DNA from: Burkholderia multivorans ATCC BAA-247
GTDB lineage: Bacteria; Pseudomonadota; Gammaproteobacteria; Burkholderiales; Burkholderiaceae
DNA length: 64,000 nucleotides
Assembly (NCBI RefSeq): GCF_000959525.1
Contig: NZ_CP009832.1
Location: 1-64,000, forward strand
Reading direction: 5' to 3'
The notes under the pieces are model-generated. The model did not search any database and was not told the origin of the DNA. It saw only the letters and a list, made by a program, of their open reading frames with translations. This document shows, one piece after another, positions 1 through 64,000 of the stretch. The stretch's first letter is position 1. Each line of letters opens with the position of its first letter. Both the position numbers and the translations under genes were made by a program.

Positions 1-399
1 GAGATGGTCGGGCGCGCCGATAGCGCGCGCGTCGTGCTGCGCTGGCTGCGCGACCGCAAGCCGGTGATGCTCGGCGCCGACATGGACTACGGGCTGCGCA
101 ACTCGACGTTCGTACCCTTCTTCGGCGTGCCGGCCTGCACGCTGACGGCCGTCGGCCGGCTCGCGAAGACGGGCCACGCGCAGGTCGTCCCGTTCATCGG
201 CGAGGTGCTGCCGAACTACAAGGGCTACCGGCTGAGGGTGTTCAAGCCGTGGGACCACTACCCGACCGGCGACGACGACCTCGATGCGCGGCGGATGAAC
301 GAATTCCTCGAAGAGCAGATTCCGCTGATGCCCGAGCAGTACTACTGGGTGCACAAGCGCTTCAAGACGCGGCCGCCGGGCGAGCCGAGCCTTTACTGA
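1..399 (+). CDS. Lipid A biosynthesis acyltransferase, 3' part (LpxL/HtrB family)
   Basis: C-terminal 132 residues of a gene that begins before the window. The reading frame is open from base 1, so the ATG at base 4 is probably internal. The stretch around DRKPVMLGADMDYGLRNSTF and the ending YYWVHKRFKTRPPGEP are typical of the late acyltransferases that add a secondary acyl chain to lipid A at the inner membrane; WVHKRFKTRP is a family signature near the C terminus. The catalytic HX4D motif would lie upstream, outside the window. It could be LpxL or LpxM; the visible part cannot decide. It is followed by 555 bases without a gene before dapF. Confidence 0.85.
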   Translation, partial: EMVGRADSARVVLRWLRDRKPVMLGADMDYGLRNSTFVPFFGVPACTLTAVGRLAKTGHAQVVPFIGEVLPNYKGYRLRVFKPWDHYPTGDDDLDARRMNEFLEEQIPLMPEQYYWVHKRFKTRPPGEPSLY

Positions 400-954
400 G
401 GCGGCGGCGCAGCGGCGCGGAGGTACGGGCGCGGTTCAGGTGCGAGCCTGCGCCCGCGCGACTTTCGGCGCGCCCTTCGCGCGCGCCTGCCATGGATCGT
501 AGGCCGACTGCTGCGCGAGCCACAAATCGGCGCGGCCGCCATTCTCCTCGCGCTGTCGAGCGCGGCGTTCGACAGCATGGGCTGCACGGCGTATAGCCAC
601 ACGAATCGCGTGATCGGGTTGTCAATTCGACGCGTACGAAACCACGCGCGCCGGTTTGCGCATGCGTGCGTCTCGCGGCCCATGCCGCGAACTTCGCCGG
701 CCGGCGCATGTGTGCCATGCCGCGCCGCGTCAATCTGCGCCGTCGTCGCGCGCGCAACCAGTCGGCCAATCGGCCGAATCGGCGTGCGTTCATGCCCGCG
801 GCCCGACGCGAAGCGCCCGTCCGCGCGGGACGCCCCGGTCCGCTGCATGTATCATTTGCGGTTGAGATCGGCCCGACGAATGGCGCCGCGCGATAGCGCG
901 CGTCGTCGTCCGCGCGGTGCCGACCGCCTCGTTCGCCATGGAATTCCGGACCCA
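400..954. other. Gene-free stretch upstream of dapF
   Basis: 555 bases between the acyltransferase stop and the dapF start. The dapF frame stays open back to about 577, but the predicted peptide there is Arg/Ala-rich, has no recognisable family and looks like a GC-rich open frame rather than protein. Short inverted repeats built on CGGCC/GGCCG occur around 760-783. I see no convincing promoter, terminator or RNA gene. Confidence 0.5.
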
Positions 955-1824
955 GTGAAACTCTCGTTCACCAAGATGCACGGCGCGGGCAACGACTTCG
1001 TCGTGCTCGACGGCTATTCGCGCACGCTGCCACCGCTCACCGCCGCGCAGGTGCGCGCGCTCGCCAGCCGCCACTTCGGCATCGGCGCCGACCAGCTGCT
1101 GCTCGTCGAGAAGCCGACCGTCGACGGCGCCGACTTCAAGTACCGGATCTTCAACTGCGACGGCGGCGAAGTCGAACACTGCGGCAACGGTGCGCGCTGC
1201 TTCGTGAAGTTCGTCAGCGATCGCGGCCTCACCGACAAGCGCAGCGTGCGCGTGCAGGTGATGAAGGGCCTCATCACGCTGACGATGCAGGACAACGGCG
1301 AAGTGGTCGTCGACATGGGCGCGCCCGTGTTCGCGCCCGAGCAGGTGCCGTTCGACGCGTCAGGCCTCGACGGCCGCACCGAAGGCCGCGACACGCTGTG
1401 GCCGCTCGAGATCGGCGGCCGCACGCGCTGGATCTCGACGGTCTCGATGGGCAATCCGCATGCGGTACAGGTCGTCGACGATGCCGAAGCGTATCCGGTG
1501 CTCGACGAAGGCCCGCTGATCGAGCGCCACGCGCGCTTTCCGCAGCGCGTGAACGCCGGCTTCATGCAGATCGTGTCGCGCAGCGAGGTGAAGCTGCGCG
1601 TGTACGAACGCGGCGCAGGCGAAACGCTCGCGTGCGGCACCGGCGCATGCGCGGCCGTCGCGGCCGGGATCCGGCGCGGGCTGCTCGATTCGCCGGTCAC
1701 CGTGCACACGCACGGCGGCACGCTGACGATCGGCTGGGACGGCGCACGCGACGAATCGGCCGCGCTGATGATGGCCGGCCCCGCGGCGACCGTGTTCGAA
1801 GGCGAGATCGACCTGCCCGCCTGA
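955..1824 (+). CDS. dapF: Diaminopimelate epimerase
   Basis: Interconverts LL- and meso-diaminopimelate in the cytoplasm, giving the cross-linking residue of peptidoglycan and the precursor of lysine. The 289 residues fit the family (about 275). Both active-site cysteines are present in their motifs: Cys76 in [10 protein letters not shown] and Cys227 in LACGTGACA. The N-terminal [14 protein letters not shown] is also diagnostic. The start is GTG 955, which gives the usual [15 protein letters not shown] beginning; the frame is open further upstream but that extension is not conserved-looking. It heads the dapF-DUF484-xerC cluster known from many proteobacteria. Confidence 0.95.
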
Positions 1825-1863
1825 CCTTTCAACGTCCGATAACCCGAAGAACGCGCCAGTCAC

Positions 1864-2601
1864 ATGAACGATCGCGAAGTCGCCGACTACCTGCTCGCCA
1901 ACCCCGAATTCTTCGCGCGGCACGCCGAACTGCTCGCGACGATCCGCCTCGCGAACCCGCACGGCAAGGCCGCGATCTCGCTGCAGGAACGGCAGATGGA
2001 GATGCTGCGCGACAAGAACAAGCATCTCGAACGCCGGCTCGCCGAACTCGTGCGCTACGGGCACGAGAACGACAGCCTGTCCGCGAAGTTCGGCCGCTGG
2101 ACCGCGCGCGTGATTGCCGAGCGCGATCCGTACGCGCTGCCGCGCACGATCGCCGACGGCATCGCCGACGTGTTCGACGTGCCGCAGACCGCGCTGCGCG
2201 TCTGGGACGTCGCCGATACGTACGCACAAGCAGACTTCGCGCGCCAGGTCGGCGAGGAAGTGCGGCTCTTCGCCAACGGCCTCGTGACGCCGTATTGCGG
2301 CGCGAACACCGGCTTCGAAGCCGCGCAGTGGCTCGCGCCGGCGGTGGCCGCGCCGGCCGCGCCGGCCGCGAATGCGGCGGACGGCGGCGACGCCGCGGCG
2401 CCGGCCGGAGACGGTGCGGCCGCATCGGTCGCGCTGCTCGCGCTGCGCGCGCCGCAGGCCGGCGCCGACGCGCCCGCATTCGGCCTGCTCGTACTTGGCT
2501 CGCCCGATCCGCGCCGCTTCCACGACGGCATGGCGACCGACTTCCTCGCGCAGATCGCGACGCTCGCGAGCGCCGCGCTCACGCGCCTGCTGCCGCACTG
2601 A
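1864..2601 (+). CDS. DUF484 family protein
   Basis: 245 residues. The N terminus MNDREVADYLLANPEFF is the hallmark of DUF484 (YigA) proteins, followed by a coiled-coil-prone stretch (LQERQMEMLRDKNKHLERRL) and a GAF-like domain. The biochemical role is unknown; the family is normally found between dapF and xerC, as here. An Ala-rich insert (about residues 160-185, APAAPAANAADGGDAAAP) interrupts the C-terminal half and is probably a flexible loop. The gene lies 39 bases after dapF and is followed closely by xerC, so the three are probably cotranscribed. Confidence 0.85.
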   Translation: MNDREVADYLLANPEFFARHAELLATIRLANPHGKAAISLQERQMEMLRDKNKHLERRLAELVRYGHENDSLSAKFGRWTARVIAERDPYALPRTIADGIADVFDVPQTALRVWDVADTYAQADFARQVGEEVRLFANGLVTPYCGANTGFEAAQWLAPAVAAPAAPAANAADGGDAAAPAGDGAAASVALLALRAPQAGADAPAFGLLVLGSPDPRRFHDGMATDFLAQIATLASAALTRLLPH

Positions 2602-2614
2602 TGCCCCGCTCGCG

Positions 2615-3535
2615 ATGACCGACGATCCGATCGCCGCCTACCTGTCGAACCTGAAGCACGTCAGGCAGTTGTCGGAACACACGCTGCGCGCGTATACGCA
2701 CGAACTCGACGAGCTGAAGAAACTCGCCGCCGGCCGCCCGCTCGACACGCTGGTCGCGGCCGACATACGCGGCGCCGTCGCGCGTGCGCATGCGGGCGGG
2801 CTGTCGGCGCGATCGATCTCGCACCGGCTGTCCGCGTGGCGCGCGTTCTACCGCTGGCTCGCGCAGCGCGTCGAGATGCCGGCGAATCCGGTCGCCGCGG
2901 TGCGCGCGCCGAAGCGGCCGAAGACGCTGCCGAAAGCGCTGTCGGTCGACGATGCCTCCGCGCTGATGGACGCGCCGCTCGCCGATACGACCGAAGGCAT
3001 CCGCGATCACGCGATCCTCGAGCTGTTCTATTCGTCGGGCCTGCGCCTCGCCGAGCTGATCGGCCTCGACGTCGCGTATACGCAGACCGGCGATTACCGG
3101 TCGGCCGGCTGGCTCGATCTCGCCGAAGCCGAAGTGACCGTGCGCGGCAAGGGCAACAAGGAGCGCAAGGTGCCGGTCGGCCGCAAGGCGATCGACGCGC
3201 TGAACGCGTGGCTCGCGGTGCGCGGCGAATTCGTGAAGCACGATCCGCATCCGCTGTTCCTGTCGGTGCGCGGCAACCGGATGTCGCCCGGCGTCGTGCG
3301 CGAGCGCGTGAAGCGCGCGGCACTCGCCGCCGGCATTCCGGCGCACGTGCATCCGCACGTGCTGCGCCATTCGTTCGCGACGCACGTGCTGCAGTCGAGC
3401 GGCGACCTGCGCGCGGTGCAGGAGCTGCTCGGCCATGCGAGCGTCTCGGCGACGCAGGTGTACACGTCGCTCGACTTCCAGCATCTCGCGAAGATTTACG
3501 ACAGCGCGCATCCGCGCGCGAAGAAGCGCGACTGA
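2615..3535 (+). CDS. xerC: Tyrosine recombinase XerC
   Basis: Site-specific recombinase that works with XerD at dif to resolve chromosome dimers. 306 residues: an N-terminal SAM-like core-binding domain (about 1-95) and a C-terminal catalytic domain. All catalytic residues are visible: Arg144 (SSGLRLAEL), Lys179 (GKGNKERKVP), His248 and Arg251 (HVLRHSFATH), His274 (LLGH) and the nucleophile Tyr283 (TQVYTSLDF). An insert around YTQTGDYRSAGW precedes the lysine strand. ATG 2615 was chosen because MTDDPIAAYL matches XerC N termini; it starts 13 bases after the DUF484 stop. Its position in the dapF cluster identifies it as housekeeping XerC, not a phage integrase. Confidence 0.93.
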   Translation: MTDDPIAAYLSNLKHVRQLSEHTLRAYTHELDELKKLAAGRPLDTLVAADIRGAVARAHAGGLSARSISHRLSAWRAFYRWLAQRVEMPANPVAAVRAPKRPKTLPKALSVDDASALMDAPLADTTEGIRDHAILELFYSSGLRLAELIGLDVAYTQTGDYRSAGWLDLAEAEVTVRGKGNKERKVPVGRKAIDALNAWLAVRGEFVKHDPHPLFLSVRGNRMSPGVVRERVKRAALAAGIPAHVHPHVLRHSFATHVLQSSGDLRAVQELLGHASVSATQVYTSLDFQHLAKIYDSAHPRAKKRD

Positions 3536-3611
3536 TGCGCGTTCCGTGTTATCCGCCGCGCGCGGCGACCGGCGACGGTCGGCTCCGCCCGCGGCCCATT
3601 TCGAATTCATC

Positions 3612-4826
3612 ATGCAAACCGTCACACTGAAGCCGTCCAAGGAAAAATCGCTGCTGCGCCGCCATCCGTGGATCTACGCGAACGCGATCGACCGCGTCGA
3701 CGGCAAGCCCGCGCCGGGCGCGACGGTCGTCGTGCGCGCGCACGACGGCCGCTTTCTCGCGCGTGGCGCGTACAGCCCGCAATCGCAGATCCGCGTGCGC
3801 GTATGGAGCTTCGACGAGAACGAGCCGATCGATCACGCGTTCTTCAAGCGCCGCGTGCAGCGCGCGGTCGCGCACCGCACCGCGATGGTGTCGGGCACCG
3901 GCGCCGTGCGCCTCGTGTTCGGCGAGGCCGACGGGCTGCCGGGCCTGATCGTCGACCACTACGTGGCGGACACCGCCGAAGCCGGCGCCGCGCCGCGCGG
4001 CCAACTCGTCTGCCAGTTCATGGCCGCGGGCGTCGAAGCGTGGAAGGACGCGATCGTCGCGGCGCTGGTCGGCGCGACCGGTTGCCCGAACGTCTACGAG
4101 CGCTCGGACGTATCGATCCGCGACAAGGAAGGGCTCGAACAGACGACCGGCGTGCTGGCCGGCGACGCGCCGCCCGCGACGCTGATCGTCGACGAAAGCG
4201 GCGTGCGCTATCACGTCGACGTGCCGAATGGCCACAAGACCGGCTTCTACGTCGATCAGCGCGACAACCGCGCGCTCGTTGCGCAGCATGCCGCGGGCCG
4301 CGACGTGCTGAACTGCTTCTGCTACACGGGCGGCTTTTCGCTGGCGGCGCTCAAGGGCGGCGCGACGCGCGTCGTGTCGATCGACTCGTCCGGCGACGCG
4401 CTTGCGCTCGCGCAGCAGAACGTCGTCGCGAACGGCTTCGATCCGGCGCGCGCGACCTGGCTCGACGCCGACGCGTTCAAGACGCTGCGCCGCCTCGTCG
4501 ACGAAGGCGAGCGCTTCGACCTGATCGTGCTCGATCCGCCGAAGTTCGCGCCGACGCGCGACAGCGTGGACCGCGCCGCGCGCGCGTACAAGGACATCAA
4601 CCTGAGCGGGTTGCGCCTGCTGCGTCCGGGCGGCCTGCTGTTCACCTATTCGTGCTCGGGCGCGATCGACATGGATCTGTTCCAGAAGATCGTCGCGGGC
4701 GCGGCAGCCGACGCGAAAGTCGACGCGCGGATTTTGAAGCGCCTGGGCGCGGGCCTCGATCATCCGCTGCTCGCCGCGTTCCCGGAAGGGGAATATTTGA
4801 AAGGGCTGCTGTTGCAAGTCGTGTAA
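3612..4826 (+). CDS. rlmI: Class I SAM-dependent rRNA methyltransferase (RlmI-like)
   Basis: Predicted 23S rRNA (cytosine-5) methyltransferase. 404 residues, close to E. coli RlmI (396). An N-terminal PUA-type domain (about 1-80, starting MQTVTLKPSKEKSLLRRHPW) is followed by the linker signature KTGFYVDQRDNR and a Rossmann SAM-binding fold: NCFCYTGGFSLAA (motif I), then LIVLDPPKFAPTRD (motif IV) and FTYSCSG. The ATG start gives the conserved LKPSKEKSLLRRHPWIYANAI beginning. It follows xerC by 76 bases and may be cotranscribed. The exact target base is inferred from the family. Confidence 0.88.
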   Translation: MQTVTLKPSKEKSLLRRHPWIYANAIDRVDGKPAPGATVVVRAHDGRFLARGAYSPQSQIRVRVWSFDENEPIDHAFFKRRVQRAVAHRTAMVSGTGAVRLVFGEADGLPGLIVDHYVADTAEAGAAPRGQLVCQFMAAGVEAWKDAIVAALVGATGCPNVYERSDVSIRDKEGLEQTTGVLAGDAPPATLIVDESGVRYHVDVPNGHKTGFYVDQRDNRALVAQHAAGRDVLNCFCYTGGFSLAALKGGATRVVSIDSSGDALALAQQNVVANGFDPARATWLDADAFKTLRRLVDEGERFDLIVLDPPKFAPTRDSVDRAARAYKDINLSGLRLLRPGGLLFTYSCSGAIDMDLFQKIVAGAAADAKVDARILKRLGAGLDHPLLAAFPEGEYLKGLLLQVV

Positions 4827-5093
4827 GCGCCCCGATCTTCGCGCGCGGCGTGCGACGCGGCAGGCCCGGCGGGCCGCTGCCCGCCGCTCGCTGCCCGCTG
4901 CCCGCTGCGCGCCACGCAGCCGGACGCGACGCACGCGGCGGGCGGCGCATGACGGCTTCATGCTCGCCTCTGTCGTCCGGCCGACCGACGCGGGCTTGAC
5001 AGATATGTTTCAATGGATGGCTGTGCGCCCCGCTGAGCGGGCGCGTTGCACATCCTCGTTTTGACCCCGATTCACGAACCACAGGCGACCGAC

Positions 5094-6167
<1,074 letters not shown>

Positions 6168-6642
6168 CGCCCGCGCCCTTCGCGCACCGGCGCGGCGCCG
6201 CTTTCGGGCGGCGCCCGCGGCCGCCGCCGGGAAGGGTTTTGCCGTCATCGCTTTTTCGCGATTTGCGCGTTATATTTTCTAGATATTGGCGCAGCCGACG
6301 GGGATCGACCCGATACGGCGCACGCTTGCGATTCAGTTACAATACGTGCCCGCTGGAGTACGGCAATAACAGGCCCGGTTCTTGCAGAACATCGTCCGGG
6401 CATCGCAACCGCGCCGGATCGCCCATCCGCCACCGGCCGCGCCCGATGCGATCTGCCACGCAGCACACCGGTTCGCCGCGCGCGCAGGTCCGCGCCAGGC
6501 CTATCCTGGTATTTGAGAACCGGTTTTCCAGAGGCTTTCGGCCCCGCAGCGGCCAATCGCAAATGATTGCAAGCGCAGTTGCGGGTAATCCCAAAGTGCA
6601 GGCAATATCTCCTGATTTGCCGCACATTGAAGAAGCAAGCAG
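6168..6642. other. Long leader upstream of dksA
   Basis: 475 bases between the GTPase and dksA with no supported gene. A GC hairpin just after the GTPase (GGCGCCGC 6194-6201 with GCGGCGCC 6208-6215) lacks a T run. The stretch 6263-6290 is A+T-rich (TTATATTTTCTAGATATT) and TACAAT at 6338-6343 is a possible -10. AACCGGTT at 6518-6525 is palindromic. The leader could hold the dksA promoter and a long 5' untranslated region; no known RNA family was recognised. Confidence 0.45.
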
Positions 6643-7059
6643 ATGACGAAGAAACTCTTGACCGAAGCCGAAATCCTGAAGATGAGCGACAAGGATTACA
6701 TGAATGAGGATCAGCTCGCCTTCTTCAAAGCTCGGCTCGAACAATTGCAGGCGGAAATTCTCCACAACGCCGGCCAGACGACCGAGAACCTTCGCGAGAC
6801 GGTGATCGTGCCGGACCCTGCCGATCGCGCGACGATCGAGGAAGAGCATGCGCTCGAGCTGCGCACGCGCGACCGCGAGCGCAAGCTGCTCAAGAAGGTC
6901 CAGCAGTCGCTCGCCCGCATCGAGTCCGGCGAATACGGCTGGTGCGAGGAAACCGGCGAACCGATCGGCATCCCGCGTCTGCTCGCGCGCCCGACCGCGA
7001 CGCTGTCGCTCGAGGCGCAGGAGCGCCGCGAGCTGCGCCAGAAGCTGTTCGGCGACTGA
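6643..7059 (+). CDS. dksA: RNA polymerase-binding transcription factor DksA (cysteine-depleted)
   Basis: Binds the RNA polymerase secondary channel and, with ppGpp, adjusts rRNA and amino-acid promoters during the stringent response. 138 residues: a coiled coil (about 25-95) with the tip region PDPADRATIEEE, then the C-terminal globular region. The usual four-Cys zinc finger is reduced to one cysteine: Cys101 in WCEETGEPIGIPRLLARPTA, with the second Cys of the first pair a Thr and the distal pair replaced in TLSLEAQERRE. It therefore resembles the zinc-independent DksA forms described in some proteobacteria. MTKKLLTEAEILKMSDKDYM fits family N termini. It is followed by a strong terminator. 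Confidence 0.93.
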   Translation: MTKKLLTEAEILKMSDKDYMNEDQLAFFKARLEQLQAEILHNAGQTTENLRETVIVPDPADRATIEEEHALELRTRDRERKLLKKVQQSLARIESGEYGWCEETGEPIGIPRLLARPTATLSLEAQERRELRQKLFGD

Positions 7060-7094
7060 CCGGGCGACGTTCCGCTCCGACACGCTGCTTCCCG

Positions 7095-7128
7095 AAAGCG
7101 CGCGGCCTGCCGCGCGCTTTTTGTTTTT
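7095..7128 (+). terminator. Rho-independent terminator after dksA
   Basis: AAAGCGCGCGG (7095-7105), loop CCTG, CCGCGCGCTTT (7110-7120): a perfect 11-bp stem, followed by TTTGTTTTT-type U tract. It ends dksA transcription 36 bases after the stop codon. Confidence 0.9.
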
Positions 7129-7166
7129 CGGGCGCCGGTTCGCGCTCGCCCGATTTGCCGCCGCCC

Positions 7167-7194
7167 CTTGATATCGCGGCGCCCGCCCTAAAAT
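7167..7194 (+). promoter_or_regulatory. Candidate heat-shock (sigma-32) or sigma-70 promoter of hslVU
   Basis: CTTGATA at 7167-7173 and CCCTAAAAT at 7186-7194, separated by 12 bases, resemble the sigma-32 consensus (CTTGAAA, 11-16 bases, CCCCATNT). The same bases also read as TTGATA with TAAAAT 15 bases later for sigma-70. hslVU is a classical heat-shock operon, which makes the sigma-32 reading attractive. It lies about 100 bases upstream of hslV. Confidence 0.5.
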
Positions 7195-7293
7195 GAAACG
7201 GACGCGCGCCGGGCCGCTCCCCGGCGCACTGCGATTCACCCGGCGGCGCGGCGCGCCGCCCGACTCATTCCCCGTTTTTCTCAAGGAACGCAG

Positions 7294-7830
7294 ATGGAGC
7301 AATTTCACGGCACGACCATCGTTTCGGTCCGGCGCGGCGACAAGGTCGCGCTCGGCGGCGACGGCCAGGTGACCCTCGGCAACATCGTCATGAAGGGTGG
7401 CGCGCGGAAAGTGCGGCGGATCTACAACAACCAGGTTCTGGTCGGATTCGCGGGCGGCACCGCCGATGCGTTCTCGCTGCTCGACCGCTTCGAGGCGAAG
7501 CTCGAGAAGCACCAGGGCAATCTGACGCGCGCGGCCGTCGAACTCGCGAAGGACTGGCGCACCGACCGCATGCTGCGCCGCCTCGAGGCGATGCTGATCA
7601 CGGCCGACGCGAACACGACGCTCGTGATTACCGGCAACGGCGACGTGCTCGATCCGGAAGGCGGCATCTGCGCGATCGGCTCGGGCGGCGCGTATGCGCA
7701 GGCCGCCGCGCGCGCGCTCGCGGAGAACACCGAGCTGTCGCCGCGCGAGATCGTCGAAAAGTCGCTCGAGATCGCCGGCGACATGTGCATCTACACGAAC
7801 CACAACCGCGTCATCGAAACGATCGAGTAA
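7294..7830 (+). CDS. hslV: ATP-dependent protease subunit HslV (ClpQ)
   Basis: Proteasome-like threonine peptidase forming the proteolytic core of HslVU in the cytoplasm. 178 residues. The catalytic N-terminal threonine corresponds to Thr7 in [20 protein letters not shown], so six residues must be removed to expose it; in E. coli only the Met precedes it. [23 protein letters not shown] and the C-terminal ISP-like part [11 protein letters not shown] are family hallmarks. The start follows an AAGGAACG ribosome binding site. hslU begins 10 bases after the stop, so the two are one operon. Confidence 0.95.
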
Positions 7831-7840
7831 GGACCGTACC

Positions 7841-9184
7841 ATGAGCACCATGACCCCTGCCGAGATCGTCTCGGAACTCGACAAGCACATCATCGGCCAG
7901 GCGAAGGCGAAGAAAGCCGTCGCGGTCGCGCTGCGCAATCGCTGGCGCCGCCAGCAGGTCGCCGAACCGCTGCGCCAGGAAATCACGCCGAAGAACATCC
8001 TGATGATCGGGCCGACGGGCGTCGGCAAGACCGAAATCGCGCGCCGCCTCGCGAAGCTGGCGGACGCGCCGTTCATCAAGATCGAAGCGACCAAGTTCAC
8101 CGAAGTCGGCTATGTCGGCCGCGACGTCGACAGCATCGTGCGCGACCTCGTCGAGATTTCGGTCAAGCAGACGCGCGAAAGCGAAATGCGCAAGGTGCGC
8201 AGCAAGGCGACCGATCAGGCGGAAGACCGCATCCTCGACATCCTGCTGCCGCAGCCGCGCGCGGTCGGCTTCGGCGGCAACGCCGACCATGCGAACGACG
8301 ACAACAACGCGACGCGCCAGACCTTCCGCAAGCGCCTGCGCGAAGGCCAGCTCGACGACAAGGAGATCGAGCTCGATCTCGAACAGCCGAGCGTCGGGAT
8401 GGACATCATGGCGCCGCCGGGCATGGAAGAGATGACCGAGCAGATCCGCTCGATGTTCTCGAACCTCGGCAGCGGCAAGAAGCAGCGCCGCAAGGTGAAG
8501 ATCAAGGAAGCGCTGAAGCTGCTGACCGACGAGGAAGCGGCGAAGATGCTCAACGACGAGGAAGTGAAGACGAAGGCCGTGCAGAACGTCGAGCAGAACG
8601 GCATCGTGTTCCTCGACGAGATCGACAAGATCACGTCGCGCAACAACGAAGGCAGCGGCGGCGAAGTGTCGCGCCAGGGCGTGCAGCGCGACCTGCTGCC
8701 GCTCGTCGAAGGCACGACGATCAACACGAAGTACGGGATGGTGAAGACCGATCACATCCTGTTCATCGCGAGCGGCGCGTTCCATCTCGCGAAGCCGAGC
8801 GACCTGATCCCCGAACTGCAGGGGCGCTTCCCGATCCGCGTCGAGCTCGATTCGCTGTCGGTGAACGACTTCGAGGCGATCCTGGTCGCGACCGACGCGA
8901 GCCTCGTCAAGCAGTACCAGGCGCTGCTCGCCACCGAAGACGTCGAGCTCGAATTCGCGGACGACGGCATTCGCCGCCTCGCGGAAATCGCGTACTCGGT
9001 GAACGAGAAGACCGAGAACATCGGCGCGCGACGCCTGTACACGGTGATCGAGAAGCTGCTCGAGGAAGTGTCGTTCTCGGCCGGCAATCACGCCGGCGAG
9101 CGCGTGACGATCGACGCGAAGTATGTCGACCGTGCGCTCGGCGAAGTCTCGCAGGACGAGGATCTGTCGCGCTACGTGCTGTAA
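7841..9184 (+). CDS. hslU: HslU ATPase subunit of HslVU protease (ClpY)
   Basis: AAA+ unfoldase that feeds substrates into HslV. 447 residues (E. coli 443). Walker [16 protein letters not shown], Walker [11 protein letters not shown], sensor region [16 protein letters not shown] and the C-terminal [13 protein letters not shown] tail, whose end inserts into HslV, are all present. The intermediate (I) domain spans roughly residues 110-240 and is rich in charged residues ([13 protein letters not shown]). ATG 7841 gives [20 protein letters not shown], the usual beginning. Confidence 0.96.
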
Positions 9185-9214
9185 CGCGCGGCACACCCGA
9201 CGCACGATGAAACG

Positions 9215-9245
9215 ACGGGCGGCCTTTTGCGGGGCCGCCCGTTTT
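9215..9245 (+). terminator. Terminator after hslU
   Basis: ACGGGCGGCC (9215-9224), eight-base loop, GGCCGCCCGT (9233-9242), then TTT. It lies between the convergent hslU and regA-like genes and may serve both strands, though the T run is only good on the plus strand. Confidence 0.8.
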
Positions 9246-9277
9246 CGCTGTGGCGCGCGTTGCCGCGACGCGGCCGC

Positions 9278-9820
9278 TTACTGCCGGACCGGCTTCTTCG
9301 CGAGCTTGCGCTGCAGCGTGCGGCGGTGCATGTTCAGCGCGCGCGCGGTAGCCGAGATGTTGTTGTTGTTCTCGGCCAGCACGCGCTGGATGTGCTCCCA
9401 TTCGAGCCGGTCGACCGACAGCACGACCGGGTTCTCGATCGCTTCCTCGGCCTGTACCTCGCTCGCGTTGGTCTGCAGTGCCGCGAGAATCGACTCGACG
9501 TTCGCGGGCTTCGCGAGATAGTTGTCGGCCCCTTCCTTCACGGCCTGCACGGCCGTCGCGATGCTCGCGTAGCCGGTGAGCACGAGAATCCGCGCGTCGG
9601 GCTGCAGGTCGCACAGCGGTGCAATCAGGCTCAGGCCCGAATCGTCGCCGAGATGCAGGTCGACGGTGATGAACTGAAATTTGCCCGCCGCGGCGAGCCT
9701 GAGCGCCGTCTCCTTGTCGTGCGCCTGCTGGACCGCATAGCCGCGACGCTCGAGGCCGCGTGCGAGCGTGCCCGCGAACACCTCGTTGTCGTCGATCACC
9801 AGGAAATTGTTGTCGCTCAT
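9278..9820 (-). CDS. RegA/PrrA/ActR-family response regulator
   Basis: 180 residues. Receiver domain (about 5-120) with the phosphoacceptor Asp54 in FITVDLHLGDDSG and Lys in NYLAKPANVES, then a short Fis-type helix-turn-helix (EHIQRVLAENNNNISATARALNMHRRTLQRKLAKK). The near-invariant RegA DNA-binding helix sequence and the lack of a sigma-54 domain place it in the RegA/PrrA/ActR/RoxR group of global redox regulators. It sits 14 bases downstream of the cognate sensor gene, on the same strand, so the pair is one operon. Targets are not visible from the window. Confidence 0.9.
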   Translation of the reverse strand: MSDNNFLVIDDNEVFAGTLARGLERRGYAVQQAHDKETALRLAAAGKFQFITVDLHLGDDSGLSLIAPLCDLQPDARILVLTGYASIATAVQAVKEGADNYLAKPANVESILAALQTNASEVQAEEAIENPVVLSVDRLEWEHIQRVLAENNNNISATARALNMHRRTLQRKLAKKPVRQ

Positions 9821-9834
9821 AGGTTTCTCTCCGT

Positions 9835-11238
9835 CTACGTGTGGTTGGAGGCGGCCACCGGATGCACCGCGATGCGCGCGACCGGCAGTCGCAACACCGC
9901 GCGCGTGCCGCGGCCGCCGGCGGCCGGCCGGGCGTCCGCGCCTGCCGCGCGTTCGCCCGGCGCAGCGCTCTGGCCCGATGCCTGCGCGGCCGCCGCCGTG
10001 GCGGCGCCGGCACGTGCCGCGCCGCCGACGCGCGGCGTCACGTCGGACAGCTCGATCTCGCCGCCCAGACGCGCCGCCGCGCTGAATGCGAGATACAGGC
10101 CGACACCGTGCCCGCCCTGCGTGCTGTCGACCGGCATCGCGCCGAGCGATTCGCGCAGCGCGGCCGGAATGCCGGGCCCGTCGTCGCATACTTCGAATGC
10201 AATCTGGTCGGGCGTGCGATCGTGCACGACCTTCGCGGCCAGCGTCACGCGGTGCGGGCTCGCGCGCGCCGCGTTGTCGAGCAGGATCGTCAGGATCTGG
10301 CCGGCCGCGACCGTGTCGTCGAGCGCGACGCCGGACGGGCGCGCCCCGAGCAGCTCGAACTGCACGTGCGGATGCCGCAGGCGCCAGTGCTCGACGAAGG
10401 TGTCGAGCCACTCGTCGACCGGCTGCCGGCTCGCCGGCGCACTCGCGCGGCTGCGCAGGCGCGCGAGCGCCGACGTGCACAGCATCATCTGTTCTTCGAG
10501 CACCTTCAGGTCGGCCTCGTAGCGCGCGAGCCCCGGATCGTCGCGCGCGGCGTCGCGCAGTTCCTCGGCGAGCATCGCGATCGTCGACAGCGGCGTGCCC
10601 ATTTCGTGTGCGACCGTCGCGGCCTGCACGCCGAGTGCGACCGCGCGCTCGTCGCGCAGCAGCCGCTGCTGCGCGTCGCCGAGCGCCGAATCGCGCTGCC
10701 GCAGCGCATTCGACATGCGCGCGACGAACCACGCGATCAGCCCGACGCTCACCATGAAGTTCACCCACATCCCGGTGCGGTAGTAGTCGAACAGGTTCGC
10801 CGGATTGTCCATGTTCAGCGGCACCGAATCGAAACCGAGCGCCGCGTAGCAGGCGACGGCAAACGCCGCGAGCCAGATCATCAGATGCCACGGCAGCACG
10901 GCCGCCGCAATCGCGAGCGACGGCAGATACAGCGACACGAACGGATTCGTCGTGCCGCCCGACAGGAACAGCAGCGCCGACAGCGCACCGAGGTCGACCC
11001 ACAGCTGGCCGAGCAGCTCGAAGTTCGTCTCCGGACGCGCGCGCAACACGCGCACCCACGTCAGCGCGTTGAAGACGATTTCGAGCGCGATGACCATCAG
11101 CATCGCCGGCAGCGGCAGATGCACGCCGAAATACGTCTGCACGACGCCGATCGTCACGAGCTGGCCGATGATCGCGAGATTGCGCAGCCAGAACAGATGA
11201 CTCAGATTGACGCGCCCGGTGGTGGTGATTCGTTGCAT
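9835..11238 (-). CDS. RegB/PrrB/ActS-family redox sensor histidine kinase
   Basis: 467-residue inner-membrane kinase partner of the RegA-like regulator. About six hydrophobic segments fill residues 15-175. The quinone-sensing heptapeptide of RegB is present as GGTTNPF (94-100). The phosphorylated His211 lies in the family-specific H-box AHEMGTPLSTIAMLAEEL. Cys254 (EEQMMLCTSALAR) is in the region where RegB carries its redox-active cysteine. ATP-binding motifs: ILLDNAARASP (N box), DDGPGIP, and GGHGVGLYL. The C terminus has an Ala/Gly-rich insert of about 40 residues (GAATAAAAQASG) before the last strand. MQRITTTGRVNLSHLFWLRN is a typical start. Confidence 0.9.
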   Translation of the reverse strand: MQRITTTGRVNLSHLFWLRNLAIIGQLVTIGVVQTYFGVHLPLPAMLMVIALEIVFNALTWVRVLRARPETNFELLGQLWVDLGALSALLFLSGGTTNPFVSLYLPSLAIAAAVLPWHLMIWLAAFAVACYAALGFDSVPLNMDNPANLFDYYRTGMWVNFMVSVGLIAWFVARMSNALRQRDSALGDAQQRLLRDERAVALGVQAATVAHEMGTPLSTIAMLAEELRDAARDDPGLARYEADLKVLEEQMMLCTSALARLRSRASAPASRQPVDEWLDTFVEHWRLRHPHVQFELLGARPSGVALDDTVAAGQILTILLDNAARASPHRVTLAAKVVHDRTPDQIAFEVCDDGPGIPAALRESLGAMPVDSTQGGHGVGLYLAFSAAARLGGEIELSDVTPRVGGAARAGAATAAAAQASGQSAAPGERAAGADARPAAGGRGTRAVLRLPVARIAVHPVAASNHT

Positions 11239-11337
11239 CCGGGCAGTTTACCCGTTTCGCGTGCGGCGCCTCCAGCGGGGCCGGATCGCGGCCGCGCGCC
11301 GGCACGATCGTTCGCCGCCGGTTTCGCGCGTTGCGCG

Positions 11338-11562
11338 TCAGCCGGGCGCGCCCGCCATCCGTTGCGCGATCTCGGCGGCGAGGCATTCGGGGCACAGGCA
11401 GCGCACGCCGGGTGCCGACGGCGGCGCACCGGGCGGCGTCGGCATCGACGCGCACCAGCACTCGAACGGCTGCGTGTGCGCGCCGCAATCGAAGCCGCGC
11501 CCGCAGCGCGCGCAGCGCACGCGACGCGGAACCGAACGGGCGCCGGCGGCGGAATCGGTCAT
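11338..11562 (-). CDS. Small Cys-rich CWC family protein
   Basis: 74 residues with nine cysteines, including the pattern CARCGRGFDCGA, the CWC tripeptide (FECWCASMP) and CLCPEC. This matches the Cys_rich_CWC family, small presumed zinc-binding proteins of unknown role. MTDSAAGARSVP is the predicted start. It is 99 bases upstream of the regB-like gene on the same strand and may be in its transcript; no functional link is known. Confidence 0.75.
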   Translation of the reverse strand: MTDSAAGARSVPRRVRCARCGRGFDCGAHTQPFECWCASMPTPPGAPPSAPGVRCLCPECLAAEIAQRMAGAPG

Positions 11563-11612
11563 GACGAAAATCGCGGAAACGGGCGACGCAGCGCCCTACG
11601 CGACAAGCATAG

Positions 11613-13543
<1,931 letters not shown>

Positions 13544-14175
13544 CGGACGACCAGGCCACACCCGCGCGAGCGCGCGCCCGACCGAAGCCGGGCGAGCGCC
13601 GCATGCTGATCCTGCAGACGCTCGCGTCGATGCTCGAGGCGCCGAAGCGCGAGAAGATCACGACGGCCGCGCTCGCGGCACGGCTCGACGTGTCCGAAGC
13701 CGCGCTCTACCGGCATTTCGCGAGCAAGGCCCAGATGTACGACGGCCTGATCGAATTCATCGAAGAAACGTTCTTCGGGCTGATCAACCAGATCGCCGCG
13801 AAGGAGCCCGACGGCGTGCTCCAGGCGCGCGCGATCGGCATGATGCTGCTCAATTTCGCGGCGAAGAACCCCGGCATGACGCGCGTGCTGACCGGCGAGG
13901 CGCTCGTCGGCGAGCACGAGCGGCTCGCCGAGCGCATCGATCGCATGCTCGAGCGGATCGAGGCATCGGTCCGGCAGTGCCTGCGCGTCGCGCTGGCCGA
14001 GCGCACGGCGGCCGCCGGCAGCGGCGCGCCGCTTCCGGCCGGCTACGATCCGGCCGTTCGCGCGAGCCTCCTCGTCGGCTACGCGGTCGGCGCGTGGCAG
14101 CGCTACACGCGCAGCGGCTTCACGAAACCGCCCGGCGAACTCGCCGAACAGAAGTTGCAACTGATCCTCCAGTAA

Positions 14176-14627
14176 CGCATCGGCGGCACGCGGCCGCGCC
14201 GCGCGCCCGATCGCCCGATCGCTCGGCCGTTCATCCGCGGCGGCCGGCCGAACCCGTCCGAAGCCGCGCATCGGGGGCGCCGCACGCATGCCGCGCCCTC
14301 CTCCTCCTCCCTTGCCGATCGCCCGACACCCGGCCCGCGACCGGCCGCACGTCGTCCGCTTCGAGCAGGCCGCGCACACGCAGCCCGAGCGGGATAACGA
14401 TTTCCGATCGAATCGACAAAATAAATCGAGACGAAAAATCTCAAAACAAAACCGGTCTTATCAATCTCGCTTTCGATAATTTTTCGTACTCATCCAACTT
14501 GCCCCGTCATACCGCCAAAGCGAAAATCTCGCAGAAATTTTCTTTCATTTGCATTACAAAGCACCGAAATGACAAATGATTGAAACATTTCGAATTCGTT
14601 CATAACCAACCTGCGAGATTCAGAACG
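14176..14627. other. A+T-rich leader of the fimbrial operon
   Basis: The first part (14176-14395) is GC-rich with nothing recognisable. From about 14396 to 14627 composition changes sharply to roughly 60% A+T, with runs such as GACAAAATAAATCG and CGATAATTTTTCG, unlike the flanking genes. GATAAT at 14475-14480 is a possible -10; GAGA...TCTC at 14429-14443 is a short inverted repeat. Such a leader is typical of H-NS-type silenced surface operons, which is inference only. Confidence 0.5.
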
Positions 14628-15191
14628 ATGGTTCAATTTTCGACTCAAGGATTACCCCGGGCGCTGCGCGCCGCTCTGCTGGTAGCCGGCATCTGCGCGC
14701 TGCCGGCCGCTCACGCGCAGGACGGCACCATCACGGTGACCGGCGACATCTCCGGCACGACCTGCAAGATTTCCGGCAACAGCACCGGCGGCCCCAACTT
14801 CACGGTGGCGCTGCCTGAAATCGTCGCGTCGTCGCTCGGTTCTGCAGGCACGAGAACCGGCGATACGCCGTTCAACATCATGCTGACCAACTGCCAGCCG
14901 GGCAGCGGCAACGTGTCGACCTACTTCGAACCGGGCACGACGGTCAACGCCGCAACCGGCCAGTTGAAAAACGCGTCGGGCACCGCGCAGAACGTCGAAG
15001 TCGGACTGCTCAACAAGGACCGCAGCGTCATCAAGCTCGGCGTCGGCCATCCGTCGCAAAACACCGCGAAGGTCGCCATCGCGTCGGGCTCGGCGAAGCT
15101 CGAGTACATCGCGCAATACGTCGCGACGGGCGGCGCCGCAGGCTCCGGCTCCGTCAACACCTCGGTTCTCTATTCGCTCGTTTATCAATAA
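14628..15191 (+). CDS. Type 1 fimbrial major-subunit-like pilin
   Basis: 187 residues with a Sec signal peptide (ALRAALLVAGICALPAAHAQ, cleavage near residue 31) and a single immunoglobulin-like fimbrial domain. The disulfide pair is Cys in TTCKISGN and in LTNCQPG, and the protein ends YSLVYQ with the penultimate Tyr recognised by chaperones. It is secreted to the periplasm and polymerised by the usher encoded downstream. It is clearly paralogous to the pilin at 20113-20652 (shared TCKISGN, NFTVALP, TPF-I-LTNC). TTG 14580 would extend it by 16 residues, but ATG 14628 gives a proper signal peptide. Confidence 0.85.
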   Translation: MVQFSTQGLPRALRAALLVAGICALPAAHAQDGTITVTGDISGTTCKISGNSTGGPNFTVALPEIVASSLGSAGTRTGDTPFNIMLTNCQPGSGNVSTYFEPGTTVNAATGQLKNASGTAQNVEVGLLNKDRSVIKLGVGHPSQNTAKVAIASGSAKLEYIAQYVATGGAAGSGSVNTSVLYSLVYQ

Positions 15192-15284
15192 AGGTCGGTA
15201 AATCTCGGCGATCGGTTTTTTCTTTTTTTGAATAACCCGATCGCCGAATTGCCGCATTCGATTACTCCGCCACTCCAGATCAAT

Positions 15285-16049
15285 ATGAATCGATACGCCG
15301 GAAAATGGAAAGCGTGGACGCTCGCCGTCGCTACGCTCGTCTCGCTCGTCGCCGGAAGCGCTCAGGCGAGCGTCGTGATTGGCGGCACACGCGTCGTCTA
15401 TCCGGAAAAGGACCGCGAAGTGACGGTGAGGCTCACCAACGAAGGGGAAAAGCCGGCGCTGGTTCAGGCGTGGATCGATGCGGGCAATGCCAACGCGCTG
15501 CCCGACGAAACGAACGCGCCGTTCATCCTCACGCCGCCGCTGTTCCGCATCGATCCCGGCCAGGGCCAGAGCCTGCGCGTGCTCTACACGAAAGACGCAC
15601 TCCCGCAACACAGGGAATCGCTGTTCTGGCTCAACGTGCTCGAAGTCCCACCCGAAGCCGACAACGCCGAAGCGCAGCCCAACGCGCTGCAACTGGCGTT
15701 CCGTTCGCGCATCAAGCTGTTCTTCCGGCCGGCCGCGCTGGAAAGCAGCGCCGCCGACGCTCCGTCGAAGGTCACGTGGAAGCTCGCACGCATCGACGGC
15801 AGCCGCTACGGCCTCGAAGCGCACAACCCGACGCCTTACCACGTCACGTTCAGCCGCGTCGCGCTCAAGACGGGCGATACGGTCCGAACGAATCTGCTCG
15901 GCGGAATGGTCGACCCCGGCGCGACCGCCACGTTCGGCATCGACGGGCTCACGGCCCTGCCCGGCGGCCCGGTGGAAGTCGACTACACGTATCTCGACGA
16001 CTACGGCACCGGCGTTGCCGGCAAGGCCGTGCCTCAACCCGCCAGATAA
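15285..16049 (+). CDS. Periplasmic fimbrial chaperone (PapD/FimC family)
   Basis: 254 residues. Signal peptide WTLAVATLVSLVAGSAQA, then two Ig-like domains. ASVVIGGTRVVYPEKDREV and FRIDPGQGQSLRVLY carry the residues (Arg in TRVVYP, Lys in SRIKLFFRP) that anchor the pilin C terminus by donor-strand complementation; ESLFWLNVLEVPP is the family signature. The 91-base gap after the pilin and the closely following usher indicate one operon. ATG 15285 is preferred to an upstream in-frame ATG at 15228 because it places the signal peptide at the N terminus. Confidence 0.9.
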   Translation: MNRYAGKWKAWTLAVATLVSLVAGSAQASVVIGGTRVVYPEKDREVTVRLTNEGEKPALVQAWIDAGNANALPDETNAPFILTPPLFRIDPGQGQSLRVLYTKDALPQHRESLFWLNVLEVPPEADNAEAQPNALQLAFRSRIKLFFRPAALESSAADAPSKVTWKLARIDGSRYGLEAHNPTPYHVTFSRVALKTGDTVRTNLLGGMVDPGATATFGIDGLTALPGGPVEVDYTYLDDYGTGVAGKAVPQPAR

Positions 16050-16119
16050 CCGGCGCCCGTCGCGCGGGCGTCCACGCCGGCACCCAGGAAATTCTTCATC
16101 CAACAGGATCCTTTACCGG

Positions 16120-18843
16120 ATGCGCAAGTCAATCAAGTCGCGCGAGCGATTGCAGTTCGCGCTCAAGCCGAGTCATGCGTGCGTACTGGCGGCGCTTGGC
16201 GGCGTCGCCGCCACGCATGCCGGCTGGGCCGCTGCTTCGGAAGCACGGCAGGCGCCCGAAGTCCGCTTTAGCGACGCGCTGCTGCTGAAGGGCCAGGGCC
16301 AGCGCATCGACGTGTCGCGATTCGCGCGCGGCAATCCGGTCGCGCCCGGCCAATACACGGCCGATATCGTGCTGAACGGCACCTGGATCGGCCGCTCGGC
16401 CGTCCGATTCGTCGGTGCGCCGGGCGGCGACGACGCCTCGCTGTGCGTCGACACGTCGCTCGCGACCCGCATCGCGCTCGACGATGCCGCGCTGACTGAG
16501 GCCGGCCGCGCCGAGCTCGCGAAGATCCAGGCCGGCGAGTGCGGACGCTTCGCGCTGCTCGCCGACGGCGCGTCGTACCGTTTCGATCAAGCAGAATTCC
16601 GCCTCGATCTGACCATTCCGCAGGCTGCGTTGCAACGTCGGCCGCGCGGCTACGTGAGTCCCGAACTGTGGGACGCCGGCATTCCGTCGGCCACGCTGAA
16701 GTACAACTTCAACACCTACCGCTCGTCGTCTTTCGGACGCTCGAGCACGCAGGCCTACCTCGGCCTGAACGGCGGCATCAACGTCGCCGGCTGGCATCTG
16801 CGGCACAACGGCTCGTATATGTGGAGTTCGGGCAATGCCGGCCGCTACAGCCCGGTGTCGACCTACGTTCAGCGCGACCTGCCGGCGCTGCGCAGCCAGG
16901 TCACGTTCGGCGAGGTGTTCACTGACGGCTCGATCTTCGATAGCGTCGGGCTGCGCGGCGTTACGATCGCCACCGACGACCGCATGCTGCCCGACTCGCT
17001 GCGCGGCTATGCGCCGCTGATTCGCGGCGTCGCGAACAGCAACGCGCACGTGAAGATTTCGCAGAACGGCAACACGCTGTACGAAACCAACGTGCCGCCC
17101 GGCGCGTTCGAGATCAACGATCTCTATCCGACCGGCTATGGCGGCAACCTGCTGGTGACGGTCACCGAGGCGAACGGCAGCACACACAGCTTCACGGTGC
17201 CGTATGCGTCCGTATCGCAGTCGCTGCGCGAAGGAAATACGCGCTTCAGCGTCGCGCTCGGCCAGTTCCGCGAGCCGCTGGTCGATGCGCACCCGAACTT
17301 CTCTCAGGCGACGATCCAGCACGGCTTCAGCAACCTGTTCACCGGCTACGCGGGCATGATCGCGGCGCGCGGCTATGTCGCGGGGCTCGTCGGCAGCGCG
17401 TTCAATACGCACTGGGGTGCGTTCGCGGTCGACTTCACGCAGGCGAAAGCCGACATTCCGGGCGCCGCCGCGACGACCGGCCAGAGCGCCCGCGTCACCT
17501 ACAGCAAGCGGCTGCCGGCGACCGACACCAATATCGCGATCGCCGCCTATCGCTACTCGTCGCGCGGCTTCTGGACGGCGCGCAACGCGTTTTATGCGCG
17601 CAGCGCGGCGGCGGCCGGCCGCAACCCCGACGACGTCGCACGCGAACGCAGCCAGTTGCAGCTGACCGTCAGCCAGAGCTTCGGCACGCGCTGGGGCAGC
17701 GCGTATGCGATCGGGTCGATGCAGAACTACTGGAATCAGCCGGGTTCGACGACGAGCCTCCAGTTCGGCTACAGCAACACGTTGAAGCTGGCCGGCCAGA
17801 ACGTCGGCTACAACCTGTCGTTCTCGCGCCAGCGCGACGGCTTTTCGCAGGCGTTCAGCAACCTGCTCTACGCCAATGTGACGATCCCGCTGGGCAAGCG
17901 CGCGTATGCGCCGACGCTGTCGGCTTCGCTGTCACGCGACACGCGCGGCGGCACGTCGCAACTGGTCGGGCTGACCGGCTCCGCCGGCGAGAGCGGCGAA
18001 TTCTCGTACGGCGTCACGGGCAGCCGCACGCCGGGCACGCTGAACGGCGGCGGTACCGCGCAATATCGCGCACCGTATGCGAGCGTATCGGCGGGCGCAT
18101 CGGGCGGCACCGGGCAATCGCAGTTCTCTGCCGGCCTGTCCGGCGCAGTCGTCGCGCATGCCGGCGGCATCACGCTCGCCAACGACCTCGGCGAAACGGC
18201 TGCGCTCGTCGAAGCGCGCGACGCGAAAGGCGCACGCGTCACGAGCGGCACGGGCACCCGCATCGACGGCCGCGGCTATGCGATCGTGCCGTCGCTGACG
18301 CCCTACACGCTGAACACGATCAGCATCGATCCGAAGGGCATTCCGCTCGACGTCGAGCTGCAATCGACGAGCCAGCAGATCGCGCCGCGCGCCAATGCGC
18401 TCGTGGCCGTGCGCTTCGCCACCACGACCGGCCGCTCGGCGCTGATCACGCCGCGCCTGCCGGACGGCAAGCCGCTGCCGTTCGGCACCCACGTGTTCGA
18501 CAGCAGCGGCGCCAGCGTCGGCGTGATCGCGCAGAGCAGCCACCTGTTCGTGCGCGGCATCCCGGACAGCGGCGTGCTGACCGCGAAGTGGGGCAACGGC
18601 CCGCAAGACGCCTGCTCGTTTTCGTACCGGCTTCCGACGGCGCCGCACAAGGACGCGGACTATGCGCGCGTCGATGCGACCTGCGGCAGCGGCGCACTGG
18701 CCGACGCGCCGTCGTACGCGATTCCGCTGTCCTCGCGGCCGGCCGTGAGCGACGCCAGCGAAGCAGCCGTGCCGACGCAGCATGCCGACACGCACGTGTC
18801 GGCATCCCGGAACCCCTCCGCCATGAAGGAAATCTCGCAATGA
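16120..18843 (+). CDS. Outer-membrane fimbrial usher (FimD/PapC family)
   Basis: 907 residues. A signal region ends near AAASEA, followed by the N-terminal chaperone-binding domain (VRFSDALLLKGQGQRIDVSRFA, GQYTADIVLNGTWIG), the 24-strand barrel with the plug (LRGYAPLIRGVANSNAHVKI, FEINDLYPTGYGGNLLVTV) and C-terminal domains ending in a Cys-containing stretch (NGPQDACSFSYRLP). It secretes and assembles the pilins across the outer membrane. The 3' end overlaps the tip-adhesin start (ATGA), so the two are translationally coupled. Length is close to known ushers (about 830-880). Confidence 0.92.
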   Translation: MRKSIKSRERLQFALKPSHACVLAALGGVAATHAGWAAASEARQAPEVRFSDALLLKGQGQRIDVSRFARGNPVAPGQYTADIVLNGTWIGRSAVRFVGAPGGDDASLCVDTSLATRIALDDAALTEAGRAELAKIQAGECGRFALLADGASYRFDQAEFRLDLTIPQAALQRRPRGYVSPELWDAGIPSATLKYNFNTYRSSSFGRSSTQAYLGLNGGINVAGWHLRHNGSYMWSSGNAGRYSPVSTYVQRDLPALRSQVTFGEVFTDGSIFDSVGLRGVTIATDDRMLPDSLRGYAPLIRGVANSNAHVKISQNGNTLYETNVPPGAFEINDLYPTGYGGNLLVTVTEANGSTHSFTVPYASVSQSLREGNTRFSVALGQFREPLVDAHPNFSQATIQHGFSNLFTGYAGMIAARGYVAGLVGSAFNTHWGAFAVDFTQAKADIPGAAATTGQSARVTYSKRLPATDTNIAIAAYRYSSRGFWTARNAFYARSAAAAGRNPDDVARERSQLQLTVSQSFGTRWGSAYAIGSMQNYWNQPGSTTSLQFGYSNTLKLAGQNVGYNLSFSRQRDGFSQAFSNLLYANVTIPLGKRAYAPTLSASLSRDTRGGTSQLVGLTGSAGESGEFSYGVTGSRTPGTLNGGGTAQYRAPYASVSAGASGGTGQSQFSAGLSGAVVAHAGGITLANDLGETAALVEARDAKGARVTSGTGTRIDGRGYAIVPSLTPYTLNTISIDPKGIPLDVELQSTSQQIAPRANALVAVRFATTTGRSALITPRLPDGKPLPFGTHVFDSSGASVGVIAQSSHLFVRGIPDSGVLTAKWGNGPQDACSFSYRLPTAPHKDADYARVDATCGSGALADAPSYAIPLSSRPAVSDASEAAVPTQHADTHVSASRNPSAMKEISQ

Positions 18844-19880
18844 TTCGATCGGTGCAACGCAGACACATCGTCCGTTGGCTGTCCGCAATATTGGTCGCCA
18901 TCGCGTGGGCCGCGCCCGCCCATGCGCAATATTGCTCGTACATACCGGTGCACGACACCGCGCACCGCTTCGGCTTCCCTCAGTGGATCGGCGTGCCGGC
19001 CGGTGCGCCGGACGGCACGGTACTCGCCTCGACCATCATGTCGATCGGCTACAGTTGTCCGCCGACAACCAGCCCTTCCGGCTGGAGCTTCGTCTATAGC
19101 ACGATTTACAAGTCTTCGACGAGCGTGCCCGGCGACCTGTACCACTTCGCCAACTTCGGCCTCGGGATCCGGGTCACCAACCTGAACACCGGGCAGCGAA
19201 TGAAGAACGATACCACCCACGGATTCGTGCAATGGATGCCGCCCCGGACCGGCACGGCCCCGATCTCCGGCACGCTGGACTTCAAGATCGAACTCGTGAA
19301 GCTCAACGACCTGATCTACAGCCCGCCTCCCCAGCTGGCGCAGGGGGGTATCAATGATGCGTTCGGCATAGTCAGGATCATCAACAACGCGACGCTCGCT
19401 GCCCGCGGCAGAAACATCTTTTGGCATAACGGCCCGATAACGCTCACCTCGCTGCCGCAGAGCTGCCGCGCCACGCTGCCCGACACGTCCGTGCAACTGG
19501 ACCGCATCTATACGTCACGGCTACCGACGCCCGGATCGACCGCGGGCGACAAGCCATTCAACGTCGGCCTGTCCTGCTCGCCCGGCACGAACGTCTACGT
19601 GACGCTGACCGACCTGACTCAACCCGGCAACACGACCGATCGCTTGACGCTCGCTCCCGGCTCGACCGCTTCGGGCGTCCAGTTGCGGCTGCTGAGGCCG
19701 GGCGGCGTACCGGTCAGCTTCGGGCCCGACAGCTCGAGCGCCGGCAACCTCAATCAGTGGCATCTCGGCGCGTCGGGCAGCACGACCGGCATTCCGTTGA
19801 CCGCCCAGTACATCGCCACCGGCGCGGTGACGGCCGGATCGGTCAAAGGCGTGGCGTCGTTCACGCTGAGCTACCAGTGA
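18840..19880 (+). CDS. Putative fimbrial tip adhesin
   Basis: 346 residues, about twice the length of a pilin. A signal peptide (WLSAILVAIAWAAPAHAQ) leads into an N-terminal domain of about 180 residues with Cys in QYCSYIP and YSCPPT that I cannot assign to a known lectin fold, then a C-terminal pilin domain (SCRATLPDTSVQLDRI ... GLSCSPGTN) ending FTLSYQ with a chaperone-recognition Tyr. This two-domain plan and the position after the usher fit a FimH-type tip adhesin. The receptor is unknown. It begins inside the usher stop codon. Confidence 0.75.
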   Translation: MIRSVQRRHIVRWLSAILVAIAWAAPAHAQYCSYIPVHDTAHRFGFPQWIGVPAGAPDGTVLASTIMSIGYSCPPTTSPSGWSFVYSTIYKSSTSVPGDLYHFANFGLGIRVTNLNTGQRMKNDTTHGFVQWMPPRTGTAPISGTLDFKIELVKLNDLIYSPPPQLAQGGINDAFGIVRIINNATLAARGRNIFWHNGPITLTSLPQSCRATLPDTSVQLDRIYTSRLPTPGSTAGDKPFNVGLSCSPGTNVYVTLTDLTQPGNTTDRLTLAPGSTASGVQLRLLRPGGVPVSFGPDSSSAGNLNQWHLGASGSTTGIPLTAQYIATGAVTAGSVKGVASFTLSYQ

Positions 19881-20112
19881 GCACCGACCATCGAAGGCCG
19901 TGCAGCGCGCGGCCTGACCCGATGCTCGCCCGGCAGCGTTTGCGCTCCCTGTCGAACGATGCCGGACGACAACCGTTTCCGGACGCCTGCGCAATGCAGG
20001 CAGCCGGATTCCCCCGATGACGCGAATGGCCGGAAACCGGTTCGACCATGCCCTGCAACACGGCGCCGGCCGCTTCGCTTCATTGATTTACCGATGTCCA
20101 TATGGAGAACTC

Positions 20113-20652
20113 ATGAAAGCAACTCTTCGCTCGCTCGTCGCCGTGGCGGCATTCGCGTCGCTCGCACCGTCGGTTTCGCATGCAGCCAACGGCGAGATCA
20201 CGTTCACGGGCACCATCAAGGCCCAGACCTGCAAGATCAGCGGCAACAACAGCGGCAACCCGAACTTCACCGTCGCACTGCCGCCGGTCTCGATCACGGC
20301 GCTGGATCAGGGCGGCAAAAGCGCAGGCCGCACGCCGTTCACGATCAGCCTGACGAACTGCTCGCCGGCGACCGGGAACGTCTATACGCACTTCGAACCG
20401 GGCGACACCATCAACACGGCGAGCGGCAACCTGATCAACGCGGAAGGCACCGCAACGCCCATCGAGGTGAACGTTCTGAACGCGGACACGAGCATCATCA
20501 AACTCGGCTCGGCCAACGAAAACTCGAAGCCGGTCGCGCTCCAGAACGGCGCGGCGACGCTCGCGTATTTCGCGCAATACGTCGCAGTGGGCGGGCCGGC
20601 CACGGCCGGCTCGGTGAAGACGTCGGTGATGTACTCGATCGCCTATCAGTAA
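20113..20652 (+). CDS. Second type 1 fimbrial pilin
   Basis: 179 residues with signal peptide (SLVAVAAFASLAPSVSHA) and one fimbrial Ig-like domain; Cys in QTCKISGNN and LTNCSPATG, ending YSIAYQ. It closely resembles the first pilin of the cluster (14628-15191). It has a good ribosome binding site (GGAGAA) but lies 232 bases after the adhesin gene, so it might have its own promoter. One of the two may be the main shaft subunit and the other an alternative or adaptor subunit; the sequence does not decide. Confidence 0.85.
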   Translation: MKATLRSLVAVAAFASLAPSVSHAANGEITFTGTIKAQTCKISGNNSGNPNFTVALPPVSITALDQGGKSAGRTPFTISLTNCSPATGNVYTHFEPGDTINTASGNLINAEGTATPIEVNVLNADTSIIKLGSANENSKPVALQNGAATLAYFAQYVAVGGPATAGSVKTSVMYSIAYQ

Positions 20653-20664
20653 CGCGCCGTACGA

Positions 20665-20701
20665 CGATCCTGGGCCCGGAGCGAACACGGGCCCGGGATC
20701 G
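20665..20701 (+). terminator. Inverted repeat at the end of the fimbrial cluster
   Basis: CGATCCTGGGCCCG (20665-20678), nine-base loop, CGGGCCCGGGATCG (20688-20701): a 14-bp stem with one G-T pair, 13 bases after the pilin stop. There is no T run after it, so it could be a transcript-stabilising hairpin rather than a classical terminator. Confidence 0.5.
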
Positions 20702-21140
20702 CGATGCATCTTCCGGCACGCGACGGCAAAGTCGGTTACCTCCGGCCTTGCCGGCACGCACCGGCCAACAGCCGCATCGAGCGGCCGCCCGCACCGCGCG
20801 GCTTCGATCGACGCTCGCCGGCCGCCTTGCACTGCGCGCCGCCGGATCCGACTGCGACGCCCACCTCACGAGCCGCGATGTCGCGCGTACCGCGGCATGA
20901 CCTGACGATACCGCGGCGTCAAAGCCGAAGCGCAACCTCGCGCCTGCCGCAGGGCTGCACGATCCGCGTGCGGCACGCCGGCACCGCTCGTCGCGACGCG
21001 CTCCTCGTTCATTGCCTGGCTTTCATCGCGTCCACGTCATCGCCTCCACTCCATCGCCGCCCCAATTCCAGACACGTCCTATTGCCGGGATTTAGCTCGA
21101 TTGATTTAATTTTATCTTTCACTCACCTTTCTCGAGACTC
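20702..21140. other. Intergenic region upstream of the autotransporter
   Basis: 439 bases without a supported gene. The left part is GC-rich. The last 60 bases turn A+T-rich (GATTTAATTTTATCTTTC) and hold the candidate autotransporter promoter. Confidence 0.5.
21082..21110 (+). promoter_or_regulatory. Candidate sigma-70 promoter of the autotransporter gene
   Basis: TTGCCG (21082-21087) and TTTAAT (21105-21110) with an ideal 17-base spacer, 31 bases before the ATG. Each hexamer has one or two mismatches from consensus. Confidence 0.5.
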
Positions 21141-24100
21141 ATGACTGCATCCCTCCCCCTTCGCGCGAACGCGCATGCCGCGACGCGTCGGGCCGGCGTC
21201 GGCTTGTGCGCGGCTGCCGGCATGCCGGGCCGGCCGCCCGTACCGAGATCGGTCTGCTCCGCGCTGATCGCCGCGATCCTCGCGCCGTTGCCCGCGGTCG
21301 CGCAGGTCGTCAACAACCCGCAGTACGCGATCGGCGAGCACGTCGAGATCGCGGCCGGCGATTACGCGACCGTCAACTACGATTCGGTGCTGAACGTCAG
21401 CGACGGCGGCTCGATGACATCGGCGGGCCCCGTGCGCGTGTTTTCGAAGGGCAACGGCGCGATGGGCCTGTCCGTGGAGGGCCCCGGCTCGCGCATCGAA
21501 CTGGGCGACAGCCAGGTGCACACGACCGGAAATTCGGCCTACGGTCTGTACCTGTTCAACGGCAGCGGCTTGCCCGACGGTGCCAGCGCGCGGCTCGACA
21601 ACACGACCATCAATACGCTCGACGCCCACGGCGCGGGCGTGCGCATGTACGGCACCGGCAACCGGCTCGACATGACCGGCGGCTCGATCGACACGCTCGG
21701 CCAGGAGGCATACGGCATCTACCTCGGCCCGGGCCCGGGCGCATCGGTTTCGGTCGCCGACACGCGGATCCGCACCGTCGGCGCGTACGCGCACGGCCTG
21801 TCGTCCGATTCGGACGGCAACCATGCGACGCTCGAACGGGTCGACGTCACCGCGGAGGGCACGGAGTCGTCGGCGATCAACCAGATCGGCGAGAACACGA
21901 TCTCGGTTACCGACTCGACGCTGCGCACCAACGGGTTCCTCGCTCCGGGCGTGAACCTGCGCGAAGGCGCGCTGACGATGGCGCGCACCGACGTGATCAC
22001 GACCGGCGAAAGCTCGCACGGCCTCTATGCGTCGCGCGAGCTGGTGCTCGGCGCGCTCAGCGCGCAGCTCGACGTCGCCGACTCGCGCGTCACCACGCAC
22101 GGCCTCGGCGCAGCCGGCGCGATCGCGCGGGACGGCGCGGAGGTGTCGGTCGCCCGCAGCAGCATCGACACGCACGGCGACAGGGCGATCGGCGTGCTGT
22201 CGGTGCGCGACGACTCCGTCGCGAGCGTCGTCGACAGCACGATCACCACGAACGGCGCCCGCGCGCGCGGCGTGCAGGCAAGCTACGGCGGCCTGGTCGA
22301 GCTCGTGAACACGGCGGTGCGCACCGAGGGCGAGCACGCGGCCGGCGCCGGCCTGTTCAACGGCGAACTGCACGTCGAAGGCGGCTCGATCGTCAGCGCG
22401 CAAGGCAGCGCGATCGAAGCGACCGCCGGCCTCGTGCGCGCCTCCGGCGGCGCACACATCGAGGGCGGCAACGGCACGCTGCTCGCCGTCGCGGCCAAGG
22501 CCGGCGAGCCGGTGCATCTCCTGCTCGACAACGCGACCGCGCGCGGCAATATCGTCAACGTGCCGGCCGAGGACGGCACCCCGACGCCCGTAGTCACGAA
22601 CGTCGCGCTATCGCGCGGCGCGGCGTGGGAAGGCGCGACGCAGGCCGTCGGCGCGGTGTCGATGCGGGACGGCAGCCAGTGGACCGTCACCGGCGATTCC
22701 GCCGTGCAAGGCGTCAAGCTCGATCGGTCCACGATTGCGTTCGCCGCGCCGTCCGGCGGCGCACACAAGACGCTGGTGATCCACGGCGACTATGCGGCGC
22801 AGGACGGCAGGGTCGTGCTCAATACCGTATACGGCGACGATCTCGCGCCGAGCGACAAGCTCGTGATCGACGGCGGACACGCGTCGGGCAACACCGCGCT
22901 CGTCCTGAAGCGCACGAGCGGCGACGGCGCGGCGACGACGGTCGGCATCCCGCTCGTCGAAACCCGCAACGGCGGCACCACGGAGGCGGCCGCATTCGCG
23001 CTCGACGCCGCGTCCGACGGCTATCGCAAGGATTTCGGCACGATCTCCGCAGGCGGTTACGACTACATGCTGACGCGCGGCGGCGCGTCCGGCCACGCGG
23101 ACGATTGGTACCTCGTGTCCGCGGCCAAGCCGGCGCCGCCTGAGCCGCCCACGCCGCCTGCACCGCCGCAGCCGGTCGAACCGGAAACCGTGCCGCCGAA
23201 GCCCGAAGTCGTGCCGCCGCCGCCCGTGCGCGCGATCGCGCCGGAACCCGACGCCTATCTCGCGAACGCGGACGCCGCGATCCTGATGCCGATCCATACG
23301 CTGCACGAGCGCAGCGATCAGACGCTGCGCGCCGAGACCGACGAGAACGCGCGCGACGGCGCCGTATGGCTGCGCGCCCAAGGGCAGTCCACGTCGCTCG
23401 GCGGCGGCAACGGCAGCGGCGGCCGCAGCGTCAGCGGCAACGGTCGTCTGCTTCACCTCGGGGCGGACATGTTCCGGCTCGAAGACGGCCGCGGCGGCAG
23501 CTTCAGGATCGGCGCGATGGGGCTGTACGCGAGCGCGACGAGCTGGTCGACGCGCACGTTGTGGAATCCGGTCGCGCAACGTTATATGCCCGCCACGGCG
23601 CGCGGCAGCATCGACGGCTACAACGCCGGCCTGTACGCGACCTGGTACGGCAACCGCGACATCCTGACCGGGCCTCATGTCGATACGTGGCTGATGTTCG
23701 GCGCATACAGCAATCGCATCGGCGGCAGCCTGCCGGGCGACAGCTACCGGTCGCGCACGATCACCGCATCGGTCGAAGGCGGCTATGCGTTCGGCGTGTA
23801 CGACGACGGCCGTTCGCGCTTTTTCGTCGAACCGGCCGCCCAGATCGTCTATGCGAACTACCAGGCGAAGGGCCACGATTCGCCGGGCGGCTACATCGGC
23901 GTGCAGCGTTCGAACGACGTGCTCGCACGCATCGGCGTGCGCGTGCATGGCGTCACGCCGATCTCGGCGTCGCAGGCGCTGCGCCCGTTCATCGAGGCCA
24001 ACTGGTGGCACGGGCCGGGATCGCACCGGCTGAGCGTCGACGGCAACCCGTTCGAGCTGCGCATGCCGCGCGATCGCGCGGAGTTCAAGCTCGGCGCGAC

Positions 24101-24212
24101 CGGCCAGCTCACGCGCAACCTGTCCGTGTCGGCGAGCGTCGGCGTCGACTCGAACTTCTCGAACTACGCGACGGTGAAGGGGCAGCTCGCCGCGAAGTAT
24201 CGCTGGCGATGA
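21141..24212 (+). CDS. Autotransporter with beta-helix passenger (type Va secretion)
   Basis: 1023 residues. A long N-terminal segment ends in a signal-peptide-like core (SVCSALIAAILAPLPAVAQ, to about residue 55). The passenger (about 56-640) contains some 12 repeats of 24-32 residues with consensus x-T-x-G-x-x-A-x-G-hydrophobic between residues 125 and 420, predicting a right-handed beta-helix. A Pro/Glu-rich linker (PPEPPTPPAPPQPVEPE) precedes the C-terminal barrel of about 280 residues (DGAVWLRAQGQ ... GADMFRLEDGRGGSFRIGAMG), which ends KYRWR, near the aromatic terminal signature of autotransporter barrels. No protease or known adhesin motif was found. It resembles the pertactin/AIDA-type family. 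Confidence 0.88.
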   Translation: MTASLPLRANAHAATRRAGVGLCAAAGMPGRPPVPRSVCSALIAAILAPLPAVAQVVNNPQYAIGEHVEIAAGDYATVNYDSVLNVSDGGSMTSAGPVRVFSKGNGAMGLSVEGPGSRIELGDSQVHTTGNSAYGLYLFNGSGLPDGASARLDNTTINTLDAHGAGVRMYGTGNRLDMTGGSIDTLGQEAYGIYLGPGPGASVSVADTRIRTVGAYAHGLSSDSDGNHATLERVDVTAEGTESSAINQIGENTISVTDSTLRTNGFLAPGVNLREGALTMARTDVITTGESSHGLYASRELVLGALSAQLDVADSRVTTHGLGAAGAIARDGAEVSVARSSIDTHGDRAIGVLSVRDDSVASVVDSTITTNGARARGVQASYGGLVELVNTAVRTEGEHAAGAGLFNGELHVEGGSIVSAQGSAIEATAGLVRASGGAHIEGGNGTLLAVAAKAGEPVHLLLDNATARGNIVNVPAEDGTPTPVVTNVALSRGAAWEGATQAVGAVSMRDGSQWTVTGDSAVQGVKLDRSTIAFAAPSGGAHKTLVIHGDYAAQDGRVVLNTVYGDDLAPSDKLVIDGGHASGNTALVLKRTSGDGAATTVGIPLVETRNGGTTEAAAFALDAASDGYRKDFGTISAGGYDYMLTRGGASGHADDWYLVSAAKPAPPEPPTPPAPPQPVEPETVPPKPEVVPPPPVRAIAPEPDAYLANADAAILMPIHTLHERSDQTLRAETDENARDGAVWLRAQGQSTSLGGGNGSGGRSVSGNGRLLHLGADMFRLEDGRGGSFRIGAMGLYASATSWSTRTLWNPVAQRYMPATARGSIDGYNAGLYATWYGNRDILTGPHVDTWLMFGAYSNRIGGSLPGDSYRSRTITASVEGGYAFGVYDDGRSRFFVEPAAQIVYANYQAKGHDSPGGYIGVQRSNDVLARIGVRVHGVTPISASQALRPFIEANWWHGPGSHRLSVDGNPFELRMPRDRAEFKLGATGQLTRNLSVSASVGVDSNFSNYATVKGQLAAKYRWR

Positions 24213-24285
24213 CACGCGGGCGGCCCGCCGCCGCCGCGGCCGTCGATGCCGCGGCGGCGGCGCTTCCCGCCCCGACAATTTCCGC

Positions 24286-24291
24286 TATACT
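24286..24291 (+). promoter_or_regulatory. Candidate -10 element for the metX leader transcript
   Basis: TATACT (one mismatch from consensus) about 35 bases upstream of the riboswitch P1 stem, a fitting distance for the transcription start of the leader. The matching -35 position (24263-24268, CTTCCC) is poor. Confidence 0.4.
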
Positions 24292-24325
24292 CTGCCGACT
24301 GCCGCCACCTGGGCGGCATGTCGGA

Positions 24326-24438
24326 AGCGCGCCGATTTGCTGACTCGATTGCGGGCGCGCGAACCGGCCGGGGCGTCGATGCATCGATGCGTCGTTCCCC
24401 GGCGGTTCACTACAAATGCGGCTAAAGAGGTCGTCAGC
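24326..24438 (+). ncRNA. SAM-II-type riboswitch aptamer with an inserted hairpin
   Basis: Matches SAM-II (metA/SAM-alpha class) feature by feature: P1 5' strand GCGCGC (24327-24332), the conserved GATTTG (24334-24339), ATTGC (24348-24352), P1 3' strand GCGCGC (24355-24360), then ACAAATGCGGCTAAAGAGG (24412-24430) carrying the invariant AAAT and GCTAAA. GCTGAC (24339-24344) can pair with GTCAGC (24433-24438) as the pseudoknot stem. Between P1 and the AAAT segment lies an extra strong hairpin (GAACC-G-GCCGGGG 24361-24373 with CCCCGGC-GGTTC 24397-24408). SAM-II aptamers bind S-adenosylmethionine and repress methionine genes; metX starts 63 bases after the aptamer. Confidence 0.82.
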
Positions 24439-24501
24439 CGCGCATCTTCGACTCCGCGCATCGCCGACACCGTTTAGCCGCCCAGTCATAAGGCGGAACG
24501 A
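24439..24501 (+). promoter_or_regulatory. Predicted expression platform between the SAM-II aptamer and metX
   Basis: TTTAGCCG (24473-24480) is the exact reverse complement of the aptamer segment CGGCTAAA (24419-24426), with GGT (24429-24431) and ACC (24469-24471) adding three pairs. CCGCC (24478-24482), overlapping the first element, pairs with GGCGG (24492-24496) of the metX ribosome binding site AAGGCGG. The two pairings exclude each other. With SAM bound, GCTAAA is held in the aptamer and the ribosome site would be hidden; without SAM, GCTAAA pairs downstream and frees it. Confidence 0.6.
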
Positions 24502-25647
24502 ATGGAATCGATCGGCATCGTCGCTCCACAGACCATGCACTTCGCCGAACCGCTGCGCTTGCAAAGCGGCAGCGTGATCGGCAACTATCAGCTCGTCGTC
24601 GAGACTTACGGCGAGCTCAACGCCGCGCGCTCGAACGCGGTGCTCGTCTGCCACGCGCTCAACGCGTCGCATCACGTCGCCGGCGTCTACGCGGACGATC
24701 CGCGCAGCACCGGCTGGTGGGACAACATGGTCGGCCCCGGCAAGCCGCTCGACACCAACCGCTTCTTCGTGATCGGCGTGAACAACCTCGGCTCGTGCTT
24801 CGGCTCGACCGGCCCGATGAGCATCGACCCGTCGACCGGCAAGCCGTACGGTGCGCGCTTTCCGGTCGTCACCGTCGAAGACTGGGTACACGCGCAGGCG
24901 CGCGTCGCCGACGCGTTCGGCATCGAACGCTTCGCCGCGGTGATGGGCGGCAGCCTCGGCGGCATGCAGGCGCTCGCGTGGAGCCTGATGTATCCGGAGC
25001 GCGTCGCGCACTGCATCGACATCGCGTCGACGCCGAAGCTGTCCGCGCAGAACATCGCGTTCAACGAGGTCGCGCGTTCGGCGATCCTGTCCGATCCGGA
25101 TTTCCACGGCGGTGACTACTACGCGCACGGCGTGAAGCCGAAGCGCGGGCTGCGCGTCGCGCGGATGATCGGCCACATCACCTATCTGTCCGACGACGAC
25201 ATGGCCGAGAAATTCGGCCGCGCACTGCGCCGCGCGGACGGCGCGCTCGACGCGTACAACTTCAGCTTCGACGTCGAGTTCGAAGTCGAGTCGTACCTGC
25301 GCTATCAGGGCGACAAGTTCGCCGACTACTTCGACGCGAACACCTACCTGCTGATCACGCGCGCGCTCGATTACTTCGATCCGGCGAAGGCGTTCGACGG
25401 CAATCTGACGGCCGCGCTCGCGCACACGCAGGCGAAATACCTGATCGCGAGCTTCTCGACCGACTGGCGCTTCGCGCCCGCACGCTCGCGCGAAATCGTG
25501 AAGGCGCTGCTCGACAACAAGCGAACGGTCAGCTACGCGGAGATCGATGCGCCGCACGGCCACGACGCGTTCCTGCTCGACGACGCGCGCTATCACAACC
25601 TGATCCGCGCGTATTACGAACGAATCGCCAACGAGGTGGGTGCATGA
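24502..25647 (+). CDS. metX: Homoserine O-acyltransferase (MetX family)
   Basis: Acylates L-homoserine to start methionine synthesis. 381 residues, alpha/beta-hydrolase fold. Nucleophile Ser151 in [14 protein letters not shown], the acid Asp and base His near the C terminus ([17 protein letters not shown]), and the substrate motif LNASHHVAG. The family contains acetyl- and succinyl-transferases; Burkholderia-type MetX linked to metW is often a succinyltransferase in practice, so the acyl donor is left open. It overlaps metW by four bases (ATGA), and is preceded by a SAM-II-type riboswitch, which predicts repression by SAM. Confidence 0.95.
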
Positions 25648-26252
25648 ACCAGCAGGCGCTGAACTCCCTGTCCGCGCGCGCGGACTTCCGCGCGATCGCG
25701 CGCTGGGTCGAACCGCGCTCGACGGTGCTCGACCTCGGCTGCGGCGACGGCTCGCTGCTGTCGCTGCTGATGGAAGAACTCGACGTGACGGGCTACGGGA
25801 TCGAGCTGAACGACGCGGGCGTGCTCGCGAGCGCGAAGAACGGGATCAACGTGATCCAGCAGAACCTCGAGGACGGGCTGCGCCTGTTCGAGGATCACAG
25901 CTTCGATTTCGCGATCCTCTCGCAGACGCTGCAGACGATCCACCAGACGGCCGCGATCCTGCGCGAAACGGCACGCGTCGGCCGCGAATGCATCGTGTCG
26001 TTCCCGAACTTCGGCTACTGGGCGCACCGGCTGTCGGTGCTGCGCGGCCGGATGCCGGTGTCGAAATCGCTGCCGTACCAGTGGCACAACACGCCGAACG
26101 TGCGCGTGCTGACGATCAAGGATTTCGAGGCGCTCGCCCCGGAAGTCGGCATCACGATCCTCGACCGCGTCGTGCTGCACGAAGGTCAGCCGATTCGATG
26201 GGGAGCGAACTGGCGTGGTAGTCTTGCTGTCTACCGCGTCAAGCGCAGCTGA
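25644..26252 (+). CDS. metW: Methionine biosynthesis protein MetW
   Basis: 202 residues, class I SAM-dependent methyltransferase fold: [16 protein letters not shown] (motif I), [31 protein letters not shown] and the family signature EGLPNFGYW-like region [20 protein letters not shown]. MetW is needed with MetX for homoserine acylation in several proteobacteria; its own methyl acceptor is unknown. Translationally coupled to metX (ATGA overlap), so it shares the riboswitch-controlled transcript. Confidence 0.93.
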
Positions 26253-26393
26253 GCCGGGAAGCCGTTGACGGGACGCCCGGCCGGCAGTTCCGGCCGCGCC
26301 GGTTCGCGCGCACGCGCGGGCCCGGCTTCGCGCCGCGCGCGGCTGCCTGCCCTGCCGCCGCAATCCGCCAACGCTATCCGGTTTCTGTCATCC

Positions 26394-27815
26394 ATGTCGA
26401 AAACGCCACACGAGGCGCCCGCACTCACCGCTCACGAGGAACATCCCGGCTGGCGCGCCTACCTGAACACGCACATGCTGATCTGCGTGTTTCTCGGCTT
26501 CACGTCGGGCCTGCCGCTCTTCACGCTCGTCTATCTCGTGCAGGCATGGCTGCGCTCCGAAGGCGTGAACCTGAAGGAAATCGGCCTGTTCGCGCTGATC
26601 CAGTTCCCTTATACGTGGAAGTTCCTGTGGGCGCCGCTGATGGACCGCTACATCCCGCGCCTGCCAGGCTGGCGGCCGGGCCGCCGGCGCGGCTGGATGC
26701 TGCTCACGCAGGTGCTCGTCGCCGGTGCGATCGCGGCGCTCGGCTTCGTGTCGCCGCGCGACTCGATCTGGACGGTCGCCGCGCTGACCACGCTCGTCGC
26801 GTTCTTCGGCGCGAGCTCCGACATCGTGATCGACGCCTATCGGCGCGAACTGCTGCGCGACACCGAACAGGGGCTCGGCAATGCGGTGCATGTGAACGCA
26901 TACAAGATCGCCGCGCTGATCCCCGGCTCGCTGTCGCTGATCCTCTCCGATCACCTGCCGTGGGACGTCGTGTTCGCGGTCACCGGCGCGTTCATGCTGC
27001 CCGGCATCCTGATGACGCTCGTCGTGCGCGAGCCCGACGTGGCCGGCTCGCCGCCGCGCAGCCTGCGCGACGCGATCGTGCTGCCGTTTCGCGAATTCAT
27101 CCAGCGCGACGGCTGGGCCGGCGCGCTGCTCGTGATCGCATTCATCTTCCTGTTCAAGGTCGGCGATACGATGGCCACCACGCTGTCGACGTCGTTCTTC
27201 CTCGACGTCGGCTTCACGCGGACCGAAATCGGGATCGTCGCGAAAACGACCGCACTCGTCGCGAGCGTGGCCGGCGGCATCATCGGCGGCGTATGGCTCG
27301 TGAAGATCGGGATCGGCCGCGGGCTGTGGATCTTCGGCGTGCTGCAGATGGTCTCGACGCTCGGCTTCGCGTGGCTCGCACAGCTCGGCCCCGGCTCGCC
27401 GGTGCTCGCGGTGCTCTACGACTTCACGGTCGCGGCCAGCCATGCGATCGCGTCGGGGCTGTCGGTGTTCGGTGTCGCGGTCACGCCGCATTTCAGCCCG
27501 ATGACGGTCGCACTCGCGATCGTCTACGGCGCGGAGACGTTCGCGACGGGCCTGACGATGGCCGCGTTCGTCGCGTATATCGCGAGCACGACCGATCCGC
27601 GCTACACGGCGACGCAGTTTGCGCTGTTCACGAGTCTCGCATCGGTGCCGCGCACGCTCGCGTCGGCCGCGAGCGGCTTCATCGTCGCGAAGATCGGCTG
27701 GTTCGACTACTTCCTCGTCTGCACCGCGCTCGGCATCCCCGGCATGCTGCTGCTGTTCTGGATCGCGCCGTGGAACGGCACCGCACGCAACGGCGAGGCC
27801 AGCCGTGCGCAATGA
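26394..27815 (+). CDS. ampG: AmpG-type muropeptide permease (MFS)
   Basis: 473 residues with about 12-14 hydrophobic segments. HMLICVFLGFTSGLPLFTLVYLVQAWLR, IGLFALIQFPYTWKFLWAPLMDR and SSDIVIDAYRRELL are AmpG hallmarks. AmpG imports GlcNAc-anhydroMurNAc peptides from the periplasm for cell-wall recycling and thereby influences AmpC/PenB-type beta-lactamase induction. ATG 26394 (MSKTPHEAP) was chosen; the frame extends upstream with an Arg/Pro-rich non-conserved stretch. The next gene starts 11 bases before its stop, so they are coupled. Confidence 0.9.
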   Translation: MSKTPHEAPALTAHEEHPGWRAYLNTHMLICVFLGFTSGLPLFTLVYLVQAWLRSEGVNLKEIGLFALIQFPYTWKFLWAPLMDRYIPRLPGWRPGRRRGWMLLTQVLVAGAIAALGFVSPRDSIWTVAALTTLVAFFGASSDIVIDAYRRELLRDTEQGLGNAVHVNAYKIAALIPGSLSLILSDHLPWDVVFAVTGAFMLPGILMTLVVREPDVAGSPPRSLRDAIVLPFREFIQRDGWAGALLVIAFIFLFKVGDTMATTLSTSFFLDVGFTRTEIGIVAKTTALVASVAGGIIGGVWLVKIGIGRGLWIFGVLQMVSTLGFAWLAQLGPGSPVLAVLYDFTVAASHAIASGLSVFGVAVTPHFSPMTVALAIVYGAETFATGLTMAAFVAYIASTTDPRYTATQFALFTSLASVPRTLASAASGFIVAKIGWFDYFLVCTALGIPGMLLLFWIAPWNGTARNGEASRAQ

Positions 27816-28863
27816 TCGGCTGCGCGCTCTCGCGCGTCTCGTCGCGTCGCTGAGCGTCGGCGCGGCTGCGCTCGGCGTACCGGCCGCGCAGGCGACCGAC
27901 GCGGCCGGCAACGCAACGGGCAATGCAACCGGCGCGGCACCGTCCGCTGCGCCTGCCGCACCGGCGCCCGCGGCGGCCACGCCCGCACCGCCGTCCACGG
28001 CCGACGCGACACAGCCGAGCGGCGCGGCGGCATCCGGGAAGGCCTACACGCCGGCGCCGCAGCAGGTGCGTCTCGGCAACGCGATCGCGTTCCGCTCGCT
28101 GATTCCGTCGCCGCTGCTCGAACAGCTCACCGCGAGCGAATACGCGCAGATCGTGCAGACGGCCGCCGACGAGAAACGGCTGCTGCCCGCCAGCCAGCCG
28201 CGGATGAAACGCCTGCACGCGATCGTCGCGAAACTCGCGCCGTACTCGGTCAAATGGAACGATCGCGTGAAGGGCTGGACGTGGGACGTCAACGCGATCC
28301 GCTCGCGCGACATCCGCCTGACGTGCCTGCCGGGCGGCAAGATCCTCGTGTATACGGGCCTGCTCGATCGCGTGCGCCTGAACGACGACGAGCTCGGCGT
28401 GCTGATCGCACACGGCATCGCGCACGCGCTGCGCGAACATGCGCGCAGCAACTTCGGCGCAACGTCGCAGACGTCGCTGCGCGCGGCGACGCTGCCGCCG
28501 CTGTTCGGCGTCGGCGACCCGCTGCCGCAATCGCTGCATCTCGGCGAACGTCTGCAGACGCTGCGCTACGATCCGACCGACGAGACCGAGGCCGACGTGA
28601 TCGGCGGCGACATCGCCGCGCGCGCCGGCTTCGATCCGCGCGCGGCGATCACGCTGTGGGACAAGCTCGCGGCCGCCACGCGCGCGAACAAGGCGGCCGG
28701 CTTCATCTATACGCATCCGTACGGCGCATCGCGCCGCCAGGATCTGCTGAACCGGCTGCCGGACCTGATGCCGCTCTACGCGAAGGCGATCGGCAAGCGC
28801 GTCGATGCGCTGCCCGACTACGCGGGCATCAGCGCGCAGCGGCGCAAGGTCGTGCGGCGCTGA
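27805..28863 (+). CDS. M48-like exported protein lacking the catalytic Glu
   Basis: 352 residues. Signal peptide-like start (LARLVASLSVGAAALGVPAAQA), an Ala/Pro/Thr-rich linker to about residue 85, then an M48 metallopeptidase fold as in LoiP/YcaL/YggG proteins (LTCLPGGKILVYTGLLDRV, RYDPTDETEADVIGGDIAARAGFDPRA). The zinc motif HExxH reads His203-Gly-Ile-Ala-His207: both His and the third ligand Glu262 (in TEADVIG) remain, but the general-base Glu is Gly. It may bind zinc without cleaving peptides. GTG 27805 gives the signal peptide and overlaps ampG by 11 bases. Confidence 0.85.
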   Translation: MRNDRLRALARLVASLSVGAAALGVPAAQATDAAGNATGNATGAAPSAAPAAPAPAAATPAPPSTADATQPSGAAASGKAYTPAPQQVRLGNAIAFRSLIPSPLLEQLTASEYAQIVQTAADEKRLLPASQPRMKRLHAIVAKLAPYSVKWNDRVKGWTWDVNAIRSRDIRLTCLPGGKILVYTGLLDRVRLNDDELGVLIAHGIAHALREHARSNFGATSQTSLRAATLPPLFGVGDPLPQSLHLGERLQTLRYDPTDETEADVIGGDIAARAGFDPRAAITLWDKLAAATRANKAAGFIYTHPYGASRRQDLLNRLPDLMPLYAKAIGKRVDALPDYAGISAQRRKVVRR

Positions 28864-28876
28864 GCGGCGCGCGCGC

Positions 28877-29827
28877 CTATCGCTGCGCCGCAGTAGCCGC
28901 GGCGGCCACGCGCTCGCTGCTCTCGCGCATCGCGCGCACCTCGTCGCCGGGGCTGCGCCCGAACAGCCGCTTGAACTCGCGGCTGAACTGCGACGCACTC
29001 GCATAGCCGACGCGCGCGGCCGCGGCGCCCGCCCCCAGACCGTTCTGCACCATCATCAGCCGCGCCTGATGCAGCCGCGCGGTCTTCACGTACTGCATCG
29101 GCGACGTCGCCGTCACGTGCTTGAACTGCGCATGGAATACTGCGAGGCTCATTCCGGCCTCGCGGGCCAGCGTCTCGACGTCGAGGTCGGCCCGCAGGTC
29201 CGCATGAATGCGTCGCAGCGCCTTCGCGATCCGGCCGAAATGATGCTGCTGGACGAGCGCCGCGCGAATCGCGTCGCCCTGCGCGCCGGTCAGCACGCGA
29301 TACGCGATCTCGCGCATGATCGACGGCCCGAGCACGCGCGTGTCGTGCGGCGACGCGAGCGTCTCGAGCAGCCGCAGCACCGCGTCCGCGAGCGGCGCGT
29401 CGAGCGGCGTCGAATAGACGCCGTGCGGTTCGCTGACGGCCGCGCCGAGCGTCTCGTCGAGCAGGATCGCCAGCTCGGCGATCACGGCGAGATCGACGCG
29501 GATCGAGATCGCGAGGAACGGCTCGTCGGCGCTCGCATGCGTCTCGCATTCGAACGGCAGCGGCACCGACAGCACGAGGTACTGCTGCGCGTCGTACACG
29601 AACGAGCGCTCGCCGAGATAACCGAACTTGCGACCCTGGCAGACGACGACGATGCTCGGCTCGTAGAGCACCGGCAAGCGCGGCGCCGGACGGCTAACGC
29701 GGATGAAGCGCACGCCGTCGATCGCGGCCGGCGTGTCGCCCTCGTTCGGCGCGAGACGCGTATGCAGCTCGATCATGCGGCGCCGCACGCGGTCGGCCGA
29801 ATCGGCAAAAAGGGGCTGGAAACTCAT
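28877..29827 (-). CDS. AraC-family transcriptional regulator
   Basis: 316 residues. N-terminal AraC_N-type cupin (RFIRVSRPAPRLPVLYEPSIVVVCQGRKFGYLG) and C-terminal double helix-turn-helix (TLAREAGMSLAVFHAQFKHVT; RVGYASASQFSREFKRLFGRSPGDEVRA). ATG 29827 (MSFQPLF) is preferred over a TTG seven codons upstream because AGGAAC lies at the right distance before it. It is divergent from the yahK-like dehydrogenase and, by analogy with similar pairs, may regulate it; the inducer is unknown. Convergent with the M48-like gene, stop codons 13 bases apart. Confidence 0.88.
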   Translation of the reverse strand: MSFQPLFADSADRVRRRMIELHTRLAPNEGDTPAAIDGVRFIRVSRPAPRLPVLYEPSIVVVCQGRKFGYLGERSFVYDAQQYLVLSVPLPFECETHASADEPFLAISIRVDLAVIAELAILLDETLGAAVSEPHGVYSTPLDAPLADAVLRLLETLASPHDTRVLGPSIMREIAYRVLTGAQGDAIRAALVQQHHFGRIAKALRRIHADLRADLDVETLAREAGMSLAVFHAQFKHVTATSPMQYVKTARLHQARLMMVQNGLGAGAAAARVGYASASQFSREFKRLFGRSPGDEVRAMRESSERVAAAATAAQR

Positions 29828-29923
29828 CGGCAAGTTCCTGTACTGCAAGAGAATCTGGCTCGCAATTTAGCACCATGTCAGCGTTTCGACGGCCTTTCGC
29901 GAGAAATTCAAGAGGAATAGGCA

Positions 29924-29938
29924 AAGGTTCGAGACCTT
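29924..29938. promoter_or_regulatory. Short inverted repeat in the AraC/yahK divergent region
   Basis: AAGGT (29924-29928) and ACCTT (29934-29938) with a five-base centre TCGAG, roughly midway between two divergent genes. It could be an operator half-site pair; evidence is positional only. Confidence 0.3.
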
Positions 29939-30056
29939 CGTGTATTTCATCGCGGCGCCGCGCTCCTTACGATGGGGGCCTGTCTCGCCGCGTCGCCACA
30001 CCGCGCGGCGTGCCGTCCGTTTTGCCGGATGTTTAACCGGACAAGGAGCCTTACGC

Positions 30057-31109
30057 ATGAGCACCACCTATGCCTACGCGGCGACCGACGCGCAATCGCC
30101 GCTCGCCCCGTTCGAATTCCAGCGCCGCGCGCTGCGCGACCTCGACGTGCAGATCGAGATCCTCTACTGCGGCGTCTGCCATTCCGACCTCCATCAGGCG
30201 CGCAACGAATGGCGCAACACCATCTATCCGGTCGTGCCGGGCCACGAAATCGTCGGGCGCGTGACCGCAACCGGGCCGCAGGTCTCGCGCTTCAAGGTCG
30301 GCGAGCTGGTCGGCGTCGGCTGTCTCGTCGATTCGTGCCGCACCTGCGCGAGCTGCGCGGAAGGCCTCGAGCAGTATTGCGAAAACGGCTTCGTCGGCAC
30401 CTACAACGGCCAGGATCGCGTGACGGGCGACATCACGTACGGCGGCTATTCGACGCAGATCGTCGTCGACGAAGCATTCGTGCTGCGCGTGCCCGACACG
30501 CTCGACGCGGCCGGTGCCGCGCCGCTGCTCTGCGCGGGGATCACCACGTATTCGCCGCTGCGTCAGTGGAACGTCGGGCCCGGCAAGAAGGTCGGGATCG
30601 TGGGCCTCGGCGGGCTCGGTCACATGGGCGTGAAGCTCGCGCGCGCGATGGGTGCGCACGTCGTGCTGTTCACGACGTCGCCGTCGAAGATCGAGGACGG
30701 CAAGCGGCTCGGCGCGCATGAAGTCGTCGTGTCGAAGGACGAAGCGCAGATGAACGCGCACCTGAACAGCTTCGACTTCATCCTCAACACGGTCGCCGCG
30801 CAGCACGACCTGAATCCGTTCCTGCATCTGCTCAAGCGCGACGGCACGATGACGCTCGTCGGCGCGCCCGAGCACGATCACCCGTCGCCGCAGGTGTTCA
30901 ACCTGATCTTCAAGCGCCGCCGGCTCGCCGGCTCGCTGATCGGCGGGATCGCGGAGACGCAGGAAATGCTCGACTTCTGCGCGCAGCACGGCATCACGTC
31001 CGACATCGAGATCATTCCGATGCAGGAGATCAACGCTGCATATGAGCGGATGCTGAAGAGCGACGTGAAGTACCGGTTCGTGATCGACATGGCGTCGATC
31101 AAGCAGTAA
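30057..31109 (+). CDS. Zinc-dependent NAD(P)H alcohol/aldehyde reductase (YahK/CAD-like)
   Basis: 350-residue medium-chain dehydrogenase. Catalytic zinc ligands in CGVCHSDLH and PGHEIVG, structural zinc cysteines in CRTCASCAEGLEQYC, and nucleotide-binding GLGGLGHMGVKLARAMGA followed by FTTSPSKIEDGKRLGA, the NADP-preferring YahK/cinnamyl alcohol dehydrogenase pattern. It probably reduces aldehydes broadly. AAGGAG precedes the ATG. It is divergent from an AraC regulator. Confidence 0.9.
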   Translation: MSTTYAYAATDAQSPLAPFEFQRRALRDLDVQIEILYCGVCHSDLHQARNEWRNTIYPVVPGHEIVGRVTATGPQVSRFKVGELVGVGCLVDSCRTCASCAEGLEQYCENGFVGTYNGQDRVTGDITYGGYSTQIVVDEAFVLRVPDTLDAAGAAPLLCAGITTYSPLRQWNVGPGKKVGIVGLGGLGHMGVKLARAMGAHVVLFTTSPSKIEDGKRLGAHEVVVSKDEAQMNAHLNSFDFILNTVAAQHDLNPFLHLLKRDGTMTLVGAPEHDHPSPQVFNLIFKRRRLAGSLIGGIAETQEMLDFCAQHGITSDIEIIPMQEINAAYERMLKSDVKYRFVIDMASIKQ

Positions 31110-31120
31110 GCCGCGCCGCC

Positions 31121-31169
31121 GAAACGAAACGGGCCGCATGTGCGACATGCGGCCCGTTGTTTCGTTTCT
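31121..31169. terminator. Bidirectional terminator between yahK-like and xthA
   Basis: GAAACGAAAC (31121-31130) + GGGCCGCATGT pairs with ACATGCGGCCC + GTT + GTTTCGTTTC (ending 31169); a 21-bp stem with a two-base bulge and a three-base loop. The A/T-rich outer arms give U runs in both directions, suiting the convergent genes. Confidence 0.85.
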
Positions 31170-31211
31170 ACGATGCGGCGTGATCGAGCGCGCGCCGCAT
31201 GGCGCGAGCCG

Positions 31212-31982
31212 TCATGCGTAGTCGTAATCCACCGTCAGCGGCGCGTGGTCGCTGAACTTGATGTCCTTGAAGATCGACGTGCTTTTCGCGGTCGCCGCCA
31301 CGCCCGGCGTCGCGATCTGGTAATCGATCCGCCACCCGACGTTCTTCGCATACGCCTGTCCGCGGTTGCTCCACCACGTGTACTGCTCGGGCCGCGGATC
31401 GAGCGTGCGGAACACGTCGACGTAGCCGACGTCGTCGAACAGCTTCGAGAGCCACGCGCGCTCTTCGGGCAGGCAACCGGAGTTCTTCTGGTTGCTCTTC
31501 CAGTTCTTGATGTCGATCTCCTTGTGGACGATGTTCACGTCGCCGCAGAGGATCACCTCGCGCGTCTTCTTCAGCGCCGCGAGATGCGGCATGAATTCGT
31601 CCATGAAGCGGTACTTCGCCTGCTGGCGCTCGTCGCCGCTCGAGCCGGACGGCACGTACACCGACACGACCGACAGCTTGCCGTAGCGCGCCTCGACGTA
31701 ACGCCCTTCCGGATCGAATTCGCTGCTGCCGAAGCCGATGATCACGTCGTCGGGCTCGCGGCGGCTGTACAGGCCCGCGCCGCTGTAGCCCTTCTTCGCG
31801 GCATGGTGGAAATAGCTCTTCAGGCCGTGCGGCGCGACGAATTCGGCCGGCAGATCGTCGGCCGACACCTTGATTTCCTGCACGCAGACGCAATCGGCGT
31901 TCTGTTCGCCGAGCCAGTCGAAGAAGCCCTTCTTCGCGGCCGAGCGGATGCCGTTCAGGTTGGCGGTAATGACACGCATCAT
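31212..31982 (-). CDS. xthA: Exodeoxyribonuclease III
   Basis: AP endonuclease and 3'-5' exonuclease of base-excision repair. 256 residues (E. coli 268). EEP-fold catalytic motifs: ITANLNGIRSAAKKGFF, VQEIKV (metal Glu), KGYSGAGLYSR, SVYVPSGSSGDER, GDVNIVHKEIDIKN and the terminal SDHAPLTVDYD. Two adjacent ATGs exist (31980-31982 and 31977-31979). It is 38 bases downstream of ppk2 on the same strand and may be cotranscribed. Confidence 0.95.
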   Translation of the reverse strand: MMRVITANLNGIRSAAKKGFFDWLGEQNADCVCVQEIKVSADDLPAEFVAPHGLKSYFHHAAKKGYSGAGLYSRREPDDVIIGFGSSEFDPEGRYVEARYGKLSVVSVYVPSGSSGDERQQAKYRFMDEFMPHLAALKKTREVILCGDVNIVHKEIDIKNWKSNQKNSGCLPEERAWLSKLFDDVGYVDVFRTLDPRPEQYTWWSNRGQAYAKNVGWRIDYQIATPGVAATAKSTSIFKDIKFSDHAPLTVDYDYA

Positions 31983-32020
31983 GTCGGGTTCCGTTTCAGT
32001 TCAGTATTCGAGGTAGCGGT

Positions 32021-32860
32021 TCAGCGGACCTTCACGCCGTCGAGCTCCGGCTTCGGCGGCGGGAATTCCAGCTTCATGTCCGTCATCGTGCGCAGCAGCA
32101 GCTCGGCGATCATCACGTTGCGATGCGTCTTAGAGTTCGCCGGAATCACGTACCACGGCGCATGCTCGACCGACGTCGCCGCGAGCGCGTCGCGGTACGC
32201 GTCCTGGTATGCATCCCAGTGCTTACGCGCGTCGAGATCGGCGATGTCGAACTTCCAGTGCTTGGTCGGATCGTCGATGCGCGCCTGCAGCCGTTCGCGC
32301 TGCTCGTCCTTCGAGATGTGCAGGAAGCATTTGACGATCGTCGTGCCGTTCTCCGCGAGCATCGTCTCGAAATCGCGGATCTGCCGGTAGCGGCGCTCGC
32401 ATGCCTTGTCGTCGATCGTGCCGAGCACGCGCGGCACCAGCACGTCCTCGTAATGGCTGCGGTTGAAAATGGCGAGCTCGCCCGCGGCCGGCACCTGCGC
32501 GTGCACGCGCCACAGGAAGTCGTGCGCGGCCTCGATCGGCGTCGGCGCCTTGAACGGCACGATGCGCAGCCCGAGCGGATCGACGTCGCGGAACACCGCG
32601 CGCACGGTGCCGTCCTTGCCGCTCGTGTCCATCCCCTGCAGCACGAGCAGCACGCGCTTTTTCTGCTGCGTGTGCAGCCGCTCCTGCTGCACGTCGAGCT
32701 CGGTCGATACGATCGACAGCCGTTCGCGGTCGGCATCCTTCGAGCCCGACGAAAACGGCTTCGCCGACGGATCGAACGCGTCGAGCCGGAATGCGGCGCC
32801 ATCCTTGCCGTGCTTGAAGTACGGCACGCGGAAATCGTCGAGCGACGGTTGTTTCGCCAT
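32021..32860 (-). CDS. ppk2: Polyphosphate kinase 2 family protein
   Basis: 279 residues. Single PPK2 domain with Walker A GMDTSGKDG (76-84), lid-region Arg cluster (DDKACERRYRQIRDFE) and FNRSHYEDVLVPRV. The N-terminal PSLDDFRVPYFKHGK and the size match single-domain PPK2 proteins that phosphorylate nucleoside mono- or diphosphates using polyphosphate. I cannot tell class I from class III. It lies immediately upstream of xthA on the same strand. Confidence 0.9.
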   Translation of the reverse strand: MAKQPSLDDFRVPYFKHGKDGAAFRLDAFDPSAKPFSSGSKDADRERLSIVSTELDVQQERLHTQQKKRVLLVLQGMDTSGKDGTVRAVFRDVDPLGLRIVPFKAPTPIEAAHDFLWRVHAQVPAAGELAIFNRSHYEDVLVPRVLGTIDDKACERRYRQIRDFETMLAENGTTIVKCFLHISKDEQRERLQARIDDPTKHWKFDIADLDARKHWDAYQDAYRDALAATSVEHAPWYVIPANSKTHRNVMIAELLLRTMTDMKLEFPPPKPELDGVKVR

Positions 32861-32975
32861 TCGTTCCTCCTTGTACGACGCGGCGCGCGGGCGCTCGCAT
32901 CGAAACGCGACGGGCCGCGCCGAACAGGTTCGGCAGCGGCCCGTCGTCAGGCGCGGTTCAGGCGCGCGGTCATGT

Positions 32976-34448
32976 TCAGCCGAGCTTCTTCTTCAGCAGT
33001 TCGTTGACCTGCTGCGGATTGGCCTTGCCCTTGGTCGCCTTCATCGCCTGGCCGATCAGCGCGTTGAACGCCTTTTCCTTGCCCGCGCGGAATTCCTCGA
33101 CCGACTTCGCATTCGCCGCGAGCACCTCGTCGATGATCGCCTCGAGCGCGCCGGTGTCGGAGATCTGCTTCAGGCCCTTCGCGTCGATGATGCGATCGGC
33201 CGCACCGTCGTCGCTCGCCTTCTCTTCCCACATCGTCGCGAACACTTCCTTCGCGATCTTGTTCGAGATCGTCCCGTCGGCGATACGCTGCAGCAGCAGC
33301 GCGAGCTGCGCGGCCGACACCGGAATCGCGTCGATGTCGATGCCGTCGCGGTTCAGCTGCGACGACACGTCGCCCATCAGCCAGTTCGCGGCGATCTTCG
33401 CGTTCGCGGCGCCCGCCTTCGCGACGACGGCCTCGAAGTACGCGGCCATCGCCTTCGTCGACGTCAACACGCCGGCGTCGTACGCGGACACGCCATATTG
33501 CTCGACGAAGCGCTGCTGCATCGCGGCCGGCAGCTCGGGCATCCCGGCCTGCACGCGCTCGACCCAGTCGCGGCCGATCACGAGCGGCATCAGGTCCGGA
33601 TCGGGGAAGTAGCGGTAGTCGTGCGCGTCTTCCTTGCTGCGCATCGAGCGCGTCTCGCGCTTGTCCGGATCGTACAGACGCGTTTCCTGCACGACCTCGC
33701 CGCCGTCCTCGATCAGCTCGATCTGGCGGCGCACTTCGTAGTTGATCGCTTCCTCGAGGAAGCGGAACGAGTTCAGGTTCTTGATCTCGGCGCGCGTGCC
33801 GAACTTTTCCTGGCCGACCGGACGCACCGACACGTTCGCGTCGCAGCGGAACGAGCCTTCCTGCATGTTGCCGTCGCAGATGCCGAGCCACACGACGAGC
33901 GCATGCAGCGCCTTCGCGTAGGCCACGGCCTCGGCCGCGCTGCGCATTTCCGGCTCGGTGACGATCTCGAGCAGCGGCGTGCCCGCGCGGTTCAGATCGA
34001 TGCCCGTCATGCCGGCGAAGTCTTCATGCAGCGACTTGCCCGCGTCTTCCTCGAGGTGCGCGCGGGTCAGGTTGACCGTCTTCTCGTACGCCGGCTTGCC
34101 GGCCTTCTCGTTGGCCGGCACCTGGATCGTGATCGCGCCGCCCTGCACGACCGGAATCTCGTACTGGCTGATCTGATAGCCCTTCGGCAGATCGGGATAG
34201 AAATAATTCTTGCGCGCGAAGATGCTGCGCGGCGCGATGGTCGCGCCGATCGCGAGGCCGAAGCGGATCGCCCGCTCGACCGCGCCGCGGTTCAGCACCG
34301 GCAGCACGCCCGGCAGCGCGAGGTCGACCGGGCAGGCCTGCGTGTTCGGTTCCGCGCCGAACTGCGTCGAGGCGCCGGAGAAAATCTTCGAGACGGTCGA
34401 CAGTTGCGCGTGCGTCTCGAGACCGATGACGACTTCCCATTGAGTCAT
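32976..34448 (-). CDS. gatB: Aspartyl/glutamyl-tRNA amidotransferase subunit B
   Basis: 490 residues. [27 protein letters not shown] is the GatB start and the family signature [13 protein letters not shown] is present; the C-terminal YqeY-like tail ([24 protein letters not shown]) binds tRNA. GatB phosphorylates Glu-tRNA(Gln)/Asp-tRNA(Asn), which GatA-derived ammonia then amidates. Fourth base after the gatA stop is its start, so gatCAB is one tight operon, consistent with indirect Gln/Asn-tRNA synthesis in the organism. Confidence 0.96.
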
Positions 34449-34452
34449 ATGC

Positions 34453-35943
34453 TTACACCCCTGCCGGAACTTGCTTGTGCCAGTCGGTCGCGCGCTGGAA
34501 CGCGTCGGCGACCTGCAGCATCCGGGCTTCGTTGAAATAGTTGCCGATGATCTGCAGGCCGACCGGACGCTTCGCATTCGCGCCGGCGCCGAAGCCGCAC
34601 GGCACGCTCATGCCCGGCAGGCCGGCGAGGCTCACCGACAGCGTGTAGATGTCCGCGAGATACATCTGCACCGGATCGTCGCCCTTCGCGCCGAGGTCCC
34701 ACGCGACCGTCGGCGACGCCGGCCCCATGATCACGTCGCAGGACTTGAATGCTTCCTGGAAGTCGTTCGCGATGATGCGGCGGATCTTCTGCGCCTGCAG
34801 GTAGTACGCGTCGTAGTAGCCGTGCGACAGCACGTACGTGCCGACGAGGATCCGGCGCTTCACCTCGGGCCCGAAGCCCTCGGCGCGCGACTTCTTGTAC
34901 ATGTCGAGCAGGTCGCCGTACTGCGCGGCGCGATGGCCGAAGCGCACGCCGTCGAACCGCGACAGGTTCGACGACGCCTCGGCCGGCGCAATCACGTAGT
35001 AGACGGGAATCGACAATTCCGTTTTCGGCAGCGACACCGGCACGAGCGTCGCGCCGAGCGCCTCGTATTGCTTCAGCGCCGCGTCGATGGCCGCGCGCAC
35101 GTCGTCGGCGAGACCGTCGCCGAAATACTCGTTCGGCAGGCCGATGCGCAGGCCGGCGAGCGGTTTCGCCGCATCGTTGCCCGCGGCCCACGGCTGGCCG
35201 AGGTGGCGCGTGAAGTCTTCGTCGTCGCGCTCGAGGCTCGTCGAGTCGCGCTCGTCGAAGCCGGCCATCGCGTTGAGCAGCAGCGCGCAGTCGGATGCGC
35301 TCTGCGCCATCGGGCCGCCCTGGTCGAGCGACGACGCGAACGCGATCATGCCGTAGCGCGACACGCGGCCGTAGGTCGGCTTGATGCCGGTCACGCCCGC
35401 GAACGACGCCGGCTGGCGGATCGAGCCGCCGGTGTCGGTGCCGGTCGCGGCCGGCGCGAGACGCGCGGCCACCGCGGCCGAGCTGCCGCCCGAGCTGCCG
35501 CCCGGCACCGCGTTCGTGTCCCACGGGTTCTTCACCGCGCCGAACGCGGAATTCTCGTTCGACGAGCCCATCGCGAACTCGTCCATGTTGGTCTTGCCGA
35601 GCGTGACCATGCCGGCCGCCTGCAGGCGGGCGACGACGGTCGCGTCGAACGGGCTCTCGTAGTTGGCGAGCATCTTCGAGCCGGCGGTCGAGCGCCAGCC
35701 GCGCGTGACGAACACGTCCTTGTGCGCGATCGGCAGGCCCGTCAGCGGGCCGCCCGCGCCGCGCGCGAGTTCGGCATCGGCGGCCTTCGCCTGCGCGAGG
35801 GTGAGCTCCGGCTCGACGTGGACGAACGCGTTCAGGTCGCGCGCGGCGTCGATCCGTTTCAGATAGTGCTGCGCGAGCTCGACGGCCGAGCATTCCTTGG
35901 CGGCGAGCGCGGCGCGCAGTTCGGTCAGGCTTTTTGCGTGCAT
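34453..35943 (-). CDS. gatA: Glutamyl-tRNA amidotransferase subunit A
   Basis: 496 residues, amidase-signature family. Catalytic Lys in [13 protein letters not shown], cis-Ser in [13 protein letters not shown] and nucleophile Ser region [19 protein letters not shown] form the Ser-cisSer-Lys triad that hydrolyses glutamine. ATG 35943 gives [17 protein letters not shown]; an in-frame ATG 42 bases upstream would add an unconserved stretch. It is 70 bases downstream of gatC and four bases upstream of gatB. Confidence 0.96.
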
Positions 35944-36013
35944 GAGGGAGTCTTCCTGGGAATTCTGGGTCGCGCGCGGCGCCATGTGGGCCGGCGCGCT
36001 TGTCGTCGAGCGT

Positions 36014-36313
36014 TTACTCGATCACCTTCGGCACGAGGTAGAGGCCGTCCTGGACGGCCGGCGCCGGACGCTGGTTGTCGTCGCGGTTCACGACTTCCGT
36101 GACGGCGTCGTCCCGCAGCCGCTGCGCGACTTCCTGGATCTGTTCGATCGGGTGCGCGAGCGGCGCGATGCCGGCGGTGTCGACCGCCTGCATCTGCTCG
36201 ACGAGGCCGAAGAATTCGTTGAGCTGGCCGAGCGTGTGCTCGGCGTCGGCGTCGGCCATTTCGAGTCGCGCGAGGTGGGCGATGCGTTTCACATCGGTCA
36301 GGGTCAGGGCCAT
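36014..36313 (-). CDS. gatC: Glutamyl-tRNA amidotransferase subunit C
   Basis: 99 residues, the small belt subunit wrapping GatA and stabilising the GatCAB complex. [30 protein letters not shown] and the C-terminal [16 protein letters not shown] are conserved. First gene of the gatCAB operon, divergent from mreB. Further in-frame upstream codons exist but do not resemble the family. Confidence 0.93.
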
Positions 36314-36677
36314 GCGATCACCGGAAAAACAAGGCTGCGCGACGCGCGAAAGCGGCGCCGCGGCGGGGGTTGAAGGGTGCGATCCCACCCTCAAAAATCG
36401 GGGCCGAAGCGGCAAAAATACCGCCCGTTTCGATTCAAATACCGCGAAATTATAAGGTATCATTACGCGTTCGACCCAGACCCGGCAGCCTTTTCCCGCA
36501 CCGTTTCGCCCCTGCTTTGGCAAGCCGTGCGTGCTTCGTGCGATTTCCGGTAAATATCACTTGCAGCTTCGAGCGCCGCGGCGGCCCGTTCCGCCACGAT
36601 CCGAGGCTGTTATTTTTTCCGCTGCCGCCCTGAGACCCGTGACGCAGGGCCGGCCCCAGAGCGAGACAGGATTCTGA
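36314..36677. other. Divergent gatC/mreB control region
   Basis: 364 bases holding promoters for both operons. A minus-strand TATAAT (36449-36454) sits in an A+T-rich patch about 135 bases before gatC. On the plus strand TAAATAT (36551-36557) is a possible -10 for mreB, with no clear -35. GC-rich elsewhere; no small gene seen. Confidence 0.5.
36449..36454 (-). promoter_or_regulatory. Consensus -10 element for gatCAB
   Basis: Perfect TATAAT on the minus strand. The -35 position (around 36472-36477) is weak. Confidence 0.4.
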
Positions 36678-37721
<1,044 letters not shown>

Positions 37722-37846
37722 TCGTATAAGCCGTTTCTTGACATGACGCACGCGCGGCGTGGCCGGATCGCTCGTTCAGAACGAACCGCCGCGCCGTTTG
37801 CGCGTCTGAGCATCATTTGACCGGTCACCCGCGCCCGGCGCCGACC

Positions 37847-38890
37847 ATGGAATACAGTCCGCCGCCCCTCTTCAAGCAAGGTCCGCCCGCGCTCGCGCGG
37901 CTCATCTTCTTCGTCGCCCTCGCCATCGCGCTCCTCGTATCGGACGCGCGCTTCAGCACGCTCGAAATCGTCCGCGGCGTGCTCGGTACCGTGCTGTATC
38001 CGCTGCAGCGCGCGGCGCTCGTGCCGCGCGACCTGTTCATGGGCGCCGCCGATCTCGCCGTCACCGGCGCGACGCTGCGCGGCGAGAACGAGCAGCTGCG
38101 CAAGCGCAACCTGCAGCTGTCGACGCTCGCGAACCAGGCCGCGATCCTTACGCAGGAGAACGTGCATCTGCGCGCGCTGCTCGCGCTGCGCCAGCAGATC
38201 GCCGCGCAGTCGACGCCCGTCGAGATCCAGTACGACACCAGCGATCCGTTCACGCAGAAGATCGTGATCGGCCAGGGCTCGCAGCAGGGCATTCAGGACG
38301 GCGCGCCCGTCGTCAGCGAGGACGGCATGGTCGGCCAGGTCACGCGCGTGTTCCCGCTGCAGGCCGAGGTCACGCTGATCACCGATCGCGATCTCGCGAT
38401 CCCCGTGCAGGTGCTGCGCACCGGCCTGCGCAGCGTGATCTACGGCACGCCGAAGGGCGATTCGCTCGATCTGCGCTTCGTGCCGACCAGCGCCGATCTC
38501 GTCGCCGGCGACGAACTCGTGACGAGCGGCCTCGACGGCGTCTATCCGCCGGGCCTGCCGGTCGCGAAGGTCGTACGCGTCGACAAGCTCGCCGATACCG
38601 CATTCGCGCGCGTCACCTGCGCGCCGGTCGCGGCCGTGCGCGGTGCGCGGCAGATGCTCGTGCTGCATTACCGGAACGACATTCCGCCGCGTCCGGCCGA
38701 TCCCGAGCCGGCCGCGGAGAAGAACGCGAAAGGCAAGAAGGCGGCGAAGGCGGCCGCCGCGAAGGGCGAGAAGGCCGACGCCGCGCCGCCGGCCGGCGCG
38801 CAGCCCGCGCCCGCGAAACCGGCCGCGTCCGGCAAGCCGGGCGGCAACGCCGCGAAGCCGGCGACCGCGCCCTCAGGAGCCCAGCGATGA
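37847..38890 (+). CDS. mreC: Rod-shape-determining protein MreC
   Basis: 347 residues. One N-terminal transmembrane helix (LIFFVALAIALLVSDARF), a coiled coil (LRGENEQLRKRNLQLSTLANQAAILTQEN region, about 70-115) and the periplasmic beta-barrel domain (GQGSQQGIQDGAPVVSEDGMVGQV). A tail of about 75 residues rich in Ala, Lys and Pro follows the folded part (AEKNAKGKKAAKAAAAK), probably disordered. ATG 37847 chosen over TTG 37817. It overlaps mreD (ATGA). Confidence 0.93.
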   Translation: MEYSPPPLFKQGPPALARLIFFVALAIALLVSDARFSTLEIVRGVLGTVLYPLQRAALVPRDLFMGAADLAVTGATLRGENEQLRKRNLQLSTLANQAAILTQENVHLRALLALRQQIAAQSTPVEIQYDTSDPFTQKIVIGQGSQQGIQDGAPVVSEDGMVGQVTRVFPLQAEVTLITDRDLAIPVQVLRTGLRSVIYGTPKGDSLDLRFVPTSADLVAGDELVTSGLDGVYPPGLPVAKVVRVDKLADTAFARVTCAPVAAVRGARQMLVLHYRNDIPPRPADPEPAAEKNAKGKKAAKAAAAKGEKADAAPPAGAQPAPAKPAASGKPGGNAAKPATAPSGAQR

Positions 38891-39399
38891 ATCGCCCGCA
38901 ATACATCCTGCAGCCGGTCAACCCGTATTTCATCGCGTTCAGCCTCGCCGCCGCGTTCCTGCTGAACCTGATGCCGTGGGGCCGCCTGCCCGGCGTGCCC
39001 GACTTCGTCGCGCTCGTGCTGCTGTTCTGGAACATCCACCAGCCGCGCAAGGTGGGGATGGGCGTCGCGTTCGCGCTCGGCATCCTGATGGACGTGCACG
39101 ATGCAGGGCTGCTCGGCGAGCACGCGCTCGCGTACACGCTGCTGTCGTACGGTGCGATCACGATCCATCGCCGCGTGCTGTGGATGCCGATCGGCGTGCA
39201 GGTGCTGTACGTGACGCCGCTGCTGGTCGGCGCGCAGCTCGTGCCGTTCGTGATCCGCCTGATGATGGGCGCCGCGTTCCCCGGCTGGCGCTATCTGGTC
39301 GACGGCTTCGTCGAAGCCGCGCTGTGGCCGCTCGCCAGCCATCTGCTGCTGATGCCGCAACGCCGCCCGGTCGACCCGGACGATACGCGCCCGATCTGA
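38887..39399 (+). CDS. mreD: Rod-shape-determining protein MreD
   Basis: 170 residues, integral membrane protein with five or so helices (FIAFSLAAAFLLNLMPWG, PDFVALVLLFWNIHQPRKVGMGVAFALGIL). The motif LLFWNIHQPRKVGMG and GILMDVHD are family hallmarks. Works with MreC and MrdA/RodA in the elongasome. Start overlaps the mreC stop. Confidence 0.93.
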   Translation: MNRPQYILQPVNPYFIAFSLAAAFLLNLMPWGRLPGVPDFVALVLLFWNIHQPRKVGMGVAFALGILMDVHDAGLLGEHALAYTLLSYGAITIHRRVLWMPIGVQVLYVTPLLVGAQLVPFVIRLMMGAAFPGWRYLVDGFVEAALWPLASHLLLMPQRRPVDPDDTRPI

Positions 39400-39501
39400 C
39401 GGACCGCACCTTGATGACCCGCCGCCTCCGCACCCGCCGCGCGCCGCGCCCCGGGGCGGCACCTCGCCCGTGCGCGCGCCGGGCCGACCGACCGTAATCG
39501 C

Positions 39502-41829
39502 ATGACCGAATTCAACGACACCCAACAGCAGCTCTCGAAGTTCCGCCTGCGCGTCGCGGCGGCGGGCGTGTTCGTGTTCGTCTGCTTCGGGCTGCTCGCG
39601 AGCCGCTTCTTCTATCTGCAGCTGATGCAGCACGGCAAATATGCGCTGCAGGCCGAGGAAAACCGCATCTCCGTCGCGCCGATCGTGCCGAACCGCGGGA
39701 TCATCACCGACCGCAACGGCGTGATCCTCGCGAAGAACTACTCGGCCTACACGCTCGAGATCACGCCGTCGAAGCTCGACGACACGCTCGAGAACACGAT
39801 CGACAAGCTGTCGCAGATCATCCCGATCGACGCGCGCGACCGCCGCCGCTTCAAGAAGCTGCAGGAAGACTCGAAGAACTTCGAAAGCCTGCCGATCCGC
39901 ACGCGGCTCACCGACGACGAAGTCGCGCGCTTCACCGCGCAGCGCTTCCGCTTTCCGGGCGTCGACGTGCGCGCGCGGCTGTTCCGCCAGTACCCGCTCG
40001 GCACGACCGCCGCGCACGTGATCGGCTATATCGGCCGGATCTCGAAGCGCGACCAGGACCGGATCGACGCGATGAGCGACGAGAACGACAGCGACCAGGA
40101 AACCTACGATCCGCGGCGCGACGCGAACAACTACAAGGGCACCGACTACATCGGCAAGATCGGCGTCGAGCAGAGCTACGAAACGGAGCTGCACGGACTG
40201 ACGGGCTTCGAGGAAGTCGAGGTGACGGCCGGCGGCCGGCCGGTGCGCACGCTCTCGCGCACGCAGGCCACGCCCGGCGACAACCTCGTGCTGTCGCTCG
40301 ACATCGGGCTGCAGCAGGTCGCCGAGCAGGCGTTCGCGGGCAAGCGCGGCGCGCTCGTCGCGATCGAGCCGAAGACGGGCGACGTGCTCGCGTTCGTGTC
40401 GTCGCCGAGCTTCGATCCGAATTCGTTCGTCGACGGCATCGACCAGCAGACCTGGGACGAGCTCAACAACTCGCCCGACAAGCCGCTCTTGAACCGTCCG
40501 CTGCACGGCACCTACCCACCCGGCTCGACCTACAAGCCGTTCATGGCGCTCGCGGGCCTGACGCTCGGCAAGCGCACGCCGGGCTGGGGCTTCCAGGATC
40601 CCGGCTACTTCACGTTCGGCGGCCATACGTTCCGCAACGACGTGCGCTCGGGCCAGGGCTGGGTCGACATGAACAAGGCGATCATGGTGTCGAACGACAC
40701 CTACTTCTACATGCTCGCGCGCGATCTCGGCGTGAACGCGATCGCGAACTTCATGAAGCCGTTCGGCTTCGGCCAGATCACCGGCATCGACATCCAGGGC
40801 GAGGCGCGCGGGATCCTGCCGTCGACCGACTGGAAGAAGAAGGCGTTCAAGAAGGCCGCGCAGCAGAAGTGGTTCGACGGCGAGACGATCAGCCTCGGCA
40901 TCGGCCAGGGCTACAACTCGTTCACGATCCTGCAGCTCGCGCACGCGACCGCGACCCTCGCGAACAACGGCATCGTCATGAAGCCGCACCTCGTGAAGGA
41001 GATCGAGGATCCGATCACGCGCGCGCGCCATCTGACCGTGCCGAAGGAAAGCGGCGTGATCCCGCTGAAGCAGTCCGACATCGACGTCGTCAAGCGCGGG
41101 ATGGAGAACGTGATCGAGAACCCGTCGGGCACCGCGTACAAGGTGTTCCGCGGCGCGCCGTATCTGGCGGCCGGCAAGACCGGTACCGCGCAGGTGTTCT
41201 CGCTGCAGGGCGGCAATTACAAGGGCCACCTGCTCGCCGAGCATCTGCGCGACCACGCGCTGTTCATCGCATATGCGCCGGTCGACCATCCGCAGATCGC
41301 GCTCGCGCTGATCGTCGAGAACGGCGGCTGGGGCGCGCAGTCGGCGGGCCCGATCGCGCGGCGCGTGCTCGACTTCTACCTCGTCGAGCGCCAGAACGCG
41401 CAGAACGAGGCGGCGGCGGTCGCGGCCGCCGCGTCGGCGACGGAACCCGTGAACGCGCCGGTGATCGGCGACGGATCGAAGCCCGTCACCGTCGCGGCCG
41501 GCTTCAAGCCGCTGCCGCAGCCGGTCGTGCCGAACGCGGCCAGTGCGGCGCAGGCGGCGTCCGCTGCGTCGGCAGCCGGCGCATCGGACACGCCCGGCGC
41601 CGCAGGCGCGGCCGCTGCGAGCGCCGCGCCGCCGGCCGACGCGAGCGCAGCGGCACCGCTTGCCGCGAGCCTGCCGCCGATGCGCCGCATGCACCGGCCG
41701 CACCGGCCGGCCGGCGACGATCCGCGCAAGCCGCCGCAGGACGGGCAGCCGTTCGCGGCCGGCCCGCGCGACGACCACTCTCGTGCCACGGCGGCCGCGG
41801 ACGCGGCAAACGCCGGCACCGCTCATTAA
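39502..41829 (+). CDS. mrdA: Penicillin-binding protein 2 (elongasome transpeptidase)
   Basis: 775 residues. One N-terminal membrane anchor (VAAAGVFVFVCFGLLASRFFYLQL), the dimerisation domain (NRGIITDRNGVILAKNYSAY) and the transpeptidase domain with Ser342 in GSTYKPF, SxN as SND in IMVSNDTYF, and Lys559 in AAGKTGTAQVF. It cross-links lateral peptidoglycan and is the target of amdinocillin-type beta-lactams. It is about 140 residues longer than E. coli PBP2 because of an Ala/Pro-rich C-terminal tail from about residue 630, probably periplasmic and disordered. Confidence 0.95.
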   Translation: MTEFNDTQQQLSKFRLRVAAAGVFVFVCFGLLASRFFYLQLMQHGKYALQAEENRISVAPIVPNRGIITDRNGVILAKNYSAYTLEITPSKLDDTLENTIDKLSQIIPIDARDRRRFKKLQEDSKNFESLPIRTRLTDDEVARFTAQRFRFPGVDVRARLFRQYPLGTTAAHVIGYIGRISKRDQDRIDAMSDENDSDQETYDPRRDANNYKGTDYIGKIGVEQSYETELHGLTGFEEVEVTAGGRPVRTLSRTQATPGDNLVLSLDIGLQQVAEQAFAGKRGALVAIEPKTGDVLAFVSSPSFDPNSFVDGIDQQTWDELNNSPDKPLLNRPLHGTYPPGSTYKPFMALAGLTLGKRTPGWGFQDPGYFTFGGHTFRNDVRSGQGWVDMNKAIMVSNDTYFYMLARDLGVNAIANFMKPFGFGQITGIDIQGEARGILPSTDWKKKAFKKAAQQKWFDGETISLGIGQGYNSFTILQLAHATATLANNGIVMKPHLVKEIEDPITRARHLTVPKESGVIPLKQSDIDVVKRGMENVIENPSGTAYKVFRGAPYLAAGKTGTAQVFSLQGGNYKGHLLAEHLRDHALFIAYAPVDHPQIALALIVENGGWGAQSAGPIARRVLDFYLVERQNAQNEAAAVAAAASATEPVNAPVIGDGSKPVTVAAGFKPLPQPVVPNAASAAQAASAASAAGASDTPGAAGAAAASAAPPADASAAAPLAASLPPMRRMHRPHRPAGDDPRKPPQDGQPFAAGPRDDHSRATAAADAANAGTAH

Positions 41830-41840
41830 CGGAGAAAGGC

Positions 41841-42989
41841 ATGCAATTCGACAAGCGCGCCTGGCTCGACAAGATCAAGCAGATGTTCGCGGGCTTCGAC
41901 CGCCCGCTCGCCCTCATCGTGTTCCTGCTGCTGTGCGTCGGGATCGTCACGCTGTACAGCGCGAGCATCGACATGCCGGGCCGCGTCGAGGACCAACTGC
42001 GCAACATCCTGCTGACGTTCGTGCTGATGTGGGTGATCGCGAACATTCCGCCGACGACGCTGATGCGTTTCGCGGTCCCGCTCTATACGTTCGGCGTCGC
42101 GCTGCTCGTCGCGGTCGCGCTGTTCGGCATGACCAAGAAGGGCGCGAAACGCTGGCTGAACGTCGGCGTCGTGATCCAGCCGTCCGAGATTCTGAAGATC
42201 GCGACGCCGCTGATGCTCGCGTGGTACTACCAGCGCCGCGAAGGCGCGCTGCGCTGGTACGACTTCGTCGCCGCGTTCGGGATCCTGCTCGTGCCGGTCG
42301 GCCTGATCGCGAAGCAGCCCGACCTCGGCACCGGCCTGCTCGTGTTCGCGGCCGGCTTCTTCGTGATCTATCTGGCCGGCCTGTCGTTCAAGCTGATCGT
42401 GCCGGTGCTCGTCGCCGGCGTGATCGCGGTCGGCTCGATCGCCGTGTTCGAGGAGCGCATCTGCCAGCCCGAAGTGCAGTGGCCGCTGATGCACGACTAC
42501 CAGAAGCACCGCGTCTGCACGCTGCTCGATCCGACGTCCGATCCGCTCGGCAAGGGCTTCCATACGATCCAGGCGGTGATCGCGATCGGCTCCGGCGGCG
42601 TGCTCGGCAAGGGCTATCTGAAAGGCACGCAGGCGCACCTCGAATTCATTCCGGAAAAGCACACCGACTTCATCTTCGCGGTGTTCTCGGAGGAATGGGG
42701 ACTCGTCGGCGGCCTCGTGCTGCTCACGCTCTACATGGCGCTGATCGCGCGCGGGCTGTATATCGCCGCGCAGGGCGCGACGCTGTTCGGACGGCTGCTC
42801 GCGGGCTCGCTGACGCTCGCGTTCTTCGTCTATGCGTTCGTGAACATCGGGATGGTCAGCGGCGTGCTGCCGGTGGTCGGCGTGCCGCTGCCGTTCATGA
42901 GCTACGGCGGCACCGCGCTCACGACGCTCGGCATCGCGATCGGGATGATCATGAGCGTCGGCCGCCAGCGCCGGCTGATGAAAAGCTGA
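41841..42989 (+). CDS. rodA: Rod-shape glycosyltransferase RodA (SEDS)
   Basis: 382 residues, about ten transmembrane helices. SEDS-family motifs: GAKRWLNVGVVIQPSEILKI, KQPDLGTGLLVFAAG (with the catalytic-type Asp), QAHLEFIPEKHTDFIFAV and GVPLPFMSYGGTALTTL. Polymerises glycan strands from lipid II together with PBP2, encoded 11 bases upstream. Good ribosome site GGAGAAAGG. Last gene of the mre operon; a GC hairpin (42993-43012) follows but lacks a T run. Confidence 0.95.
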   Translation: MQFDKRAWLDKIKQMFAGFDRPLALIVFLLLCVGIVTLYSASIDMPGRVEDQLRNILLTFVLMWVIANIPPTTLMRFAVPLYTFGVALLVAVALFGMTKKGAKRWLNVGVVIQPSEILKIATPLMLAWYYQRREGALRWYDFVAAFGILLVPVGLIAKQPDLGTGLLVFAAGFFVIYLAGLSFKLIVPVLVAGVIAVGSIAVFEERICQPEVQWPLMHDYQKHRVCTLLDPTSDPLGKGFHTIQAVIAIGSGGVLGKGYLKGTQAHLEFIPEKHTDFIFAVFSEEWGLVGGLVLLTLYMALIARGLYIAAQGATLFGRLLAGSLTLAFFVYAFVNIGMVSGVLPVVGVPLPFMSYGGTALTTLGIAIGMIMSVGRQRRLMKS

Positions 42990-43031
42990 GCGCGGGCGGC
43001 GCCGGCCGCCCGTGCGCGCGGCGCGCGCTTC

Positions 43032-43805
43032 TTACTGCGGCGCCGCGTGTGAATCGCCCTGCGCGCCGCTGCCCGCGCCCGGCCCCTGCGCCTTCAGCCG
43101 CGCGCTCAGTTCCTGGTATTTCAATTCCGCCGTCTCGTCGCCTTGGGCAGCCGCCGCCGCGTAATAGGCACGCGCGATGTTCAGATCGCGCGTGACGCCG
43201 TCGCCGCCGCGCTCGTAGAACGACGCGGTCACGTACTGCGCGGTCGGCTCGCCCGCATCGGCCGCCTGCTTGTACCAGAGGAACGCCTGCCGGTTGTCGC
43301 GCGGCGTGCCGCGTCCGTCGAGAAACTGGTTCGCGAGCGACAGCGCGGCCTGCACGTGCCCCTGCTTCGCCGCGCGCAGGAACCAGCGATGCGCTTCGGC
43401 CGGATTGCGCGCGACGAATTCGCCGTCGTCGAACATCCGCCCGTACACGTACTGCGCGTGCGACATGTTCGCGTTCGCCGCACGCTTCAGCCAGCGCAGC
43501 CCTTCGTCGACGTTCGCCGTCACGCCCTCGCCCGTCAGCAGCATCATCGCGTAGTTGAACTGCGCGAGGCGATCGCCGCGCTCGGCCGCGTCATGGAACT
43601 GGACGAGCGCCGCGCGATAGTCGCCCGCGTTGTAGTCGGCGATCGCGGACTGCGTCTCGCGCGCCGGTTCCGGCTGCGCATGCGGCGCACGCTGCGCGGC
43701 CGCCGCCGCGCATAGCGCGCCGAGGCCGAGCGCCGCCGCCAGCCGCGCGGCGCGCGGTGCCCTACGCGCGGCCCGCCCGCGACACGCGCCCTCGGCCGCG
43801 TTCAT
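43032..43805 (-). CDS. Exported Sel1-repeat protein
   Basis: 257 residues with a signal-peptide-like start (RLAAALGLGALCAAAAAQ) and four Sel1-like (TPR-type) repeats, e.g. AQFNYAMMLLTGEGV, AQYVYGRMFDDGEFV, AALSLANQFLDGRGT and YQASFYERGGDGV-like. Likely a periplasmic protein-interaction scaffold; no specific role is visible. Its ATG overlaps the stop of the aldolase gene (ATGA), so the two are coupled although functionally unrelated by family. Confidence 0.82.
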   Translation of the reverse strand: MNAAEGACRGRAARRAPRAARLAAALGLGALCAAAAAQRAPHAQPEPARETQSAIADYNAGDYRAALVQFHDAAERGDRLAQFNYAMMLLTGEGVTANVDEGLRWLKRAANANMSHAQYVYGRMFDDGEFVARNPAEAHRWFLRAAKQGHVQAALSLANQFLDGRGTPRDNRQAFLWYKQAADAGEPTAQYVTASFYERGGDGVTRDLNIARAYYAAAAAQGDETAELKYQELSARLKAQGPGAGSGAQGDSHAAPQ

Positions 43806-44587
43806 GACCGCACCTCCTGCAGTGCCTGCCGCGTCGCCCGCAGCAACCAGATCACGTCGGCCGACAGCGCGATCATCCGGTAGCCGGCGTCGCGGCACTG
43901 GCGTGCGCTCGCGCTGTCCGACGCGAAGATGCCGACCGCGACGCCCGCCTGCCGGCCGGCCGCGAGCACGCGCGCGATCGCGGATTCGACGTCCGGATGT
44001 CGGACGTCGCCGAGATGACCGAGGCTTGCCGCGAGATCGGCCGGCCCGACGAACACGCAGTCGACGCCGGGCGTCGCGGCGATTCGTTCGACCTCGTCGA
44101 TGCCGCGCGCGGATTCGATCTGCACGATCACAGCGATCTGCGCGTTCGCGGTCTGCACGTAGTCGCGCCGCATCCCGAACGCCGCCGCGCGCACCATGCC
44201 GGCCACGCCGCGCACGCCGTCCGGCGACTCGGGCGACGGAAAGCGCGTGAGGCGCACGGCGTGCGCGGCATCGTCCGCCGTCTCGATGCACGGAAACATC
44301 AGCGTGCGCGCGCCGGCGTCGAGCGCGCGCTTCACGAGCCACGGCTCGCGGGCCGGCACGCGCACGACGGGCTCAGTCGGCAGGCGCGCGGCGGCCATCG
44401 CACGCAGCTGCGAGGCGACGTCGCGGCTGTCGTTCGGCGCGTGCTCCATGTCGATGCAGAGCCAGTCGTAGCCCGCATGCGCGAGCGCTTCCGCCGCCGT
44501 GTCGCTCGCGAGCGTCAGCCACAGCCCGTACAGCGGCTCGTCGCCGTCGTGCAGACGTTGTTTTAGGGAATTGGTCAGCGTGCTCAT
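43802..44587 (-). CDS. HpcH/HpaI-family aldolase/citrate lyase
   Basis: 261 residues, TIM barrel. WLCIDMEHAPND (metal/catalytic region), PVVRVPAREPWLVKRALDAGA, IVQIESARGID (metal ligand Glu) and CVFVGPADLAASLGH match 4-hydroxy-2-oxoheptanedioate/2-keto-3-deoxy-L-rhamnonate class II aldolases. Substrate cannot be told; no catabolic operon surrounds it. ATG 44587 (MSTLTNSLKQRL) chosen over an upstream start. Confidence 0.88.
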   Translation of the reverse strand: MSTLTNSLKQRLHDGDEPLYGLWLTLASDTAAEALAHAGYDWLCIDMEHAPNDSRDVASQLRAMAAARLPTEPVVRVPAREPWLVKRALDAGARTLMFPCIETADDAAHAVRLTRFPSPESPDGVRGVAGMVRAAAFGMRRDYVQTANAQIAVIVQIESARGIDEVERIAATPGVDCVFVGPADLAASLGHLGDVRHPDVESAIARVLAAGRQAGVAVGIFASDSASARQCRDAGYRMIALSADVIWLLRATRQALQEVRS

Positions 44588-44812
44588 CGATACGGCCTCC
44601 CGGCGGACAGGCAATCGAACGGGACAAGCAACGGCAGGGTGTGTCGGTCGCGCACGACGGCGCGACGGGCGGCGCTTCGCCGCCTCACGCAGCGATCATA
44701 GCGCGGCGCCGGACGGAATGCGGGTAGGAAAACGCGCAGGGAGGCGCCGCGCACGCTGCGGCGGCCGGACGGACGCGCCGGCCGGCGCACCGGCGGCTCG
44801 ATGCGGCGCAGA

Positions 44813-45265
44813 TCAGCGGCCTGCGTCGCGCTCGACGTCGGCCCAGCAGTTCGGCGTCTCGTAGAGCCGCACGCGCTCGAGGCGCAGGTTCACGCCGTAG
44901 TGCGCGTCGTACACGCTCGCGAGGATGTCGAACGCGATCGCGGCGAGATTTTCGACGGTCGGAATGCGGTCGAGCACGACCGTCTTGTGGTCGGCCATCT
45001 GCTCGAGGAACGAGCGCACGACTTCGTCGCGCGCGTAGACGAGGAATGCGTGGTCCCACTTGCTGACGAGGTGCTCGACCGCAAGCGCCTTCACGTCGGC
45101 GAAATCCATCACCATGCCGCGATCGGGCGCCCCCTCGGTATCGACGAGATCGCCGCGCAGCGTGATTTCGAGCACATAGCGATGGCCGTGCAGGTTCCGG
45201 CACTGGCTGCGGTGATCGGGAATGCGGTGGCCCGCGTCGAATTCGAGTTTTCGGGTAATCAGCAC
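44813..45265 (-). CDS. queD: 6-carboxy-tetrahydropterin synthase QueD
   Basis: 150 residues. Converts dihydroneopterin triphosphate to 6-carboxytetrahydropterin in 7-deazaguanine synthesis. Zinc ligands His13, His26 and His28 and catalytic Cys22 in DAGHRIPDHRSQCRNLHGH; WDHAFLV and PTVENLAAI are the remaining signatures. The start is GTG 45265; no nearby ATG fits. It follows queE by 19 bases and queC precedes, giving a queC-queE-queD operon. Confidence 0.93.
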   Translation of the reverse strand: MLITRKLEFDAGHRIPDHRSQCRNLHGHRYVLEITLRGDLVDTEGAPDRGMVMDFADVKALAVEHLVSKWDHAFLVYARDEVVRSFLEQMADHKTVVLDRIPTVENLAAIAFDILASVYDAHYGVNLRLERVRLYETPNCWADVERDAGR

Positions 45266-45284
45266 GATGTCAAAAAGCCGTGGC

Positions 45285-45917
45285 TCAGGGAATGTTCAGA
45301 TATTTGTGCGTCTGCATCGACAGGCGCCACTGCGGATGCCGCTTGCACCAGTCGATCGCGAGCTTCGTGTTCAGGTCGCGCGACGGGCCGTCCATCGGCT
45401 GCACCAGAAAATACTCGAAGTCGAGCTTCGCGTAATCGGCGAGCCGCTGGTTGTCCTGCGGGATCACGACCTTCAGCTCGTTGCCCTTCGTGACGACGAG
45501 CGGCGCATCGGCCTTCGGGCTCACGCAGATCCAGTCGATCGATTCGAGCACCGGCAGCGAGCCGTTCGTCTCGATCGCGATCTCGAAGCCGGCCGCGTGC
45601 AGCGCGTCCACGAGCGGCTGGTCGAGCTGCAGCATCGGCTCGCCGCCCGTGCAGACGACGAAGCGGTGCGCTTCGCCGTCCGGCCACAGGCTCGCGATCG
45701 TCGCGACGAGCGCGTCGGCATCCTTGAATTTGCCGCCGTTCTCGCCGTCGGTGCCGACGAAGTCGGTATCGCAGAAGCGGCAGACGGCCTGCGCACGGTC
45801 CTCTTCGCGGCCCGACCACAGATTGCAGCCGGCGAACCGGCAGAACACGGCCGGCCGGCCCGCGTTCGCGCCCTCGCCCTGCAACGTGTAGAAAATTTCC
45901 TTGACCGCGTAAGTCAT
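45285..45917 (-). CDS. queE: 7-carboxy-7-deazaguanine synthase QueE (radical SAM)
   Basis: 210 residues. MTYAVKEIFYTLQGEGANAGRPAVFC is the QueE start. The iron-sulfur cluster motif is interrupted: CNLWSGREEDRAQAVCRFCDTDF keeps the CxxC end but has a longer spacing than CxxxCxxC, as in the Burkholderia-type enzyme. VCTGGEPMLQLD, IAIETNG and CVSPKAD bind SAM and substrate. Forms the deazaguanine ring. Confidence 0.93.
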   Translation of the reverse strand: MTYAVKEIFYTLQGEGANAGRPAVFCRFAGCNLWSGREEDRAQAVCRFCDTDFVGTDGENGGKFKDADALVATIASLWPDGEAHRFVVCTGGEPMLQLDQPLVDALHAAGFEIAIETNGSLPVLESIDWICVSPKADAPLVVTKGNELKVVIPQDNQRLADYAKLDFEYFLVQPMDGPSRDLNTKLAIDWCKRHPQWRLSMQTHKYLNIP

Positions 45918-45991
45918 CGTCCTTCGTCCGGCTTGCGCCGCTCGTTGTCGATCAGAATCCGTTCATCGGCCCGCGCCGCCCGCGCGCCGCA

Positions 45992-46726
45992 TCACAGCGG
46001 CGCTTCGGTCACCCGCTCGCCCTTCAGATACGCTTCGTAGCCGCGCTTGCGCAGCTTGCATGCCGGGCATTCGCCGCAGCCGAAGCCCCAGTCGTGCAGT
46101 TCCGCGCGCTCGCCGACGTAGCACGTGTGCGTCTCGACGCGAATCAGCTCGACGAGCGCCTGGCCGCCCAGCTGCTCGGCGAGCTGCCAGGTCTGCGCCT
46201 TGTCGAGCCACATCAGCGGCGTCTCGAGCACGATGCGCGTGTCCATCCCGAGGTTCAGCGCGACCTGCAGCGCCTTCATCGTGTCGTCGCGGCAGTCCGG
46301 GTAGCCCGAAAAATCGGTTTCGCACATCCCGCCGACCAGCACGCGCAGGCCGCGACGATACGCGATTGCCGCGGCGATCGTCATGAACAGCAGGTTGCGG
46401 CCCGGCACGAACGTGTTCGGCAGGCCGTTCGCAGCCGTCTCGATCTCGATCGCGCGCGTCATCGCGGTATCGCTGATCGCGCCGAGCACCGACAGATCGA
46501 TCATGTGATCGTCGCCGAGCCGGTCCGCCCACGCGGGGAACTGCCGCTTCAGCGCTTCGCGCACGCCTTCGCGGCACTCGAGTTCGACGCGATGGCGCTG
46601 GCCGTAGTCGAAGCCGAGCGTTTCGACCGTCTGGTAGCGTTCGAGGGCCCACGCCACGCACGTGGCCGAGTCCTGCCCGCCGGAAAACAGCACGAGCGCG
46701 CCGTCTTTAGCGTCTGTCCGAATCAC
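45992..46726 (-). CDS. queC: 7-cyano-7-deazaguanine synthase QueC
   Basis: 244 residues. ATP pyrophosphatase P-loop [16 protein letters not shown] and C-terminal zinc site [17 protein letters not shown]. Converts 7-carboxy-7-deazaguanine to preQ0, precursor of queuosine in tRNA. Starts at GTG 46726. First gene of queC-queE-queD; no riboswitch was recognised upstream. Confidence 0.94.
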
Positions 46727-47010
46727 CGTGATACTCCGTGAATGTATAGGCTCGCGTCGCGCTGCGCCCGATGGCCGGCTGCCGCCGAACGGCCCGACGC
46801 GTGCCGGCCTGCGCCGGCGCGACCAGTATAGGCAGCGCCGTAGCCCGGCAACGCGGTACGGCGCTTATACCGCCCATCGCGCGGCATCGCGGCGCGGACA
46901 TTCGACCGATTGCGCCGGATGCAGATGGCGGTACGCTAAGTCATTGAGCGGGCACGGATTTTATCACGCCGCCGCCAATGCTGCCGGGCGCGCGAGACCC
47001 GCCCCAAACG
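46727..47010. other. Gene-free stretch upstream of queC
   Basis: 284 bases up to the tRNA-Phe terminator. Minus-strand TATAAG around 46864-46869 is a possible queC -10. No preQ1-type pseudoknot or small gene was recognised. Confidence 0.4.
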
Positions 47011-47043
47011 AAAAACCCCAAGAACCTGACGATTCTTGGGGTT
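47011..47043 (-). terminator. Terminator after tRNA-Phe
   Basis: On the minus strand AACCCCAAGAA, eight-base loop, TTCTTGGGGTT (47014-47043), followed by TTT. It begins nine bases after the tRNA end. Confidence 0.88.
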
Positions 47044-47051
47044 GGAACTGC

Positions 47052-47127
47052 TGGTGGCCTGGGGCGGAATCGAACCACCGACACGCGGATTTTCAATCCG
47101 CTGCTCTACCAACTGAGCTACCGGGCC
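47052..47127 (-). tRNA. tRNA-Phe(GAA)
   Basis: 76 bases with encoded CCA. D arm GCTCAGTTGGTAGAGC, anticodon stem GCGGA/TCCGC around loop TTGAAAA (anticodon GAA), variable GTGTC, T arm GGTGG-TTCGATT-CCGCC, discriminator A. Acceptor strands GGCCCGG and CCAGGCC leave a C5-A68 mismatch; all other stems pair fully. It is flanked downstream by its own terminator. Confidence 0.95.
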
Positions 47128-47189
47128 AACGAAGAAACGAGAGTATAGCGACCTCTTTTGAACTGTACAAGCCCTTTTCGTGAAATTTT

Positions 47190-47891
47190 TTACGCCGCGC
47201 CTTCGGACGGCTTCTTGCCGAGTTCGACGCCGAGCTGCTTGAGCTTGCGATACAGGTGCGTGCGTTCGAGGCCGGTCTTTTCCGCGACGCGCGTCATGCT
47301 GCCGTTCTCGCGCGCGAGGTGGTATTCGAAGTACGCGCGTTCGAACGCATCGCGCGCTTCGCGCAGCGGAATGTCGAACGGAATCGCGGCCGTCTGGCCC
47401 GCGAGGCCGAGCGCCGCTGCGACGTCGTCGCCGAGCGTCGGCAGCGCAGCCGCCGACGCGACCGCTGCGGGCCCCGCCGCCTGCCCGGCGCCGGCCTTCG
47501 CCGCCGCATTCGCGGACACCGGCGCCGCGCCGCGCGCGAGCCCGTGCTCGACGGCCTTCAGCAGCTTCTGCAGCGCGATCGGCTTCTCGAGGAAATCGAG
47601 CGCACCGATCTTCGTCGCCTCGACGGCCGTGTCGATCGTCGCGTGCCCGGACATCATGATCACCGGCATCGTCAGCAGGCCTTGAGCCGCCCATTCCTTG
47701 AGCAGCGTGACGCCGTCGGTATCCGGCATCCAGATATCGAGCAGCACGAGATCGGGCGCCTGATTCAGCCGGTATTCCCGCGCAGCCTGCGCGTTCTCCG
47801 CCGCCTCGACGACGTGTCCTTCGTCGCTGAGGATCTCCGAGAGCAATTCCCGGATGCCCATTTCATCATCTACCACCAGGATGGTTGCCAT
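47190..47891 (-). CDS. NtrX-like response regulator lacking the AAA+ domain
   Basis: 233 residues. N-terminal receiver with Asp52 (LVLLDIWMPDTDG) and Lys in FLEKPIALQKLLKAV, an Ala/Gly-rich linker (about 125-160), and a C-terminal Fis-type helix-turn-helix (ARENGSMTRVAEKTGLERTHLYRKLKQLGV). Canonical NtrX (about 450 residues) has a sigma-54-interacting AAA+ domain between these; it is absent, so it probably acts as a simple DNA-binding regulator. It starts right after the ntrY-like stop, one base apart. Confidence 0.88.
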   Translation of the reverse strand: MATILVVDDEMGIRELLSEILSDEGHVVEAAENAQAAREYRLNQAPDLVLLDIWMPDTDGVTLLKEWAAQGLLTMPVIMMSGHATIDTAVEATKIGALDFLEKPIALQKLLKAVEHGLARGAAPVSANAAAKAGAGQAAGPAAVASAAALPTLGDDVAAALGLAGQTAAIPFDIPLREARDAFERAYFEYHLARENGSMTRVAEKTGLERTHLYRKLKQLGVELGKKPSEGAA

Positions 47892-50345
47892 TTACGCTGC
47901 CTTTGTCTGCTCACTTGCTTTTGTCTTCGTCGAGGCCGACCGTCCGGCGGCCGGCTTGCCGGCGGCCGACGCCGCCGCGGGCGCCGCTCCGTCGGGCCCC
48001 GCATTCGGCGCATCGCTCGCCATCTGCAGGAACAGGATCGACACCTGCGCACCTTCGACGGTCTCGCCGTGCATGCGATTGCGCAGATCGATCCGCGCGC
48101 CATGCTCGTCGACGATCTTCTTGACCGTGGCCAACCCGAGCCCCGTACCCTTCGCCTTCGTCGTCACGTAAGGCTCGAACGCGCGCGTCAGGATGCGCGC
48201 CGGGAAACCGGGCCCGTTGTCCGACACGGTAAGACGAACCGCGACGCGCGTTTTGCCCTCGGCGTCGGGGTCGCCATATTCTACTGTCTTGGTTTCGATC
48301 AACACACGCGGATGCTCGGACTCCGCGACCGAATCCTGCGCGTTCTGCAGCAGGTTGTGTATCACCTGACGCAGTTGCGTCGCATCGCCGCGAATCACCG
48401 GCAGCGACGGCGCGAGCTCGACGACGATCGGATTCTTGCCTTCGCCGACGCCGTACAGCCCCAACACTTCGCTCACCAGATCGTTCAGCTGCAGGTTCGC
48501 GAGCACGGCCGGCGGCGTGCGCGCGTATTCGCGGAAGTCGTCGACCATCCGCTTCATCGCGGCCACCTGGTTGACGATCATCGTCGCGCCGCGCTTGAGC
48601 ACGTCCGCGTCGTGCGGCGCGAGCTTGTCCGACAGCTTCATCTGCAGCCGTTCGGCCGACAGCTGGATCGGTGTCAGCGGGTTCTTGATCTCGTGCGCGA
48701 GCCGGCGCGCCACCTCGCCCCATGCGACCGAGCGCTGTGCGGAAATCACGTCGGAGATGTCGTCGAACACGACGACGTAGCCCGACGTCTGCGGATCGTC
48801 GGCCTGCCCTTCGACCGTCGACACGAGCCGCGTGCCGCGCACGAGCAGCGTCAGCGGATCGGTCTCGCCCGGCACTTCGACCGCGAACTGCTGCTGCCAG
48901 TGGCCCGTATCGCCGCTGCCGCTGTCGGACGCCGCCTCGCGATCCGCGAAGGCCTTGCGCACCATCGCGCCGAACCCGGCGACGACGCCGATCTGGTCGA
49001 GCGTCGTGCCGATCAGCGAATTGAACGGCTGCCGGAAAATCCGCTCGGCGCCGCGGTTCGCCGTCGTGAGCCGGAACTGGCGGTCGAGCACGAATACGCC
49101 GGCCGTCAGGTTCGCGAGAATGCTTTCGAGATAGGCCTTCGAATGCTCGAGCGCGATCCGGTTCTTCTCGACCGCAAGCCGCGCCTCGGACAGCTGGCGC
49201 GTCATCGCGTTGAACGACTGCGTAAGGAAGCCGAGCTCGTCGCGCGTCTTGATCTCGCGCTTCGGCGTGTAGTCGCCTTCGGCGACTTCCTTCGTGCCCT
49301 GCGCGAGCAGGAACAGCGGCCGCGCGAGTTGCTGGCCAAGCGCGAGCGCAAGCATCATCGCGATGAAGGTCGCGAGGAACAGCGCGAGCGTCAGCGTGCC
49401 GATGTACATCTTGCGCAGCCCCGTGCGGCCGAGCGATTTCTCCTGATATTCGCGATAGGCACGCTGGACGGCGTCCGCGTTGTGCGCGAGCGTCGGCGGC
49501 ACCGGCTGCGTGAGCTGCAGGAAGCGTTCGGCCGGCTGCAGCATCGACGTCGTCGCGTCCGGAATCGGCCGCACGACGCGCAGCCGCAGCGCGCCTTTCG
49601 CGCCGTGCGCGCGCGGATCGCCGTCGACTTCGCCCTCGATCGCCGCATACGCGCCGTGCTCGCGCGCCTGGCTCAGCATCAGCGGCGTCGGCAGATCGTC
49701 CGGAATCAGCGCCGCGAAATTGCCCGACGCCTGCGCGACGATATGCAGATCGGGCGACGCACCCGAGCCGCCGCGGCTCGGCTCGACGATCGTCGCGTCC
49801 TGCACGCCGAACTGGTCGCGCAGGCGCAGCAGCGTGAGCGTCGTGCCGTTCGTGTTCGCGTCGACGCTCGCGAGCTGATCGGACATCAGCCGCGCCTTCG
49901 TCTGCAGATCGGACAGCGACGCGTCGAGCATCCCGCGGCCGAGATTCAGGCCGGCCGTCAGCGCGGTTTCGACGTTCACGTCGAACCACGACTCGATGCT
50001 GCGCGACACGAACTGGTACGACACGATATAGATGATGCCGCCCGGCACGACACCGACGAGCGCGAAGAAGATCGCGAGCTTCGCGAGCAGCCGCGTGCCG
50101 AACTTGCCCTTCCTCAGGCGCACGACGATCATTCCGATCAGCCCGAGCACGACGAGCAGGAACACGAGCGCGACGATGATGTTCGCCGCGTACAGCCACG
50201 AGTAGTAGCGATCGAAGAATTCGGTGTTCGCGCTCGCCGCCGCGAGCAGCACGAGCAGCAGCAGCGCGGTGATCGCGACGGTCGACACGATCACGCGTAT
50301 GAGGAGGCTCTTTCCGCTCGTCGCGCGGCGCACTTTATTTAGCAC
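47892..50345 (-). CDS. NtrY-like membrane sensor histidine kinase
   Basis: 817 residues. Three or so N-terminal membrane helices (LIRVIVSTVAITALLLLVLLAA; ANIIVALVFLLVVLGLIGMIVV; LAIFFALVGVVPGGIIYIV), a large periplasmic region, another helix (TLALFLATFIAMMLALALGQ), HAMP, PAS (SILANLTAGVFVLDRQFRLT), HisKA LAHEIKNPLTPIQLSAERL and HATPase motifs NLLQNAQDSV, DNGPGFP, GTGLGLATVKKIV. Partner of the NtrX-like regulator. GTG 50345 start overlaps the DUF4390 gene by 11 bases. A C-terminal Ala-rich tail follows the kinase domain. Confidence 0.92.
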   Translation of the reverse strand: MLNKVRRATSGKSLLIRVIVSTVAITALLLLVLLAAASANTEFFDRYYSWLYAANIIVALVFLLVVLGLIGMIVVRLRKGKFGTRLLAKLAIFFALVGVVPGGIIYIVSYQFVSRSIESWFDVNVETALTAGLNLGRGMLDASLSDLQTKARLMSDQLASVDANTNGTTLTLLRLRDQFGVQDATIVEPSRGGSGASPDLHIVAQASGNFAALIPDDLPTPLMLSQAREHGAYAAIEGEVDGDPRAHGAKGALRLRVVRPIPDATTSMLQPAERFLQLTQPVPPTLAHNADAVQRAYREYQEKSLGRTGLRKMYIGTLTLALFLATFIAMMLALALGQQLARPLFLLAQGTKEVAEGDYTPKREIKTRDELGFLTQSFNAMTRQLSEARLAVEKNRIALEHSKAYLESILANLTAGVFVLDRQFRLTTANRGAERIFRQPFNSLIGTTLDQIGVVAGFGAMVRKAFADREAASDSGSGDTGHWQQQFAVEVPGETDPLTLLVRGTRLVSTVEGQADDPQTSGYVVVFDDISDVISAQRSVAWGEVARRLAHEIKNPLTPIQLSAERLQMKLSDKLAPHDADVLKRGATMIVNQVAAMKRMVDDFREYARTPPAVLANLQLNDLVSEVLGLYGVGEGKNPIVVELAPSLPVIRGDATQLRQVIHNLLQNAQDSVAESEHPRVLIETKTVEYGDPDAEGKTRVAVRLTVSDNGPGFPARILTRAFEPYVTTKAKGTGLGLATVKKIVDEHGARIDLRNRMHGETVEGAQVSILFLQMASDAPNAGPDGAAPAAASAAGKPAAGRSASTKTKASEQTKAA

Positions 50346-50925
50346 GTTCGGCCACCGTGAACGTAAAGCGCTTCCAGTCCGAGGCCAGTGTCCAGTCGCG
50401 GTTGTTCACCGCGTCGACCTGGAACGGCTTCGGCATCAGCGCCGTGTCGAGCTGCATCCGCACCGACGCCGTGTACGTCTCGCCGGCACGCACCTGGTTG
50501 CGGTCGATCACGTGCCACGACGTGATGTGCTTGACGACCGCGAGCGCATCCTTCAGCGTGCCGAAGCCGAGCTGCAGGCCGCCCGTCGACACGCGGTATT
50601 CGCGCGTGAGCGGCTGGAACGACAGGCGGATCGTCTGCGACACCGACACCGGCTGCTCGTCGAACCAGTACCAGCGCGCGCGGCTCAGTTCGAAGTCGGT
50701 CGTGAAATAAAGCGGGATGCCCTTGTTCACGGCATCCTCGAGGTTCGGGTTCAGTTCGAAATCGAAGCGGGCGTCGAGGCTCCAGCCGTTTCCGTCGGCC
50801 TGCAGCGAGGCGCGCTGCACGGCAATCGATTCGGCGTGCGCCGGCCGCACGATGGCCACGCACAGCGTCAACGCGACCAGCAGGACGGCCGCGAGCCGAA
50901 GTGGAAAAAGGTGTTTGATCGTCAC
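50335..50925 (-). CDS. DUF4390 exported protein
   Basis: 196 residues with a signal peptide (LAAVLLVALTLCVAIVRPAHA) and one DUF4390 domain (LDARFDFELNPNLEDAVNKGIPLYF is the signature). The function is unknown, but these genes regularly sit between rsmB and ntrY-like genes in betaproteobacteria, so a role near the sensor is possible. GTG start inside the rsmB stop (GTGA). Confidence 0.88.
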   Translation of the reverse strand: MTIKHLFPLRLAAVLLVALTLCVAIVRPAHAESIAVQRASLQADGNGWSLDARFDFELNPNLEDAVNKGIPLYFTTDFELSRARWYWFDEQPVSVSQTIRLSFQPLTREYRVSTGGLQLGFGTLKDALAVVKHITSWHVIDRNQVRAGETYTASVRMQLDTALMPKPFQVDAVNNRDWTLASDWKRFTFTVAERAK

Positions 50926-52325
50926 CGTTTCTGAAACCGCGCGTAGAAAAATCCGTCGTGATCGGTGGTCGGGTCGGGCACGCCGGCGGTGCCTTCGCTG
51001 CCCGCTCCGCCCGAAGCGGCACGCGGCAGCAGCTGGCCGGGCGCGTCCAATCGTACCGCATCTTCGCAGGCCGCTTCAAACCAGCGCGCCTGCTGCTCGC
51101 CTTCTTCGGGAAAGATCGAGCACGTGACGTACAGCAGTTCGCCGCCCTCCTTCAGGAGCGGCCACAGCGCTGACAAGATGCGTCGCTGTTCGGCGACGAG
51201 CGCCGGGATGTCGGCCTCGCGGCGCAGCCAGCGGATGTCCGGATGACGTCGCACGATCCCGGACGCCGAGCACGGGACGTCGGCCAGGATCCGGTCGAAC
51301 GGACGGCCGTCGTACCAGGTGTCGGGCGCGCCCGCGTCGCCGACGCGCACATCGGCCGCGAGCGACAGCCGCGCGAGGTTCTCGCCGATGCGCGTCGCGC
51401 GGCTCGCGTCGCTTTCGAGCGCAACGACTTCCGCGTCGGCGAGCTCGAGGATATGGCCGGTCTTGCCGCCCGGTGCTGCGCAGGCATCGAGCACGCGCAT
51501 GCCGTCGCGCGCGCCGAGCCATTCGGCCGCGAGCTGCGCGCCCGCATCCTGCACCGACACGACGCCGTCGGCGAAACCCGGAATGCGCTCGACCGGCAAC
51601 GCCGATGCGAGCCGCACCGCATGCCGGCCGATCGCGGCGGCCTCGATTCCGTTATCGCGCAGCGTGCCGAGATACGCGTCGACGCTCGCGCGACGTGCGT
51701 TCACGCGCAACGTCAGCGGACCTTGCCGGTCGCCGGCCGCGAGTATCGCCTGCCAAGCGTCGGGCCATGCGCGCTTCACGGCGTCGATCCACCATGCGCG
51801 GTAGTTCCATTGCGCGACCGGATCGGCATGCATCGCGGCGACGAGTGTGTCGCGCTCGCGCAGAAAGCGTCGCAGCACGGCGTTCACCATCCCCTTCGCA
51901 AACGCATACTCGCGCCGCGCGCCGATGGCGGTCACGGCCTGATCGACGACCGTGAACGGCGGATACGCCGCTTCGCCGTCCGCGTCGAGCAGCAGCGCGA
52001 GTGCGCCGGCGAGCACCGCATGTACGTGTGCGGGCGGCGCCTTGCCGACGAGGCGCGCGATCAGCCAGTCGACGCTGCCGAGACGACGCATCGTGCGATA
52101 CGCGACGTCCTGCGTCGCACCGCGCGCGAGCGCCTGCGCCCCCGATGCCATCTGCGCGAACACCGCGGAGAGCGCGGCCGGCAACGCGGTGCCGCGCCGC
52201 ACCGCGTCGACCGCCTGCGCGGCCGCGTCCAGCGCGAAGCCGAGCGAGTCGGGCGCGACACGCAATGCCGACAGGCGCGCGGCGCGGCCGGGAGAAGACG
52301 GGGAAGCGGAACGGGTTCGTGTCAT
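50922..52325 (-). CDS. rsmB: 16S rRNA m5C967 methyltransferase RsmB
   Basis: 467 residues. N-terminal NusB-like domain and a C-terminal methyltransferase: VLDACAAPGGKTGHILELA (motif I), ADVPCSASGIVRRHPDIRW (motif IV with Cys) and LLYVTCSIFPEEGE (motif VI with catalytic Cys). The ATG at 52325 follows an unconserved upstream in-frame extension. Member of the def-fmt-rsmB neighbourhood. Confidence 0.94.
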   Translation of the reverse strand: MTRTRSASPSSPGRAARLSALRVAPDSLGFALDAAAQAVDAVRRGTALPAALSAVFAQMASGAQALARGATQDVAYRTMRRLGSVDWLIARLVGKAPPAHVHAVLAGALALLLDADGEAAYPPFTVVDQAVTAIGARREYAFAKGMVNAVLRRFLRERDTLVAAMHADPVAQWNYRAWWIDAVKRAWPDAWQAILAAGDRQGPLTLRVNARRASVDAYLGTLRDNGIEAAAIGRHAVRLASALPVERIPGFADGVVSVQDAGAQLAAEWLGARDGMRVLDACAAPGGKTGHILELADAEVVALESDASRATRIGENLARLSLAADVRVGDAGAPDTWYDGRPFDRILADVPCSASGIVRRHPDIRWLRREADIPALVAEQRRILSALWPLLKEGGELLYVTCSIFPEEGEQQARWFEAACEDAVRLDAPGQLLPRAASGGAGSEGTAGVPDPTTDHDGFFYARFQKR

Positions 52326-52514
52326 CGGGGCGAAATCGGCAAGCGGGGCGGGAGCCGGGCGACGCCGACGCCGACGCCGCGCCGATCCCAAACCGCGCAT
52401 TGTAGCGTGCGACCGGATGCGGCCCGGACGACGCGCAAATGAATCACCCCGCAGCGCGACGCATGCGGGGTGATGGGGGAAGGACCGCGGAACAGGCGCC
52501 GCGAACGGGCGCCG

Positions 52515-53372
52515 TCAGTCGAAGCGGCCGGTGCGCGCCATTTCCATCAGCCGCGCGATGCGCTCCTCGGTGGCCGGGTGCGTGGAGAACAGATTCTGCA
52601 GACCGCCGCCGTGAAGCGGGTTCATGATCATCATCTGCGCGGTGGCCGGATGCGCCTCGGCCGCCTGGAACGGGATGCCCGCCGCATAGCGATGAATCTT
52701 GTCGAGCGCGCTCGCGAGCGCCTGCGGGTCGCCGGAGATCTGCGCGCCGCCACGGTCGGCCTCGAACTCGCGCGCACGCGAGATCGCCATCTGGATCAGC
52801 GCGCCCGCGATCGGCGCGAGCAACGCGACCGCGATGCCTGCGATCGGATTGACCGGCCGGCCGTTTTCATCGCGCCCGCCGAAGAACATCGCGAAGTTCG
52901 CGAGCGCCGAGATCGCACCGGCCATCGTCGCGGTGATCGTCGAGATCAGGATGTCGCGGTGCTTCACGTGCGCAAGCTCGTGCGCCATCACGCCGCGCAT
53001 CTCGCGCTCGGACAGCACGCGCAGGATGCCGGTGGTCGCCGCCACGGCCGCATGCTCGGGGTTGCGGCCCGTCGCAAACGCGTTCGGCGCATCCTCGTTG
53101 ATCAGATAGACACGCGGCATCGGCAGGTTCGCGCGCGTGGCCAGCTCGCGGACCATCCGGTAGAACTGCGGCGCCGTGTTCTCGTCGACCTCCTGCGCGT
53201 TGTACATGCGCAGCACCATCTTATCGGAGAACCAGTACGAGAAGAAATTCATGCCGAGCGCGAACAGCAGGGCGATCGTCATGCCGCGCGAGCCGCCGAT
53301 CATGCCGCCGATCACGATGAACAGGGCCGTGATCGCGGCCATCAGCATCGCCGTTTTGACCCAATTGAACAT
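52515..53372 (-). CDS. htpX: Heat-shock membrane protease HtpX
   Basis: 285 residues, M48 family with four hydrophobic segments. Active site HELAH in [14 protein letters not shown] and the third ligand Glu in [13 protein letters not shown]. Degrades damaged inner-membrane proteins. ATG 53372 follows AAGGAG; a GTG six bases upstream is unlikely to be used. The leader has a 7-bp hairpin (53398-53421). Confidence 0.95.
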
Positions 53373-53397
53373 ACCCACTCCTTATCCGTCGGGGAAA

Positions 53398-53429
53398 CCC
53401 GCCGTCACGATGTGCGGCGGGAAATTGTA
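53398..53429 (-). promoter_or_regulatory. htpX leader: candidate -10 and hairpin
   Basis: Minus-strand TACAAT (53424-53429) followed by a leader hairpin CCCGCCG/CGGCGGG (53398-53421, ten-base loop) ending about 25 bases before the start codon. No sigma-32 -35 was seen. Confidence 0.35.
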
Positions 53430-53469
53430 AGCGATCTGTTAGATAAGGGCTCGCCGGAAAAATTCAATT

Positions 53470-54111
53470 TCAGCGCTGCGCCGTCGCGAGCCGCAGGCCC
53501 AGCCCGACGAACGCGCTGCCGACCGTGCGATCGAGCCATTTCTTGACGCCGGGCTTGCCGGAAAAGCGCTGCGTGACGCTGCCCGCGACCCACGCGACCA
53601 TGCCGCTCCAGATCGTGCTCATCGTGACGAACACGGCGCCGAGGGTCAGAAACGCGAGCGTCTTGTGCGGGCTGTCGGCCGCCACGAACTGCGGGAAGAA
53701 CGACACGAAAAACAGCACGACCTTCGGATTCAGCACGTTCGTCCAGAAGCCCTGCAGGAAAAGTTGGCGCAGCGGCTTCGCGGGCGACGCGGAGGCGGTG
53801 CCGGCGTCCGAGGTCGCGGCGGCGGGCTTCGCAAGCACCATGCGCACGCCGAGATACATCAGATAGGCGGCGCCCACCAGTTTGATCGCGGTGAACGCGG
53901 CCGCCGATGCCGCGAGCAGCGCGGTCAGCCCGAACGCGCATGCGAGCACGTGCACGCAGCAGCCGGCCGAAATGCCCAGCGCCGACATCAGGCCCGCGCG
54001 GCGGCCCTGCGCAACGCTGCGGCCGACGATGTACGCGGTATCGGGACCGGGCGTGACGTTCAGCAGGAACACCGCTGGCAGAAAGAATCCGAAATGGACG
54101 ATGCCGAACAT
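53470..54111 (-). CDS. LysE-family translocator
   Basis: 213 residues, about six transmembrane helices. VFLLNVTPGPDTAYIVGRSVAQGRRAG is the LysE/RhtB signature, and FLQGFWTNVLNPKVVLFFVSFFPQF the second family block. Exporters of this family move amino acids or related small molecules out; substrate unknown. It lies between fmt and htpX on the same strand. Confidence 0.9.
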   Translation of the reverse strand: MFGIVHFGFFLPAVFLLNVTPGPDTAYIVGRSVAQGRRAGLMSALGISAGCCVHVLACAFGLTALLAASAAAFTAIKLVGAAYLMYLGVRMVLAKPAAATSDAGTASASPAKPLRQLFLQGFWTNVLNPKVVLFFVSFFPQFVAADSPHKTLAFLTLGAVFVTMSTIWSGMVAWVAGSVTQRFSGKPGVKKWLDRTVGSAFVGLGLRLATAQR

Positions 54112-54232
54112 GAAAGCCTCGCAACTGGGAATGCCGGGAAATTCTACGCGCGCCGGACAGGCCGCGCGACTCGGCCGAACGGCCGATTGCGCGCGGTCCG
54201 CGCACCGTGTCGAATGGCGTCTCGCCGGCCGC

Positions 54233-55216
54233 TCAGCCCGCGTCGGGCAGCGCGAAGCGCTGGCCTGCGGCGAGCGGCGAGCCGGCGAGGAATTCGCGTG
54301 CCGGCAGCCGCTTGCCGCCCGGCTTCTGCAACTGCGTCACGCGCAGCGCGCCGGTGCCGCACGCCACGATGACGCCGTCCGGCGCCGCTTCGACGATCGT
54401 GCCGGGCGCCGCGTCGCCGCGCCCCGTGGCGGGCTCGGCCGCCCAGATCTTGATCGCGGCGCCGTCGAGCGTCGCGACGCCGCCGGGGAACGGATCGAAC
54501 GCACGCACCTGGCGCGCAAGCACGTCCGCGGGCTTGCGCCAGTCGAGCGCCGCTTCGTGCTTGCCGATCTTTTCCGCGTAGGTCGCGCCGTCGGCCGGCT
54601 GCGGCGTCGCCGCGAGCGTGCCGTCGCGTTCGAGCCGCGCGAGCGCGTCGACGATGAGCTGCGCGCCGTCGGCGGCGAGCCGGTCGTGCAGCGTCGCCGT
54701 CGTATCGTCGGGCGCAATCGCGATGCGCGATGCCTGGATCATCGCGCCGGTGTCGAGCCCGGCGTCCATCTGCATCAGCGTGACGCCCGTTTCGGCATCG
54801 CCGGCCTCGATCGCGCGGTGGATCGGCGCGGCGCCGCGCCAGCGCGGCAGCAGCGACGCATGGATGTTGATGCAGCCGTGGCGCGGAATGTCGAGCACTT
54901 CCTGCGGCAGCAGCAGCCCGTATGCGGCGACGACCATCACGTCGTGCGGCGTCGCGCGCAGCAGCTCGATCGCCTCGACGGCCTCGGCCGGATACTTGCC
55001 GGCGCGGCGCAGCGACGGCGGCTGCGCGACGGGCAGCCCGTGCTCGAGCGCGTAGCGCTTCACGGCGCTCGCCTGCAGCTTCATGCCGCGCCCGGCGGGC
55101 CGGTCGGGCTGCGTGAGCACGAGCGGCACCGCGAAACCGGCGTCGTGGATCGCGGCCAGCGCGGCCGCGGCGAATTCCGGCGTGCCGGCAAAAATCACGC
55201 GCAACGTATGGGTCAT
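54233..55216 (-). CDS. fmt: Methionyl-tRNA formyltransferase
   Basis: 327 residues. Formylates initiator Met-t[52 protein letters not shown] (catalytic Asn/His) and [17 protein letters not shown] are hallmarks; C-terminal OB-fold from about residue 205. It follows def by 34 bases on the same strand. Confidence 0.96.
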
Positions 55217-55250
55217 GACAGCGTTCGGGGTCGGTCTCGGCGAACGCGCG

Positions 55251-55754
55251 TCACATCGCGCGTTCGAGTTTCTTCATCTTCGTCTTGATCCGGCTCTGCT
55301 TGAGCGGCGACAGGTATTCGACGAACACGCGGCCCATCAGGTGATCCATTTCGTGCTGGATGCATACCGCGAGCAGGCCTTCGCAGTCGAGCTCGAACGT
55401 CTCGCCCTGCTCGTTGAGCGCGCGCACGCGCACGCGGTCCGGGCGCTCGACTTCATCGTAGATGCCGGGCACCGACAGACAGCCTTCTTCGTAGACCTGC
55501 TTGCCGTCGCTCGACCAGATGATCTCGGGGTTGATGAAGGCGCGCAGCTCGTTCTTGTCTTCGGACACGTCGATCACGATCACGCGTTCGTGCACGTCGA
55601 CCTGCGTGGCCGCGAGGCCGATGCCCGGCGCCGCGTACATCGTCTCGGCCATGTCGGCAACGAGCTTGCGGATGCGGTCGTCGACCTTGTCGACGGGCTT
55701 CGCGACCTTGTGCAGCCGCTTGTCGGGGTAATGAAGAATGTTCAGCAAAGCCAT
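55251..55754 (-). CDS. def: Peptide deformylase
   Basis: 167 residues, type I enzyme. Metal-site motifs [22 protein letters not shown] and QHEMDHLMG are complete. Removes the formyl group from nascent proteins; paired with fmt. ATG 55754 gives [16 protein letters not shown]; an upstream in-frame start is less likely. Confidence 0.96.
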
Positions 55755-55985
55755 GGTCTTTCGGTATTCGGTGAAGCGGTGTGCCGCATCGGCCATCCGG
55801 CCGGCTGGCGCTGCCGCCGCGATGCAATGAAGATGAGGCGGATGCGCGGCGAATCAATGCCGCGGATCGCGCCTCCTGCATTCGGCCGCGCGCCTGCGCA
55901 CGCGGCCTCGACGAGTATTTCGGATGATGAAAATTTTATCATGGCGTCACGCCGCTCGCTGGCCGCTTCCGTCGAGGGAAATCTC

Positions 55986-57278
55986 ATGTCGCCGCAAGCG
56001 CTGACGCGTGCCGGGCTGCGCGCCTGGCTGCAGCTCGCGCACGCACCGTCGCTGCCGCCGGCCGTGCTGCGCGCACTGCTCGACGCATTCGGGTCGGCCG
56101 ACGCACTGCTGCGCGCGCCGGACGATGCGATCGCCGCGGCGAGCAGCCCGACCGCCGTGCGCGCCGTGCGCGCGAGCGAGCGCGCCGATCTCGACGCGCG
56201 CACCGATGCCGCACTCGCGTGGCTCGACGTGCGCGGCAACGCGATCGTCACGCTCGACGATCCGGCCTATCCGCCACGCCTGCGCGATCTGCACGATCCG
56301 CCGCCGCTGCTATATGTAAAGGGGCGGCTCGACCTGCTGCACGCGCGCGGCATCGCGGTGGTCGGCAGCCGGCATGCGACGCCGCAGGGGCTCGCGGACG
56401 CGACGCGCTTCGCGCGTGCGTTGTCGGATGCGGGGCTCACGGTCGTGTCGGGGCTCGCGCTCGGTATCGATGCAGCGGCGCACCAGGGGGCGCTCGACGG
56501 CCGGTCGAGCACGATCGCGGTAATCGCGACGGGCGCCGACCTGGTCTATCCGGCGCGCCACCATGCGCTCGCGCATGCGATCGCCGCGCACGGTGCGATC
56601 GTGTCCGAATGGCCGCTCGGCACGCCGGCCCGCGCGTCGCACTTTCCGCAGCGCAACCGGCTGATCGCGGCGCTCGCAATCGGCGCGCTCGTCGTCGAAG
56701 CCGCGCCGCGCTCCGGCTCGCTGATCACCGCGCGACTGGCGAACGAACTGGGCCGCGACGTATTTGCGATGCCGGGCTCGATTCACGCGCCGCTCGCGCA
56801 GGGCTGCCATGCGCTAATCCGCGACGGCGCGAAGCTCACCGCGACGCCGCTCGACATCCTCGAGGAATACGGGCTCGGCGAGCCAGCAGCGCGCGGCGCG
56901 CACACGTGCGCCGAACCGGCCGCCGGCGATGCGCGCGCGAACGTCGGCGTGGCGGACCTCCACGACGTGACCGCTGCCGCAGCGTCGCCACCCGCCACCG
57001 CGCCGCCGGACACCGCCGCGGCCGAAGCCGCCGCCGAAGCCGCCGCCGAACTGCCCGCGTGCCCGGCCGAGCAGGCCGTGCTGACGGCGCTCGGATATGG
57101 CCCTGTGACATACGAATGGCTCGCCGAGCGCTGCGGGCTGCCCGACGACGCACTGCACCGCGCGCTGCTCGCGCTCGAACTGGCCGGTCGCGTCGCGCCG
57201 CTGCCCGGCGGCCGCTACGGTCGGCTCGACGGGCCGCCCAACCCTGCTGCACGCGGCGTGCTACATTCCCCCGCATAG
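55986..57278 (+). CDS. dprA: DNA-processing protein DprA
   Basis: 430 residues. Rossmann-like core: GIAVVGSRHATPQG, VSGLALGIDAAAHQGAL, HFPQRNRLIAALA and SGSLITARLANELGRDVFAMPGS. Loads RecA onto incoming single-stranded DNA during transformation. The C-terminal DprA winged helix (LPACPAEQAVLTALGYGPVTYEWLAERCG) follows an Ala-rich linker. ATG 55986 is preceded by GAGGGA at good spacing; ATG 55941 is in frame but has a poorer site. Divergent from def. Confidence 0.92.
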   Translation: MSPQALTRAGLRAWLQLAHAPSLPPAVLRALLDAFGSADALLRAPDDAIAAASSPTAVRAVRASERADLDARTDAALAWLDVRGNAIVTLDDPAYPPRLRDLHDPPPLLYVKGRLDLLHARGIAVVGSRHATPQGLADATRFARALSDAGLTVVSGLALGIDAAAHQGALDGRSSTIAVIATGADLVYPARHHALAHAIAAHGAIVSEWPLGTPARASHFPQRNRLIAALAIGALVVEAAPRSGSLITARLANELGRDVFAMPGSIHAPLAQGCHALIRDGAKLTATPLDILEEYGLGEPAARGAHTCAEPAAGDARANVGVADLHDVTAAAASPPATAPPDTAAAEAAAEAAAELPACPAEQAVLTALGYGPVTYEWLAERCGLPDDALHRALLALELAGRVAPLPGGRYGRLDGPPNPAARGVLHSPA

Positions 57279-57315
57279 CGGCGGCCGTGCCGCTGACGAC
57301 ATTCGAAGGAAACTC

Positions 57316-57696
57316 ATGCCCGCGCTGAATCTCGACACCGACGCCGATCGGATCGCCGAGCGTCTCGCCGATCCCGCCACGCTGCTCGTCGCCTGCCTGT
57401 GCGCCGAATGGTGCGGCACCTGCCGCGACTACCGTACGCTGTTCGACCAGCTGGCCGACGCGCATCCGGACGCGTGCTTCGCCTGGATCGACATCGAAAC
57501 CCATGCCGACCGGCTCGACGACCTCGACGTCGAGAACTTCCCGACGATCCTGATCGAGGACGCCCATACGGCCCGCTTTTTCGGTACGGTGCTGCCGCAC
57601 GCGGCGATCGTCGAACGCATGCTGTCCGACCTGACCGCCGTGCCCGGCACGCCGCACGCACCGAAATTGCGCAACGTGCTGACGGTCGAGGCCTGA
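57316..57696 (+). CDS. Thioredoxin-like protein
   Basis: 126 residues, single thioredoxin-fold domain with the active site as CAEWCGTCRDYRTLF: WCGTC instead of WCGPC, the Thr suggesting an altered redox potential. FPTILIEDA carries the cis-Pro. No signal peptide, so cytoplasmic. Placed 37 bases after dprA with the same orientation. Confidence 0.85.
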   Translation: MPALNLDTDADRIAERLADPATLLVACLCAEWCGTCRDYRTLFDQLADAHPDACFAWIDIETHADRLDDLDVENFPTILIEDAHTARFFGTVLPHAAIVERMLSDLTAVPGTPHAPKLRNVLTVEA

Positions 57697-57900
57697 GCGC
57701 GCCCGGCCGCGCGCATTTTTTCACGAGTCGGCGTTCGCGCGTTTGGCCTCGCGCCGTACCGGGCGCTTGCCGCCGCTGCGCCCCCCCTCTATGATGGGCC
57801 GCTTTTTACACGTCCGGCCGCCGTCGCGGCGGCGTGTGCTATAAAGCCGTCGTAAAAGGGACCCACACCGGCGAACCCGGTCTACCAACACACATCTGTC
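57697..57900. other. Intergenic region before topB
   Basis: Contains an inverted repeat CACG-CCGCCG/CGGCGG-CGTG around 57809-57838 and TATAAA (57840-57845), a plausible -10 for topB 56 bases before the ATG. TTTACA at 57805-57810 is too far upstream for a normal spacer. No gene. Confidence 0.4.
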
Positions 57901-60498
57901 ATGTCCAAAGCACTGATCATTGCGGAAAAGCCTTCTGTCGCGAACGACATCGCGCGCGCTTTGGGCGGCTTTACCAAGCATGACGAATACTTCGAAAGCG
58001 ACGAATACGTGCTTTCGTCCGCTGTCGGCCACCTGCTGGAAATCGCCGCTCCGGAAGAGTACGAGGTCAAGCGCGGGAAATGGAGCTTCGCGCATCTGCC
58101 CGTCATCCCCCCGCATTTCGACCTCAACCCGATCGCAAAAAGCGAGTCGCGCCTGAAAGTGCTGACGAAGCTGATGAAGCGCAAGGACGTCGATCGCCTG
58201 ATCAACGCATGCGACGCGGGGCGCGAGGGCGAGCTGATTTTCCGCCTGATCGTGCAGCACGCGAAGGCGAAGCAGCCGGTCCAGCGCCTGTGGCTGCAGT
58301 CGATGACGCCGCAGGCGATCCGCGACGGTTTCGCGCACCTGCGCAGCGACGCCGACATGCAGCCGCTCGCCGACGCCGCGCGCTGCCGCTCCGAAGCCGA
58401 CTGGCTCGTCGGCATCAACGGCACGCGGGCGATGACGGCCTTCAACAGCAAGGGCGGCGGCTTCTTCCTGACGACCGTCGGGCGCGTGCAGACGCCGACC
58501 TTGTCGATCGTCGTCGAACGCGAAGAGAAAATCCGCCGTTTCGTCCCGCGCGACTACTGGGAAGTGAAGGCGGAATTCGCGTGCGCGGCCGGCTTCTACG
58601 AAGGCAAGTGGTTCGACCCGAAATTCAAGCGCGACGAGTTCGATCCCGAGAAGCGCGATTCGCGGCTCTGGAGCCTGCCGGCTGCCGAGACGATCGTCGC
58701 CGCGTGTCGCGACCAGGTCGGCACGGTCAGCGAGGAATCGAAGCCGTCGACGCAGCTGTCGCCGCTGCTGTTCGACCTGACGAGCCTGCAGCGCGAAGCG
58801 AACAGCCGTTTCGGCTTCTCCGCGAAGAACACGCTGGGCCTCGCGCAGGCGCTGTATGAAAAGCACAAGGTGCTGACCTACCCGCGTACCGACGCGCGCG
58901 CCCTGCCGGAGGACTATATCGGCACGGTGAAGTCGACGCTCGAGATGCTCAAGGAGAGCCACAACTACCTGCCGCACGCGAAGCAGGTGCTCGACAAGGG
59001 CTGGGTCAAGCCGAACAAGCGGATCTTCGACAACTCGAAGATCAGCGATCACTTCGCGATCATCCCGACGCTGCAGGCGCCGAAATCGCTGTCCGAGCCC
59101 GAGCAGAAGCTGTACGACATGGTCGTGAAGCGCTTCCTCGCCGTGTTCTTCCCGGCCGCCGAATACCGCGTGACGACACGCATCACCGAAGTCGCCGGCC
59201 ATCACTTCAAGACCGAAGGCAAGGTGCTCGTCGAGCCGGGCTGGCTGCAGGTCTACGGCCGCGACGCCGAAGGCGCCGACGCGAACCTCGTGCAGGTGCA
59301 GAAGGACGAGAAGGTGAAGACGGACGAGATCGCCGCCGTCGCGCTCGTCACGAAGCCGCCCGCACGCTACTCGGAAGCGACGCTGCTGTCGGCGATGGAA
59401 GGCGCCGGCAAGCTCGTCGAGGACGACGAACTGCGCGAGGCCATGGCCGCGAAGGGCCTCGGTACGCCGGCCACGCGGGCGGCGATCATCGAAGGCCTGC
59501 TCGGCGAGAAATATCTCGTGCGCGAAGGCCGCGAACTGATCCCGACCGCGAAGGCATTCCAGCTGATGACGCTGCTGCGCGGGCTCGGCGTGAAGGAACT
59601 GACCGCACCCGAGCTCACGGGCGAATGGGAATACAAGCTGTCGCAGATGGAGCGCGGCAACCTCGGACGCGACGCATTCATGCAGGAAATCGCGCGCATG
59701 ACGCAGCAGATCGTCAAGCGCGCGAAGGAATACGATTCCGACACGATTCCCGGCGATTACGCGACGCTCGAAACGCCCTGCCCGAACTGCGGCGGCCAGG
59801 TGAAGGAGAACTACCGGCGCTTCGCGTGCACGAAGTGCGACTTCTCGATCTCGAAGATTCCGGGCAGCCGGCAGTTCGAGATCGCCGAAGTCGAGGAGCT
59901 GCTGCAGAAGAAGGAGATCGGTCCGCTGTCGGGCTTCCGCAGCAAGATGGGCCGTCCGTTCTCGGCGATCCTGAAGCTGACGTTCGACGACGAAATCAAG
60001 AACTACAAGCTCGAGTTCGATTTCGGGCAGGATCAGGGCGGCGACGAAGGCGAAGCGCCCGACTTCTCCGCGCAGGAGCCGGTCGGCACGTGCCCGAAGT
60101 GCAAGGGCCGCGTGTTCGAGCACGGGATGAGCTACGTCTGCGAGCACTCGGTCGCGAACCCGAAGACGTGCGACTTCCGCTCCGGCAAGGTGATCCTGCA
60201 GCAGGAAATCACGCGCGAGCAGATGGCCAAGCTGCTTGCGGACGGCCGCACCGATCTGCTGCCGAACTTCAAGTCGTCGCGCACGGGCCGCAACTTCAAG
60301 GCGTACCTCGTGAAGCAGCCGGACGGCAAGATCGGCTTCGAGTTCGAGAAGAAGGAGCCGAAGGCGGCCGCCGCGAAGAAGACGGCGAAATCGGCGACGA
60401 AGGACGCGGAGACCGTCACCGAAGGCGCCGACGAGAAGCCGGCGCCGGCACGCAAGACCGCCGCACGCAAGACGACGACGCGCAAGACGGGCTCGTAA
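57901..60498 (+). CDS. topB: DNA topoisomerase III (type IA)
   Basis: 865 residues. TOPRIM motif ALIIAEKPSVANDIARALGG with DAGREGELIFRLI, nucleophile Tyr327 in VLTYPRTDARALP, and the domain-II/III motifs KGLGTPATRAAIIEGLL. Two zinc-ribbon-like segments follow (CPNCGGQVKENYRRFACTKC; CPKCKGRVFEH ... KTC), and the last 60 residues are a Lys/Ala-rich histone H1-like tail (KAAAAKKTAKSATK). Decatenates and relaxes DNA. Larger than E. coli TopB (653), a common Burkholderia form. Confidence 0.93.
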   Translation: MSKALIIAEKPSVANDIARALGGFTKHDEYFESDEYVLSSAVGHLLEIAAPEEYEVKRGKWSFAHLPVIPPHFDLNPIAKSESRLKVLTKLMKRKDVDRLINACDAGREGELIFRLIVQHAKAKQPVQRLWLQSMTPQAIRDGFAHLRSDADMQPLADAARCRSEADWLVGINGTRAMTAFNSKGGGFFLTTVGRVQTPTLSIVVEREEKIRRFVPRDYWEVKAEFACAAGFYEGKWFDPKFKRDEFDPEKRDSRLWSLPAAETIVAACRDQVGTVSEESKPSTQLSPLLFDLTSLQREANSRFGFSAKNTLGLAQALYEKHKVLTYPRTDARALPEDYIGTVKSTLEMLKESHNYLPHAKQVLDKGWVKPNKRIFDNSKISDHFAIIPTLQAPKSLSEPEQKLYDMVVKRFLAVFFPAAEYRVTTRITEVAGHHFKTEGKVLVEPGWLQVYGRDAEGADANLVQVQKDEKVKTDEIAAVALVTKPPARYSEATLLSAMEGAGKLVEDDELREAMAAKGLGTPATRAAIIEGLLGEKYLVREGRELIPTAKAFQLMTLLRGLGVKELTAPELTGEWEYKLSQMERGNLGRDAFMQEIARMTQQIVKRAKEYDSDTIPGDYATLETPCPNCGGQVKENYRRFACTKCDFSISKIPGSRQFEIAEVEELLQKKEIGPLSGFRSKMGRPFSAILKLTFDDEIKNYKLEFDFGQDQGGDEGEAPDFSAQEPVGTCPKCKGRVFEHGMSYVCEHSVANPKTCDFRSGKVILQQEITREQMAKLLADGRTDLLPNFKSSRTGRNFKAYLVKQPDGKIGFEFEKKEPKAAAAKKTAKSATKDAETVTEGADEKPAPARKTAARKTTTRKTGS

Positions 60499-60572
60499 CG
60501 AGCGCCGCCGCGAGTCGCGCGCGTCGCGGCGGCTCGCCAGCCCGCCAGCCCGTCGGCCCGTCGGGCAAACAA

Positions 60573-60609
60573 AAAACGCGGATCGATCGCTCGATCCGCG
60601 TTTTCTTTT
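60573..60609 (+). terminator. Terminator after topB
   Basis: AAAACGCGGATCGA (60573-60586), loop TCGC, TCGATCCGCGTTTT (60591-60604), then CTTTTT. Perfect 14-bp stem; A run on the left side makes it usable by the convergent LysR gene too. Confidence 0.9.
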
Positions 60610-60642
60610 TGGCGCCTCCGTTCGGGCGCCCGCGCGTCGCCG

Positions 60643-61692
60643 TTACAGCGGCGACGGCGCCGAGACGCGCTGACGGCCTGCGCGCGGCAGCCGCGGCGAC
60701 AGGTTCGGATCCGCCGGTTCCGGCTGCTCCGCACGCGTTTCGACGCCGATCGGCGGGAGCGTCGCGCCCTGCGCGGCCCACTGCTCGCCCATCGTCGCGT
60801 CGGTCGACTTGCTGAAGTACTCGACGAGGTGATCGATGAACGTGCGCACCTTCGCCGGCAGATGGCGCCGGCTCGGATAGGCGATGTTGATCTCGACCTG
60901 CGGCAGCTTGAAATCGGGCAGCAGCCGCACCAGCGCACCGCGCGCGATGTCGCCGCCGATCAGGTAGCTCGGCAGGATCGCGACGCCCATCCCGAGCAGC
61001 GCGAACTGCCGCAGCATCGCGGTGTTGTTCGCGACGATCACGTTGGTCGGACGCACGCGCACTTCGCCGTCCGGCCCCGTAAACACGCGCTCGTCGCCCC
61101 AGTATTCGGTCGGCAGACTCAGGCTCGGATGCTCGGCGAGCTGCTCCGGATGCGTCGGCACGCCGTGCTTTTCCAGATAGCTCGGCGTCGCGCATACCGT
61201 CATGCAGCCCGTGGTCAGACGCCGCGTGACGATGCTCGCGCTGCGCATCTGTCGCGTCACGACGATGCCGACGTCGAAGCCTTCCTCGACGAGGTCGACC
61301 TGCCGATCGACGAGCGTCAGATCCGGCACCACTTTCGGGAACTGCTCGGTGTACGACTGCAGCACCGGTGCGAGGTTATGCAGGCCGAACACGACGGGCG
61401 CGACGATGCGCAGCGTGCCGACCGGCTCGTGATTGCGCGCGACGACCATCTGCTCGACGTCCTCGAGTTCGTCCAGAATCTGGCGCGCACGCTCCAGATA
61501 GACCTGCCCCGATTCCGTCAGCGAAAGGCTGCGCGTCGTGCGATTCAGCAGCCGCGTGCCGAGCCGGCCTTCGAGATCGGCGACATGGCGCGTCGCGACC
61601 GCGTTCGAGATATCCATTGCACTCGCGGCCCGCGCGAAACTGCCGAGATCCGCAACCTTGACGAACACGCGCATCGACTGCAAATGATCCAT
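60643..61692 (-). CDS. LysR-family transcriptional regulator
   Basis: 349 residues. N-terminal winged helix (MRVFVKVADLGSFARAASAMDISNAVATRHVADLEGRLGTRLL region) and a substrate-binding domain (VGTLRIVAPVVFG ...). The C terminus is about 45 residues longer than usual, Pro/Glu-rich. Divergent from the D-2-hydroxyacid dehydrogenase at 62116, which it may control; two palindromes lie in the gap. Ligand unknown. Confidence 0.9.
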   Translation of the reverse strand: MDHLQSMRVFVKVADLGSFARAASAMDISNAVATRHVADLEGRLGTRLLNRTTRSLSLTESGQVYLERARQILDELEDVEQMVVARNHEPVGTLRIVAPVVFGLHNLAPVLQSYTEQFPKVVPDLTLVDRQVDLVEEGFDVGIVVTRQMRSASIVTRRLTTGCMTVCATPSYLEKHGVPTHPEQLAEHPSLSLPTEYWGDERVFTGPDGEVRVRPTNVIVANNTAMLRQFALLGMGVAILPSYLIGGDIARGALVRLLPDFKLPQVEINIAYPSRRHLPAKVRTFIDHLVEYFSKSTDATMGEQWAAQGATLPPIGVETRAEQPEPADPNLSPRLPRAGRQRVSAPSPL

Positions 61693-62115
61693 AAACGACT
61701 CCTGCCGCTGTTACAACTTCAAAAAGTTGAAGCAAATGCGTAATTCTCCTACGACAGCGGAAAAGATGCAGAGTTGCCTATCGCGTCCGCGAATCGAGAT
61801 AAAAACCATCAAACATCCTTGGTGTGCGCGGATAATTGATCCAATTATTCTGATTGGAGCAACAATTGGGTGAATCTCGTCCGCCAGGCGGCCGAATCAG
61901 GAAGGACGTATTTGATGCGACACAACATCGCACCCCGGCGGTCGACGTTGCGCGGCGCCGGGACGGCTGCGGCCGATTGCGGCGGAGCGTAACAACCTGT
62001 TAAAAAGGCCCCACGGGCGCGGCCGGCGTAGCATCATGTCGGCCCCGGCCGCGCGGGACAGGCGCGCTGTGCGCCGCCGCTGCCGGATTCAACGCGCAAC
62101 ACCACCCCGCTCACC
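61693..62115. promoter_or_regulatory. A+T-rich divergent region with nested palindromes
   Basis: 423 bases, the part 61700-61880 clearly A+T-richer than the genes. CAACTT-caaa-AAGTTG (61714-61729) overlaps CTTCAA-aaag-TTGAAG (61717-61732), 22-40 bases upstream of the LysR start. ATAATTG-atc-CAATTAT (61832-61848) is a perfect inverted repeat overlapping CCAAT-N7-ATTGG (61841-61857). These fit LysR-type operator architecture. The right part to 62115 is GC-rich with nothing recognisable. Confidence 0.5.
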
Positions 62116-63129
62116 ATGAAAATTGCCATCCTCGACGACTACCAGGACGCCGTCCGCAAGCTGAACTGCTTCGAGATGCTCGCCGACCACGACGTGAAGG
62201 TCTTCAACAACACGGTGCGCGGGCTGGGGCAACTCGCGAGCCGCCTCGCGGAAGTCGAGGCGCTCGTGCTGATTCGCGAACGCACACCGATCTCGTCGCA
62301 ACTGCTTGCCAAATTGCCGAATCTGCGCATGATCAGCCAGACCGGCCGTATTTCGAGCCATATCGATCTCGACGCGTGTACCGACCGCGGGATCGCGGTG
62401 CTCGAAGGCACCGGCTCGCCGATCGCGCCGGCCGAACTGACGTGGGCGCTCGTGATGGCTGCGCAGCGCCGCATTCCGCAATACGTCGCGAACCTGAAGC
62501 AGGGCGCGTGGCAGCAGTCGGGGCTGAAGACGTCGGCGCTGCCGCCGAACTTCGGTCTCGGCCAGGTGCTGCGCGGGCAGACGCTCGGCATCTGGGGTTA
62601 CGGCAAGATCGGCCGGCTCGTTGCCGGCTACGGCAAGGCGTTCGGGATGAACGTGATGATCTGGGGCCGCGAACATTCGCTCGAGGCCGCGCGCGCGGAC
62701 GGCTACACCGCCGCCGAGAGCCGCGAAGCGCTGTTCGAGCAGAGCGACGTGCTGTCGCTGCACCTGCGGCTGCATGACGACACGCGCGGGATCGTCAAGC
62801 AGGAAGACTTGATGCGGATGAAGCCGACGTCGCTGCTCGTCAACACGAGCCGCGCGGAACTGCTCGAGGAAAACGCGCTCGTCAACGCGCTGTCGCACAA
62901 CCGGCCGGGGATGGTCGCGATCGACGTGTACGAAAGCGAGCCGATCCTGCAGGGCTACAGCTTGCTGCGGATGGAAAACGTGATCTGCACGCCGCACATC
63001 GGCTACGTCGAACGCGAAAGCTACGAGCTGTATTTCAGTGCCGCGTTCAAGAACATCCTCGCGTTCGACCAGGGCGACACGTCGAGCGTCGTCAACCCGG
63101 AAGCGCTGCTGCCGGTCCGCAAGCGCTGA
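62116..63129 (+). CDS. D-2-hydroxyacid dehydrogenase family protein
   Basis: 337 residues. NAD-binding GIWGYGKIGRLVAGYGKAFGM, catalytic Arg in LLVNTSRAELLEE, Glu in VYESEPIL and His in CTPHIGYVERESYE. The N terminus MKIAILDDYQDAVR is typical of a phosphoglycerate dehydrogenase-like subfamily lacking the ACT domain. Substrate unknown; not necessarily SerA. The plus-strand promoter probably lies in the palindromic region shared with the LysR gene. Confidence 0.9.
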   Translation: MKIAILDDYQDAVRKLNCFEMLADHDVKVFNNTVRGLGQLASRLAEVEALVLIRERTPISSQLLAKLPNLRMISQTGRISSHIDLDACTDRGIAVLEGTGSPIAPAELTWALVMAAQRRIPQYVANLKQGAWQQSGLKTSALPPNFGLGQVLRGQTLGIWGYGKIGRLVAGYGKAFGMNVMIWGREHSLEAARADGYTAAESREALFEQSDVLSLHLRLHDDTRGIVKQEDLMRMKPTSLLVNTSRAELLEENALVNALSHNRPGMVAIDVYESEPILQGYSLLRMENVICTPHIGYVERESYELYFSAAFKNILAFDQGDTSSVVNPEALLPVRKR

Positions 63130-63148
63130 TCACACGCCGCGCGCCGCT

Positions 63149-64000
63149 TCACGCGGCGACGCGGCCGTCCGTCATCGCGCCGACGCGCGCGAGAAAATGT
63201 TCACCGTCGCGGCGCCCGAGATCGTATGCGTGCTGCATCTGCGACGGGCTCGTGTAATCCCAGCTGGAAATCGGCACCTTCGTCGACGGCTGCACGTACA
63301 GCCGACGCTGATCGCCGTGCGCGACCGTAAACATCTGCGGACGCGGATACCGCCGCGTGACGAGCACCAGCACGTCGCCCGGCGAGGCGTCGAGCGCGCC
63401 GACCGGCACGTTGTCCACCATCCCGCCGTCGAGCACCGGCCGGCCGCCGCGCCGCAGCACCGGCGTAAACGGCGGCGTACACGACGACTGCAGGATCAGG
63501 TCGGCCAGCTCGTCGACGTGCGCGCAATCCTGCGCGCGCACGAATTCGGGACGAAAGCCCAGTGTGCGGCCGAGCGTCGGATGCAGCGTCTTGCGCAGGT
63601 ACTTTTCGATGTTGTACGCGACGAGGCCCGCGGCCACGGCGCTGCGCGCGCCGAGCCAGCGCGGCACGTGCGACACGCCGATACGGATCTCCGGCGCGCT
63701 CGCGAGCTGCGCGAACGGCTCGCCGTAGATGTCGAGCAGCGCCTGCCGGTAGATCCGGTAGTGCGGAAACATCGGCTCGCGGCCGAACAGATTGCGCCAG
63801 TACACGTTCTTCCGGTTCTCGCGCAGCGCCTCTTCGTAATAGCGCATCACCCACGCGGCATCGCGCGTGTACAGCATGCAGGCCGTCGCCGCGCCGGCCG
63901 AAATGCCGGCGATCACGCGCGGGCGCAGGCCGAGCGCCGGCTGCGCGACGTCCCAGAAACCGGCCTGCCACCAGCAGCGATTGCCGCCGCCCGCGAAAAC
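63149..64000 (-). CDS. Patatin-like phospholipase, 3' part
   Basis: Frame is open to the window edge, so the N terminus is missing (at least 284 residues present). Oxyanion-loop Gly cluster FAGGGNRCWWQAGFW, nucleophile Ser in GISAGAATACML (GxSxG) and catalytic Asp in LDGGMVDNVPVGAL form the Ser-Asp dyad of patatin lipid acyl hydrolases. Cellular role unknown; not obviously a type III/VI effector from the visible part. Confidence 0.88.
   Translation of the reverse strand, partial: VFAGGGNRCWWQAGFWDVAQPALGLRPRVIAGISAGAATACMLYTRDAAWVMRYYEEALRENRKNVYWRNLFGREPMFPHYRIYRQALLDIYGEPFAQLASAPEIRIGVSHVPRWLGARSAVAAGLVAYNIEKYLRKTLHPTLGRTLGFRPEFVRAQDCAHVDELADLILQSSCTPPFTPVLRRGGRPVLDGGMVDNVPVGALDASPGDVLVLVTRRYPRPQMFTVAHGDQRRLYVQPSTKVPISSWDYTSPSQMQHAYDLGRRDGEHFLARVGAMTDGRVAA

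Follow-up and report, generated by a model that had tools for sequence, protein, structure and literature searches.

Described SAM-II and metXZ leaders

Riboswitches of the SAM-II class (SAM_alpha, RF00521) have a compact minimal aptamer of under 70 nt (PMC1273637). A Bordetella sequence is among the SAM-II listed by Corbino et al. (PMC1273637), and SAM-II in betaproteobacteria, mostly with terminators, were noted in 2007 (PMC2258182). In the metA leader of S. meliloti, the Shine-Dalgarno (SD) sequence within the riboswitch is reported to be needed, though translation starts 74 nt downstream of that SD (PMC9373788). Thus, the premise of the initial annotation of the present locus, that known SAM-II place the ribosome site beside the conserved GCTAAA, does not hold as a rule, given the S. 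meliloti metA start and the many members described with terminators (PMC1273637, PMC2258182).

A second betaproteobacterial element, metXZ, was described by Leyn et al. 2014 (PMC4239095). It precedes metXW or metZ and is present in 8/8 Burkholderia genomes. According to their description, it contains six conserved regions and a pseudoknot joining regions 1+4 to 2+6, it can adopt either of two conformations, and terminators are said to follow it consistently. The element is called new in that text, which reports SAM_alpha only in Rhizobiales and Rhodobacterales (PMC4239095). A literature search for metXZ together with riboswitch returned only Leyn et al. 2014; among all the papers found, most of them judged from the search listing, we noticed none that joins metXZ to SAM-II or describes a platform such as the one presented below. 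In B. thailandensis, the metX 5'UTR has been joined to lux as a translational fusion under a foreign promoter, for which 0.05 mM methionine is given as the OFF condition; regulation is said there to have been confirmed (unpublished data), and a plasmid with a fluoride riboswitch was unresponsive to methionine (PMC8814607). As reported, this fusion agrees with control after transcription initiation.

The metX leader of Burkholderia multivorans

The DNA analysed here, called the window, is the whole stretch of 64,000 nucleotides. Within it, 289 bases lie between an autotransporter gene (21141-24212) and metX (24502-25647). We propose that this leader is probably a SAM-II-class riboswitch with a hairpin inserted in its aptamer and an expression platform 36-70 bases past GCTAAA, which would switch translation of metXW. 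The features are as follows.

24286..24291, + strand: TATACT, a possible -10 box of the leader promoter, read by eye
24295..24324, + strand: hairpin 5' of the aptamer, predicted at -23.5 kcal/mol
24327..24333, + strand: 5' strand of P1, GCGCGCC, complementary to 24354-24360 with 7 G-C pairs possible
24334..24352, + strand: L1, GATTTG...TTGC, putative P2 partner of the GCTAAA strand; conserved core, with the same letters in Rfam-positive loci (GATTTG at 24334-24339, ATTGC at 24348-24352)
24354..24360, + strand: 3' strand of P1, within GGGCGCGC (24353-24360)
24361..24408, + strand: hairpin of 48 nt inserted in the aptamer, absent from compact relatives
24414..24438, + strand: L3 and the 3' strand of candidate pseudoknot P2 (AAATGCGGCTAAAGAGGTCGTCAGC); permutation support for P2 weak
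24463..24482, + strand: switching strand GCCGACACCGTTTAGCCGCC, predicted to pair with 24418-24435 (ON) or with the start region (OFF)
24478..24482, + strand: CCGCC, the anti-ribosome-site part of the switching strand, which pairs with GGCGG at 24492-24496
24490..24496, + strand: AAGGCGG, SD-like, the probable ribosome site of metX
24500..24505, + strand: GAATGG around the start codon, pairing with 24470-24475 in the predicted OFF fold
24502..25647, + strand: metX, 381 aa, ATG at 24502; ORF named MetX by NCBIfam
25644..26252, + strand: metW, 202 aa, overlapping the end of metX; ORF named MetW by NCBIfam

The strings named in the initial annotation are all in place, among them AAATGCGGCTAAA at 24414-24426 and TTTAGCCG at 24473-24480, and its spacing of 75 bases between GCTAAA and the metX ATG is correct. 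A TAG at 24475-24477 is in frame with metX. Direct occlusion of a nearby start was ruled out for the window, since no ATG, GTG or TTG lies shortly after the GAGG of the aptamer. A consensus scan of the leader returned no σ70 promoter pair; TATACT is also present 5' of P1 in the inspected leaders of genus g1, to which the window belongs, and in several of those of genus g10. The upstream hairpin (24295-24324) has a similar counterpart in four g1 leaders inspected and was not seen in the inspected leaders of g10 and g20. The g1 leaders resemble locus L182 of B. guangdongensis. The 3' strand of the aptamer could also form a local hairpin, GCGGCT...AGCCGC (24418-24441), which on the minus strand is terminator-like with a T-rich tail and could stop antisense transcription arriving from the metX side.

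The MetX protein scores 692.6 bits against a cut-off of 560 in the NCBIfam model for homoserine O-succinyltransferase MetX, and thus the enzyme may use succinyl-CoA; it also exceeds the cut-off of one acetyltransferase model. In one genome of the genus, the metX start has a partial second copy (G053:C1:3661227-3661373), 96% identical across residues 1-49, some 3.9 kb upstream of the complete gene.

Relationship of the aptamer to SAM-II

At the Rfam gathering score, the 64-kb window yields only a tRNA, and a search of the whole genome (6.32 Mb, 3 contigs) with RF00521 gave 0 matches. A permissive Rfam scan of 24220-24600 returned nine matches up to E=10, of which SAM_alpha had the lowest E value (0.2) and the other eight were chance-like. 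The initial annotation had proposed a hit to the Rfam model as a check, and this did not materialize: SAM_alpha reaches 16.7 bits at the leader, under the gathering cut-off of 36. The alignment to RF00521 fits P1, GATTTG and TTGC but is lost beyond them, as 48 bases (24361-24408) part P1 from the rest of the aptamer. Thus, the Rfam model apparently misses the element because of a hairpin inside the aptamer that the initial annotation had not described. This insert also accounts for the length of the aptamer (24327-24438), 112 nt, which is above that of minimal SAM-II. When the arms of the basal stem of the insert were swapped between genera, the own partner was better in 96 of 112 distinct rows (-10.7 kcal/mol for own versus -7.9 for foreign partners). 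The hairpin is absent from the compact relatives compared.

Relatives of the leader provide the link to SAM-II. A gathering-score scan of 14 related loci found five that exceed the RF00521 cut-off, all before metX and all without the insert (Zeimonas arvi, a Lautropia, Rubrivivax gelatinosus, an Aquabacterium and one betaproteobacterium); the nine that fail are four with a longer gap (L167, L171, L172, L192) and five compact loci. A permissive scan (E<=1) of 12 other relatives' loci, compact ones included, gave no match. Among 13 Rfam-positive loci, collected with a pattern that required GATTT, TTGC and GCTAA and left the letters 5' of GCTAA free, the invariant letters near this motif are A (-9), AAAT (-7 to -4), C (-2) and the whole of GCTAAA. 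Every position from -10 to +9 that is invariant in these loci is kept in the window, as are GATTTG and TTGC. The P1 strands GCGCC/GGGCGC occur in 13/13 of these loci, eight of which were found without a P1 pattern. The genes downstream in the window, metX and metW, are those expected of SAM-II (methionine/SAM synthesis). Given the insert-free Rfam-positive series and the shared invariant letters, membership of the leader in SAM-II is very likely despite the missed score; judged from these sequence comparisons, we regard the assignment made in the initial annotation as highly probable.

The class is also more widespread than that annotation had assumed. It had called SAM-II mainly alphaproteobacterial; at E<=0.001, RF00521 matches 65 of 150 genomes of the window's own order, that of Burkholderia, and 26 of them exceed the cut-off. 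None of the four listed genomes of the window's own family matches, a further 65 match-free genomes standing outside that listing. A gapped pattern of the core with the window's spacing has one site in the 6.3-Mb genome, with 0 for a reversed-pattern control, and the same pattern with compact spacing has no site in the genome.

By itself, the stretch 24322-24520 does not fold with unusual energy (z -1.87, 7/200 shuffles as low). Folding and permutation give P1 and P2 poor direct support. P1 has probability 0 in the full-length fold, and its letters hardly vary among leaders, leaving covariation uninformative. For P2, own partners average -4.06 kcal/mol versus -3.58 for permuted ones (sd 0.14, 136 distinct pairs); for 107 named pairs, the values are -3.59 and -3.32 (sd 0.15), inside the permuted range.

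Distribution of the leader among relatives

From the window's taxonomic family, 192 metX leaders were collected, 120 of these regions being hand-picked among the best matches listed and the other 72 fetched directly, part of them from 30 chosen genomes. A core of GCGCC-GATTTG...TTGC-GGGCG, with GCTAAA downstream at 48 to 145 bases from GCGCC, fits 181/192; the 11 outside this regular expression are ten from g2, g12, g18, g19 and g23, plus L278. In the latter, from g10, the element can be recognized by eye with an altered P1 (CGCCCC, GGACGCG) and a shortened switching strand; it is a natural variant. Five genera, g1, g10, g13, g20 and g25, are treated as the core genera and supply 143 leaders, 117 of them distinct; all leader rows are related by descent.

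Named genomes were scanned with GCGCCGATTTGN{5,11}TTGCGGGCGC, which gave at least 119 stretches. GCTAAA lies downstream in 118 of the 119 listed, and the exception ends 28 bases after the start of the motif. A MetX match is present downstream of 54 of these 118 listed loci, the genes at the other 64 being outside this count. The distance from motif to GCTAAA is at most 46 bases, i.e., there is no such insert, in 93/118; loci with longer distances, among the matches listed, include Burkholderia, Paraburkholderia, Caballeronia, Cupriavidus and Pandoraea. Four loci of Halomonas and Billgrantia (L137, L176, L197, L211) have the same core with a gap of 69-78 bases and then a terminator-like hairpin, with no MetX match behind it.

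A proposed distal, two-state expression platform

In the proposed mechanism, the strand GCTAAAGAGGTC would be held in pseudoknot P2 when SAM is bound, and the switching strand GCCGACACCGTTTAGCCGCC would fold onto the ribosome site and start codon, leaving metXW untranslated. Without SAM, GCCGACACCGTTTAGCCGCC would pair with CGGCTAAAGAGGTCGTC, the OFF hairpin could not form, and metXW would be translated. The switching strand would thus take the place of L1, with which the GCTAAA strand would pair inside the aptamer.

Predicted folds of the window fit these two states. With the platform folded by itself to represent the SAM-bound state, the sequestor CCGCC-GGCGG has a probability of 0.96-1.0, and an outer helix, CCGTTT-GAATGG, includes the start codon. 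When the aptamer strand is present, the antisequestor CGGCTAAA-TTTAGCCG has a probability of 0.77-1.0, and that of the sequestor drops to 0.00 (full leader: 0.01). The earlier proposal that the two pairings exclude each other is thus borne out in prediction. Its further statement that the ribosome site is free without SAM was too strong: the OFF helix is indeed lost, but the G letters of the site remain paired in a weaker hairpin in the predicted apo fold. Calculated as a plain duplex, pairing with the aptamer strand amounts to -20.0 kcal/mol for the switching strand and to -9.6 for L1. Because the antisequestor is so stable, SAM would probably have to act during transcription, before the switching strand appears.

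Comparison of the leaders lends this platform support. The letters TTTAGC follow the element in 126 of the 143 core-genus leaders, TCTAGC in 16 more and TCTGGC in L090, so that, one-letter variants included, the switching strand is kept in 143/143; the chance level for TTTAGC, from shuffles, is a mean of 2.25 and a maximum of 5. The two complementarities pointed out in the initial annotation, between the downstream strand and the GCTAAA strand and between the overlapping strand and the ribosome site, are present in the sequence and persist among relatives. In the 117 distinct core leaders, the antisequestor pairs in 1036/1053 cells (98.4%; 700/700 for its second part), the sequestor CCGCC-GGCGG in 566/584 (96.9%) and the start-codon helix in 676/702, compared with 17-70% when partners were slid by 1-3 bases as a control.

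Two-sided covariation of these pairings, proposed as a check in the initial annotation, is weak between genera. Changes in the core leaders are one-sided, and 17 leaders have an A-C mismatch in the antisequestor. Swaps of arms between genera give the antisequestor little support, with the own arm better in 47/72 cases (-17.0 versus -16.7 kcal/mol); for the sequestor, the own arm is better in 51/83 (-17.7 versus -17.3), and the outcome is negative in g7, g11, g15 and g17. To the eye, some genera do show joint changes, as in g16 with GCTAAAGCGG, CCGACGCTTTAGCCACC and GGTGG, a visual rather than a statistical observation. The reverse complement of the L1 7-mer is found downstream in 4/118 listed named loci versus 0.55 in shuffles, too few to build on.

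The duplex of aptamer strand and downstream region was also compared with shuffles and is stronger in the core genera. Its mean z is -2.2 in g1, -2.3 in g10, -2.4 in g13, -1.8 in g20 and -2.6 in g25, and at most 10/200 shuffles are as good for 29/40, 23/29, 3/3, 17/32 and 10/10 leaders, respectively. The letters differ in g7, g11, g15, g16 and g17; mean z there ranges from -1.5 to -3.5 and 9/19 leaders are at that level, although in g15 a reversed-strand control is equally strong (-2.1). Mean z is -0.6 to 0.3 in g3, g5, g8, g21, g22 and g24.

Accessibility of the ribosome site was calculated in two ways. Its mean unpaired probability barely differs between the states (0.54 vs 0.51 in g1, 0.55 vs 0.54 in the window), and by this measure at most 2/30 shuffles were as good in only 39/133 leaders. 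The predicted free-energy cost of opening the region -13 to +3 rises upon removal of the aptamer strand in 132 of 133 distinct leaders, in line with the earlier prediction of an OFF state when that strand is held. On average, it goes up by 6.2 to 7.7 kcal/mol in the core genera versus 0.8 to 1.5 with shuffled spacers, and at most 1/25 shuffles are as good in 123/133 leaders; this measure was picked after the unpaired-probability measure had failed, and the result should be weighed accordingly. The set excludes g8 (three leaders, no antisequestor), the terminator genera g3, g5, g21, g22 and g24, and L104 of g17. The opening cost of the OFF state alone beats all but at most 1/25 shuffles in only 36/133 leaders, and thus the signal lies in the difference between states.

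Alternative readings and the step controlled

The main alternative, which we consider improbable, concerns the aptamer's own GAGG (24427-24430), which could be a distant standby ribosome site that SAM hides in P2, with the downstream pairings secondary. The gap of 75 bases between GCTAAA and ATG in the window is similar to the S. meliloti metA arrangement, in which the riboswitch SD is described as needed for a start 74 nt downstream (PMC9373788). However, a local SD-like AAGGCGG precedes metX, and the GG of GAGG pairs with the CC of the switching strand in 117/117 leaders, so that GAGG would be hidden in the proposed ON state. The conserved switching strand is also left unexplained by a standby site.

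It is less probable still that the switch acts on transcription, through Rho or a terminator without a clear U-run, rather than on translation. Leyn et al. place terminators consistently after metXZ (PMC4239095), and a hairpin with a T-run follows the element in 14/14 leaders of g3, g5, g21, g22 and g24, in 3/10 of g11, and in 38/54 named metX loci among the matches listed. However, the scan recognized such a structure in 0/115 distinct leaders of the five core genera, and in the window the terminator scan found none on the + strand. Thus, the published statement is not borne out by our scan for the Burkholderia group. Nor did any of the 12 leaders of g7, g8, g15, g16 and g17 contain a hairpin with a T-run. 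Moreover, the predicted OFF hairpin contains the ribosome site and start codon, which argues against transcription as the controlled step.

That the core resembles SAM-II and yet responds to another ligand (e.g., SAH or another methionine-cycle compound) or is a protein site is very unlikely: the score of 16.7 bits would suit it, but the invariant letters around GCTAAA of Rfam-positive relatives are kept, the gene is also metX, and methionine is described as the OFF condition for the B. thailandensis leader (PMC8814607). A SAM-II-class switch of translation is our preferred reading. The comparisons above show that the element is conserved, pairs consistently, has fitting predicted energetics and lacks recognizable terminators in the core genera; from these we infer that SAM is the ligand, that translation is controlled and that the choice falls while the RNA is transcribed.

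Terminators and start sites across the lineage

The same aptamer seems to be wired in three ways: to terminators, to a hairpin at a remote start site, and to a near ATG. In the third arrangement, found in L149, L170, L193 and L224, an ATG lies 9-12 bases past GCTAAA (by position, frame aside), which resembles direct occlusion. TTTAGC is present downstream in 21/118 listed named loci, compared with a shuffled mean of 3.3 and maximum of 8, and sometimes lies inside a terminator (L313, L318), suggesting a competing strand that predates the Burkholderia platform. In these two compact relatives, the terminator-loop TTTAGC adjoins a stretch like the L1 reverse complement, as though capture of both P2 strands were possible.

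A broader idea, which we offer tentatively and to which we give somewhat less than an even chance, is that betaproteobacterial SAM-II share a downstream strand that mimics L1 as a competitor for the GCTAAA strand. This strand would be part of a terminator in many lineages and, in the Burkholderia group, of a hairpin at the ribosome site and start codon; a transcriptional switch would thus have become a translational one with the aptamer core unchanged, and metXZ would thereby be solved as SAM-II.

Significance and comparison with known systems

The element is real and well conserved, and with its inserted hairpin and distal translational platform it is very probably a new version of a known riboswitch class; SAM-II itself is known, it is the wiring that looks new, and the element is not categorically new. 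An orphan regulatory RNA of betaproteobacteria, metXZ, gains a likely ligand, and a reason is offered why the standard SAM-II model overlooks the element in Burkholderia. In addition, the leaders form a natural series in which one small aptamer would be wired to direct occlusion, terminators or a remote start-site hairpin, making expression-platform evolution directly testable.

The window element appears to be the published metXZ element, matched by description rather than letter by letter. The metXW genes and the Burkholderia lineage are common to both, conserved blocks with a putative pseudoknot and two conformations agree as far as the published text goes, and with gene, lineage and pairing scheme all fitting the text on metXZ, the two are very probably the same. 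Unlike in our reading, metXZ is not assigned to SAM-II in that text and a terminator is proposed, whereas the scan found none in the Burkholderia group.

With SAM-II as modelled in RF00521, the window shares the P1 strands, GATTTG...TTGC, AAAT.C, GCTAAA and metX as target. It differs in the 48-nt hairpin between P1 and L3, with a score below the cut-off, and in its ribosome site, which is 64-70 bases past GCTAAA and outside P2. A SAM-II variant with enlarged loops, SAM-II long loops (RF01726), is listed by that name for Bacteroidetes and marine sequences in a table of Weinberg et al. 2010 (PMC2864571), and RF01726 was absent from the nine matches that 24220-24600 gave up to E=10. The S. meliloti metA leader is like the switch proposed for the window in that SAM-II controls a start codon about 75 bases downstream (PMC9373788). 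As described, metA requires the riboswitch SD and has a terminator in between, whereas in the window a local ribosome site would be alternately masked by the switching strand.
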